DNA from: Deltaproteobacteria bacterium
GTDB taxonomy: Bacteria; Myxococcota; JACPTQ01
Direction: 5' to 3'
Length of the DNA stretch: 38,543 bases
Assembly: GCA_016192705.1 (NCBI GenBank)
Contig: JACPTQ010000064.1
Coordinates: forward strand, 1-38,543
Below the pieces are notes generated by a model. The model made no database searches and had not been told where the DNA came from. It worked only from the letters and a program-made list of their open reading frames with translations. A program made the translations under genes and the position numbers. This document shows, piece after piece, positions 1 to 38,543 of the stretch (position 1 is its first letter; every line of letters begins with the position of its first letter).

Positions 1-348
1 CACCCGAGACCTCTGCGTGCTGGGAGTTGCAAATGCAGGTTGTGCTCGACCGAACTTGGTGTCGCGGCAGTGCCGCGCAGCCCGCAGCGCACCTTTGCGC
101 AGGGGCTGAGGTGTTGATCTGGCGTGGATTTGCCGCCACTGCGGGCCTTGATTCAACTGGCGCAGCCGTTCTTTTGATGTCAGCCCCGAGGACGTCCGCG
201 AGCCGAAGCGAGCTCAGACCCCGCCCGCTCTCTTAATGGTCTTCGCCCTTAACCGGGGATTGGGGTGTAACCCGGCGTTTTTTTGATTCCCTTTTTTCCG
301 CCGGTTCTCTCTGGTACATTCCGTTAAGGCGAAGGGGAACAGGGCGCA
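1..348. other. Gene-free left edge, nothing recognised
   Basis: About 350 bases with no coding region I can support. A 69-codon open frame at 27-236 has no recognisable motif, no Shine-Dalgarno sequence and an arginine/alanine-rich composition typical of a chance frame in GC-rich DNA. The right part (253-284) holds a possible terminator, which would imply that something to the left is transcribed rightward, possibly a gene ending before the window. No tRNA, rRNA or repeat shared with the rest of the window was seen here. Confidence 0.5.
253..284 (+). terminator. Possible rho-independent terminator
   Basis: CCGGG at 253-257 can pair with CCCGG at 271-275 across a 13-nt loop, followed two bases later by seven T residues (278-284). 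The stem is short but pure GC. It would end a transcript coming from the left of the window and isolate the cyclase gene that follows. Confidence 0.4.
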
Positions 349-357
349 TTGCCGGCA

Positions 358-1977
358 ATGGCGAAATTAATTGTCATGGGGCCCGACGGAGGCCAGTCGG
401 AGTTTCCGCTCGGACCCGTGAATTCGATCGGACGTCATCCCGATAACGCCGTTCAGATTCTCGATAAAGTCATCTCAAAGGAACACGCCGTCCTTGAACG
501 ATTGGGCGAACACTTCATCATTCGCGATCTCGACAGCCGCAACGGAACCTACGTTAACGGAAAGCGGATCAAAGAAGCGGTGCTCAAGGACCGCGACGAA
601 ATCAGCATCGGCAGTTCGCGGATCCTGTTTGTGGCCGAGGATTCGCCGACGCGACGCTCGATTCGCGACCGCGTCACCATCGCGCCACAAAGTGAAAAAG
701 AGCTCACGTTCATTAAGACCCGCTTTGAGCAAGAACGCTCGCGCGATTTTCTCCCGGCCGACGAGATTTACGACGTCGAGATTTTGAAGCGCGACTACGA
801 AAAGCTGCGCGCGGCGCATGAACTCGCGCGTACGACAGGTGGTCTCGAGCTCGACATCGACACGCTGCTTCAAAAAATTCTCGACAAGATTTTTGACGTT
901 CTCGCCGCCGACCGCGGTGTCATCCTGCTCCAGGAGGCCGAAGGCCTTATCCCGCGCGTTCTCAAGACGCGTCGGCCCGGCCGCGAAGAAGACGTCACGC
1001 TTTCGCACACCATCATTGACGCCGTCGTCAAGGAGAAGGCGTCGATCCTCTCCTCCGACGCAACGATGGATTCTCGATTCGGCGCCGCGCACAGCGTCAT
1101 CATTCAAGGGATTCGATCGACCATGTGCGTGCCGCTGCTCGCTAAAAACGACCTCGTCGGAATCGTGCATCTCGACACGCAAGACGCGACGGGCGCCTTT
1201 ACGGAAAAAGACTTGCAGATTCTCTCCGGCATCGCCAATCAGGCGGCGGTCCTCATCGACAACGCACGCCTCGTCAAGAAAATCGAAGCGGAGGCGCGGA
1301 CGCGCGCGAAGTTGTCGCGTTTCATGTCGCCGAACCTCGTCGAACAGGTTGTCTCTGGAAAACTCGACATCCAAAAAGGGGGCGAAATCCGCGAAACGGC
1401 GATCATGTTTTGCGACATTCGCGGTTTCACGTCGATGACGGAAAGGAACGAGGCGCAAGAAATTGTGCGCACGCTGAACGAGTATTTTGAGCTGATGACC
1501 GACATCGTCTTCAAGCACGAAGGGACGCTCGACAAATACATTGGCGATTCAATCATGGCTCTCTGGGGCGCACCGATTTCACTTTCCGAGGCGTCGTTTA
1601 AGGCCGTGACCGCGGCGATTGAAATGCGCGAGGCGCTCAAGGGCTTCAACGCTCTGCGCGTTCAACAATCGCTCCCGCCCATTCGCGTTGGATTCGGGAT
1701 TGCGACGGGGCAAGTGGTTGCGGGGAATCTCGGTTCTTCAAAGACAATGGAGTACACCGTCGTTGGGGATCGCGTGAACATCGCGTCTCGGTTTTGCGAT
1801 CTCGCGAAGGAAGATCAGATTATTGTTGATGACCGAACGCTCGAAAAAGTTCGCCCGCACGTCGACTTTGAAGCCCTCGAGCCGATGCGCGTCAAAGGAA
1901 AGGCGGAGCCGCTGCCGATGTTCAACGTGCGCGGACTGAAGCCAGCGTCGGGTTCGCTCGAAGCGCCGACTCCGTGA
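358..1977 (+). CDS. FHA-GAF-class III adenylate cyclase
   Basis: Predicted cytoplasmic adenylate cyclase making cAMP, with an N-terminal phosphothreonine-binding module. Counting from a TTG at 349, the FHA domain spans about 8-97 with R29, S43, H46 and the NG pair at 65-66. A GAF sensor domain covers about 160-308. The class III cyclase domain starts near 348: metal ligands D356 (FCDIRGF) and D400 (YIGD), adenine-selecting K396, T470 in the EYTVVGD motif, and transition-state N477 and R481. All key residues are present, so it should be active and make cAMP rather than cGMP. The start is either ATG 358, used here, or TTG 349, which lies 11 nt after AAGGGG (332-337). The FHA domain suggests localisation or control through a Ser/Thr kinase, but no partner is shown. 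Its end overlaps the convergent membrane-protein gene by 56 bp. Confidence 0.93.
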   Translation: MAKLIVMGPDGGQSEFPLGPVNSIGRHPDNAVQILDKVISKEHAVLERLGEHFIIRDLDSRNGTYVNGKRIKEAVLKDRDEISIGSSRILFVAEDSPTRRSIRDRVTIAPQSEKELTFIKTRFEQERSRDFLPADEIYDVEILKRDYEKLRAAHELARTTGGLELDIDTLLQKILDKIFDVLAADRGVILLQEAEGLIPRVLKTRRPGREEDVTLSHTIIDAVVKEKASILSSDATMDSRFGAAHSVIIQGIRSTMCVPLLAKNDLVGIVHLDTQDATGAFTEKDLQILSGIANQAAVLIDNARLVKKIEAEARTRAKLSRFMSPNLVEQVVSGKLDIQKGGEIRETAIMFCDIRGFTSMTERNEAQEIVRTLNEYFELMTDIVFKHEGTLDKYIGDSIMALWGAPISLSEASFKAVTAAIEMREALKGFNALRVQQSLPPIRVGFGIATGQVVAGNLGSSKTMEYTVVGDRVNIASRFCDLAKEDQIIVDDRTLEKVRPHVDFEALEPMRVKGKAEPLPMFNVRGLKPASGSLEAPTP

Positions 1978-2497
1978 GTCGCCGGCCGACGGCGACCGTC
2001 GCGATAATCGCCGCGAGCTCAAACGCAAACATCGCAAACGCCCATGGGGTCTCGATGATGGGACGGGCCCGTCCGGAAACAAAATCGTCGAACGAAGCAA
2101 ACACGAAGACGCGATCGACGAGGACGGTTGCAAGAATCGCGACGACAACAAACGGTCCAGCAATGGCTGCTGCACGAAACGCGCGATTCACGGCGCGCAG
2201 AGCCACGCGATAGCCGGCAAGCCCGGCCAAGAAGAGAAGACTGATATACGCCGCTTCCGCCGGGATCTGCCGCACCGCGGGATGACGATGGGGCGAGAGA
2301 AGGTAGAGCCACGTCCAGTCGTTCCAAAAATGAAAGCGGACCAGCGCCGGCGGAACCCAAAAAACGGCGACGGATGCGATAAAGCCCACGAACACGCGAT
2401 TTACGAACGGGCCGTGCGCACCGACCGCGCGATTGGCAAAAACGCCGGCGACCGCGCCGAGCGCAAACTGGATCAGCAAATCGAGCGGCAGCGTCAT
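1922..2497 (-). CDS. Polytopic membrane protein of unknown function
   Basis: A 191-residue hydrophobic protein with about four or five predicted membrane spans: near residues 8-25, 33-50, 82-100, 112-132 and 152-172. I recognise no family. Its start overlaps the stop of lgt in an ATGA arrangement (2494-2497), so it is probably translated with lgt and acts in the inner membrane. Envelope or lipoprotein metabolism is only a guess from this neighbour. The 3' end runs 56 bp into the convergent cyclase gene, an unusually long convergent overlap, but the frame stays open and hydrophobic throughout, which supports a real gene. Confidence 0.7.
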   Translation of the reverse strand: MTLPLDLLIQFALGAVAGVFANRAVGAHGPFVNRVFVGFIASVAVFWVPPALVRFHFWNDWTWLYLLSPHRHPAVRQIPAEAAYISLLFLAGLAGYRVALRAVNRAFRAAAIAGPFVVVAILATVLVDRVFVFASFDDFVSGRARPIIETPWAFAMFAFELAAIIATVAVGRRLTESALRANPTLASVRAR

Positions 2498-3387
2498 GCG
2501 GGCTTCGCTCCGGTTTTCGGTTTTCGACCGCGCGGGTTTGCGGCAGCGGCTGCAATGAGCTGGCGTCGCGGGAGAAGGAAGAAAAGCGCGATGCCAAAGG
2601 CTAAGGTCAAGATGGAGATGTTCTGCGACGTCGACAACCCAAAATAGGCGCCGCGCTGCGGATCGTCGCGAAGGGCCTCGATGATGAATCGCAGCACCGC
2701 GTACCCGACGACCAGCGTCGCAAAGACTTGGCCGTAGAATTTCCGGAAGCGCCGCAAGACCAACATCGTCGCGCCCAGAAGCAAGAGGCCGGCGACCATT
2801 TCATAAAGTTGCGTCGGGTGTACCGGCAGCGACTCGGGCGCATTGGCCGGCAAGAGACGCAGGTCAGCGACATGATGCTCAAACGCCGGGCTCATGCGCG
2901 CCGGCTGACTTGCGACCGGATGCGCCGGATATCGCACGGCGAGCGGAAAATCTTTCGCGATCGCCCCAAAATCACACCCATAAAGGAAGCAGCCGATTCG
3001 CGTTACCGCGATGCCGACCGCAATGCCGGGACTCGCGTAGTCCGCAAACTCCCAAAAATTGATGCCGAACTTCTTCAGCGCAACGTACGCCGCGATCGTT
3101 CCACCAATCATTCCCCCATACGCGACGAGGCCGCCTTCCCATATCTTGAAAAAATCGACGACGCTGAAGCGATCCGGCTGCGCGATGAAGTACATGATGC
3201 GGGCGCCAACGATCGAGAAGACGAGCGTCCAAAAAAGTGCGCGGCTGCCCTCGGCCCTGTCGATGCCAGCCTTTTCGGCGAGTCGCAGGCAAAGCGACCA
3301 CCCCAAAAGAAACGAGATTCCGAGCATGACGCCATAGGAATGAACGGGGAAATTGACGATGGGGATTTCAAAAAGAACCGGACGCAT
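2494..3387 (-). CDS. lgt: Prolipoprotein diacylglyceryl transferase
   Basis: Transfers the diacylglyceryl group of phosphatidylglycerol to the lipobox cysteine of prolipoproteins in the inner membrane, the first step of lipoprotein maturation. At 297 residues it has the usual length. Family marks visible: HSYG at 16-19, GGLVAYGG at 85-92, the signature region starting at R130, HPTQLYE at 190-196, and R233/E237/R240 in the last conserved helix. In the signature loop, the positions that are N146 and E151 in E. coli Lgt are Cys here (C133, C138). This GCFL-x-GC version is, as far as I recall, common in delta-proteobacterial Lgt proteins and not a sign of inactivity. It is divergent from lexA with 68 bp between ATG codons and is followed by a coupled membrane-protein gene. 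Confidence 0.96.
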   Translation of the reverse strand: MRPVLFEIPIVNFPVHSYGVMLGISFLLGWSLCLRLAEKAGIDRAEGSRALFWTLVFSIVGARIMYFIAQPDRFSVVDFFKIWEGGLVAYGGMIGGTIAAYVALKKFGINFWEFADYASPGIAVGIAVTRIGCFLYGCDFGAIAKDFPLAVRYPAHPVASQPARMSPAFEHHVADLRLLPANAPESLPVHPTQLYEMVAGLLLLGATMLVLRRFRKFYGQVFATLVVGYAVLRFIIEALRDDPQRGAYFGLSTSQNISILTLAFGIALFFLLPRRQLIAAAAANPRGRKPKTGAKPA

Positions 3388-3395
3388 GAGGCGCG

Positions 3396-3424
3396 AGTTT
3401 AGTGTTTGCGCGGAAAACTTGAAA
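3396..3424 (-). promoter_or_regulatory. Possible lgt promoter, back to back with lexA
   Basis: On the minus strand TAAACT (3401-3396) lies 8 nt before the lgt ATG. The hexamer 17 bp further upstream is the complement of the lexA -35 box (TTTCAA, 3424-3419), a poor -35. If real, lgt would have an almost leaderless mRNA, and LexA bound at 3426-3442 would cover the upstream edge of this promoter. Confidence 0.3.
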
Positions 3425-3447
3425 GCTGCTCGTTTGTTCAGTATTGT
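3419..3447 (+). promoter_or_regulatory. lexA promoter (sigma70-like)
   Basis: TTGAAA (3419-3424), a 17-bp spacer, then TATTGT (3442-3447). Transcription would start near 3454, at or just before the ATG at 3456, so the message would be leaderless or nearly so. No Shine-Dalgarno sequence precedes the ATG, which agrees. The spacer holds the candidate LexA operator. Confidence 0.6.
3426..3442 (+). promoter_or_regulatory. Candidate LexA operator (SOS box)
   Basis: CTGCTCGTTTGTTCAGT matches 15 of 17 positions of the consensus I recall for the Myxococcus xanthus LexA box (CTRHAMRYBYGTTCAGS). It differs at position 5 (T for A) and the last base. It fills the -35/-10 spacer of lexA, where a repressor would block polymerase, as expected for autoregulation. 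The consensus is quoted from memory. Confidence 0.6.
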
Positions 3448-3455
3448 ATCTCGGC

Positions 3456-4196
3456 ATGGAGTCGTCGCAGTCCCTTACGCCGCGACAGCAGCAAGTCCTT
3501 GATTTCATTCGGCGCTCGGTCGACGAACGCGGCTATCCGCCAACCTTGCGGGAAATCGGCTCGCATTTTAGGATTCGCTCGACAAACGGCGTATCGGATC
3601 ACATTCGCGCGCTGGTTCGAAAGGGCGCGCTCGACCATCGGGTCGGCCGATCGAGAACCTTGGTTCCGACGCAAAGAGGCGCATCGGGTCGTGTTCGCGC
3701 GAAGACCCCGGTTGGCGACACCGACGAGACCGCTTCGATTCCTGTCGCGGCTCACAAAGTCGTCCCACTTTCCTCGGCGACAACCGGCGAGCATCTCACC
3801 GCGGATGTTGCTTCGGTTCCGATTCTTGGGCGGGTCGCCGCGGGTCAGCCAATACTCGCGGTCGAGAATCGCGAAGGCGAGCTCTTTATTGATAACGCGC
3901 TCCTCGGCACATCAAAGCAAGTGATCGCGCTTCGCGTCGCGGGGGACAGCATGATCGACGAAGGGATATTCGACGGCGATCTGGTGTTTGTGAAACGACA
4001 GCAAACCGCGGATCGCGGCGAGATCGTTGTTGTGTCGATCGAGGGCGAGGTGACGCTCAAACGCTTCATCCCGGACGGCGATGTCGTTCGGCTTGAACCT
4101 GCGAACAGCCGCATGAAGCCCATCCTCATCCGACGACGCGACTTCCGCGATGCCTCGATCATCGGCGTTATCGTCGGGCTTTACCGGCGTGTCTGA
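3456..4196 (+). CDS. lexA: LexA repressor, SOS regulator
   Basis: Represses SOS genes and inactivates itself by autocleavage when stimulated by RecA filaments. The 246-residue protein from ATG 3456 has the N-terminal winged helix (about 6-70, starting LTPRQQQVLDFIRR). It then has a long variable linker (about 72-118) that makes it longer than the roughly 200-residue E. coli protein. The S24 peptidase fold follows: cleavage site A129-G130, catalytic S165 (GDSM) and K202 (TLKRF), all intact. A TTG at 3444 in the same frame lies inside the predicted -10 box, so it cannot be the start if that promoter is used. Predicted autoregulation through the operator at 3426-3442. It is convergent with the pseudokinase gene downstream. 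Confidence 0.96.
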   Translation: MESSQSLTPRQQQVLDFIRRSVDERGYPPTLREIGSHFRIRSTNGVSDHIRALVRKGALDHRVGRSRTLVPTQRGASGRVRAKTPVGDTDETASIPVAAHKVVPLSSATTGEHLTADVASVPILGRVAAGQPILAVENREGELFIDNALLGTSKQVIALRVAGDSMIDEGIFDGDLVFVKRQQTADRGEIVVVSIEGEVTLKRFIPDGDVVRLEPANSRMKPILIRRRDFRDASIIGVIVGLYRRV

Positions 4197-4212
4197 CGGG
4201 TCTGAAAACGCG

Positions 4213-6582
4213 TCACCAATAAACCGATTTGACCGTTGTCTGGCCCGCGGTGATCGTCACGGAGAATTCTTTATAGAGATCTTCATTGGGATCGTGGAGC
4301 TTCACCGTGTGGGCCCCGACTTTCAGCGGAAGCCTGGTCAGCGGGGTTTGCCGTTTTTTTCCACCATCGACATAAACATAAGCCCAACGATCTGATTTGA
4401 CCGTGAGATAGCCGGTTCCGCCCCCGCCTATCACCTCTCGCGCCTCTCGCGCCACACGAGTCACGGTCGCACGTCGTCGCGCCGCATCCGCGCGCGCCTC
4501 ACGCCGTTCGCGGCCCGCCGTTTCGCGACGCGCATCAACCGCCGTTGCGCGCGCAACAACCTCGCGTCGTGCCTCGCCGTCGGTCGGGCGCTGAGCTCGA
4601 GCCTCCCGTGCGTCCGACGCGGTTGCCCGCGGGGTTCCATCCACCCGAGCCATCGCGCCCCCGTCGACGCCACCCGCTGCCCGCGCGTCTCCAGCCCGTG
4701 CCGTGTCCCCGTTCGCCGCGCGAACGTCGTCGCGCCGCGCCGCGCGCGCATCGGCGCGCTGACCATCACCCGCACCATCGGCCCGCGCAACCGGCGGGGC
4801 CGGCGGTTTTTTGTCAGCCTCAACCAACTGCCACACCGCAAACCCACCCCCCGCGGCGACCGCAACGGCCAACGCGATAAACGCCGGCTTTCGATTGCTT
4901 TTCGGCAATGTGAATTCGTCGGTGTCCGAACCAACGGCGGCACCAGAAAACCCCGACGGCGATGTCGGCTCAAACGCTCCTGACGACGGCGAGCCGGACG
5001 GCGAAGAAGCGGAGCCCAACGACTGCGCGAACGATTGTTGAGCCTGCGCTTCCTCGGAAGCAACGACGGGTGGACGCTGCAACTCGGGCGAGCCCCATCG
5101 AGGCGCGGAGTCAAGTGGTGGCGGGCGGCCCCACGACATCGTCTGCGGTATTTCACCGAAGTCATCACCTGCGCGCGGAGGCGTCTCTTCTCGAAAAGGT
5201 GGCGAGGACGACTTTGGCTCAACCGGAGCCGGCGGCGCGCCTTGCGTCGCGTCCGATGCCGGGAACCGATACGCGGCTGCGCTCGGCGCCGATTTCGCCT
5301 CGACCGTCGCCAGAGAGCGCGATTCGACCCGATCGGTCGCGTCCCGCGAATACCCCGTCGCCGGGCGCTGCGTCACGACGGTGTCGCGCGTCGACGTTGA
5401 AACGACGGACTCGAAGCCGGGTCTCTCATCGACTTGCGCCGGCTCAATTGCGCCAAGCGCCGTCAAGCGATCCGTTGACGGCGTCGACGATGTCGGAACC
5501 ACGGCCTCCATCACCGGCGCCGCATTCACCGGCTCCGGCACCGGTGTCTCAACCTTCGCAGCGTCGATCGGAAATGGCCCCAATTTCGCGCTCTCACCCG
5601 CCAAACTCACGGTTGCCCGCGGCGCCTTTTTCTCGCGCTTCGCCCCTTTGTGTTTGGCCGCTTCGGCGCGGAGCGATCCGTCCGCAAGCCCGCCCAAGAA
5701 ACGCGCGAGGTCACCGCCCGTATAAAAAGGCGCCGCCGTGTAAAGTGCCTTCGACAGGCTCCGCTGAAACGCGACAGCATTGGCCGGTCGATCAGCGATC
5801 TGCGGTGCAAGCGCGCTCATGATGATGTCGTCAACAACCGTCGGTAGTTTCCCCCGCACCGCTGACGCCGGCTTTGGCTCAAACGATCCGAGCGCCGCGC
5901 GCGCCTCGTGTGGAAGCCCAGGCGCAACGTGCCGAAGCGCGAGCAGCTCGTACAAAAGCGCCCCCACGGCGAAGAGGTCCGCCGGCATATCCCACTCACC
6001 AGCGTGCAGCGATTCCGGCGCGAAGTACGCACCGCGCAACGCTTCACCCGCGCCAACTGTTTGATCCAAAACCCGCGCCCAACCAAAATCCGCGAGGAGC
6101 ACCCCGCCGTCCACGGTCGACAAAAAAACCGCCGACGCCCGAAGGGGCCCATGTGCTATCGGGTCCAATCGATTCGCCGCGTCCCGCCGTCCATGCGCGT
6201 ACTCAACGGCGCTCGCAACTTCACGCGTGATATACAGGGCGGCCGCCGGTGGAATCGGAACCCGTTGCTCGCGAACATCGGCGAGCAACTTCTCAACCGT
6301 AACGAACGCGGTCTTCCCCGCACCCGCTTGCTCGAACGCTGCGAAGCACCCATCACCCGTCGCCGCGATTTCAGTCAGCGGCACAATATTGACGTGGCGC
6401 AGCGACGTGCACCGCCCGGCATCGGTTATGACCGACTCAGCCGCGGATCCGCCCGACGCCGCAATGAAATGGAGGTCAAAGATCGTCCCTTCGGCAGCAG
6501 CCTCAAAGACCTCCTCCACACCACGGCGCCCGAGCTCCCGTCGGAGACGATATCGGCCAATGCTTCGTTCGACGAGTCCCAC
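4213..6582 (-). CDS. Membrane pseudokinase with C-terminal PEGA domain
   Basis: 789 residues in five parts. A Ser/Thr kinase-like fold covers about 9-280. A Pro/Ser/Ala-rich disordered stretch follows (about 310-560), then one membrane span (about 567-587). An Ala/Arg/Asp low-complexity linker (about 600-715) leads to a PEGA-type beta domain (724-789). The kinase fold has a broken glycine loop (LGRRGVEEVF), no clear VAIK lysine, and HGPL at 144-147 where HRDLKP is expected, so the catalytic Asp is gone. DFG (165-167), FAPE and the DRP motif remain. Phosphotransfer is therefore unlikely, and a scaffold or sensor role is inferred. The GTG start places the kinase fold at the usual distance from the N terminus and follows a GGGCGAGG ribosome site. 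PEGA would be periplasmic, perhaps binding cell wall or an envelope partner. Confidence 0.88.
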   Translation of the reverse strand: MGLVERSIGRYRLRRELGRRGVEEVFEAAAEGTIFDLHFIAASGGSAAESVITDAGRCTSLRHVNIVPLTEIAATGDGCFAAFEQAGAGKTAFVTVEKLLADVREQRVPIPPAAALYITREVASAVEYAHGRRDAANRLDPIAHGPLRASAVFLSTVDGGVLLADFGWARVLDQTVGAGEALRGAYFAPESLHAGEWDMPADLFAVGALLYELLALRHVAPGLPHEARAALGSFEPKPASAVRGKLPTVVDDIIMSALAPQIADRPANAVAFQRSLSKALYTAAPFYTGGDLARFLGGLADGSLRAEAAKHKGAKREKKAPRATVSLAGESAKLGPFPIDAAKVETPVPEPVNAAPVMEAVVPTSSTPSTDRLTALGAIEPAQVDERPGFESVVSTSTRDTVVTQRPATGYSRDATDRVESRSLATVEAKSAPSAAAYRFPASDATQGAPPAPVEPKSSSPPFREETPPRAGDDFGEIPQTMSWGRPPPLDSAPRWGSPELQRPPVVASEEAQAQQSFAQSLGSASSPSGSPSSGAFEPTSPSGFSGAAVGSDTDEFTLPKSNRKPAFIALAVAVAAGGGFAVWQLVEADKKPPAPPVARADGAGDGQRADARAARRDDVRAANGDTARAGDARAAGGVDGGAMARVDGTPRATASDAREARAQRPTDGEARREVVARATAVDARRETAGRERREARADAARRRATVTRVAREAREVIGGGGTGYLTVKSDRWAYVYVDGGKKRQTPLTRLPLKVGAHTVKLHDPNEDLYKEFSVTITAGQTTVKSVYW

Positions 6583-6608
6583 CCTCGCCCAATCAACCTT
6601 TCACACTG

Positions 6609-6638
6609 ACTATACAACCAGCCGGCGAGCCTTCACAA
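6609..6638 (-). promoter_or_regulatory. Promoter of the pseudokinase gene
   Basis: On the minus strand TTGTGA (6638-6633), 18 bp, TATAGT (6614-6609). Transcription would start near 6602, about 20 nt before the GTG start at 6582. It lies in the 102-bp gap after the PilZ gene, so the pseudokinase can be expressed apart from the M16-PilZ pair. Confidence 0.5.
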
Positions 6639-6684
6639 TTCCTCACGCTTTATGACGAAATCGCAATGGAACGCCGCGGTCTCT

Positions 6685-7047
6685 TCACGTTGCCGACTGC
6701 TCGCGAACGATATCCTCAATCGCCTCACGATCTTGCGGCGACAGGTCAAGAAATCTAAGCGCCATCCCGCGCGGAATCTCGCGCCCGTGGTCGCGCCCAC
6801 CCCACACGATCCGAATCACTTCGCCGATCACGCGAATCCGCTTGGTCCTTCCCGGAAGCGCAAACGTCAGCGAAAGCCGCGTCCCGATTGGAAATGGTCG
6901 CTCGGCCCGCAAGAATACGCCCCCCGCCGACAGGTCGCGCGTTGAATCGACGAAGTCGGTTTGCACGAGGCTATAACTCACCTCGAGCTCAAACGGGACG
7001 CGCCGTTGCCCACGCCCTTCGCCGCCGCCTTCGTCGTCCGCGTCCAC
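6685..7047 (-). CDS. PilZ domain protein, probable c-di-GMP receptor
   Basis: A 120-residue single-domain PilZ protein. Both halves of the c-di-GMP site are visible: RxxxR (RGQRR, about 12-16) and DLSAGG (about 38-43), followed by the expected beta-barrel pattern. The first dozen residues are acidic and glycine-rich. The start is GTG, one base after the TAG stop of the M16 protease gene, so the two are very likely translated together. This would link c-di-GMP level to the envelope protease or another partner. The window also contains a c-di-GMP-producing locus (34410-36253), but a functional connection is only an inference. Confidence 0.9.
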   Translation of the reverse strand: MDADDEGGGEGRGQRRVPFELEVSYSLVQTDFVDSTRDLSAGGVFLRAERPFPIGTRLSLTFALPGRTKRIRVIGEVIRIVWGGRDHGREIPRGMALRFLDLSPQDREAIEDIVREQSAT

Positions 7048-7048
7048 G

Positions 7049-9958
7049 CTATTTCCCCTTTTTCTTCTTCTTTCCCTTCGTCGGTTTCGCCTTCGGCTTA
7101 ACTTTCCCCTTTGGTTTCGCAGAAACCTTCGCCTTCTCGCTCACCTTTTCGCGTGGCGCGTCCTTCTCGTTTGGTGCCACCGCCTTCGTCTTTTCGTGAC
7201 TCTTCTCGAGTCCCTTCGCCAACTTGGGACGCACCATCGCCACCGTCGCTCGATCCAAGTTGAGATATTTCTTCGCAACCCGGGCGACATCATCCGCCGT
7301 CACCGCCGAAATCGCCGCCGGAAACCGCAAGTACTCGTCGTACCCCAACCCATACGCCTCGCTAAACGCCATCGACGACGCCACCGTCCCCACGCGCTGC
7401 AGCGACACGTCGTGACTCCCAACCAAGTACCGCTTCGCCCGCTCCAGTTCCGCCCGCAGAACCGGCTGCTCGACGATTCGCCGCACCTCGCCCTCCAATC
7501 CCGCCATCGCCTCATCGAGCCGCCCTGGCGACGTCCCCATGTACAGCGTGAACGTCCCCGGCTCGACGCCCTCAACGCTGCTCGCCGTCACGGAGTACGC
7601 AAGGCTCTTCTTGTCGCGCAGCTCAAGGAACAGCCGCCCGCCCTGGCCAGCCAAAATCGTCGCCAGCACCTCCAGCGCAAACCGGTCCTCGCTCTTCACG
7701 GTCGCACCCCGAAATCCAAGCACGATGTGCGCCTGCTCTTTTTCCTTCCAAACATGCGCGGTCTCACGCTTCGTCGGCGCCGAATCTTTCGGCACATCGA
7801 TCTTTGCTCCCGCGCCTTTAGGCACAACGCCAAACAGCCGCGACGCAAGCCGCAGCACACGCGCCGCCTCGAAATCACCTACGATCGACACAATCACGTT
7901 CTCGCCAACAAAGGTCCGCCTGTAATGCTCGACCAAATCCGCCACCTTGAACTCCGAAACCGTCTTCCCGGTCCCGAGCATATCCATCCGATACGGGTGC
8001 GCCTTGTAGTGCAATTTCGCAAACGTCTTAAACGCGAGCGACGCGAGACTGTCTTCTTGGTTTCGCAACTCCTCGAGCACAAGCCGCCGTTCCCGTTCAA
8101 GCTCGGCGCCCTCGAACGTCGGACGCAGCAAACAATCCGCGAACAGCTCAAGCGCCGCCTCAAGCGTCTTCGCCAAAAACTCGCCGCGCAACCCAATCGA
8201 ATTCTTCCCGGCAAAACCGCCCAGCGCCCCCGCCATCGAATCGATCTCGCGCGCAATCTGAGCCGCCGACCGCGACGCCGTCCCCTTCGTCAAAAGCGCG
8301 CCGACCAAATTCGACACCCCGTTCGTCTTCTCGCTCTCGCTCCGCAACCCACCCGCGGCGACCGCGCGCATCGCCACCATCGGAACGTGGTGGTCCTCCT
8401 TGACGAGCAGCGTGACACCGTTCGCGAGCGTCGTTTTCACGATTCCGCCGTGCCCCGCCGTCGCCTCGAGCACCGAATAGCGCCGCGTCAGCGCCCTGAA
8501 GCTCTCGTTCGCCGTATCGACAACATCCTTGGACGACACCGTCGCCTTGAACTCCTCCGGCAACAAAAGTGCAACCGACATGTTCTCCGCGCGAAAATAT
8601 CTTGCCGCGACCGCCCTCAGATCGGCCGGCGTCAGCGCTCGCACCCGCGCGAGGTACTTCTCCTCGTAATCGAGGTCGCCCGCAACCGTCTCAAAAAAAC
8701 CGAGCTTGCGCGCGCGCCCCTGCACCGTCTCCTTTTGGTAAACGGCGTCGCTCTCCAAAATCGTCTTCGCCTTAGCGAGCTCGTCGCCGGTCACCTCCTC
8801 AAAAGCCGGTCGCACCGCCTCTTCTACGCTCGCCGCAAGCGCCGCGCGCCAATTCTTCGCCGGAAACGACGCCCCCGTGAGCAAAAGCCCCGGATCGCGC
8901 GGTGTGTACGCATACGCATACGCCTCGTTGACGACCTGTCGCCCGCGCTTCACTTCGACGTTCAACCGCGAACTTTCGCCCTGCCCGAGCAAAACCGACA
9001 ACACATCAAGCGCCGGAACGTCCGCGTGATGCAGCGCCGGAATATGAAACGCGAAATTGACGTGTGCCTCTTTGACGTTGTTTCGAACAACCGACGCACG
9101 CATCTCCTTTTGCGCGGGCTCGGCTTCGCGCTTCGATTCGACGGCGCCGGGCGCAAAATCCTTGAACGCCGCGCGCACCTTCGCGAGCGCATCGTCGGTT
9201 TTGAAATCGCCGACCGCGATGAGCGCCATGTTGTTCGGGACGTACCAACGCCGATAAAACCCGAGAATCTGATCGCGTGTAAACGCTTTGACCGTCGACT
9301 CGTAACCGATGATCGGCCGAAAATAAGTGTGCTTCGAAAACGCCGTCTTGAAAAGCTCCTCGGACACAACGTGCGACGGCATATCCTTCGAGCGTTTCAA
9401 CTCCTCGAGAACGACGACCTCTTCTTTTTTCAGCTCGCTCTGATCAAACGTCGACCGCTGCACCGCATCCGAAATGATGTCGAGCCCCACGCCGAATTCG
9501 CGACTCGGCATGACGAGGTGGTAAACCGTCTGGTCGAACGACGTCCACGCGTTGATGTCGCCGCCGTTCGACTCGACCGTCTTCGCGATCTCGCCAACGC
9601 CGCGCTTCTCCGTCCCCTTAAACAACATGTGCTCGTGAACGTGCGCGAGCCCCGCCTCCGTCGGTGTTTCATCGGCGCTCCCGACTTTCACCCACATCTG
9701 AAACGCCACAACCGGAGCCGAATGCTCCTCATCGAGAATCACGGTCAATCCATTATCGAGCACAGTTCTCAAGGGCTTTTTTCTCCTTTGGGGTAGGGTG
9801 GCGGCTGCTCCGCCGCTCTTCGTGGCGACGGTCGTTTCTGGGCGCGGCACCGCCTCGCTGTTCTTGACACGAAACGCGGCGCCGGGCGCGCAAGCGAGCG
9901 CACCAAGCAAAGCAGCCGTTGCCGCTGTTTTGAGCCGCGATGAAAACAAGTCAATCAA
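7049..9958 (-). CDS. Two-domain M16 zinc protease, exported
   Basis: A pitrilysin/insulinase-family (M16) protein with two tandem M16 modules, about 969 residues from a TTG start. The first module has the inverted zinc motif HxxEH at 106-110 and the downstream glutamate helix (EEVVVLEEL). The second module, beginning near 460, aligns as the non-catalytic partner half: HxxEH is absent. The frame is open far upstream to 10489, but that part overlaps the divergent gene at 10130 and reads as noise. I chose TTG 9958 because it follows AGG by 7 nt and gives a clear signal peptide (basic SRLK, then a hydrophobic core to APGAA). GTG 9985 is an alternative. The C terminus is a striking Lys-rich tail of about 40 residues. 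Probably a periplasmic peptidase; the substrate is unknown. Confidence 0.92.
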   Translation of the reverse strand: MIDLFSSRLKTAATAALLGALACAPGAAFRVKNSEAVPRPETTVATKSGGAAATLPQRRKKPLRTVLDNGLTVILDEEHSAPVVAFQMWVKVGSADETPTEAGLAHVHEHMLFKGTEKRGVGEIAKTVESNGGDINAWTSFDQTVYHLVMPSREFGVGLDIISDAVQRSTFDQSELKKEEVVVLEELKRSKDMPSHVVSEELFKTAFSKHTYFRPIIGYESTVKAFTRDQILGFYRRWYVPNNMALIAVGDFKTDDALAKVRAAFKDFAPGAVESKREAEPAQKEMRASVVRNNVKEAHVNFAFHIPALHHADVPALDVLSVLLGQGESSRLNVEVKRGRQVVNEAYAYAYTPRDPGLLLTGASFPAKNWRAALAASVEEAVRPAFEEVTGDELAKAKTILESDAVYQKETVQGRARKLGFFETVAGDLDYEEKYLARVRALTPADLRAVAARYFRAENMSVALLLPEEFKATVSSKDVVDTANESFRALTRRYSVLEATAGHGGIVKTTLANGVTLLVKEDHHVPMVAMRAVAAGGLRSESEKTNGVSNLVGALLTKGTASRSAAQIAREIDSMAGALGGFAGKNSIGLRGEFLAKTLEAALELFADCLLRPTFEGAELERERRLVLEELRNQEDSLASLAFKTFAKLHYKAHPYRMDMLGTGKTVSEFKVADLVEHYRRTFVGENVIVSIVGDFEAARVLRLASRLFGVVPKGAGAKIDVPKDSAPTKRETAHVWKEKEQAHIVLGFRGATVKSEDRFALEVLATILAGQGGRLFLELRDKKSLAYSVTASSVEGVEPGTFTLYMGTSPGRLDEAMAGLEGEVRRIVEQPVLRAELERAKRYLVGSHDVSLQRVGTVASSMAFSEAYGLGYDEYLRFPAAISAVTADDVARVAKKYLNLDRATVAMVRPKLAKGLEKSHEKTKAVAPNEKDAPREKVSEKAKVSAKPKGKVKPKAKPTKGKKKKKGK

Positions 9959-10129
9959 TTCAAAACCTAGACTCCCCCATGTCACACGACCCGCGCGCCC
10001 TGTCAAGGCGCGAGCGAGCGCGACGGTGCAAAAAGAGATGCTGGGAAAACTGGCGGCGCTCGATCGGGAGCACGCGACCGCCACGCGAGATTGTGTGCCC
10101 GCGCGGCGGCGATGTATTGAAGTAGGCAA

Positions 10130-10594
10130 ATGCGTTCCGCCGATTTTCGTCGAGCGATTTTGCAACTTGCGTCGGCCCCGGGCGCCGAGCTGACGCTTGC
10201 GCTCATCGTTCGCGAGCTCGACGTCCCGGCGGCCGAGGCGCACCACGAGCTCGATGCGATGGTGTCGGATGGCCTTCTCGAGCTCGACTCCTTTGACGAT
10301 GGCACCCTCTATTATCACGCGCCTGGGCTTCGCCACGTCGCGCTTGCGCCGTCGCTCGGCAGCGCGCTCAGTGAGCACCGTGTCCGCTCGCTCGCCAAGC
10401 GAAGCGAGCCAAACCTCGCGCTCCGCATGGGCGCCGTCGTCTCCATCCTCGACTTCGTTGGTGTCGGCGCCGCCGCGCTTTTTGCGCATTCACGCGAAGC
10501 GAACATCCTCATCTGGATAGCGCTCGCCGGCGCGCCCGGCACGCTCGCGACGATTGTTTGGTTGTTGTTGCGCTGGCTCGAGCGGCGAAAATAG
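10130..10594 (+). CDS. Winged-helix protein with two membrane segments
   Basis: A 154-residue protein. Residues about 5-65 fit a winged-helix DNA-binding fold (helix-turn-helix around ELTLALIVRELDVPAAEAHHEL, then a DG-rich wing ending in YYHAPG). Residues about 100-122 and 127-147 are hydrophobic enough to span the membrane, and the protein ends in a basic WLERRK. A membrane-bound regulator is inferred; I do not know a named family. The ATG follows a partial ribosome site (AGTAGG). It is divergent from the M16 gene, with 171 bp between starts, and convergent with the EamA gene 7 bp downstream. The winged helix may instead mediate protein contacts. Confidence 0.7.
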   Translation: MRSADFRRAILQLASAPGAELTLALIVRELDVPAAEAHHELDAMVSDGLLELDSFDDGTLYYHAPGLRHVALAPSLGSALSEHRVRSLAKRSEPNLALRMGAVVSILDFVGVGAAALFAHSREANILIWIALAGAPGTLATIVWLLLRWLERRK

Positions 10595-10601
10595 TTTCGC
10601 C

Positions 10602-11501
10602 CTACGTCACCACGACGACCGCGCCCGCAAACGCCGCCACGATGCCGGCCGCTTTACGCACGGTGACGCGCTCGCGCAAAAAGATCGCCGCGAGAATCAT
10701 CGTGAAGATGCTGCTCGTCTGGTTGAGAACGCCGGCGGTCCCGGCCGATGTCAGCTTAAAACCCGCGACCCAAAGCAGCATCGCGACATAAGCCCCAATG
10801 ATGGCACCCGGCACGGTATAGCGCCACGCGCGACTCGGGCGCCAAGCGGCGATAAGGAGCCGACGATTCGCGGGCGCGAGCCCCTGCACCAAAAGTAACA
10901 CCGTGCCCCCGACGAGGCGCACCGTCGCCGCCCACCATGGGTCGAACCGTTCGAGCACCGGTTTTGCGACGACGATGCCGACCGCCATGAGCGCCATCGA
11001 CAGCGCGCCAAGCGCGACGCCCGTCGCTATCGCCCGCGCATCGTGGCGCCGCGACGTGCCGTCGTTCGCGCGCGATGTCCCGAGAAGAATAGCAATGACC
11101 ATGAGGGCGACGCCCAAAACGAGCGGCCACCGCACCACCTCGCCAATGAGACAAAACGCCGCGACCACCACGAACGGGCTGTAGAGACAATCGACGATCG
11201 CCGAGCCTGTCGCCCCGAGGCGGTTCAAGCTCGCGAAGAAGAGTGAGTCCGCGATGCCGATGCCGAGCGCGCCCGAGGCGAGGAGCGTGAGCCAATCTTC
11301 GAGACGAGCTTCGGCGGGTGCGTACGCGACGCCGATGATTGGCAGCGTCACGAGAAAGAGCGCAAGGGCGACGGAATTCTTAAAAAAGTTGAGCGCGAAC
11401 GGCGAAACGCTCTCACCACTTTTTCGAAAGAGGATGACGGCCGCGGACCACACAAGCGCGTTGACGACGGCGCAGATTTCGCCGGGGCCGAATCCGAACA
11501 T
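10602..11501 (-). CDS. EamA/DMT-family transporter
   Basis: A 299-residue inner-membrane protein with ten predicted spans in two EamA repeats of about 140 residues each. The end of each half shows the typical pattern (FCLIGEVVRWPLVLGVALMVIAI and AIFLRERVTVRKAAGIVAAFAGAVVV), with the Glu near the start of the last helix pair. Drug/metabolite transporters export amino acids, nucleosides or other small molecules; the substrate cannot be read from sequence. The ATG directly abuts the TAG stop of the methyltransferase-like gene, so the two form an operon. Confidence 0.9.
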   Translation of the reverse strand: MFGFGPGEICAVVNALVWSAAVILFRKSGESVSPFALNFFKNSVALALFLVTLPIIGVAYAPAEARLEDWLTLLASGALGIGIADSLFFASLNRLGATGSAIVDCLYSPFVVVAAFCLIGEVVRWPLVLGVALMVIAILLGTSRANDGTSRRHDARAIATGVALGALSMALMAVGIVVAKPVLERFDPWWAATVRLVGGTVLLLVQGLAPANRRLLIAAWRPSRAWRYTVPGAIIGAYVAMLLWVAGFKLTSAGTAGVLNQTSSIFTMILAAIFLRERVTVRKAAGIVAAFAGAVVVVT

Positions 11502-12164
11502 CTAGTAAATCCACGGGATGAGGCGCGCGGTGCGGCGGCAGTAGTCGGCGTACGCGGCGCCAAGACCCTCGCGGAGCGCGGCCTCTTCAACGCGGATGCG
11601 GTGAAGGAGCGCGATGGTCATTGGGATGAAAAGCACGACGGTGCTCGCCCAACTACAAAACGCGAGGCCGACGCCTAAGACCCCGAGGAGCCCACCCGTG
11701 TAAGACGGGTGTCGCATAAGGCGATAGACGCCGTGCTGAATGACGCGGTGGTCGCTGCTGATGGCGACGTTGACGGTGAAGAACTGCTTGAGCGTGTGGA
11801 TCGCGGTCCAGCGAAGCGTGATACCCGCGACGGTGAGGCTGACGCCGGTCCACGCAAGCTCGGGGTAAAACGCCGGAACGAAGCCGACGCCCGCAACACC
11901 GAGGGCGAGCCCGGTTGCGCTGAAGCCGAGGATCACCGCGGTAAGAATCCAAAACGTCGAGCGGTCGGCGGCGCGTGAGCGCGCGGGGTCAGCGCGGCGC
12001 CGCACGCTGAGCGTGACTTCGGCGGCGAACCAAAGAGCACCGAGCGCGACAACCACAATGTTCGTCGTGGAGAACACGCGTCGTGTGTAAACCAGATCTC
12101 TCGCCCACGTCCACAGCCGCCTTGCCAACGCCCCCACGCGAGGACTAATTTTGAGGGCTCTCAT
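11502..12164 (-). CDS. Isoprenylcysteine methyltransferase-like membrane protein
   Basis: A 220-residue polytopic membrane protein of the ICMT/PEMT fold. The family signature is in the C-terminal part: GVYRLMRHPSYTGGLL followed by a hydrophobic hairpin and RIRVEEAALREGLGAAYADY, ending in RLIPWIY. These elements form the S-adenosylmethionine pocket in this fold. Bacterial members methylate lipids or small molecules and mostly have unknown substrates. The start is uncertain: ATG 12164 lies only 18 bp from the divergent aldehyde dehydrogenase ATG and lacks a ribosome site. A start further in, just before the first membrane span (near residue 30), is possible. It is in an operon with the EamA transporter. 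Confidence 0.85.
   Translation of the reverse strand: MRALKISPRVGALARRLWTWARDLVYTRRVFSTTNIVVVALGALWFAAEVTLSVRRRADPARSRAADRSTFWILTAVILGFSATGLALGVAGVGFVPAFYPELAWTGVSLTVAGITLRWTAIHTLKQFFTVNVAISSDHRVIQHGVYRLMRHPSYTGGLLGVLGVGLAFCSWASTVVLFIPMTIALLHRIRVEEAALREGLGAAYADYCRRTARLIPWIY
12122..12151 (+). promoter_or_regulatory. Weak candidate promoter for aldehyde dehydrogenase
   Basis: TTGCCA (12122-12127), 18 bp, TAATTT (12146-12151), giving a leader of about 25 nt with AGGAG at 12171-12175 before ATG 12183. It lies inside the annotated 5' end of the divergent methyltransferase-like gene. The -10 box is poor. Confidence 0.3.
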
Positions 12165-12182
12165 TCACAAAGAGGAGTCGCT

Positions 12183-13676
12183 ATGGACACGACCATCAAT
12201 ATTGAAGCGCTGAAGAAAGACCCGGGGCCGACGAAACTGTTTATTGGGGGCGAATTCGTCGACCCGATGAGCGGCGCGAGTTTCGGTGTCACGAACCCGG
12301 CAACGGGCGAGAAGCTCGCGGAAGTTGCGGCGGCCGACGCGCGCGATGTCGACCGTGCGGTCGTGGCGGCGCGCGTGGCGTTTGACGGCGGGCCGTGGCC
12401 GAAGATGAGCGCGGGCGATCGCGGGAAGCTCTTGTGGCGGCTGGGTGAGCTGCTCGAAAAGCACCAGCAGGAATTCGCGGCGGTCGAGGCGCTGAACAAC
12501 GGAAAAACGTTTCGCGAGGCGGCGCGCGGCGACGTCGGGTCGGCGGTTGACCTCCTCTACTACTACGCGGGTTGGCCGACGAAGATTCACGGCGAGACGA
12601 TTCCCGTTGGCGGTCCGTTTTTGAACTACACGCTTCGCGAGCCAGTCGGCGTCTGCGGGCAGATCACGCCGTGGAATTACCCCACGCTCATGGCCGTCCA
12701 GAAAATCGCGCCGGCGCTCGCGTGTGGCAACACCGTCGTCTTGAAGCCGTCGGAGCTGACGCCCCTCACCGCGCTGCGATTCGCCGAGCTCTGTCGCGAA
12801 GCGGGCGTGCCGCCAGGCGTCGTGAACGTTGTGCCCGGGCTTGGCGAACCGGCCGGCGAAGCGCTTGCGCGCCACATGGACGTCGACAAAATCGCGTTCA
12901 CCGGGTCAACGCGCGTCGGGCGGCGCCTCATGGTCGCGGCGGGCGAGAGCAACTTAAAACGCGTGTCGCTTGAGCTCGGCGGAAAATCGCCGCTCATCGT
13001 GTTCGCCGATGCCGACCTCGATAAAGCCGTCTCCGCGTGTTTTTGGGGAATCTTCTCGAACAAAGGCGAAATCTGCTCGGCGAGTTCGCGACTCCTCGTC
13101 GACAAGCGCGTTCACGACGACTTCGTCGCGAAGCTCACGGCGAAAGCAAAAGCGTTGCGTGTCGGCGACCCGTTTGACCCGAAGAGCGAAATGGGCGCGC
13201 AAGTGTCGACAAAGCAGCTCGAACGAATTCTCGGCTACGTTAAGTCGGGTGTCGCGGATGGCGCACGCGTCGAATGCGGCGGCGAACGCGATACGGACGG
13301 CGCGAAAGCCAAGGGCGCGTTCATGAAGCCGACCATTTTCACGGGCGTCGCGCCCACGATGACGATTGCGCAGGAGGAGATTTTTGGGCCGGTCCTTTCG
13401 GTCATCCCGTTTGAAAACGACGCCCAGGCGGCCACGATCGCCAACGGCACGGTTTACGGGCTCGCCGCGTCGATCTGGACGCGCGATGCGGGGCGCGCGC
13501 TCGCCCTCGCAAAGCAGGTCCGATCGGGCGTCGTGTGGGTCAACCTCTACAACGGGTTCGACAGCGCGTCGCCATTCGGCGGCGTCAAGCAGTCTGGGTT
13601 TGGACGCGAGTGTGGCGCCCACTCAATCGATCTCTACACGCAAACGAAGTCGGTCTGGGTTAGACTCCAGGCGTGA
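12183..13676 (+). CDS. NAD(P)-dependent aldehyde dehydrogenase
   Basis: A 497-residue member of the aldehyde dehydrogenase superfamily, closest in pattern to the betaine/retinal-type class (ALDH1/2, BetB, AldA). It oxidises an aldehyde to the acid with NAD(P)+ in the cytoplasm. Catalytic elements are complete: N165 (TPWNYP), K188 (LKPSE), GSTRVG at 241-246, general base E264 (LELGGKSP) and nucleophile C298 (GEICSASSR). The C-terminal FGGVKQSGFGRECG motif is also present. Ribosome site AGGAG lies 7 nt before the ATG. Substrate not predictable. The stop overlaps the GTG start of a Ser/Thr kinase gene (GTGA), an unusual coupling of a metabolic enzyme and a kinase. Confidence 0.95.
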   Translation: MDTTINIEALKKDPGPTKLFIGGEFVDPMSGASFGVTNPATGEKLAEVAAADARDVDRAVVAARVAFDGGPWPKMSAGDRGKLLWRLGELLEKHQQEFAAVEALNNGKTFREAARGDVGSAVDLLYYYAGWPTKIHGETIPVGGPFLNYTLREPVGVCGQITPWNYPTLMAVQKIAPALACGNTVVLKPSELTPLTALRFAELCREAGVPPGVVNVVPGLGEPAGEALARHMDVDKIAFTGSTRVGRRLMVAAGESNLKRVSLELGGKSPLIVFADADLDKAVSACFWGIFSNKGEICSASSRLLVDKRVHDDFVAKLTAKAKALRVGDPFDPKSEMGAQVSTKQLERILGYVKSGVADGARVECGGERDTDGAKAKGAFMKPTIFTGVAPTMTIAQEEIFGPVLSVIPFENDAQAATIANGTVYGLAASIWTRDAGRALALAKQVRSGVVWVNLYNGFDSASPFGGVKQSGFGRECGAHSIDLYTQTKSVWVRLQA

Positions 13677-14926
13677 CGTCCGCGCACCAGCTCACGCCGT
13701 TCGGCAAATATCATCTTCTTGACCGCATCAATGTCGGCGGAATGGCCGAAGTATTTCGCGCCAAGGCGTTCGGCGTCGAGGGGTTTGAAAAACTTCTCGC
13801 CGTGAAGCGCATCATGCCCGACATCGGCAAAGAGGTTGACTTCGCGCGCATGTTCATCGACGAAGCGAAAATCGGCGCGCAGCTCACGCACGCGAACATT
13901 TGCCAAGTATTCGATCTCGGCGCCGTCGACGGGCTTCTCTTCATCGCGATGGAGTACGTGCACGGCAAGGACTTGCGCGCGATCTTGGAGCGGATTCGAA
14001 ACGCCGGCGAGCGAATGCCGCAGGGCGTGGCGTGCGCGATCGTCTCGCAGGCGTGTGACGCGCTCGCGTTCGCGCACAAGAAGCGCGCCGACGACGGGAC
14101 GCCGCTCGGCATCGTTCATCGCGACGTGAGCCCGCAGAACCTTCTCATTTCGTATGAAGGCGACCTCAAAGTCATCGACTTCGGAATCGCGCGCGCGGCC
14201 AAGCGCGACGTGCGAACGCAAACCGGCGTCATGAAAGGAAAATTCGGCTATATGTCGCCCGAGCAAGTGCGCGGGAAAATGATCGACGCGCGGTCAGACC
14301 AGTTTTCGCTCGGCATCGTCTTCTACGAACTCCTCACGGGCGAACGCCTGTTCGTCGGCGAAAACGAGCTGTCGACGCTCGAGAAAATCCGAGACGCCGT
14401 TGTGGTTCCGCCGACGCACGTTTACCCGGGCACAGCACCGGAGCTTGAGCGCATCGTTCTCAAGATGCTCGCCGCGAACCCCGACGACCGATACGAGAGT
14501 CTCCTCCACGTGAAGGACGACGTCCAAACGTATTTGTTGCTCAACGACTGCAACGTCGTCCGCCAAGACGTCGCGGTCCTCGTGGGGCGTCTCTTCGCGG
14601 CCGAGATCGAAGCCGAAACCGCCGAGCTCGAACGCTGGAACCAGATACCACCGCCGAGCAAAAATGGCGGATCGTCGTCGAAGGCGTCCTCAAGCGAAAA
14701 GGATAAAACGAACCCTCTTGGTCGTTCGGCAGATTTCGCTGCGTTGCGGTCGCCCGACGAAAAAACAAAATCGCAACGCGTGCCTGCGCTCTCGGACGCC
14801 CCGTCAACCCAGCTTACGGATGATGGTTTACCCCGACCCTTTCGATGGTACCTCTGGATCCTAGCGGGCCTCCTTCTCGCCGGGCTCGGTGCCGCGGCCG
14901 TGTTTGCCATCAAGCATTTCGCCTAA
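13673..14926 (+). CDS. Membrane-anchored Ser/Thr protein kinase
   Basis: A 417-residue eukaryotic-type kinase of the kind abundant in Myxococcota. Kinase domain about 11-285: glycine loop GGMAEVF (22-28), AVKRI with catalytic K45, HRDVSPQN with D151, DFG at 169-171, activation segment ending in YMSPEQ, and NPDDRY near the end. All catalytic residues are intact. A polar low-complexity juxtamembrane stretch (about 325-385) precedes one C-terminal membrane span (about 391-413) with only a few residues outside, so the kinase is cytoplasmic with no extracellular sensor. The GTG start overlaps the aldehyde dehydrogenase stop. A strong terminator follows at once. Targets are unknown; an FHA reader is encoded at 358-1977, but a link is not shown. 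Confidence 0.95.
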   Translation: MTSAHQLTPFGKYHLLDRINVGGMAEVFRAKAFGVEGFEKLLAVKRIMPDIGKEVDFARMFIDEAKIGAQLTHANICQVFDLGAVDGLLFIAMEYVHGKDLRAILERIRNAGERMPQGVACAIVSQACDALAFAHKKRADDGTPLGIVHRDVSPQNLLISYEGDLKVIDFGIARAAKRDVRTQTGVMKGKFGYMSPEQVRGKMIDARSDQFSLGIVFYELLTGERLFVGENELSTLEKIRDAVVVPPTHVYPGTAPELERIVLKMLAANPDDRYESLLHVKDDVQTYLLLNDCNVVRQDVAVLVGRLFAAEIEAETAELERWNQIPPPSKNGGSSSKASSSEKDKTNPLGRSADFAALRSPDEKTKSQRVPALSDAPSTQLTDDGLPRPFRWYLWILAGLLLAGLGAAAVFAIKHFA

Positions 14927-14962
14927 CCCCGTCAAAAATCCGACGGGGTTGCCGCCTTTTTT
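14926..14962 (+). terminator. Rho-independent terminator after the kinase gene
   Basis: ACCCCGTC (14926-14933) pairs perfectly with GACGGGGT (14942-14949) around an 8-nt loop. The T-run (14957-14962) follows after a short GC-rich gap. It ends the aldehyde dehydrogenase-kinase transcript. Confidence 0.85.
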
Positions 14963-15099
14963 CGCAGCACGTTGACATTCGTTGGCACATCTTTCGGCGT
15001 CGCCCCGGATTGGCTTGCCAGAAATCCCCACGATTCGCGCGCCTGCGACTTGGCCCTCGCCTTGCTCCATTGCCTTTTGTGAGAGGCGGGGGATTCAAC

Positions 15100-15663
15100 A
15101 TGAAGAACCGCAATCGTTTCCCCCCTCTCGCCTTTTTTGCAACACCTCGACTGTTTGTTTTCGTTCTCTCGCTGGCGCTCGTGCGTTGCGGCGCCACCGC
15201 GCCGTGGGACGACCCCTCGCCGATCCAAGACACCTCAAGCCCGCGCTCGCGTGGCGGAGCATCATCGACGGGTTCGATCTCCCCAGGTGGTGCGCCCACG
15301 GACGCGAAGGGCGGCTGCGTCTTAAGCCCCGTCCGATCCCCGATCGACTTTGGGACAATCCCGCCCGACGAATCGCAATTTGCAACGGTTGGTGTCGTCG
15401 CGGCGGGACCGAACGGAACGTGTCGCGTCACACGCGTCCTGAAAGGCGCCGGGCTCAGCGCGAACGTCTTTGTGGCAATCACCGTTGACGGAAAAACTAC
15501 GTTGGCCCCCTTTGAAATCGCAACGCCGTTGGGCGCCCGTCGCTTCGACCTGATCGTTTTTGTTCGCGCGTCCGAGACAAGCGAGAGCGGCTCCATTCAC
15601 ATCGAATACGAATCGCCCGCGCGGTCCCTCGAAATCATCGTTCGTGTGCGCCGCTCCCATTAG
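15100..15663 (+). CDS. Exported protein with Ig-like (ASH-type) domain
   Basis: 187 residues from ATG 15100, which follows a strong purine-rich ribosome site (15081-15093). The open frame continues upstream through the terminator, so earlier starts were rejected. The N terminus has basic residues and a hydrophobic segment (about 10-28) ending in ALVRCGA. A Cys is present, but Arg at -1 does not fit the lipobox, so lipoprotein status is doubtful. A Ser/Gly/Pro linker (about 35-62) leads to a region starting SPIDFGTIPP. Its pattern resembles the DFG-x-V/I opening of the choice-of-anchor D/ASH Ig-like domains seen in exported myxobacterial proteins. Function unknown. Confidence 0.7.
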   Translation: MKNRNRFPPLAFFATPRLFVFVLSLALVRCGATAPWDDPSPIQDTSSPRSRGGASSTGSISPGGAPTDAKGGCVLSPVRSPIDFGTIPPDESQFATVGVVAAGPNGTCRVTRVLKGAGLSANVFVAITVDGKTTLAPFEIATPLGARRFDLIVFVRASETSESGSIHIEYESPARSLEIIVRVRRSH

Positions 15664-15700
15664 CAGGGTGCGGAAAAAGTGGTTTCAGCAAACTGTTAGC
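15663..15700. repeat. Short palindromic element, GCTGAAAAA family
   Basis: An imperfect inverted repeat between two convergent genes. The left arm CAGGGTGCGGAAAAAG and the complement of the right arm share the CAG-TGC-GAAA core. It is close to the first 25 bases of the repeat at 38401 (CAGGCTGCTGAAAAAGTCGG), so it is probably a solo or decayed copy of the same family. Its position suggests it may serve as a bidirectional transcription terminator. Confidence 0.5.
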
Positions 15701-15703
15701 GCA

Positions 15704-17281
15704 TCAAAGCCGCCCGGAGTCGAAGCTCGACGGAACGTCCACAATGAACGCGAGTGTGACGCTGCGCTTTTCACCGGCGCCCATTTTCAAGCGCCACGTC
15801 ACGATGCCGTCGTCGGCGCGATGTTCGTACCCCGCGGTCGTGACCTCGGTGTCGATGCCGACTTTGACGTCGTCAAGCTCCGACACCGGAATATGCTCCG
15901 ACAGCTCGACCTCCGCTTCGCTCTTCGAAAAGCTCGCCACATCAAATCGGTAAACGTAGCGGAACCGTCGATTCGACTTAAAAAGACCCTCGTCGCGGCG
16001 AAGCTCCTCAACTGTCACGCGCTTCATTCGAATCGATTCTTCGAGACCAAACGTCAGGTGAAAGCGACCGCCCTGTGGAACGCGCGGGAGTTGGTATCGC
16101 GCCATGAGCGCCCCGTGCCGAAACGCATCGATCGGTCCTGCGAGAAGCGGAAACGGCGCCGCATTCGAAAGGTCGGCGACGCGAAACACGAACGGCATGA
16201 GCTTCGGGATGGAGCGCAGCGCAAAGCGCGCCTTCATCTTCGTGCGCGCAACGAAAAGGCGCGCGGGCGTGCCGTTCCCTGCGATGTCCGCGCGCTCGGG
16301 CACCGTGAGCTGGACGGAAAGTCCCTGCGCCGCAACCTGCATCTGCGTGTCGCCCGAAACGGCGTCGTCCTTACCAGACGCCTCGGCGCGGTCGCGGAAT
16401 TCGTCGCGCCGAACAAGGACCTTCTTCGTCGCTTTCCGCTCCTCGGCCCAGATGTTCAAGCGACGCACGTCGGGCGGCGTCGCATTCTCGCGCGGAACCG
16501 CGGTCGAAAGCGTGACGCGCGTCTTCGTCCACGGCTCGCCCGTCGATTGCGTGATCGTGGCGAACGTCGCGAGGTCAACGGTGCCGCCCTTTTCGTCGGC
16601 CCGCGCTTCGTAGCTCGGACGCCATCCCGCACCGCCGACCATGTAGGTTAGCTCAACCGTCGCGCTCCGGCCCGCGGCACACGACACGAGCACTTCGGCG
16701 AAATGTTCGCGCCGCGTCGCCGCCGTCGCGAGCCGGCTGCGCTTCGCGTAAAGCTCAGCGAGTTTTCGATCGAGATCGCGCCGTCGCGACTGAACGTCGA
16801 CCACCGCCGCGTTCGCCTTGAGTCGCGTCGCGAGCGCCGTTTCAAACGCCACCGTCCAAGCCGCCGCGTTGGGCGTCGCGTCGTTCATCTCGCGCCCGAC
16901 AAGACCCCGCGCGACTTCAAGCAAGCGCCCTGCAAGCGTCGCCTGCTCGCCAGCGCGCAGAGCCCGATTCTCAAGCGCTGCCGTTTCACCGCGCAATCGC
17001 CGAACGTCCACGTCGATCGCTTTGACGTCTGGCGCAAACACTTGGTCGCGCGTCCGCACTTCGGTGCGAAGCCCCTCGATCGCGCCCAGGTTCGTGCGCG
17101 CGCGAAAACTCGCGGGGTCGGCAGACGGCGTGATCCCGGCAAAGTTCGCGACCGCTCGAGGGCCACACGCGATGCGTGCCTCACGCGTGACTTGCGCGCG
17201 ATCGGGGTAAACGACGACCTTCGTCACGTCAGCAGCCGGTGGCTGGCTCAACGTCAAGAGAAGTGGGAATGTCAACAACAT
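15704..17281 (-). CDS. MuiA-like exported protein (DUF4140/DUF4139), first paralogue
   Basis: A 525-residue protein of the mucoidy-inhibitor MuiA family. It has a short N-terminal hydrophobic signal, then the DUF4140 region (about 18-110, starting VTKVVVYPDRAQVTREA). A helical segment with possible coiled coil follows (about 85-185), then the DUF4139 beta-rich region (about 205-520, containing YMVGGAGWRPSYEARAD). Predicted periplasmic. The family name comes from an effect on mucoidy in Salmonella; the biochemical role is unknown. GAGGAGG just before the ATG is a good ribosome site. It follows its larger paralogue after 9 bp, so the two are one operon and may form a hetero-oligomer. Confidence 0.88.
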   Translation of the reverse strand: MLLTFPLLLTLSQPPAADVTKVVVYPDRAQVTREARIACGPRAVANFAGITPSADPASFRARTNLGAIEGLRTEVRTRDQVFAPDVKAIDVDVRRLRGETAALENRALRAGEQATLAGRLLEVARGLVGREMNDATPNAAAWTVAFETALATRLKANAAVVDVQSRRRDLDRKLAELYAKRSRLATAATRREHFAEVLVSCAAGRSATVELTYMVGGAGWRPSYEARADEKGGTVDLATFATITQSTGEPWTKTRVTLSTAVPRENATPPDVRRLNIWAEERKATKKVLVRRDEFRDRAEASGKDDAVSGDTQMQVAAQGLSVQLTVPERADIAGNGTPARLFVARTKMKARFALRSIPKLMPFVFRVADLSNAAPFPLLAGPIDAFRHGALMARYQLPRVPQGGRFHLTFGLEESIRMKRVTVEELRRDEGLFKSNRRFRYVYRFDVASFSKSEAEVELSEHIPVSELDDVKVGIDTEVTTAGYEHRADDGIVTWRLKMGAGEKRSVTLAFIVDVPSSFDSGRL

Positions 17282-17290
17282 GGCGCCTCC

Positions 17291-19267
17291 TCAATTCTGG
17301 TGAAGGCGGTAGCCCTTGGGGCGCCGCAGGGTGTAAGTGAAACTCACGATCGACTTTCCAGACGCCGGAATTTCGACGCGCCATTCGAGCGCGCCGGTGT
17401 CCGGGTGAGGCCTCACACCTGGCTCGCTCCCCTCGAGCTTAATCTCAACGTTCTTGTCGCCCGTCATCGGCAACTGGTCGATGATCCGCGTGGCGATCGG
17501 CACCCGGTAAGGATTCGCAACTTCGATCGTCACGACGTACTCCGTGATTTCGTCTTTCGAGAAGAGTCCCTTCTCGGTCGTGTTTTGGCGCACGTTCCGA
17601 ATCGGCTTCACGGCGCGGTCGATCCCAAGCGGCAACGTGAACGATTCGCCAGGCGCAACGACCGTGAGCCGCGCGACGCCCGCAGGATCGGCGCCGACAA
17701 AAAGATTCGCGGTGCCACCCGGCAAAACAGTTTTCGACGGGTTCTTGAGCTCGGCGACGAGATACGCCTCGGGAGCGAGCGCCGCGAAAAGCTTCCGCTC
17801 AATCGTGACGGGCCACCGCTCTGTGAGGAGCGCGACGCGACGCGCGCCCTTGCCGCTTCGGATCGTCTCGGGGCGACGCGACTTGAACGTGAGATCGTAA
17901 CCGCCCGCCAGCGACGCGGGGAAATTCGGCGCATAGGTCGGGCGCTGATAGCCGGGTGGCGGCGCGAGACCAACGCTCTCGGTGGGAACGGGTGGAGCGG
18001 ATTCGACAAACCGAAACCCGCGGGGCTGGCTCACATAGACGCGCCGAGGTGCCGACATGGATACGGTGGGCGCAGGCGAGGGAAATTCCATCGGCTCCGG
18101 CGGAGCAGACCGGGGCGGACGCGCCCCCTCGGCCTTCCCGCTAGGCGCCGGACGGTAGATGCCTCGGCGCTCCTCATACGATCGCCTGTCGCTGTCGCGA
18201 ACGACAATCCTATGCGCGCCGTGGCCCAGTGGCTTAGCAATTTTTCCAACGACCGGCTTCGGATAGGCCAAGCCGCCCTCATCGACCGCAGCCATCGTCT
18301 CGCTCGCGCGCGCCAAGAGCTGCTGCCGGAGCGTCGTATCGATGTCCGGCCCTGCTGTGATCGCCTCGCTGCGTGGCGGCGGCCGCACGGTGTCAACGAC
18401 CGCGCGCGGTGTCGGCACAAAGCGCTCGCGTTCGCCGATCTTCCACGAGTAGAGCTTCGGGAAAACCCTCGCCGTCGCCGGGATCGCCGTCGACAGCACC
18501 AACTGCGCATCGGTCCAGTCTTCGCCGCTCTCTTGGGTCACGAGACCCGCGAACGCCAACTGAACTTCGCCGCGCTCGGGCGCAAACTGAATGTCGTACG
18601 TCGGAAACCACCGCGCACGCCAGGCGACGTACGTCAAAACGACCCTAACGGTGCCACTGCCCAGGAGCGCGACCGTGACGCGATACCCGGCTCGCCGCGC
18701 TCCGCCGCCCAAGAGCCGCGCCCGATCCGCAAGGGGGGCCCGCGCTTCGAACAGGTCGACGAGCTTCTCGTCGAGCGCGCGAACGGCCCCTTGTAGGTTG
18801 TCGCTCCAACTTTCAACAAACGACAAAACACTCACCCAACCCGCCGGATTCAGTTTCGGAATCGCCTTGAGAGCCCCCGCTTCCGGGCTTTCGGGCGCAA
18901 GCCGCCGAACCGCGTCGAGGACCTGAAGCGTATGGCTGCGTTCGCCCCGAACCTTCGCGATCTGGTCGTCAAGCCTCTCAATGTCCAATAGAAGTTTCTG
19001 CGCCTCGCCCCGCGGGAACTCCTCAGCGTCAACGCGTGCGATATCAACACGCTGCACCGCGCCGCCCGCCGCCGCCACGGATATCGTCGACGGATCGACG
19101 GTGTCGGGAAGAAGCGGCAACTCGACTTGGCGCGCCCCAACTCGTGGTGTCGCCGTGCGCATCACGTGCGCGCGATCGCTGAACACCGTGACGTGCGTTA
19201 CAGGCGCGTCAACCGCCGCTCCGGCGGAAAACGCGAGTGCGCCAGCAAAAAGACAGTTGATGAGCAT
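17291..19267 (-). CDS. MuiA-like exported protein, larger paralogue
   Basis: About 658 residues. The start is set at ATG 19267 because GAGGAGG lies 4-5 nt upstream and the next residues form a clean signal peptide (LINCLFAGALAFSAGAA). The open frame extends 16 codons further without these signs. DUF4140-like N terminus (VTHVTVFSDRAHVMRTA), helical middle, and a DUF4139 C-terminal part (YVAWRARWFPTYDIQF, later ITEYVVTIEVANPYRVPI). Compared with the neighbour it carries an extra Pro/Arg-rich insertion of over 100 residues (roughly 300-440) inside the DUF4139 region. That insertion is likely disordered and may bind a partner. Periplasmic role unknown. Confidence 0.88.
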   Translation of the reverse strand: MLINCLFAGALAFSAGAAVDAPVTHVTVFSDRAHVMRTATPRVGARQVELPLLPDTVDPSTISVAAAGGAVQRVDIARVDAEEFPRGEAQKLLLDIERLDDQIAKVRGERSHTLQVLDAVRRLAPESPEAGALKAIPKLNPAGWVSVLSFVESWSDNLQGAVRALDEKLVDLFEARAPLADRARLLGGGARRAGYRVTVALLGSGTVRVVLTYVAWRARWFPTYDIQFAPERGEVQLAFAGLVTQESGEDWTDAQLVLSTAIPATARVFPKLYSWKIGERERFVPTPRAVVDTVRPPPRSEAITAGPDIDTTLRQQLLARASETMAAVDEGGLAYPKPVVGKIAKPLGHGAHRIVVRDSDRRSYEERRGIYRPAPSGKAEGARPPRSAPPEPMEFPSPAPTVSMSAPRRVYVSQPRGFRFVESAPPVPTESVGLAPPPGYQRPTYAPNFPASLAGGYDLTFKSRRPETIRSGKGARRVALLTERWPVTIERKLFAALAPEAYLVAELKNPSKTVLPGGTANLFVGADPAGVARLTVVAPGESFTLPLGIDRAVKPIRNVRQNTTEKGLFSKDEITEYVVTIEVANPYRVPIATRIIDQLPMTGDKNVEIKLEGSEPGVRPHPDTGALEWRVEIPASGKSIVSFTYTLRRPKGYRLHQN

Positions 19268-19348
19268 GGGTCCTCCTCGCGATGAACTATGGCACCGCGA
19301 CGTTCTGACGTACAACCTCGTAATACGATCTGATGTTAGAAAGGCGAG

Positions 19349-19888
19349 TTAATGAAGGTACTGGAGGTTTCGGAAGAATGCCTCGAAGTGACGCACTTTG
19401 CGGCGAACGATGGTGCGGTAAAGAAGCGCGGGGCCGCCGAGCCCGATCGCGAACGTGAGGAGGAGAAAGAGAAACGGAATCGACAGCGTTGCCCAGGCGC
19501 TGATGACGGTGAGCGTTCCAAGCGCGGTGAGGAGTGCGGCGGTCAGGAGCAGAACTTCCCACGTCTCGTGAAACGACAACGTGAACGTGATTTCGGTGTC
19601 GCCGCCGTCGAGACGCTTGAGCCCGACGGAACCGCGCCCGATGCCGCCAATCGCCGAGATGAAACCCGGCGCTTCGAAGACGATCCCATCGCGGTGCCGC
19701 TCGACGATTCGGAAAACAGTGCCCGTCGGCGGCGATAAGATGAAACACGACACGATGCGTTCGATGAGAAGCTCGATCCGCTGCGGCAAAACGAGGCGAC
19801 GCGCGACGCCGTGCGTAACGGCGAGGCCTGTCTCTTCGGAGCCGAGCCGCGGTTGAGCCACGCTTAAGGCTACGCGGGGCGTGACCAA
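19349..19888 (-). CDS. Small membrane protein of unknown function
   Basis: Up to 179 residues. The N-terminal half (about 45-105) is predicted soluble and beta-rich, with GTVFRIVERHRDGIVFE. Two adjacent membrane spans follow (about 110-130 and 132-155), then a basic, aromatic C-terminal tail (LLYRTIVRRKVRHFEAFF). No family recognised. The start is uncertain: TTG 19888 opens the frame, but GTG 19861 may be the true start, as neither has a convincing ribosome site. It lies 81 bp upstream of the two MuiA-like genes on the same strand and may belong to their transcript. It is divergent from the large TPR protein. Confidence 0.6.
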   Translation of the reverse strand: MVTPRVALSVAQPRLGSEETGLAVTHGVARRLVLPQRIELLIERIVSCFILSPPTGTVFRIVERHRDGIVFEAPGFISAIGGIGRGSVGLKRLDGGDTEITFTLSFHETWEVLLLTAALLTALGTLTVISAWATLSIPFLFLLLTFAIGLGGPALLYRTIVRRKVRHFEAFFRNLQYLH

Positions 19889-19951
19889 AAATACAAATTT
19901 TGCGGCGGCGTTCGACGCTATGAGATCCTGTGGCGGCGGAAAGCGCTAAAC

Positions 19952-22426
19952 ATGTCGCCGTCGCGAACGCCCATTCTTCCCGCGCAAATCGGCCCGTTCG
20001 AGGAGGTCGAGCCACTCGCCCCTTGCCCTGCCGCGATTCTCGCGCGCGCCCGCGATCCGGTGCCGCGACTCGTTAAGGTCTATCGGATTGAGCCGGTTCA
20101 GTGGTTCGAGTCGGCGCGATTTACACCGCTCCCTTGTTCGATGGGCGAGGGCGCTGTGCGCGTGGTCGATAACCGTGTCACGCAATCGTGGGCGATGCGC
20201 GCGGGCGAACCCGTTGCGCGGCTTCGTCGGGTGGAGCCGCCACCGCTCGGCGTCGCGCTCGCGCTCGTCGTTGAGATGACGCAAATCGCGCGAGCCGTGA
20301 TCGCAGAAGCCCCCGACCGACCGGGCCTCCTCCACGTTTCGAATCTCTGGCTGGGCGCCGATGCGCGGCTCACGGTGATCGACTCGGTTCTCGTCGATTG
20401 GGAGCTCACGAGCGCGGGGCCGAATACTTGGGATATACCGACGACGGGAAAGGGTGACGCCGCGATTGCGGCCGTCATAAGTCGGAACGCGGCTTGGCTC
20501 ACCGCTGGCGATACACGTATTTGCTCCTTGTTGAATGCGACGTCGCTCGACGCGCTCGACCGCGCCGCCTTGCACCTCTTGGGACTCGATGCGGCGTCCG
20601 CCCGTGCGCGACTCGAGGCTTGGTTGGCAAAACGACGCGGCGCCTCCGCACCCGTAGCCGCACCGGAACCCGCATCCGCAGAAGATTTCAACGCCAAGGC
20701 GCAAAGGAGCAAAGACGCAGGGAATGAGACCTCTTCCCTTGGCGCCTCCGCGCCTTTGCGTCAAATTCCCGCGCCCGTAACGCGAACGACGAGTTACCGC
20801 CCGTCGCCTGCGACCGTTGGACTTGCGATCCTCCTTGCCGCCACGGCCTTGGCCGGTTTCTTTATTTACGATGCGCTGTCGCCTGATCTTCCAACCCCCA
20901 CAGCAATAGCAGCCGACCCATCGCCCAACGCAGGCGAGCCGCCTCAACCACCACCTGCGGTAGCGACCGACGCAGCCGCCGCATCGCCACCATCCCCGAC
21001 CAATCCGCCGCCACCGCGACGCGAACCACGAATCGCTGTCATTCGCTTCCGAAATCTCACAGGCGATCTCCGATGGTCGTGGTGCGAAGACGGCTTCCCC
21101 GAACTCGTCGCGACGGCCATCGCCGAGACCAACCCAGCTTTCGTCGTCGAGACAACGACTCTGCGCGCGGCTCTCGCCAAGGCCGGGCTCGCTGCTCGCG
21201 CGATTGATGACGCTTCGGTGCTTGCCGCAGGCCGCAGCCACAACGCAACGCACGCTGTCACAGGGTCGGTCGCGCGCGACGCAAAGGGATTCTTACTCAC
21301 GGTGAACCTCACGGCGCTGCGTGGTCCCACGCAAAGAGAAGAGTGGCGGATTCCCATGGGTGACGCGAAAGACGCCATTCAAGCCGCGCCCACCGTCGCG
21401 CGCAACGTCGTAGCCCGGGTCGCACCGGCCGCTCCCGCATCCGCGTCTGCGCCCGCGCCCGCTCCCGCAACCGCTTCCGCTCCCGCACAACTGACGCCTC
21501 TCCTTTCAACCAACCCCGACGCGCTCGTTGATTTCATTCGGGGTCGCGACGCCCTCGCGCGCCTCGACGTTACCGCAGCCCTAAGTAATTTCGAGCGCGC
21601 CGTCACGAAAGATCCGGCGTTCGCATCGGCCCACGTCGGTCTTGCCGACGCCCTGGTTACGCCCTGGCCGTTTAACGAGCGCGACCGCGCCGAGCGCGCT
21701 TTGGCATACGCACGCGACGCCGAAAAGCGCTTGCTGGCCCGCGACCGCGCGCGACGCGCGGAGTTGACGCGCCTCCTCGCAACCCCTGACGCCCCGGGGC
21801 CACGCGACGTCGCAACCGGGAAACTGTTGCCGGCACACCCGCTCGCGCTCCTCGCAGCTGGCGAACACGCGCGACGCCGCGGTGACTTCACGGCTGCCCT
21901 CTCGGCGTGGCGCATCGCTGCACGAACGCTCGCACCGGCACGCGCGTTCGCGGCCAATCTTGCGCTGCGAGCGGTCGATCCCCACCATGCGCTTCGAATT
22001 CTCGCGCTTCGTGCGCCCGGCGAGCCAGAGACGTTTCCTGAGGCACAGTTCGCCATCCTGGCGACGATCATGGCAAACGATTTTTCGTTAGCCCGAAAGC
22101 GCCTCCGCGCGCTCGCGCACGACGCCGCTCGCCCAGCGGCTGCACGCGCGTGGGCTGCAAGTGCCGCCGCTGAACTTGAAATTCTACTCGCAAAAAAAAA
22201 TGTGCCAACCGCCGCGCCGTTGCCGGCGCCCGACAACGTAACGGTGTCGTACGCATTCACGGCTCCGCGCGCGCTGCTCGCAACCGTGAAACCGCTCATC
22301 GCACGCGGCGAAGCGGCCAAAGCAAAAGCCGCGCTCGAACGCGTCGTCTCGGCGTGGGAGGGCTCAAAAGGTCCGGCCGCACGTGACGCCCGCGCCCTCC
22401 TAAAGAAATTAGTGCGTCGCCCTTAA
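19952..22426 (+). CDS. Pseudokinase-TM-TolB-like-TPR protein
   Basis: 824 residues. Residues about 12-225 keep a faint kinase pattern: LVKVYRIEP where the VAIK strand is expected, and HVSNLWL plus TVID (128-144) where HRDLKPxN and DFG are expected. The catalytic Asp and the glycine loop are missing, so no activity is predicted. A linker (230-285) holds a repeat-derived peptide (about 245-271). One membrane span lies at 287-308, then a Pro/Ala-rich segment. Next comes a TolB/CsgG-like domain (about 358-488, IAVIRFRNLTGD), an Ala/Pro/Ser stretch (490-513) and TPR-like helices (from about 525). Kinase-TM-TolB-TPR proteins are known in several phyla; here the kinase part appears dead. Probably an envelope-spanning scaffold. 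The 3' end overlaps the convergent cheA-like gene by 18 bp. Confidence 0.8.
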   Translation: MSPSRTPILPAQIGPFEEVEPLAPCPAAILARARDPVPRLVKVYRIEPVQWFESARFTPLPCSMGEGAVRVVDNRVTQSWAMRAGEPVARLRRVEPPPLGVALALVVEMTQIARAVIAEAPDRPGLLHVSNLWLGADARLTVIDSVLVDWELTSAGPNTWDIPTTGKGDAAIAAVISRNAAWLTAGDTRICSLLNATSLDALDRAALHLLGLDAASARARLEAWLAKRRGASAPVAAPEPASAEDFNAKAQRSKDAGNETSSLGASAPLRQIPAPVTRTTSYRPSPATVGLAILLAATALAGFFIYDALSPDLPTPTAIAADPSPNAGEPPQPPPAVATDAAAASPPSPTNPPPPRREPRIAVIRFRNLTGDLRWSWCEDGFPELVATAIAETNPAFVVETTTLRAALAKAGLAARAIDDASVLAAGRSHNATHAVTGSVARDAKGFLLTVNLTALRGPTQREEWRIPMGDAKDAIQAAPTVARNVVARVAPAAPASASAPAPAPATASAPAQLTPLLSTNPDALVDFIRGRDALARLDVTAALSNFERAVTKDPAFASAHVGLADALVTPWPFNERDRAERALAYARDAEKRLLARDRARRAELTRLLATPDAPGPRDVATGKLLPAHPLALLAAGEHARRRGDFTAALSAWRIAARTLAPARAFAANLALRAVDPHHALRILALRAPGEPETFPEAQFAILATIMANDFSLARKRLRALAHDAARPAAARAWAASAAAELEILLAKKNVPTAAPLPAPDNVTVSYAFTAPRALLATVKPLIARGEAAKAKAALERVVSAWEGSKGPAARDARALLKKLVRRP
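20685..20766 (+). repeat. In-frame 82-bp palindromic repeat, copy 1
   Basis: Begins ATTTCAACGCCAAGGCGC and ends GCGCCTTTGCGTCAAAT; the ends are near-perfect inverted repeats. The second copy at 30447-30528 has the same length, about 70 of 82 identical bases and an identical right half. Here it is read through in frame, coding for a peptide that contains SSLGASAPLRQI in the linker between the kinase-like domain and the membrane span. Confidence 0.88.
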
Positions 22427-25402
22427 TGCGCTCTTGACCGACTCGAGCACGGTGCGTTCGTTGACCGGCTTCGGCAAAAAATCGGTGGCGCCAAGCTCCA
22501 GCACGCGCGCTCGATTCCCGCGCGTCGCCCGCGACGACAAAATGAGAACAGGCGTCGCGGCATGAACCGGCGAGTCCTTGAGCTTCTCCAAAAACTCGAG
22601 ACCGTGCATGCGCGGCATTTCGAGGTCCGAAATGATGAGATCAACGTGATGCGTCTTGAGGAGCGACCACCCCTCACGCCCATCGGTCGCCAAAATCACG
22701 CGATACCCGTTCTGTTCAAGAAGTTGCGCAACGACCTTTCTAATGATGAGCGAATCGTCAACCACCAAAACAACTCCGCGCGACTCGACCCCCTCGGTGG
22801 GCCGCGTCGAGTGCTCAGCGGGCTGCGCGGCGAGATCCCACACGGCCGAGGGATCGAGAATCGGACGAATGCCACCGCGCCCAACAATCGCGGACCCCAA
22901 GTAAAGGCGAAACGGCGCTAAAAACGCGCCGAGCGACTTCACAATGACTTCGCCGCGCCCGATGAGCTCGTCGACGATGAGCGCATAGCGCCGCTGAACG
23001 ATGTCGACGACGATGGCGACGTAGGGCGCGCGGCTGTCGTCACGAAGGCCCCAAAGGCGACGCAGCCTGACGACCGGCATCCAGTCGCCGCGAACCCGTG
23101 CCCCCTCGACGTTTCCCGCGGTCTCGAAATGGCGATCGAGCAACCGCACCGTCCCGTCAACCGACGCGAGCGAGAGCGCGAATGTCTGGCGCCCAACACG
23201 GAAATTGAGGGTTTGAAGAACGGCGAGCGTGAGCGGCAGCTTAATGATGAATCGCGAACCGACACCGGGCCGCGACGAGATTTGAACCGTACCCCCCATG
23301 CGCGCAACGCCGGCCGCGACGACGTCGAGTCCGACACCGTGGCCTGAAACAAGGTCGGCCGTGGTGCGCGTCGTAAAGCCCGGCATGAAAACGGCTTCGA
23401 TGATCTTTTCATCTGAAATCGCCGTCGCAATTTCCGAGTCGATGAGCCCGCGCTCGATCGCCGCCCGACGAATCCGTTCGGGGTCGAGGCCGCTGCCGTC
23501 GTCGGCGACTTCGATCGTCACCGTTCCACCTTGGTGACGCGCCGAAACCATGACGACGCCTTCTTCGGACTTCGAGCGGCGTCGCCGATCCGCGGGATAC
23601 TCGATTCCGTGCGCGACCGCGTTTCGTGCAAGCTGAATCAGGGGGTCGATGATCGCCTCAGCCAGCGCGCGATCGATTTCGGTGTCTTCGCCCACAAGGT
23701 CGAGCCGCACCAGCTTTCCGAGCTCGTGCGCGAGATCGCGCGTCGGCCGTTGCAGTCGTCGAAACGTCCCGCGAAGCGACACCCAGCGCGTCCGCATAAC
23801 GTGGTCCTGCAAAAAATCCAGCGTTCGCCGCTGCACGCGCGCCTCAGCGACGAGCCCGCGGTGGAGCCGCTCAAAGCCGTTCAACGTGTCCGAGATGTCG
23901 TATTCAAGCGTCGCGAGTCGACGCGTCGATCCGTCTCGCTCGATCTCCATAAGCGCCGCTCGAAGCGCCGCGCGCTGCTGCGACAAACTTCGCGTCGCAT
24001 CCCGAAGCGTTCCCACAAGCTCGTCAAACCGCGTCTGCCCGATCGTGAGTTCGGCTGCGGCGTTTCCCAGCGCGTCCAATCGCTCGATCGCGACACGCAC
24101 CGAGCGGTCCTCGGTTTCACCGGTCTCGTCCGCGTCGCGCGCAACATCGATCAAGGCCAGCTCAGGTTCCGAAGACGACGCGACCGCCTCGCGTACCGTT
24201 CGCCGCATCTCGGGCAAACCGATCGCCCGGGCCAAAGCATCCGCCCGCGCAAAAAGGTCGTCGAACGACAACCCCTCGACGCGCTCCTCGCCTTTCCGAA
24301 CCCGCGCGAATGTCTCCTCGAGACCATGCGCGAGCTTCGCCGCGTCGCCCATCCCGACAGTCCCCGCAGACCCCTTGAGTGTGTGCGTTATCCGAAAAAT
24401 CCTCTGGACCGCATCGGCCGATGGCGCGCGCTCAAGCGCAAGCAAAAGGTCGTTGAGGGCGGCGATCTGCTCGCGGCTCTCTTCAAGAAAAACAGCACGG
24501 AGCTCCGCGATGAGCGCTTCATCTTCGGAGATGGCCGAGAGCTGGGCCGCGATGGGTGCCGCCTCTCGTGCGACCGGTCGATTGGCCTCGTGGATTCCCG
24601 TTTGCGCGGCACCCGTTTCGGGAGCGGGCGTGTCGCTCTGCTCCGCCGCCTGACGCGAAAGGCGCGACACAAAACTCGAAACCTCATCGAAAGCTCCTTC
24701 GAGTCCCGCGCGCAACTCCGCGTCCCGCGCCGAATCGCCGGCCGCGCCAGAACAGACCGCGCGCATCCCGTCGACGACGCGCTTAAGCATCCGTTTGAGA
24801 TCGTCGTTCTTAACCGCGGGCGCCATCACGACAGCGTCTTTCATGAGCCCGGCGAGATCCGCAATCAATCGGTGCCCGGCCAACTGCGCACCGTCGCGCA
24901 CAGCAAGAAGTTCGCACGTCACTTCAACCACCGGCGCCACGTCAGCCGAAAACGCTTCGGCGAGCTTCTCGAGTCGCGCGAGCCGTTCCTCCGCCTCATC
25001 AACGAAACAGGCCCAGAGCTCGTCGTTTACCGATTCCGGCGCATCCACGGCGCGAGCAACCCCATGGTGGACCAAAGCCTCGTCACGCCGGCCGTTTCCC
25101 ACGTCCGCTGCCGCAACAATTTTCGCCGCTTCACCCGCGAGCGCACTCAAGCGACCCACAAGCTCGCGCATCGTCGCGCGATCGGGGTGCGCCGAATCGA
25201 GCTCCAGTTCAAGCTCCGCGAGCACCTCGAGCACGTCCTCGAGAACAACATCGCTCGCCATATCGCAGAGCGTGCGCACGGCGCGCATCAGCGTCTCGCG
25301 CGCCTCCGGCATGGCATCGATCCCGACCGCGAGGAGATCAATGTGCGGTCTCGCCTTCTCGTAAAACGCGAGCCGCGCCCGATCGTTTATTTCCGGTCCC
25401 AT
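22409..25402 (-). CDS. Hybrid CheA histidine kinase with receiver domain
   Basis: 997 residues, cytoplasmic, the kinase of the chemosensory operon. A helical N-terminal region (1-250) contains at least one Hpt-like bundle (about 126-215) without the phospho-His motif. The true Hpt (about 293-395) has H340 in ITHTLKGSAG. The dimerisation/P3 region follows (about 435-570). The ATPase domain has N box N594 (LARNAVAHGIE), G1 DDGSG (634-638) and G2 GHGVGL (687-692). A CheW-like coupling domain spans about 730-860. A C-terminal receiver (about 877-995) has D881, D882, phospho-acceptor D926 and K978. The layout (several Hpt-like modules, CheW, fused REC) is like ChpA of the pilus Chp system or PixL/PilL of cyanobacteria. 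ATG 25402 overlaps the MCP stop by one base. Confidence 0.94.
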   Translation of the reverse strand: MGPEINDRARLAFYEKARPHIDLLAVGIDAMPEARETLMRAVRTLCDMASDVVLEDVLEVLAELELELDSAHPDRATMRELVGRLSALAGEAAKIVAAADVGNGRRDEALVHHGVARAVDAPESVNDELWACFVDEAEERLARLEKLAEAFSADVAPVVEVTCELLAVRDGAQLAGHRLIADLAGLMKDAVVMAPAVKNDDLKRMLKRVVDGMRAVCSGAAGDSARDAELRAGLEGAFDEVSSFVSRLSRQAAEQSDTPAPETGAAQTGIHEANRPVAREAAPIAAQLSAISEDEALIAELRAVFLEESREQIAALNDLLLALERAPSADAVQRIFRITHTLKGSAGTVGMGDAAKLAHGLEETFARVRKGEERVEGLSFDDLFARADALARAIGLPEMRRTVREAVASSSEPELALIDVARDADETGETEDRSVRVAIERLDALGNAAAELTIGQTRFDELVGTLRDATRSLSQQRAALRAALMEIERDGSTRRLATLEYDISDTLNGFERLHRGLVAEARVQRRTLDFLQDHVMRTRWVSLRGTFRRLQRPTRDLAHELGKLVRLDLVGEDTEIDRALAEAIIDPLIQLARNAVAHGIEYPADRRRRSKSEEGVVMVSARHQGGTVTIEVADDGSGLDPERIRRAAIERGLIDSEIATAISDEKIIEAVFMPGFTTRTTADLVSGHGVGLDVVAAGVARMGGTVQISSRPGVGSRFIIKLPLTLAVLQTLNFRVGRQTFALSLASVDGTVRLLDRHFETAGNVEGARVRGDWMPVVRLRRLWGLRDDSRAPYVAIVVDIVQRRYALIVDELIGRGEVIVKSLGAFLAPFRLYLGSAIVGRGGIRPILDPSAVWDLAAQPAEHSTRPTEGVESRGVVLVVDDSLIIRKVVAQLLEQNGYRVILATDGREGWSLLKTHHVDLIISDLEMPRMHGLEFLEKLKDSPVHAATPVLILSSRATRGNRARVLELGATDFLPKPVNERTVLESVKSALRATH

Positions 25403-27969
25403 TAAGTTTTTTCGTGCGTGCTTCCGCTCGACTCGCCGCCCGTTCCGCTGGCTCCAGCGCCACCGCCGTCGCCCGTCGGCCGCAACGGAAAAATCTTCGC
25501 GCCCTCCACCTCAGCCTCGCGCGCTGCCGCCTCTCCCCGCGCCGCGCTTTCTTTGAGCGCCGCCTCGATCACCTCAACCGACCGTCGGAGCTCCGCCACG
25601 CGATCGATGAGCGCCCCATCCACCGCAACATCCGACGGTTCCGCCATCTCGCGAATGAGCTCGAGCGCGCGCGAAAGCTCCGTTCGCCGCTCCGAGAGCG
25701 CCCGCCGAAGCTCGTCGTCAAGCGCCGATTTGATCCGAAACCGCTTGAGCGCCTCATCCAGCTCACGCGACAGCCCATGCAGCTCACGCACCGTCGCCAG
25801 CGTGTACGCAATTCCACTCGCCGTCTCCTGCGTCACGCGCCGAATCGCGTGCATCGCCTCCGTGACCCGCTCGGCGCCACGCGTCTGATTCACCGCGTCC
25901 TCTGATATTTCACGAATCTGCACCGCCATCCGATTCACGACGGCCTCAATCTCCTTGAGCGCCGCCCCCGCGTTATCGGCCAACCCCGCCCCCACCTCGA
26001 CCTCCGCTGTCACCGACTGCATGTGCTCAACAACTTCGTTCGTCTCAACCTGAATGTTCTCGATGAACGTCGAAATCTCTTTCGTCGCATCGCTCGTCCG
26101 CTCCGCAAGCTTGCGCACCTCATCGGCCACGACCGCAAACCCTTTCCCCGCTTCACCCGCGCGCGACGCCTCGATCGCCGCGTTCAACGCGAGCATGTTC
26201 GTTTGCGCCGCAATGTCGTCAATGAGCTCGACGATGGCGTTGATTTCCGACGACCGATCCCCAAGGCTCTTGATCTTCGCGGCCGTTGCTTGCACGTCGG
26301 CCCGAATCCGCCGCATCCCCTCGACCGTATTTCCAACGACCCGCACCCCAGCCGCCGCAACCTCCGTCGCTTGATGCGCGCCTTCCGCCGCTCCGCCCGC
26401 GCCTTCCGACACGCGCCGCATCGACTTCGACACATCCATGACCGTCCCGGTCGTCGTCGCAATTTCGCGCTCCTGCGTCTCCGCGCCCGTCGCCATCTGC
26501 TGCCCCGATACCAAAATCCGATTCGCCGCGTCCGTGACACGCGTCCCCGCACGCCGCACCTGCCCCACAAGCTCACTGATGCTGTCGAGCATCCCATTAA
26601 ACGCATCGGTCACCGCGCCCAGCGCATCACTCGTCAACGCCCCGCGCGCCGTCAAATCACCCTGCGCCGCGCGACTCACCGCCTCCAGCAAGTTCATGAT
26701 GTTCGCCTGCAGCCGCTTCTTCGCTTCGTCGCTTTCAATGAGCCCGACGATTCGATCGAGCATCGAGTTCAGCGATTCGCCCAATCGACCGAGCTCATCC
26801 TGCGAGTCGACGTTGGCCCGCGTGTCGTAGGCGCCGTCGCGGATTCGCTCCGCCACCGTGGTGAGCTGCTTGAGCGGAATGACGAAATATTTGTGCGCGC
26901 CGTACGCGAAAAGCATCGTCAGAAAAATCCCAAGCAACGCAAACAAGAAGAGGAGCAGCAAGTTTTTCCCGGCAATCGCGCGCGTGCGCTCGTCGACCTT
27001 GCCCGTCGCAACCGTGACCTGCCCCGCCGCATCTTTGACTTTCAGCGTCGTCTCACGCGCCTCGGTCGTTGTCTTGTCGAGCTCCTTGGTCGCCTGATTC
27101 GCCGCCGACGCCGCGCGATGAACCGATTCGGCCGCCTTCCCAACCTGCGCGAGCGCACTCTCAACCTCGCCAAACAGCTCGGTGTGAATCCCCGCGAACG
27201 ACGTGTACCCGACCGCCGACCAATTCGTGCCCCAAACCGGCGTCACCACCCAAAACGACCGCACCTGCATCCCCTTGGCGTCCGTGCGCGAAAACACATC
27301 GCCATACGCGAGCACTCGATTCACGAGCCCGGCCGACTTTTCCATCTCACCAATCTGCCGCGTGTAGCCGACCGATCGCATAATGGCGCCGACCTCGGGG
27401 AACTGTTTCTCGATCGTCGACCCCTGAATGTCGACGTCGTTGCGATGCAGGATGATGTTTCCCTTTCTGTGGTCGATGAGCGCAAAAAAACCGTCCTTGC
27501 CGATCTTGACGTTGCGCGCGAGGCCGACCAGCTCCTTTGATGACGCTGGCCCCTGTCGCACGATTCCAGGCCGCAGCTTTACGATAAGCGCGATCCGCGC
27601 CGCGAGGTCGAGCACGCTCTCGTGCACCCGCTTCTTCAGCGTCTCCTCGGCAATCTCTTTCGATTTCTTGAGCGACACCGTCACTTCTTTTTCAACCGAC
27701 TTGATGTCGCCGCTCACCCCGCGCACGCGTTCCGAAAGCGCGGTCACACTTTTCGAAAGACCCTCAACGCGCGACGACAGATCGCCCACGTCTTTCGCGA
27801 GACCCGACACATTGCTCTTGATGTCGCCGAGATTCGCCTCAACCGCGCTGATCTGGCGATTGGCGAGAAGCGTCTGAACCCCTTGCAGCACAAGGAAAAC
27901 CCCCATCCACGCCCCGAGCATAAAGAGCACCTTGCGCAAAATCGGCATGTGTCGAATCGGACGAATCAT
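25402..27969 (-). CDS. Methyl-accepting chemotaxis protein
   Basis: Transmembrane receptor that controls the CheA-like kinase. ATG 27969 overlaps the CheW stop (ATGA) and puts the first membrane span (about 12-34) near the N terminus; the open frame goes 18 codons further without support. The periplasmic part is long: an amphipathic heptad-like helix, then a Cache-like fold ([22 protein letters not shown]). The second span is followed by a HAMP domain ([18 protein letters not shown]). The signalling tip ([34 protein letters not shown]) is canonical. The tail is acidic and helical and lacks an NWETF-type CheR docking motif. Resembles PilJ by position and architecture. The ligand is unknown. 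Confidence 0.95.
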
Positions 27970-28406
27970 AAGCTCGCAAGCTCCCGTCGCCCGTCGCCCA
28001 AAATGCGCGCGATGTCGATCCACGCGATGGCTCCGTCGCCGTCATCGCCTTCTTTAAGGATGTAGTGCGCCTCGTCGCTCGGCCACGCTTCGGTCGCGAT
28101 TTCACGCACACCGATCACACGATGCGCGACAACGCCAACGCGCCCGTCGTCGCCCCGCAAAATGAGGAGCGGGTTTTCAAACGCCGGCACGATGCGCTCG
28201 CCGCCCACGAAGGGCGTGATGTCGATGACGGGGATGACTTCGCCACGAACATTCGCCAGGCCCATCAAAAAATCCGGCGCACCCGGGAGCGGCGTAATAT
28301 CGCCCGACTCAACGACCTCCCCGATCGCGTCGAGATGGAGTGCGAATCGGCGCGCGCCCAACCGAAATAGGCAAAGCGACCCACCGCGTGGCGCCGAATC
28401 CGTCAC
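27966..28406 (-). CDS. CheW-like coupling protein
   Basis: A 146-residue single CheW domain that would bridge the receptor and the CheA-like kinase. Family pattern: [20 protein letters not shown], the [23 protein letters not shown] core, then the second barrel with [22 protein letters not shown]. Both ends overlap neighbours by 4 bp (ATGA), so expression is tightly coupled with the response regulator upstream and the MCP downstream. By order it corresponds to PilI/PixI. It lacks extensions and looks intact. Confidence 0.93.
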
Positions 28407-29893
28407 GCCGCCGCCTCACCCACCTTTCGAACGACGTGAATCGACAACAATCGAAACAACATTTTGCACACGTCGAACGAACTCATCCGTAGAAACCGAA
28501 TGATCGCCTTCACCGACCGCTTCCCGTCGATGGCGCCGAGCACAAGCTGCTCGTCGTGCGTCAAGTCGGCGATACCGACGCGCTCAATAACGTCCTCGCA
28601 CCGCGCAAACACCAGATGAAAATTATCGATCTGCGCCTCGATAAAATGCCACTCGTCGACGCGCCGAAAACCTTCCATCAGCAAACCCTCGACCGACACA
28701 TCGAGGTTGGCGTCACGCGCCTCATCGGGAAGCGCGTCAAACGGTGCGAATGAAAACGACCCGTGCGACCAACGAAGCGCCTCATAAATGATTTCACTCG
28801 ACTGCCGCAAAATCGCCGCGCGCAAATCGTCGAGCGTGATGTAACCGAGCTGAACGAGCTGCCCGCCGAGCCGCCGCTTCCCGTCGCGACGCGCACGCAA
28901 CAGCTGGTCAAGGTCGCTCCCCGACAAGAGGCCCTTCTCAACCAAATACCGCCCGAGCCTAAACTCCTCGTCGAGTCCGCCGCTCGTCACCAGCGCGACG
29001 CGCCCCGCCCGCATAAAAACACGCGCGTGCTTCTCGCCGTGCCGCACCGTGAAGACGCCCGTCTGCGCTTCGAGTTGCAGAAGTTGCAAAACGTCGGCAA
29101 GCGGAAAGACACGCAGGTCGCCCGCCATCGCGCCCGCGAGTCCCACCGCCGATGTTTCAGCGCCCAGCCGCTCGATCGCCACGCGAAGCGCATCTTTAAG
29201 CGTCGCCTCCAACCGATCCCGCTCCTCGCCCGTGCTCGCCACAATCTGCCCCGCAACGTCATGCGCCAATCGGTCGGCCGCGCGTCGCCGCCCCTCGGCC
29301 TCAACCGCCGCCCGGTCCACGCCGTCGGGCCGCGCTGCCGTCAAACCGTCCGACTCATGATCGTGCTCACCCGTCCGCGTGAGATCCGATTTCGCTTTCG
29401 CGGCCCCTTCCGCGCGACCCGAATCACCCTTCGCAGCCGCCCCTTTCGGCCTAAACTTCTCCAGCGTGTGCGACGCGACCGCAAGAATCGCTTCTGGCGA
29501 AAACGGCTTTGTTATGTAGTCAACAATTCCAAGCACCTGAACAAACTTGTCACCGATTTTGTCGCCCTTCGCGCTCATGAGCACGATCGGAATCGACTTC
29601 AGTTCGGCGTCAGCGGTCATCGCTTTACAGACTTGGTAACCGTTCATCCGCGGCATGATGAAGTCGAGCAGCACCAAATCAGGGCGCTCCGACTTCGCTT
29701 TTTCAAGGCCTTGCGCGCCATCGCTCGCTGTGATGACGCCGTATCCGCCCTTTTTCAAGACAAGCTCCACGACCCGCAAAATCGTGGGGCTGTCGTCAAT
29801 GACGAGGACAGTTGCTTTGTTCGCCGCCGCAGCGCCACCCGGCCCCGTCGCCGACTCAGACGCGGCCGCGCGACGTTCAAGGTGAGACGGCAT
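28403..29893 (-). CDS. Response regulator with C-terminal DUF4388 (PATAN) region
   Basis: 496 residues, first gene of the chemosensory operon. After an Ala-rich N terminus, a complete receiver domain covers about 27-145 (D33, D34, phospho-acceptor D77, S107, K129). A charged linker with helical content follows (about 150-250). A DUF4388/PATAN region (about 255-420) has the typical GDLRVFPLADVLQLLQLEAQTG opening and helical repeats, and a C-terminal winged-helix-like segment ends it. Receiver-PATAN proteins are output components of pilus chemosensory loci in cyanobacteria (PatA/PixG/PilG type), there in the opposite domain order. The likely role is to transmit the CheA signal to a motility or pilus machine. 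The -10 box ends 7 nt before the ATG, suggesting a leaderless mRNA. Confidence 0.92.
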   Translation of the reverse strand: MPSHLERRAAASESATGPGGAAAANKATVLVIDDSPTILRVVELVLKKGGYGVITASDGAQGLEKAKSERPDLVLLDFIMPRMNGYQVCKAMTADAELKSIPIVLMSAKGDKIGDKFVQVLGIVDYITKPFSPEAILAVASHTLEKFRPKGAAAKGDSGRAEGAAKAKSDLTRTGEHDHESDGLTAARPDGVDRAAVEAEGRRRAADRLAHDVAGQIVASTGEERDRLEATLKDALRVAIERLGAETSAVGLAGAMAGDLRVFPLADVLQLLQLEAQTGVFTVRHGEKHARVFMRAGRVALVTSGGLDEEFRLGRYLVEKGLLSGSDLDQLLRARRDGKRRLGGQLVQLGYITLDDLRAAILRQSSEIIYEALRWSHGSFSFAPFDALPDEARDANLDVSVEGLLMEGFRRVDEWHFIEAQIDNFHLVFARCEDVIERVGIADLTHDEQLVLGAIDGKRSVKAIIRFLRMSSFDVCKMLFRLLSIHVVRKVGEAAA

Positions 29894-29900
29894 CGCATTT

Positions 29901-29930
29901 AAGGTAGCACCGACGGAAGAAATGGGTCAA
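29901..29930 (-). promoter_or_regulatory. Candidate promoter of the chemosensory operon
   Basis: On the minus strand TTGACC (29930-29925), 18 bp, TACCTT (29906-29901). Transcription would start near 29894, directly at the ATG (29893). There is no Shine-Dalgarno sequence, in keeping with a leaderless start. The region to 30026 also carries the divergent promoter. Confidence 0.45.
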
Positions 29931-29990
29931 GGAATGGGAAACGTTAAGATATTTGGATGCAACGCACGATTTCGGCGCTGCATTTGCGCC

Positions 29991-30019
29991 TTGAAGGTTG
30001 TTGGGCCCACCCATAGAAT
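29991..30019 (+). promoter_or_regulatory. Promoter of the REC-DUF4388-J-TPR gene
   Basis: TTGAAG (29991-29996), exactly 17 bp, TAGAAT (30014-30019). The GTG start codon at 30026 begins 6 nt after the -10 box, where transcription itself should start, so the mRNA is predicted leaderless. No ribosome site is present upstream. Confidence 0.55.
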
Positions 30020-30025
30020 GCCGCC

Positions 30026-32164
30026 GTGGCTAAGATTCTCGTTGTCGAAGACGATCGGGCAACGCTGCGCCTGTTCGTCGATGCGCTTTCCGCGGAGGGA
30101 TACTCCGTCCTTCCAGAACGCGATGGCGAAACCGCGCTTCGGACCTTCGATCGCGAGGCGCCCGAACTGATCATCACCGATGTGCTGGTCCCCGGGCTAA
30201 ACGGCTTTCAAATCGCTGAGCGGGTGCGAATCACGGACCACGGCGAACAAACACCTATCATCATGGTCAGCGGAATCTATAAATCGGCGGAGCATCGACG
30301 CGAGGCAACCGTCCGTTATCGAATCGCCGACTACCTCGTAAAACCCGTTCGCGTCGACGCGCTTTACGCGGCTGTGAAATCGGCGCTGGCTCAGGCTGAA
30401 GCCGGCAAGCGCAGCGCCCGGGCGGCCGCGCCAGTATCCGCCAAGGATTTCAACGCAGAGGCGCAAAGCCGCAAAGATGCAACGCCAGAAGCCTCTTCCC
30501 TTGGCGCCTCCGCGCCTTTGCGTCAAATCTCCGCTTCCGCGGCCACGGCCGCTCCGTTCGCTCTCACCGGCACCCTCGAAAAAACCCCGTTCGCCGAACT
30601 TTTCCAGCCGATCTATCGCGCCCGCGCGACGGGAGCGCTTTTTGTCATGACAGCGCAGGTCAAAAAAATCGTCTACGTCTCAAAAGGCTATCCGACCATC
30701 GTTCGCTCGAACATTCTCGGCGAATGCCTCGGGCGCATCCTCGTCACCGAGCGTTTCATCACGCAGCCCGAGTGCGACAAATCGCTTGACCTCGTCCGCG
30801 CAACGGGGCGACTCCAGGGCGCCATCCTCCTCGAGATGGGCGTCATGTCACCGCAAAACCTGAAGTGGGCCCTCGAAAAGCAGCTCGAAGTGAAGCTGTT
30901 CGACATTTTCTCGTGGGAGCGCGGCCAATATCAGTACAACGCGCGCTCCGACGTTCCAACCGCCGGCATCTCGATCGACCGCTCGCCCGCGAACCTCATT
31001 TTCGACGGCGTACGTCGCGCCATGTCGCCCGCGCGAATCGTCGCGCTCCTCATGCCCCGCTTCGATCTGTACCCCGTCCGCGTCGCCGAGCCGCTCATGC
31101 AGTTTCAAGAGGTTGAGATGAGCGACGCCGATCGCGCGTTTCTCGGGCGCCTCGACGGACGCAAAAACGTTCGCCGACTCCTCGCGGAGCACGAGCTCGG
31201 CCCCGAACAAACACCGATCATCCTCTACTCCCTCTTGGCATCCGGCATTATCGAATGTCGAGACCGCGTCTCAGTCGCGGCGCCATCGGCAACTCCGACG
31301 TCCGATACCGCCACCCCGATCGAACTCGAACCGGTTCCGCTTGAGGCGGCGCCAACCGAACCCGAGCAACCGCAAGTCGCGAATCGTCCCTCAGGTGCGT
31401 CGGCCGTCTCGAGCGGGAAAAGCGCAGCCGATTCGACGCGCGCCGGGAAAACTGAACGCGTCGCGCTGCTCGAGTTTCTCGATGCGGCCTCGAAAAAAGA
31501 CCACTTCCAACTGTTCGGGATTCCACGCGATTTCATGGCGAGCGATCTCCGGCGCTCCTATCTCAAGCTCGCGCGCGACCACCACCCCGATCGCTTCGCC
31601 GGCTTTCCAGATGACGTCCGCGACCTTGCGGCGCGTGCCTTTGCCGTTATCTCCGACGCCCTCGCAACGCTTGAGAACCCCCAAAAGCGCGCCGACTACA
31701 TCGCAACGCTCACAACGGGCAAAAGCGCCGCCGCGGTCGAAGAGCAGGTCAAAGCCGTTCTCCAAGCCGAAGTGGAGTTTCAGCGCGGAGAGGCGCTCCT
31801 TCGGTCAAAGCGGTTTCGCGAGGCGATCGAAGCGTTTCGCGCCGCAGTCAAGCTGTACCCGGATGAAGGCGAGCATCACGCGATGCTCGGGTGGGCTATC
31901 TTTCAAGCAAATCCGCGCGATATCCGCGCAGCGCACGAGGCGCAAGGGTATTTGAAGCGCGGGCTTCAGCTCAACCCGAAGATCGAGCGCGCGTACGTTT
32001 TTCTCGGGCACATCTTCAAAGCGATGGAAAACCGGCTTGCCGCCGAAGCGATGTTCGAGAAAAGTTTGACGCTGAACCCGGATAACATTGAAGCACAACG
32101 GGAACTGAGACTATTAACCACCAGCCGCGGAAGTGCAGGACCTCTGCCGCGACGGCGAAGATAG
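30026..32164 (+). CDS. Response regulator fused to DUF4388, J domain and TPRs
   Basis: 712 residues. Receiver domain 3-122 with phospho-acceptor D52 and K106. Next is a linker with a repeat-derived peptide (141-169). A DUF4388-like region (about 176-330) contains FAELFQPIYRARATGALFV, then helical, winged-helix-like repeats to about 412. A Pro/Glu-rich linker follows (about 415-470). A J domain (about 492-560) has HPD at 520-522 in DHHPDRF, and TPR helices run from about 580 to 700. The J domain should stimulate a DnaK-type chaperone, and TPRs bind partners. Together this suggests a phosphorylation-controlled adaptor, perhaps for assembly of a motility machine. GTG is the only start that keeps the receiver complete. 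It is divergent from the chemosensory operon and so is a candidate extra output protein for it. ilvE follows after 8 bp. Confidence 0.9.
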   Translation: MAKILVVEDDRATLRLFVDALSAEGYSVLPERDGETALRTFDREAPELIITDVLVPGLNGFQIAERVRITDHGEQTPIIMVSGIYKSAEHRREATVRYRIADYLVKPVRVDALYAAVKSALAQAEAGKRSARAAAPVSAKDFNAEAQSRKDATPEASSLGASAPLRQISASAATAAPFALTGTLEKTPFAELFQPIYRARATGALFVMTAQVKKIVYVSKGYPTIVRSNILGECLGRILVTERFITQPECDKSLDLVRATGRLQGAILLEMGVMSPQNLKWALEKQLEVKLFDIFSWERGQYQYNARSDVPTAGISIDRSPANLIFDGVRRAMSPARIVALLMPRFDLYPVRVAEPLMQFQEVEMSDADRAFLGRLDGRKNVRRLLAEHELGPEQTPIILYSLLASGIIECRDRVSVAAPSATPTSDTATPIELEPVPLEAAPTEPEQPQVANRPSGASAVSSGKSAADSTRAGKTERVALLEFLDAASKKDHFQLFGIPRDFMASDLRRSYLKLARDHHPDRFAGFPDDVRDLAARAFAVISDALATLENPQKRADYIATLTTGKSAAAVEEQVKAVLQAEVEFQRGEALLRSKRFREAIEAFRAAVKLYPDEGEHHAMLGWAIFQANPRDIRAAHEAQGYLKRGLQLNPKIERAYVFLGHIFKAMENRLAAEAMFEKSLTLNPDNIEAQRELRLLTTSRGSAGPLPRRRR
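30447..30528 (+). repeat. In-frame 82-bp palindromic repeat, copy 2
   Basis: Same element as at 20685-20766: same length, same strand and same reading frame, with the last 37 or so bases identical. It encodes a peptide with DFNA near the start and SSLGASAPLRQI at the end, placed between the receiver and DUF4388 domains. On the opposite strand it reads TQRRGGAKG, which creates false open frames. Confidence 0.88.
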
Positions 32165-32172
32165 GAGACGAG

Positions 32173-33111
32173 ATGGCCGCTGCAGCACCAACCCTCGCAA
32201 AAACTGAAAAGATCTGGATGAATGGCGATTTTGTCGCGTGGGACGACGCGAAGGTCCATATCCTCACGCACACACTCCACTACGGGCTCGGGGTGTTCGA
32301 GGGAATTCGGTTTTACCGGCGCGCGGACGGACGGCGCGCGGTCTTCAGGCTCGACGAACATATCGACCGGCTTTTTCGGTCGGCGACAATGGCAACGATT
32401 CATATTCCGATGACCGAGTCGGACCTCTGTCGCGCGGTCGTTGAAACCGCGAAGAACTCTGGGTTGACAGATGGCTATATTCGACCTGTTGCCTATGTTT
32501 CGAGCGGCGCGATGGGGCTCTTTGCGATTTCAAACCCCATCCATGTTGCAATCGCCGCGTATGGATGGGGGGCCTATCTCGGCGAGGATGGGCTCAAACG
32601 AGGCATCCGCGCGCGCGTGAGCTCGTATTGCCGTCTCCACGTTAACTCGGCGTTTTCAAAGGGTAAAATATGCGGCAACTACGTCAATTCAGTTCTCGCG
32701 AAGCGTGAAGCAATGGCGAGCGGATACGACGAGGCGATCCTTCTCGATACGAACGGGTACGTGGCCGAGGCGAGCGGTGAAAACATTTTCATCATCGACG
32801 GGAAGCGGCTCGTTACGCCACCCCTTACGCAGCCGATCCTGCCTGGAATTACGCGAGATACCGTTCTCCAGTTGGCCAAAGATCTCGGAATCGAAACTGA
32901 GGAGCGGCTGCTTATGCGGAGCGAGCTCTACACGGCAGGTGAGCTCTTTTTGACCGGAACCGCCGCTGAAATAACCCCAGTTCGTGAAGTCGATGACCGG
33001 AAGATTGGCTCGGGCGAACCTGGTGAATTCACGAAGAAACTCCAGAGCTCGTTTTTTGAGCATGTAAGAGGTAAGGAGACTCGGCACCCCGGTTGGCTGA
33101 CGTTTTTTTGA
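32173..33111 (+). CDS. ilvE: Branched-chain amino acid aminotransferase
   Basis: Class IV PLP-dependent aminotransferase, 312 residues, that interconverts Leu, Ile and Val with their 2-oxo acids. Visible marks: HYGLGVFEGIRFY near the N terminus, catalytic K165 in KICGNYVNSVLAKREA, and the phosphate-binding EASGENIF (199-206). LPGITRDTVLQLA and ELFLTGTAAEITPV also match the family. ATAGGAGACGAG gives a good ribosome site. It lies 8 bp after the J-TPR gene and may be cotranscribed with it, though the functions are unrelated. A terminator follows at 33136. Confidence 0.96.
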   Translation: MAAAAPTLAKTEKIWMNGDFVAWDDAKVHILTHTLHYGLGVFEGIRFYRRADGRRAVFRLDEHIDRLFRSATMATIHIPMTESDLCRAVVETAKNSGLTDGYIRPVAYVSSGAMGLFAISNPIHVAIAAYGWGAYLGEDGLKRGIRARVSSYCRLHVNSAFSKGKICGNYVNSVLAKREAMASGYDEAILLDTNGYVAEASGENIFIIDGKRLVTPPLTQPILPGITRDTVLQLAKDLGIETEERLLMRSELYTAGELFLTGTAAEITPVREVDDRKIGSGEPGEFTKKLQSSFFEHVRGKETRHPGWLTFF

Positions 33112-33135
33112 GCTTTTTCGCCGATTCGTAGATTG

Positions 33136-33157
33136 GCGCTCTCTTTTGAGCGTTTTA
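33136..33157 (+). terminator. Probable terminator after ilvE
   Basis: CGCTC (33137-33141) and GAGCG (33148-33152) form a 5-bp stem with a 6-nt loop, followed by TTTTA. Short, but well placed 25 bp after the ilvE stop. Confidence 0.5.
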
Positions 33158-33200
33158 GCAAGGGCAGGCGTCAGTTTATGTCAGATTGGCGGTTTCTTCC

Positions 33201-33229
33201 TTGACGCATTTAGATCCCAAACCTATAAT
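33201..33229 (+). promoter_or_regulatory. Near-consensus sigma70 promoter for the Fic-like gene
   Basis: TTGACG (33201-33206), exactly 17 bp, TATAAT (33224-33229): 11 of 12 consensus bases. Transcription should begin near 33236. Upstream in-frame codons at 33186 (TTG) and 33228 (ATG, inside the -10 box) therefore cannot be used from this promoter. This is the strongest promoter in the window. Confidence 0.8.
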
Positions 33230-33255
33230 GCCCGTCAATTACTATGAGCGGGGGA

Positions 33256-33261
33256 AAGGAG
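33256..33261 (+). promoter_or_regulatory. Ribosome binding site that fixes the Fic-like gene start
   Basis: AAGGAG ends 8 nt before TTG 33270 and only 2 nt before TTG 33264. It lies downstream of the predicted transcription start, so it selects 33270 as the start codon. Confidence 0.65.
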
Positions 33262-33269
33262 CATTGACT

Positions 33270-34112
33270 TTGGGCAGTGCAAGAAAGAAGAACGACGAGC
33301 GATGGTTCGATGATGACGAGAGCGATTCGCCGAACAGCGCTCTCCTCTACGAAATAGATACGCTGGTTGACCGGTCGCGTGCGCAAGTTCAGCGTTGGAC
33401 GCAGCTCCCCGATGATCTTCGGGAGAAGTTCGAGATTTCGTGGATCTACCACGACTGTGCACTCGAGGGGAGCGTGCTCGCATTCCACGAACTGAAGGCG
33501 GCGATCGACAAGAAGGTTTTGTCGGATGTGAGTTTAATGCCGACGTATCAAGAGATTAAGAACCATAAGGCGGCGATCGACCTTCTCCGTGAGTTCGCTG
33601 AGTCGAAAAAGAAGACGCCGATTACCATCAACACAATGCGAAATGTTCACGGGTTGCTTTGCCACGCGACGCCAGACGAAAAAGACGCGGGCAAATACCG
33701 GCGCGAGATTCCGGTCAATAAGCTCTACTTTCACGACATCGAGGCGCCCGACAAGATTGCATACGAAATGCGCAAGCTCGGCGAGTGGATGGTGAGCAAC
33801 GAGGCGAAACGGACGCACGTTATTCGGTATGCGGCGGCGGTTCACCACAGGGTCCTTCAGATTTTTCCGTTTAGCCAGCACGCGGGGAAGGTCGCTCGGC
33901 TGACGATGAACGCGATCCTCGTTCAGGCGGGGTACTGGCCCGTTGTCATCCATTCGATCGATCGGCAGCGATACTACGAGACGCTTCGTGGAACGACGCG
34001 CATGATTACGGCGTTTGTGGGCGATGCGCTCAGGTATTCGCTCTTGAACACGTTGAAGCACGTTGGTGGTCGGTCGCTGACAAAGGACGATTACCGGGCT
34101 TCGGTCGGCTGA
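33270..34112 (+). CDS. Degenerate Fic-domain protein
   Basis: About 280 residues from TTG 33270, chosen because it has AAGGAG 8 nt upstream and lies after the promoter. The fold matches Fic proteins: an N-terminal helical region with HDCALEGS, close to the inhibitory (S/T)xxxE(G/N) helix but with Asp at the first position. Then comes the Fic core with VHGLL, the GKYRREIPV strand (usually G-x-(Y/F)-R), and the position of the active-site loop. That loop reads IFPFSQHAGKVAR (198-210) where HPFxDGNGRxxR is expected. The catalytic His is Phe and the D-GN triad is Q-HA; the second G and last R are kept, with Lys for the middle Arg. AMP transfer by the usual mechanism seems impossible. A binding or regulatory role, or a different chemistry, is inferred. 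Confidence 0.82.
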   Translation: MGSARKKNDERWFDDDESDSPNSALLYEIDTLVDRSRAQVQRWTQLPDDLREKFEISWIYHDCALEGSVLAFHELKAAIDKKVLSDVSLMPTYQEIKNHKAAIDLLREFAESKKKTPITINTMRNVHGLLCHATPDEKDAGKYRREIPVNKLYFHDIEAPDKIAYEMRKLGEWMVSNEAKRTHVIRYAAAVHHRVLQIFPFSQHAGKVARLTMNAILVQAGYWPVVIHSIDRQRYYETLRGTTRMITAFVGDALRYSLLNTLKHVGGRSLTKDDYRASVG

Positions 34113-34129
34113 GGCGAATCAGATCCGTC

Positions 34130-34158
34130 TTGCTTTGAGACCTGCACGCTGATAAATT
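34130..34158 (+). promoter_or_regulatory. Weak candidate promoter for tRNA-Asp
   Basis: TTGCTT (34130-34135), 17 bp, TAAATT (34153-34158). It is the best sigma70-like match upstream of the tRNA. If used, the 129-bp repeat would be transcribed as the tRNA 5' leader. TTGAGA/TATCGA (34135-34163) is an alternative. Confidence 0.25.
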
Positions 34159-34167
34159 ATCGACGAA

Positions 34168-34296
34168 ACAGGTTGCTCAAAAACGTCCAGATGCAAGGCA
34201 GGCGCGAAAAGCCGCGAGCTGACGCTGTACTCAGATGTACGCGGAGGCGAGCGGCGACGCGCCAACGCAGCAGATGGGCGTTTTTCGGCAACCTGT
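34168..34296. repeat. 129-bp palindromic element beside tRNA-Asp
   Basis: Starts ACAGGTTGCTCAAAAACG and ends CGTTTTTCGGCAACCTGT; these 18-base ends are complementary at 16 positions. Inside, GGCGCG and CGCGCC arms and a central GTAC-TCAGAT-GTAC hairpin allow one long cruciform or stem-loop. A related copy is at 38426. From memory, this GGTTGCTGAAAAA family is frequent in delta-proteobacterial genomes. It may be a MITE-like or REP-like element. It ends 6 bp before the tRNA. Confidence 0.82.
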
Positions 34297-34302
34297 CAAT
34301 GC

Positions 34303-34376
34303 GGGGTCGTGGTGTAGTTGGTTAACACGCTGGCCTGTCACGTCGGAGATCGCGGGTTCGAGTCCCGTCGACCCCG
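34303..34376 (+). tRNA. tRNA-Asp (anticodon GTC)
   Basis: 74 nt. Acceptor stem GGGGTCG/CGACCCC with discriminator G. D arm GTGT-AGTTGGTTA-ACAC. Anticodon loop CTGTCAC with GTC at its centre on a stem with two G-T wobbles. T arm GCGGG-TTCGAGT-CCCGT. The CCA end is not encoded. It reads Asp codons GAC and GAU. Confidence 0.96.
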
Positions 34377-34392
34377 TATTCCCAAACTTTCA

Positions 34393-34411
34393 ACCCCCAC
34401 GGGGTCTCTTT
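34393..34411 (+). terminator. Possible weak terminator of tRNA-Asp
   Basis: ACCCC (34393-34397), loop CAC, GGGGT (34401-34405), then CTCTTT. The T-run is interrupted. It touches the start of the diguanylate cyclase frame, so readthrough into that gene is possible. Confidence 0.35.
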
Positions 34412-35441
34412 GGCCCGTGATCCATCCGTAGCAGCTCAGATCGGGGAAAGGGACAATCTGCCACAATCGGCCGACCCACCTCCCCTAAGTCGCGCAATTC
34501 GTTTTCCCTATGACCTCGTCAAGCGGCTCGGAGTTGCGCGCACCACAATCGCCCTCACGATCGTCGTGACCGTCGCGTCAGGCCTCGCCAGCTTCGGCGC
34601 AATCATCATGACCGGTGAGCGGCCTCATCAGCTGTGGGTTGCCGTTTTGATTCCGCTTGCGGTGCCGCTCGTCGCCGCGCCTCCATTCTTGCTCGCGCTG
34701 CTCACACTCCTCGACCGTCTTCGGCGGGCCGAGAATTCGCATCGCACGCGAAGCGACGCCCTGCGCGCCGAGATCACCGAACGCATCCGCGCCCAAGAAA
34801 CGCTCCAGCGGATCGCCATCACCGACGACCTGACCGGCGCTTTCAAACGTCGGTACTTCATCGATCGCCTCGGCCACGAACTGACGCGCGCCCGCGAGCA
34901 CAGCCGCTCGTTGTCGGTCATCATGGTGGATGCGGACCACTTTAAGTCGATTAACGACGAATTCGGCCACGCGGCGGGCGATGCCGCTCTCGTGAAAATG
35001 GCGGATATCTTGCGGGCCGGGTTGCGAACAAGCGACTTCGTCGCACGGCTTGGCGGAGAAGAGTTCGCGGTCATGTTGGCTGAGGCGCCCGAGAAGGCGG
35101 CCAAACGCGTTGCGAGAAGGCTGCGCGAACAGCTCGCGCAGGCGGCCGTCCCGGTTGCAGGCGGTATCGTTCGCTTCACCGCGAGCTTCGGCGTCGCGGG
35201 TTTCTCGGCCGATTGCGCAACGGTCGACGCGCTCCTTCACTTTATCAAGCGAAGGAGCTGGGCCGTGACCGCGTCGTCGCGTTTTCGGAGATCGTCGGAG
35301 CGAATCGTGTCTCAAGAGACGCAGCCGTCGACGACAGCCACCCAGAAAAGCGCGATAATGCCGAGGCTGAATCAACATCGCGAATTCCAACACCACCCCC
35401 ATCCACGCGCACCCCAACGCTCGATCGCATTGAACGATTGA
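34410..35441 (+). CDS. Membrane diguanylate cyclase, frameshifted at the C terminus
   Basis: Encodes two membrane spans (about 43-66 and 76-100), a short coiled coil (about 105-132) and a GGDEF domain making c-di-GMP from two GTP. The GGDEF domain has metal Asp in MVDADHF (171-177), FGHAAGD and GGEEF (215-219). An RxxD product-inhibition site (RTSD) lies five residues before GGEEF. The frame leaves the family pattern after DALLH (about residue 277): the last helix, expected to read ALYQAKELGRDRV, continues in the next frame at 35240. The final 65 or so residues here are therefore out-of-frame noise. Comparison with the downstream paralogous module indicates a 16-nt deletion. Activity is doubtful, since the lost helix packs against the domain. 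TTG start with GGGG upstream; the start is uncertain. Confidence 0.78.
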   Translation: MARDPSVAAQIGERDNLPQSADPPPLSRAIRFPYDLVKRLGVARTTIALTIVVTVASGLASFGAIIMTGERPHQLWVAVLIPLAVPLVAAPPFLLALLTLLDRLRRAENSHRTRSDALRAEITERIRAQETLQRIAITDDLTGAFKRRYFIDRLGHELTRAREHSRSLSVIMVDADHFKSINDEFGHAAGDAALVKMADILRAGLRTSDFVARLGGEEFAVMLAEAPEKAAKRVARRLREQLAQAAVPVAGGIVRFTASFGVAGFSADCATVDALLHFIKRRSWAVTASSRFRRSSERIVSQETQPSTTATQKSAIMPRLNQHREFQHHPHPRAPQRSIALND

Positions 35442-36253
35442 CGCGCCAATTCCACCAACTGGTCCTTAGACTCGGTCCCGGCGCTACTTCTCTTTTCTTG
35501 GCTCTTGGCGGTGTCGTTATTTCGGTCGCACTCTGTTACGCGGTCTACGGTCTCACGCATTATGACCTGACGGGACGGCCGGTCGCCGTGTGGGCTCCTT
35601 TTCTGGTGCCGCTTGCAGTTGGGATTCCACTCGCTCGCCCCATTGTCGCGCTCGTGGTCCGACTTTCGCTCCTGACCGACGGCCTCCGAGAGACCGAGGA
35701 GCGGCTCGTGCAGGAATCCCACACGCGACGCTCCGTTGAAGAAAAGCTGCGCAACGCCGCCATCACCGACGATCTCACCAACGTTTACAACCGTCGCCAT
35801 TTCTTTGATCTCTTGCGAAGCGAAATCGCGCGCGCGGTCCGGTACGCCCGCCCGTTGTCGGTCGCCATCCTCGACGTCGACCACTTCAAGCACGTCAACG
35901 ATCGGTTCGGGCATGCGGCCGGCGACAGTGCGCTTCGAGCGGTCGTCGAAACGTGTCGCCCGCTCGCAGAACACGCCATAACGATCGCGCGCTACGGCGG
36001 CGAAGAGTTCGTCTTGCTCTTCCCTGAGGCCGATGAACTTGCGGCAGTCACGCGCTCCAACGACCTTCGATTGGCGATCGCATCAACGTCGGTTCGTGTG
36101 CATAACGAGGAGATTCGACTCACCGCAAGTTTTGGCGTTGCATCCCTCACGCGCGCGGACGAAACGGCGGACCGACTTCTCGCGCGAGCCGACTCCGCGC
36201 TGTACCGAGCCAAGCGCGCGGGACGTAATCGCGTCGATGTGGCGACCGCGTGA
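35438..36253 (+). CDS. Second membrane GGDEF module, probably detached by frameshift
   Basis: Two membrane spans and an intact GGDEF domain: AAITDDLTNVYNRRHF, ILDVDHFKHVNDRFGHAAGD, ARYGGEEFVLLF, and the final helix SALYRAKRAGRNRV. All catalytic residues are present, and no RxxD inhibitory site precedes GGEEF. The frame is open back to 35213, where it encodes the missing end of the first GGDEF domain plus a polar linker with no stop. The two genes were therefore once a single tandem TM-GGDEF-TM-GGDEF protein of roughly 620 residues. TTG 35438 overlaps the TGA of the first frame (TTGA), so translation could restart there, giving 271 residues. No ribosome site is visible, so expression by reinitiation is an inference. 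Confidence 0.75.
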   Translation: MTRQFHQLVLRLGPGATSLFLALGGVVISVALCYAVYGLTHYDLTGRPVAVWAPFLVPLAVGIPLARPIVALVVRLSLLTDGLRETEERLVQESHTRRSVEEKLRNAAITDDLTNVYNRRHFFDLLRSEIARAVRYARPLSVAILDVDHFKHVNDRFGHAAGDSALRAVVETCRPLAEHAITIARYGGEEFVLLFPEADELAAVTRSNDLRLAIASTSVRVHNEEIRLTASFGVASLTRADETADRLLARADSALYRAKRAGRNRVDVATA

Positions 36254-38400
36254 TGTCAACTTCGCGCGCTGACATTGAGCTTGCGTTTTACGAGCGCTTC
36301 TTTTTCCCTAACAACCTCGAACCTTACCCTGTGCAGGAACAGGCGTTCGGTCACATTTTTGCCGGCGAAAACGTTCTCGTCACGGTCCCGACTGGAACCG
36401 GCAAGACTTTGATGGCCAAGGCCGCCATTTGGAAGGCACTGACGCTCGCGCAAACCGCCGTCTACACAACCCCGTTGCGCGCACTCACCGAAGAGAAGTT
36501 TAGAGAGTTGTGTGCCGATTTCGGCGAGGAAAAAGTTGGCTTCGCGACCGGCGACTACAAGGTGCGGCCAGACGCGCCCGTTCAAGTCGTGGTTGCGGAG
36601 ATCCTTTGGAACCGCATTTACGGTGACCGCGGGCACGCGCCCGCTGACGTCGTCGTGATGGACGAGGGACACTACTTCAACGACCCGGAGCGCGGACACG
36701 TTTGGGAGCAGTCGATCATCGGGCTCGACCCGCGCGCACAACTCATCATTCTGTCCGCGACGGTGGGCGACGCCAACGGTTTTTGCCACTGGGCAACCTT
36801 GTGCCGGCGCCAGCCGATGCAACTGGTCGAATCGAACGAGCGCAAAGTGCCGCTCTATCACGAGTTTCGCGAGGAGACCCTGCTCGACACCGTGCGTGCG
36901 CTCCAGAGCGCTGGCGACGTCCCAGCGATCATTTTCACGTTTGGGCGAGAGCTCTGTTTTGAACGCGCGCGGCTGCTCAAGAGTTGCGCGCGTTTTACGA
37001 CAGACGCCGAGCGCGCCCGCATCAACGAACTTGCGTCACCGGTTCTGCTCGACCACGGAATCGCAAAAGACTTGAAGCCGCTCTTGTTGCACGGCATTGG
37101 GATTCACCACGCGGGTCTCTTGCCACGCTACAAGGAACTCGTTGAACGGCTGACGCTCGAGCGTCTCCTCAAGTTTGTCGTCAGCACCGAGACGATCTCG
37201 GCGGGTATTAATCTTCCGGCGAAACGCATTGTCTTCCCGGAGGTGCGAAAATTCGTGCAGGGAAAGGCGCGCCTCCTGACGCCGGCCGAATTCCACCAAA
37301 TGGCGGGCCGTGCGGGGCGCCCGCAATTCGATACAGAAGGGATTGCCATCGCGCTGGCGCCCGAGGCGGTCGTCCTCGAGATTCGGCGCGAAGTGCGGGA
37401 CGCCGAGAAGGCGCGCTTCAATTTTGACATCGAGAAGATTCGCAAATCGGCGTACGCGCGCGCGCGCATGGAGGCGCAAAAAAACGAGGATGTGACTTGG
37501 GACGGAGCGGCACACGCGAAAATCCTTTCGGGCCAGCCTGCGGCGCTCCGAAGTCAAACGCGCGTCACCGCGGAGCAGATTCTTGCGATTGGGTTACCGG
37601 ATTTGGCCGAGGAGTCGCTGCCCGTCGCCGCGGCCGACGATTCACAAGAGGCGCCGGCGTCACCACCGTACGCGGATCTCCCGCCCAGTCTGCATTTGCA
37701 CATCGGTAGCGTCATTGCGAATTTGCTTCTTCCGGAACGCGAGAAGCGCATGGCACTCAAATCTCTCGCCCAAGTCACGGCAAACCTTCGCGCGATCGGC
37801 GTCGTCGACGAACACGGGCGTCAAGTGGCAGGCGAGTTTATCAACCAGCTCCGCGGGATCGATGGACTCTTCGTTTACTTCTTCCTTCGCCACCGCGATC
37901 CGACGTACGAGCTTTGCCGAGACCTCGTCGAATACCTCATCGATCACGACGTCATCCAAAAGATCCTCGACCGCAAAGGAAACGCCGAGCGTCGCGAGTG
38001 GGTTCGCAATCGGCTGCGCGAACGTCGCCGCGAGGAACCGCATCTGACCTGGGACGATATCGAGGCCGAGTATGAGCGCGAATTCCCGCGCGAGTTGACC
38101 GAAGTCGAAAGAGCTCACGCCGAGTTTTCCGCGGCGGTTCCGCACCCCGAGTTGCACGGCGGAAAGCGCGTCAAGACGGTTTGGACCACAATGGAGGTCG
38201 CCGAGCTCACGTTCATGGACATGGTCGAGCGTGAGGGTCTCGAAACCGAAGAAGGGAATCTCTTCTCGTATCTCGCCCGCGTCATGAAGTTTTCGAAAAT
38301 GATCTTCGAGGCAACGGGTGTCGCGGAGTTTAAGACGCTTTCAGAAACCGTGCGCGCACGACTCGCCGTTATCGATGAACGTGTTCTCGGGGAGCTGTAA
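36253..38400 (+). CDS. Ski2-like DExH-box helicase
   Basis: A 715-residue superfamily 2 helicase. Motif I PTGTGKT (46-52), TTPLRALTEEK (Ia), DEGH (137-140) in place of DEVH/DEAH, and SAT (motif III). Then HHAGLLPRYKELVERL, STETISAGINLPAKRIVF and the motif VI region QMAGRAGRPQFDTEGIAI. These C-terminal motifs are those of the Ski2/Mtr4/Hel308 group, which unwind RNA or DNA with 3'-5' polarity. The remaining 300 residues are helical and charged and likely form the ratchet region. The start is ATG 36253, sharing one base with the upstream TGA (TGATG), or GTG 36250. It is thus coupled to the diguanylate cyclase gene. The nucleic acid substrate is unknown. Confidence 0.9.
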   Translation: MSTSRADIELAFYERFFFPNNLEPYPVQEQAFGHIFAGENVLVTVPTGTGKTLMAKAAIWKALTLAQTAVYTTPLRALTEEKFRELCADFGEEKVGFATGDYKVRPDAPVQVVVAEILWNRIYGDRGHAPADVVVMDEGHYFNDPERGHVWEQSIIGLDPRAQLIILSATVGDANGFCHWATLCRRQPMQLVESNERKVPLYHEFREETLLDTVRALQSAGDVPAIIFTFGRELCFERARLLKSCARFTTDAERARINELASPVLLDHGIAKDLKPLLLHGIGIHHAGLLPRYKELVERLTLERLLKFVVSTETISAGINLPAKRIVFPEVRKFVQGKARLLTPAEFHQMAGRAGRPQFDTEGIAIALAPEAVVLEIRREVRDAEKARFNFDIEKIRKSAYARARMEAQKNEDVTWDGAAHAKILSGQPAALRSQTRVTAEQILAIGLPDLAEESLPVAAADDSQEAPASPPYADLPPSLHLHIGSVIANLLLPEREKRMALKSLAQVTANLRAIGVVDEHGRQVAGEFINQLRGIDGLFVYFFLRHRDPTYELCRDLVEYLIDHDVIQKILDRKGNAERREWVRNRLRERRREEPHLTWDDIEAEYEREFPRELTEVERAHAEFSAAVPHPELHGGKRVKTVWTTMEVAELTFMDMVEREGLETEEGNLFSYLARVMKFSKMIFEATGVAEFKTLSETVRARLAVIDERVLGEL

Positions 38401-38543
38401 CAGGCTGCTGAAAAAGTCGGTTTTGCAGGTTGCTGAAAAATGTCCAGATGCAAGGCAGGCGCGGAAAGCCGCGACCGGACGCTGTACTCAGAGGTACGCG
38501 GTAGGGAGCGGCGACGCGCCAACGCCATCGAGACGAAGCGATA
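38401..38543. repeat. Second copy of the GCTGAAAAA palindromic element, cut by window end
   Basis: CAGGCTGCTGAAAAAG at 38401-38416 is followed at 38426 by a fuller copy that matches 34168-34280 closely: CAGGTTGCTGAAAAA, CCAGATGCAAGGCAGGCGCG, and a GTACTCAGAGGTAC hairpin tip. The match holds up to GCGCCAACGC near 38525. After that it diverges, so the right arm is missing or altered here. It lies directly after the helicase stop codon and may act as its terminator. Confidence 0.75.

Follow-up and report, generated by a model that had tools for sequence, protein, structure and literature searches.

The stretch of DNA analysed (the window, 38,543 nucleotides) contains the same short palindrome twice, each time inside a gene, which raises the question of what this sequence is and whether it forms part of two unrelated proteins. 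The 82-bp core of copy 1 is at 20685..20766 on the + strand and is translated as DFNAKAQRSKDAGNETSSLGASAPLRQI; that of copy 2 is at 30447..30528, also on the + strand, and is translated as DFNAEAQSRKDATPEASSLGASAPLRQI. With its conserved ends (CCGCAGAAG...TTCCCGC), copy 1 occupies 20676..20772 (+) and matched positions 1-97 of the family model described below with 105.2 bits, while copy 2 with its ends occupies 30438..30534 (+) and matched with 93.4 bits. Including these ends the element measures about 88-98 bp. The preliminary description of this locus had reported two palindromes alike in strand, length and frame, agreeing at about 70 of 82 bases and identical in their right halves. Our measurements agreed, as each copy is in-frame within a long ORF, 70/82 bases are equal and the final 37 are identical. 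The inverted repeat is imperfect in both copies, but both folded far better than dinucleotide shuffles (z -3.6 for copy 1 and -3.3 for copy 2), and the arm pattern occurred twice in the window versus 0.00 times expected by chance. Immediately 5' of copy 1 (20647..20684, +) there is a Pro/Ala-coding, YCCGCN-like flank, identified by direct reading and from the flank consensus of all copies.

Host gene 1 (19952..22426, +) encodes 824 aa; the element covers about aa 243-274, and a hydrophobic stretch comes after it near aa 290-310. The label "pseudokinase-TolB" given to it earlier was unsupported: neither Pfam (E up to 10) nor a PDB sequence search identified a kinase or TolB domain. The only matches of this protein were to TPR, near aa 530-570, and to a peptide-modification cyclase family, both of them weak. 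Host gene 2 (30026..32164, +; 712 aa) has the domains previously assigned to it and in that order, namely REC (4-118), DUF4388 (181-332), DnaJ (492-558) and TPR, with the element at 139-170.

Searches of the whole genome (5.21 Mb in 88 contigs; estimated contamination 0.82%) indicated that the two copies belong to a large family. A nucleotide search gave 40 matches, and a sequence model built from 40 copies identified 88 places, of which about 85 scored clearly above noise. The absence of any other genomic copy, which would have refuted the idea of an inserted element, can thus be set aside. Copy 1 had matches 96-99% identical elsewhere in the genome, and four copies in different genes, the window's included, had 98-100% identity across the 82 bp. 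Coding on each side of a copy was judged by codon usage learned from the long ORFs of the genome. At 61 of the 88 places there was coding sequence on both sides and the frame was open through the element; 16 copies were at gene edges and 11 had no coding context.

The reading frame of the in-gene copies was close to uniform. Forty-two of the 61 were read in one forward frame (DFNAKAQR..APLRQI), 17 in one reverse frame (QRKDAE..LALNP), and only two in other frames, one each in two frames. The same two frames (forward DFNAKAQR.., reverse QRKDAE..) accounted for 11 of the gene-edge copies. Seen from the gene, two of the three phases were in use. Were every copy equally likely to use each of the frames open in it, uniformity of this degree would have a probability of ~1e-31. 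This figure was estimated after the fact and rests on a lower limit for the open frames, because unused frames are free to gain stops; the near symmetry of the element also means that its six frames are not entirely independent.

The proteins that carry the element are unrelated to one another. They include MTHFR, XerC, UvrA, Der, D-Ala-D-Ala ligase, xanthine dehydrogenase and ApbE, as well as sulfatases, MFS and DctM transporters, Ser/Thr kinases and others. Solved homologues, among them those of Der, D-Ala ligase and UvrA, lack the segment, and in full-length conserved enzymes the Pfam and PDB matches continue on both sides of it. The preliminary description had proposed a comparison with orthologues lacking the insertion, and empty sites were indeed found in relatives of MTHFR, XerC and xanthine dehydrogenase. 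In MTHFR, relatives have 4 aa where the host has 27 aa (LALRGDPPAGD-RTFV-PAPDGFAHAS in a same-phylum orthologue versus LALRGDAPAGD-[27 aa]-PAPDDFAHAS in the host). XerC has a clean 29-residue gain relative to same-phylum proteins, and a same-phylum relative of xanthine dehydrogenase lacks the element and an Ala/Gly-rich tract together. With no close relative to compare, filled and empty sites could be contrasted only at phylum distance. The idea that the palindrome occupies interdomain linkers held for host 2, in which it separates the receiver and DUF4388 domains, but not for the whole family, as copies are found in linkers or loops and some of the latter are inside single domains (MTHFR, D-Ala ligase, UvrA). 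In the GTPase Der (L105 2195-3691; C84:33999) a long charged linker between the two GTPase domains contains a degenerate, partial copy. A conserved protein domain was rejected as the identity of the segment, based on the orthologues without it and a pN/pS of 0.80.

Based on these data, we consider it highly probable that the palindrome is a dispersed, non-autonomous element present at about 85 places and translated in-frame as tolerated loops or linkers. Its translation, the working state of the proteins and the tolerance are inferred, as no protein or RNA data were available. The element would have spread to these places often together with (YCCGCN)n hexamer repeats. Each orientation has a stop-free phase in this lineage, and those in-gene insertions that survived keep the frame. 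Copies landing in surface loops or linkers would add roughly 23-52 residues to a host protein that stays full length. The proteins are presumed to be made with the peptide and to work, the element being tolerated rather than useful.

The preliminary description had inferred a mobile or formerly mobile element. The number of places, the absence from homologues and signs of recent copying all support this, whereas mobility by a transposase was not demonstrated. An identical run of about 98 bases, sharply bounded on both sides, is common to the copies in a sulfatase gene and an SCO1 gene; as the genes are unrelated, this pair indicates recent copying. No target duplication was visible in 86 flank pairs, although hexamer repeats would hide a short one. 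The Y1 transposase family (PF01797) had no match in this genome, while the same family was found in 5 of 14 control genomes, and mobilisation by a RAYT of the genome itself was rejected on that basis. No mobilising enzyme was found in the genome. An Rfam search gave only chance microRNA matches far below threshold. None of 12 conserved pairs had a compensatory change, so there was no support for selection on RNA structure.

Several hosts had two copies. Two same-frame copies in one gene were seen in L046 (C46:73339, 73642), L047 (C38:15266, 15482), L094 (C86:20256, 20439) and L100 (C44:28472, 29121). The copy pairs of L046 and of L047 share private variants, and this likeness within genes suggests that local duplication or conversion may have operated as well.

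How the element is copied has not been shown; we infer two possible routes, one through a transposase supplied in trans and the other through recombination or template switching at hexamer repeats. A more specific version of the latter holds that most of the spread went through such recombination or switching between (YCCGCN)n repeats, in which case the Pro/Ala phase of the repeat would fix both orientation and frame and no target duplication would arise. The genome contains 747 overlapping matches to four consecutive YCCGCN units versus 1 in a reversed control, and tracts of four units were found within 100 bp of 18/86 copies versus 11/1402 background windows (p 2e-16). The flank consensus of all copies is hexameric, and the 98-bp identical pair from the sulfatase and SCO1 genes takes in two hexamer units. 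The hexamer equals two codons, which read Pro-Ala or, from the opposite strand, Ala-Gly, and events guided by such tracts would therefore keep the frame. The MTHFR site, at which one relative has the PAGD and PAPD flanks as well and the replacement concerns just four residues, and the joint absence of tract and element in the xanthine dehydrogenase relative, also fit this route. However, the majority of copies lack a full tract within 100 bp, XerC has its clean gain with no tract, and the tracts may instead expand after insertion. We regard this route as a tentative proposal, less likely than not. Long (YCCGCN)n tracts code for Pro/Ala/Ser stretches (e.g., C8:7094-7254), and many have no adjoining palindrome.

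The element was also compared with palindromes in other genomes. The strict arm pattern was absent from all of the 194 other genomes of the same phylum. Among named genomes, at least 110 stretches have the arm pattern, and these span Gammaproteobacteria, Polyangia, Geobacterales, Verrucomicrobia, Acidobacteria, Chloroflexi, Chlamydiae, Bacteroidetes, Latescibacterota, Methanosarcinales and others. Single-arm counts reached 135 in Sorangium cellulosum and 76 in Minicystis rosea; the number of elements can be no higher than this and may be lower, since one palindrome may contribute a count for each of its arms. Palindromes of the ACGCAAAGGCGC type (in Sorangium, Minicystis, Geomonas, Chlamydiae, Verrucomicrobia and others), which are apparently unnamed and reach high copy numbers in many phyla, match the element in their arms, and from this sequence match they and the element likely belong to the same broad family. 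A search of the accessible literature for the arm sequences found no paper printing them.

Unlike the element studied here, the sampled copies of these look-alikes were mostly outside genes. With the same classifier and small samples, 4/21 copies in Minicystis were in genes versus 58% of random windows (p 0.0005), 1/10 in Sorangium versus 64% (p 0.0006), and 0/10 in Chlamydiae. In our genome there was no avoidance of genes (61/88 versus 290/400 random windows, or 72%; p 0.55). The look-alike palindromes sampled in other phyla thus mostly avoid genes, within the limits of these small samples. The Minicystis and Sorangium loci, about 147 kb in all, contained no four-unit YCCGCN tract. It is conceivable, but we think it rather unlikely, that a family mostly intergenic across many phyla became a genome-wide linker-insertion module in this one lineage, moving along with the hexamer repeat, with the two-codon hexamer period keeping every insertion in-frame and tract recombination thereby creating interdomain linkers without a transposase. 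On an Oscillochloris MAG contig (L178), about 20 arms of this palindrome type are crowded into 7.5 kb, and some of them form tandem direct repeats. Apparent in-gene copies on that contig were discarded, as the codon model was largely self-trained there and the ORFs gave no support.

An alternative reading is that selection on its amino acids maintains the peptide, which would then serve as a linker or binding motif with a function of its own. The strict frame choice is not fully explained by stops alone, because other frames are also open. One of these encodes TQRRGGAKG, the complementary reading that had been described as a familiar source of spurious hypothetical proteins; it is indeed an open frame, but is hardly used here. 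The use of one frame per orientation, the scarcity of cysteine in the used frames (0.12 per peptide versus 1.09 in the other open frames) and the hosts with two copies each favour a functional peptide. The used frames also have lower hydrophobic peaks than the other open frames. Hydropathy alone was rejected as the cause of the choice, as the used frame was the most hydrophilic open one in only 21/58 copies. Against a functional peptide, the pN/pS of the used frame (0.80) is near the values of the two other forward frames (0.91 and 0.83), and beyond its open frame the peptide is hardly conserved. In addition, forward and reverse copies encode different peptides, and the hosts, from MTHFR to UvrA, share no common pathway and have homologues without the peptide. 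We consider selection for the peptide itself improbable. That the element-bearing genes are decaying or mis-assembled, with frames open by accident, is scarcely credible: the assembly consists of 88 contigs and a frame is indeed broken by a few copies (e.g., C3:13532), but conserved matches span both sides in full-length enzymes, coding-type codon usage flanks 61 copies on both sides, and the estimated contamination is below one percent.

The reading that we prefer, a tolerated palindromic element translated in-frame, has precedents. The Rickettsia palindromic elements (RPE; Ogata et al. 2000, 2002) are described in later papers (PMC2229807, PMC10969869) as 105-146-bp palindromes fused in-frame in 19 or more protein genes; their in-gene number is put at 19 reading frames, or at nearly half of a set of 44 copies that belong to several families. 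The likeness suggested in the preliminary description extends to how the two behave, as both are short stem-loop palindromes (about 100 bp), in-frame in many unrelated conserved genes, absent from homologues and apparently tolerated. The element here is shorter (82-98 bp), its approximately 60 in-gene copies come from one family, it is tied to (YCCGCN)n repeats, and its host is inferred to be not Rickettsia but a 5.2-Mb genome of another phylum, near the myxobacteria, as many genomes of that phylum measure 9-13 Mb. The NCBIfam library contains RPE models. Among the NCBIfam matches listed for eight host proteins (E up to 1; in two cases the best 25 matches), none was to these models. With no such match listed and a different host, membership of the RPE was not shown. 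Palindromic elements in Wolbachia are also in-frame inside genes and without premature stops (PMC4224334), as are coding palindromes of Methanocaldococcus jannaschii (cited in PMC2996958); these share that placement with the element here, in hosts that are unrelated. REP/RAYT elements and MITEs are likewise short, dispersed, palindromic and non-autonomous, but here there is no Y1 transposase, target duplication was not seen, and most copies are inside genes.

Coding palindromes have so far been known mainly from Rickettsia, then from Wolbachia and one archaeon; the present family adds another phylum, in a deep, poorly sampled bacterial lineage, and about 60 in-gene copies. A measurable frame choice, together with counterparts that avoid genes, provides a way to ask what lets repeats enter coding DNA, and the same comparison could ask whether such insertions supply protein linkers. 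These findings are also a warning that such peptides in annotated proteins may be repeat insertions and not domains.

The window also contains a second dispersed repeat, of 100 bp (CAGGTTGCTCAAAAACGTCCAGATGCAAGGC...), at 34169-34268 and 38426-38525. Its two window copies are 91% identical and apparently intergenic, and the repeat had 33 matches in the genome.
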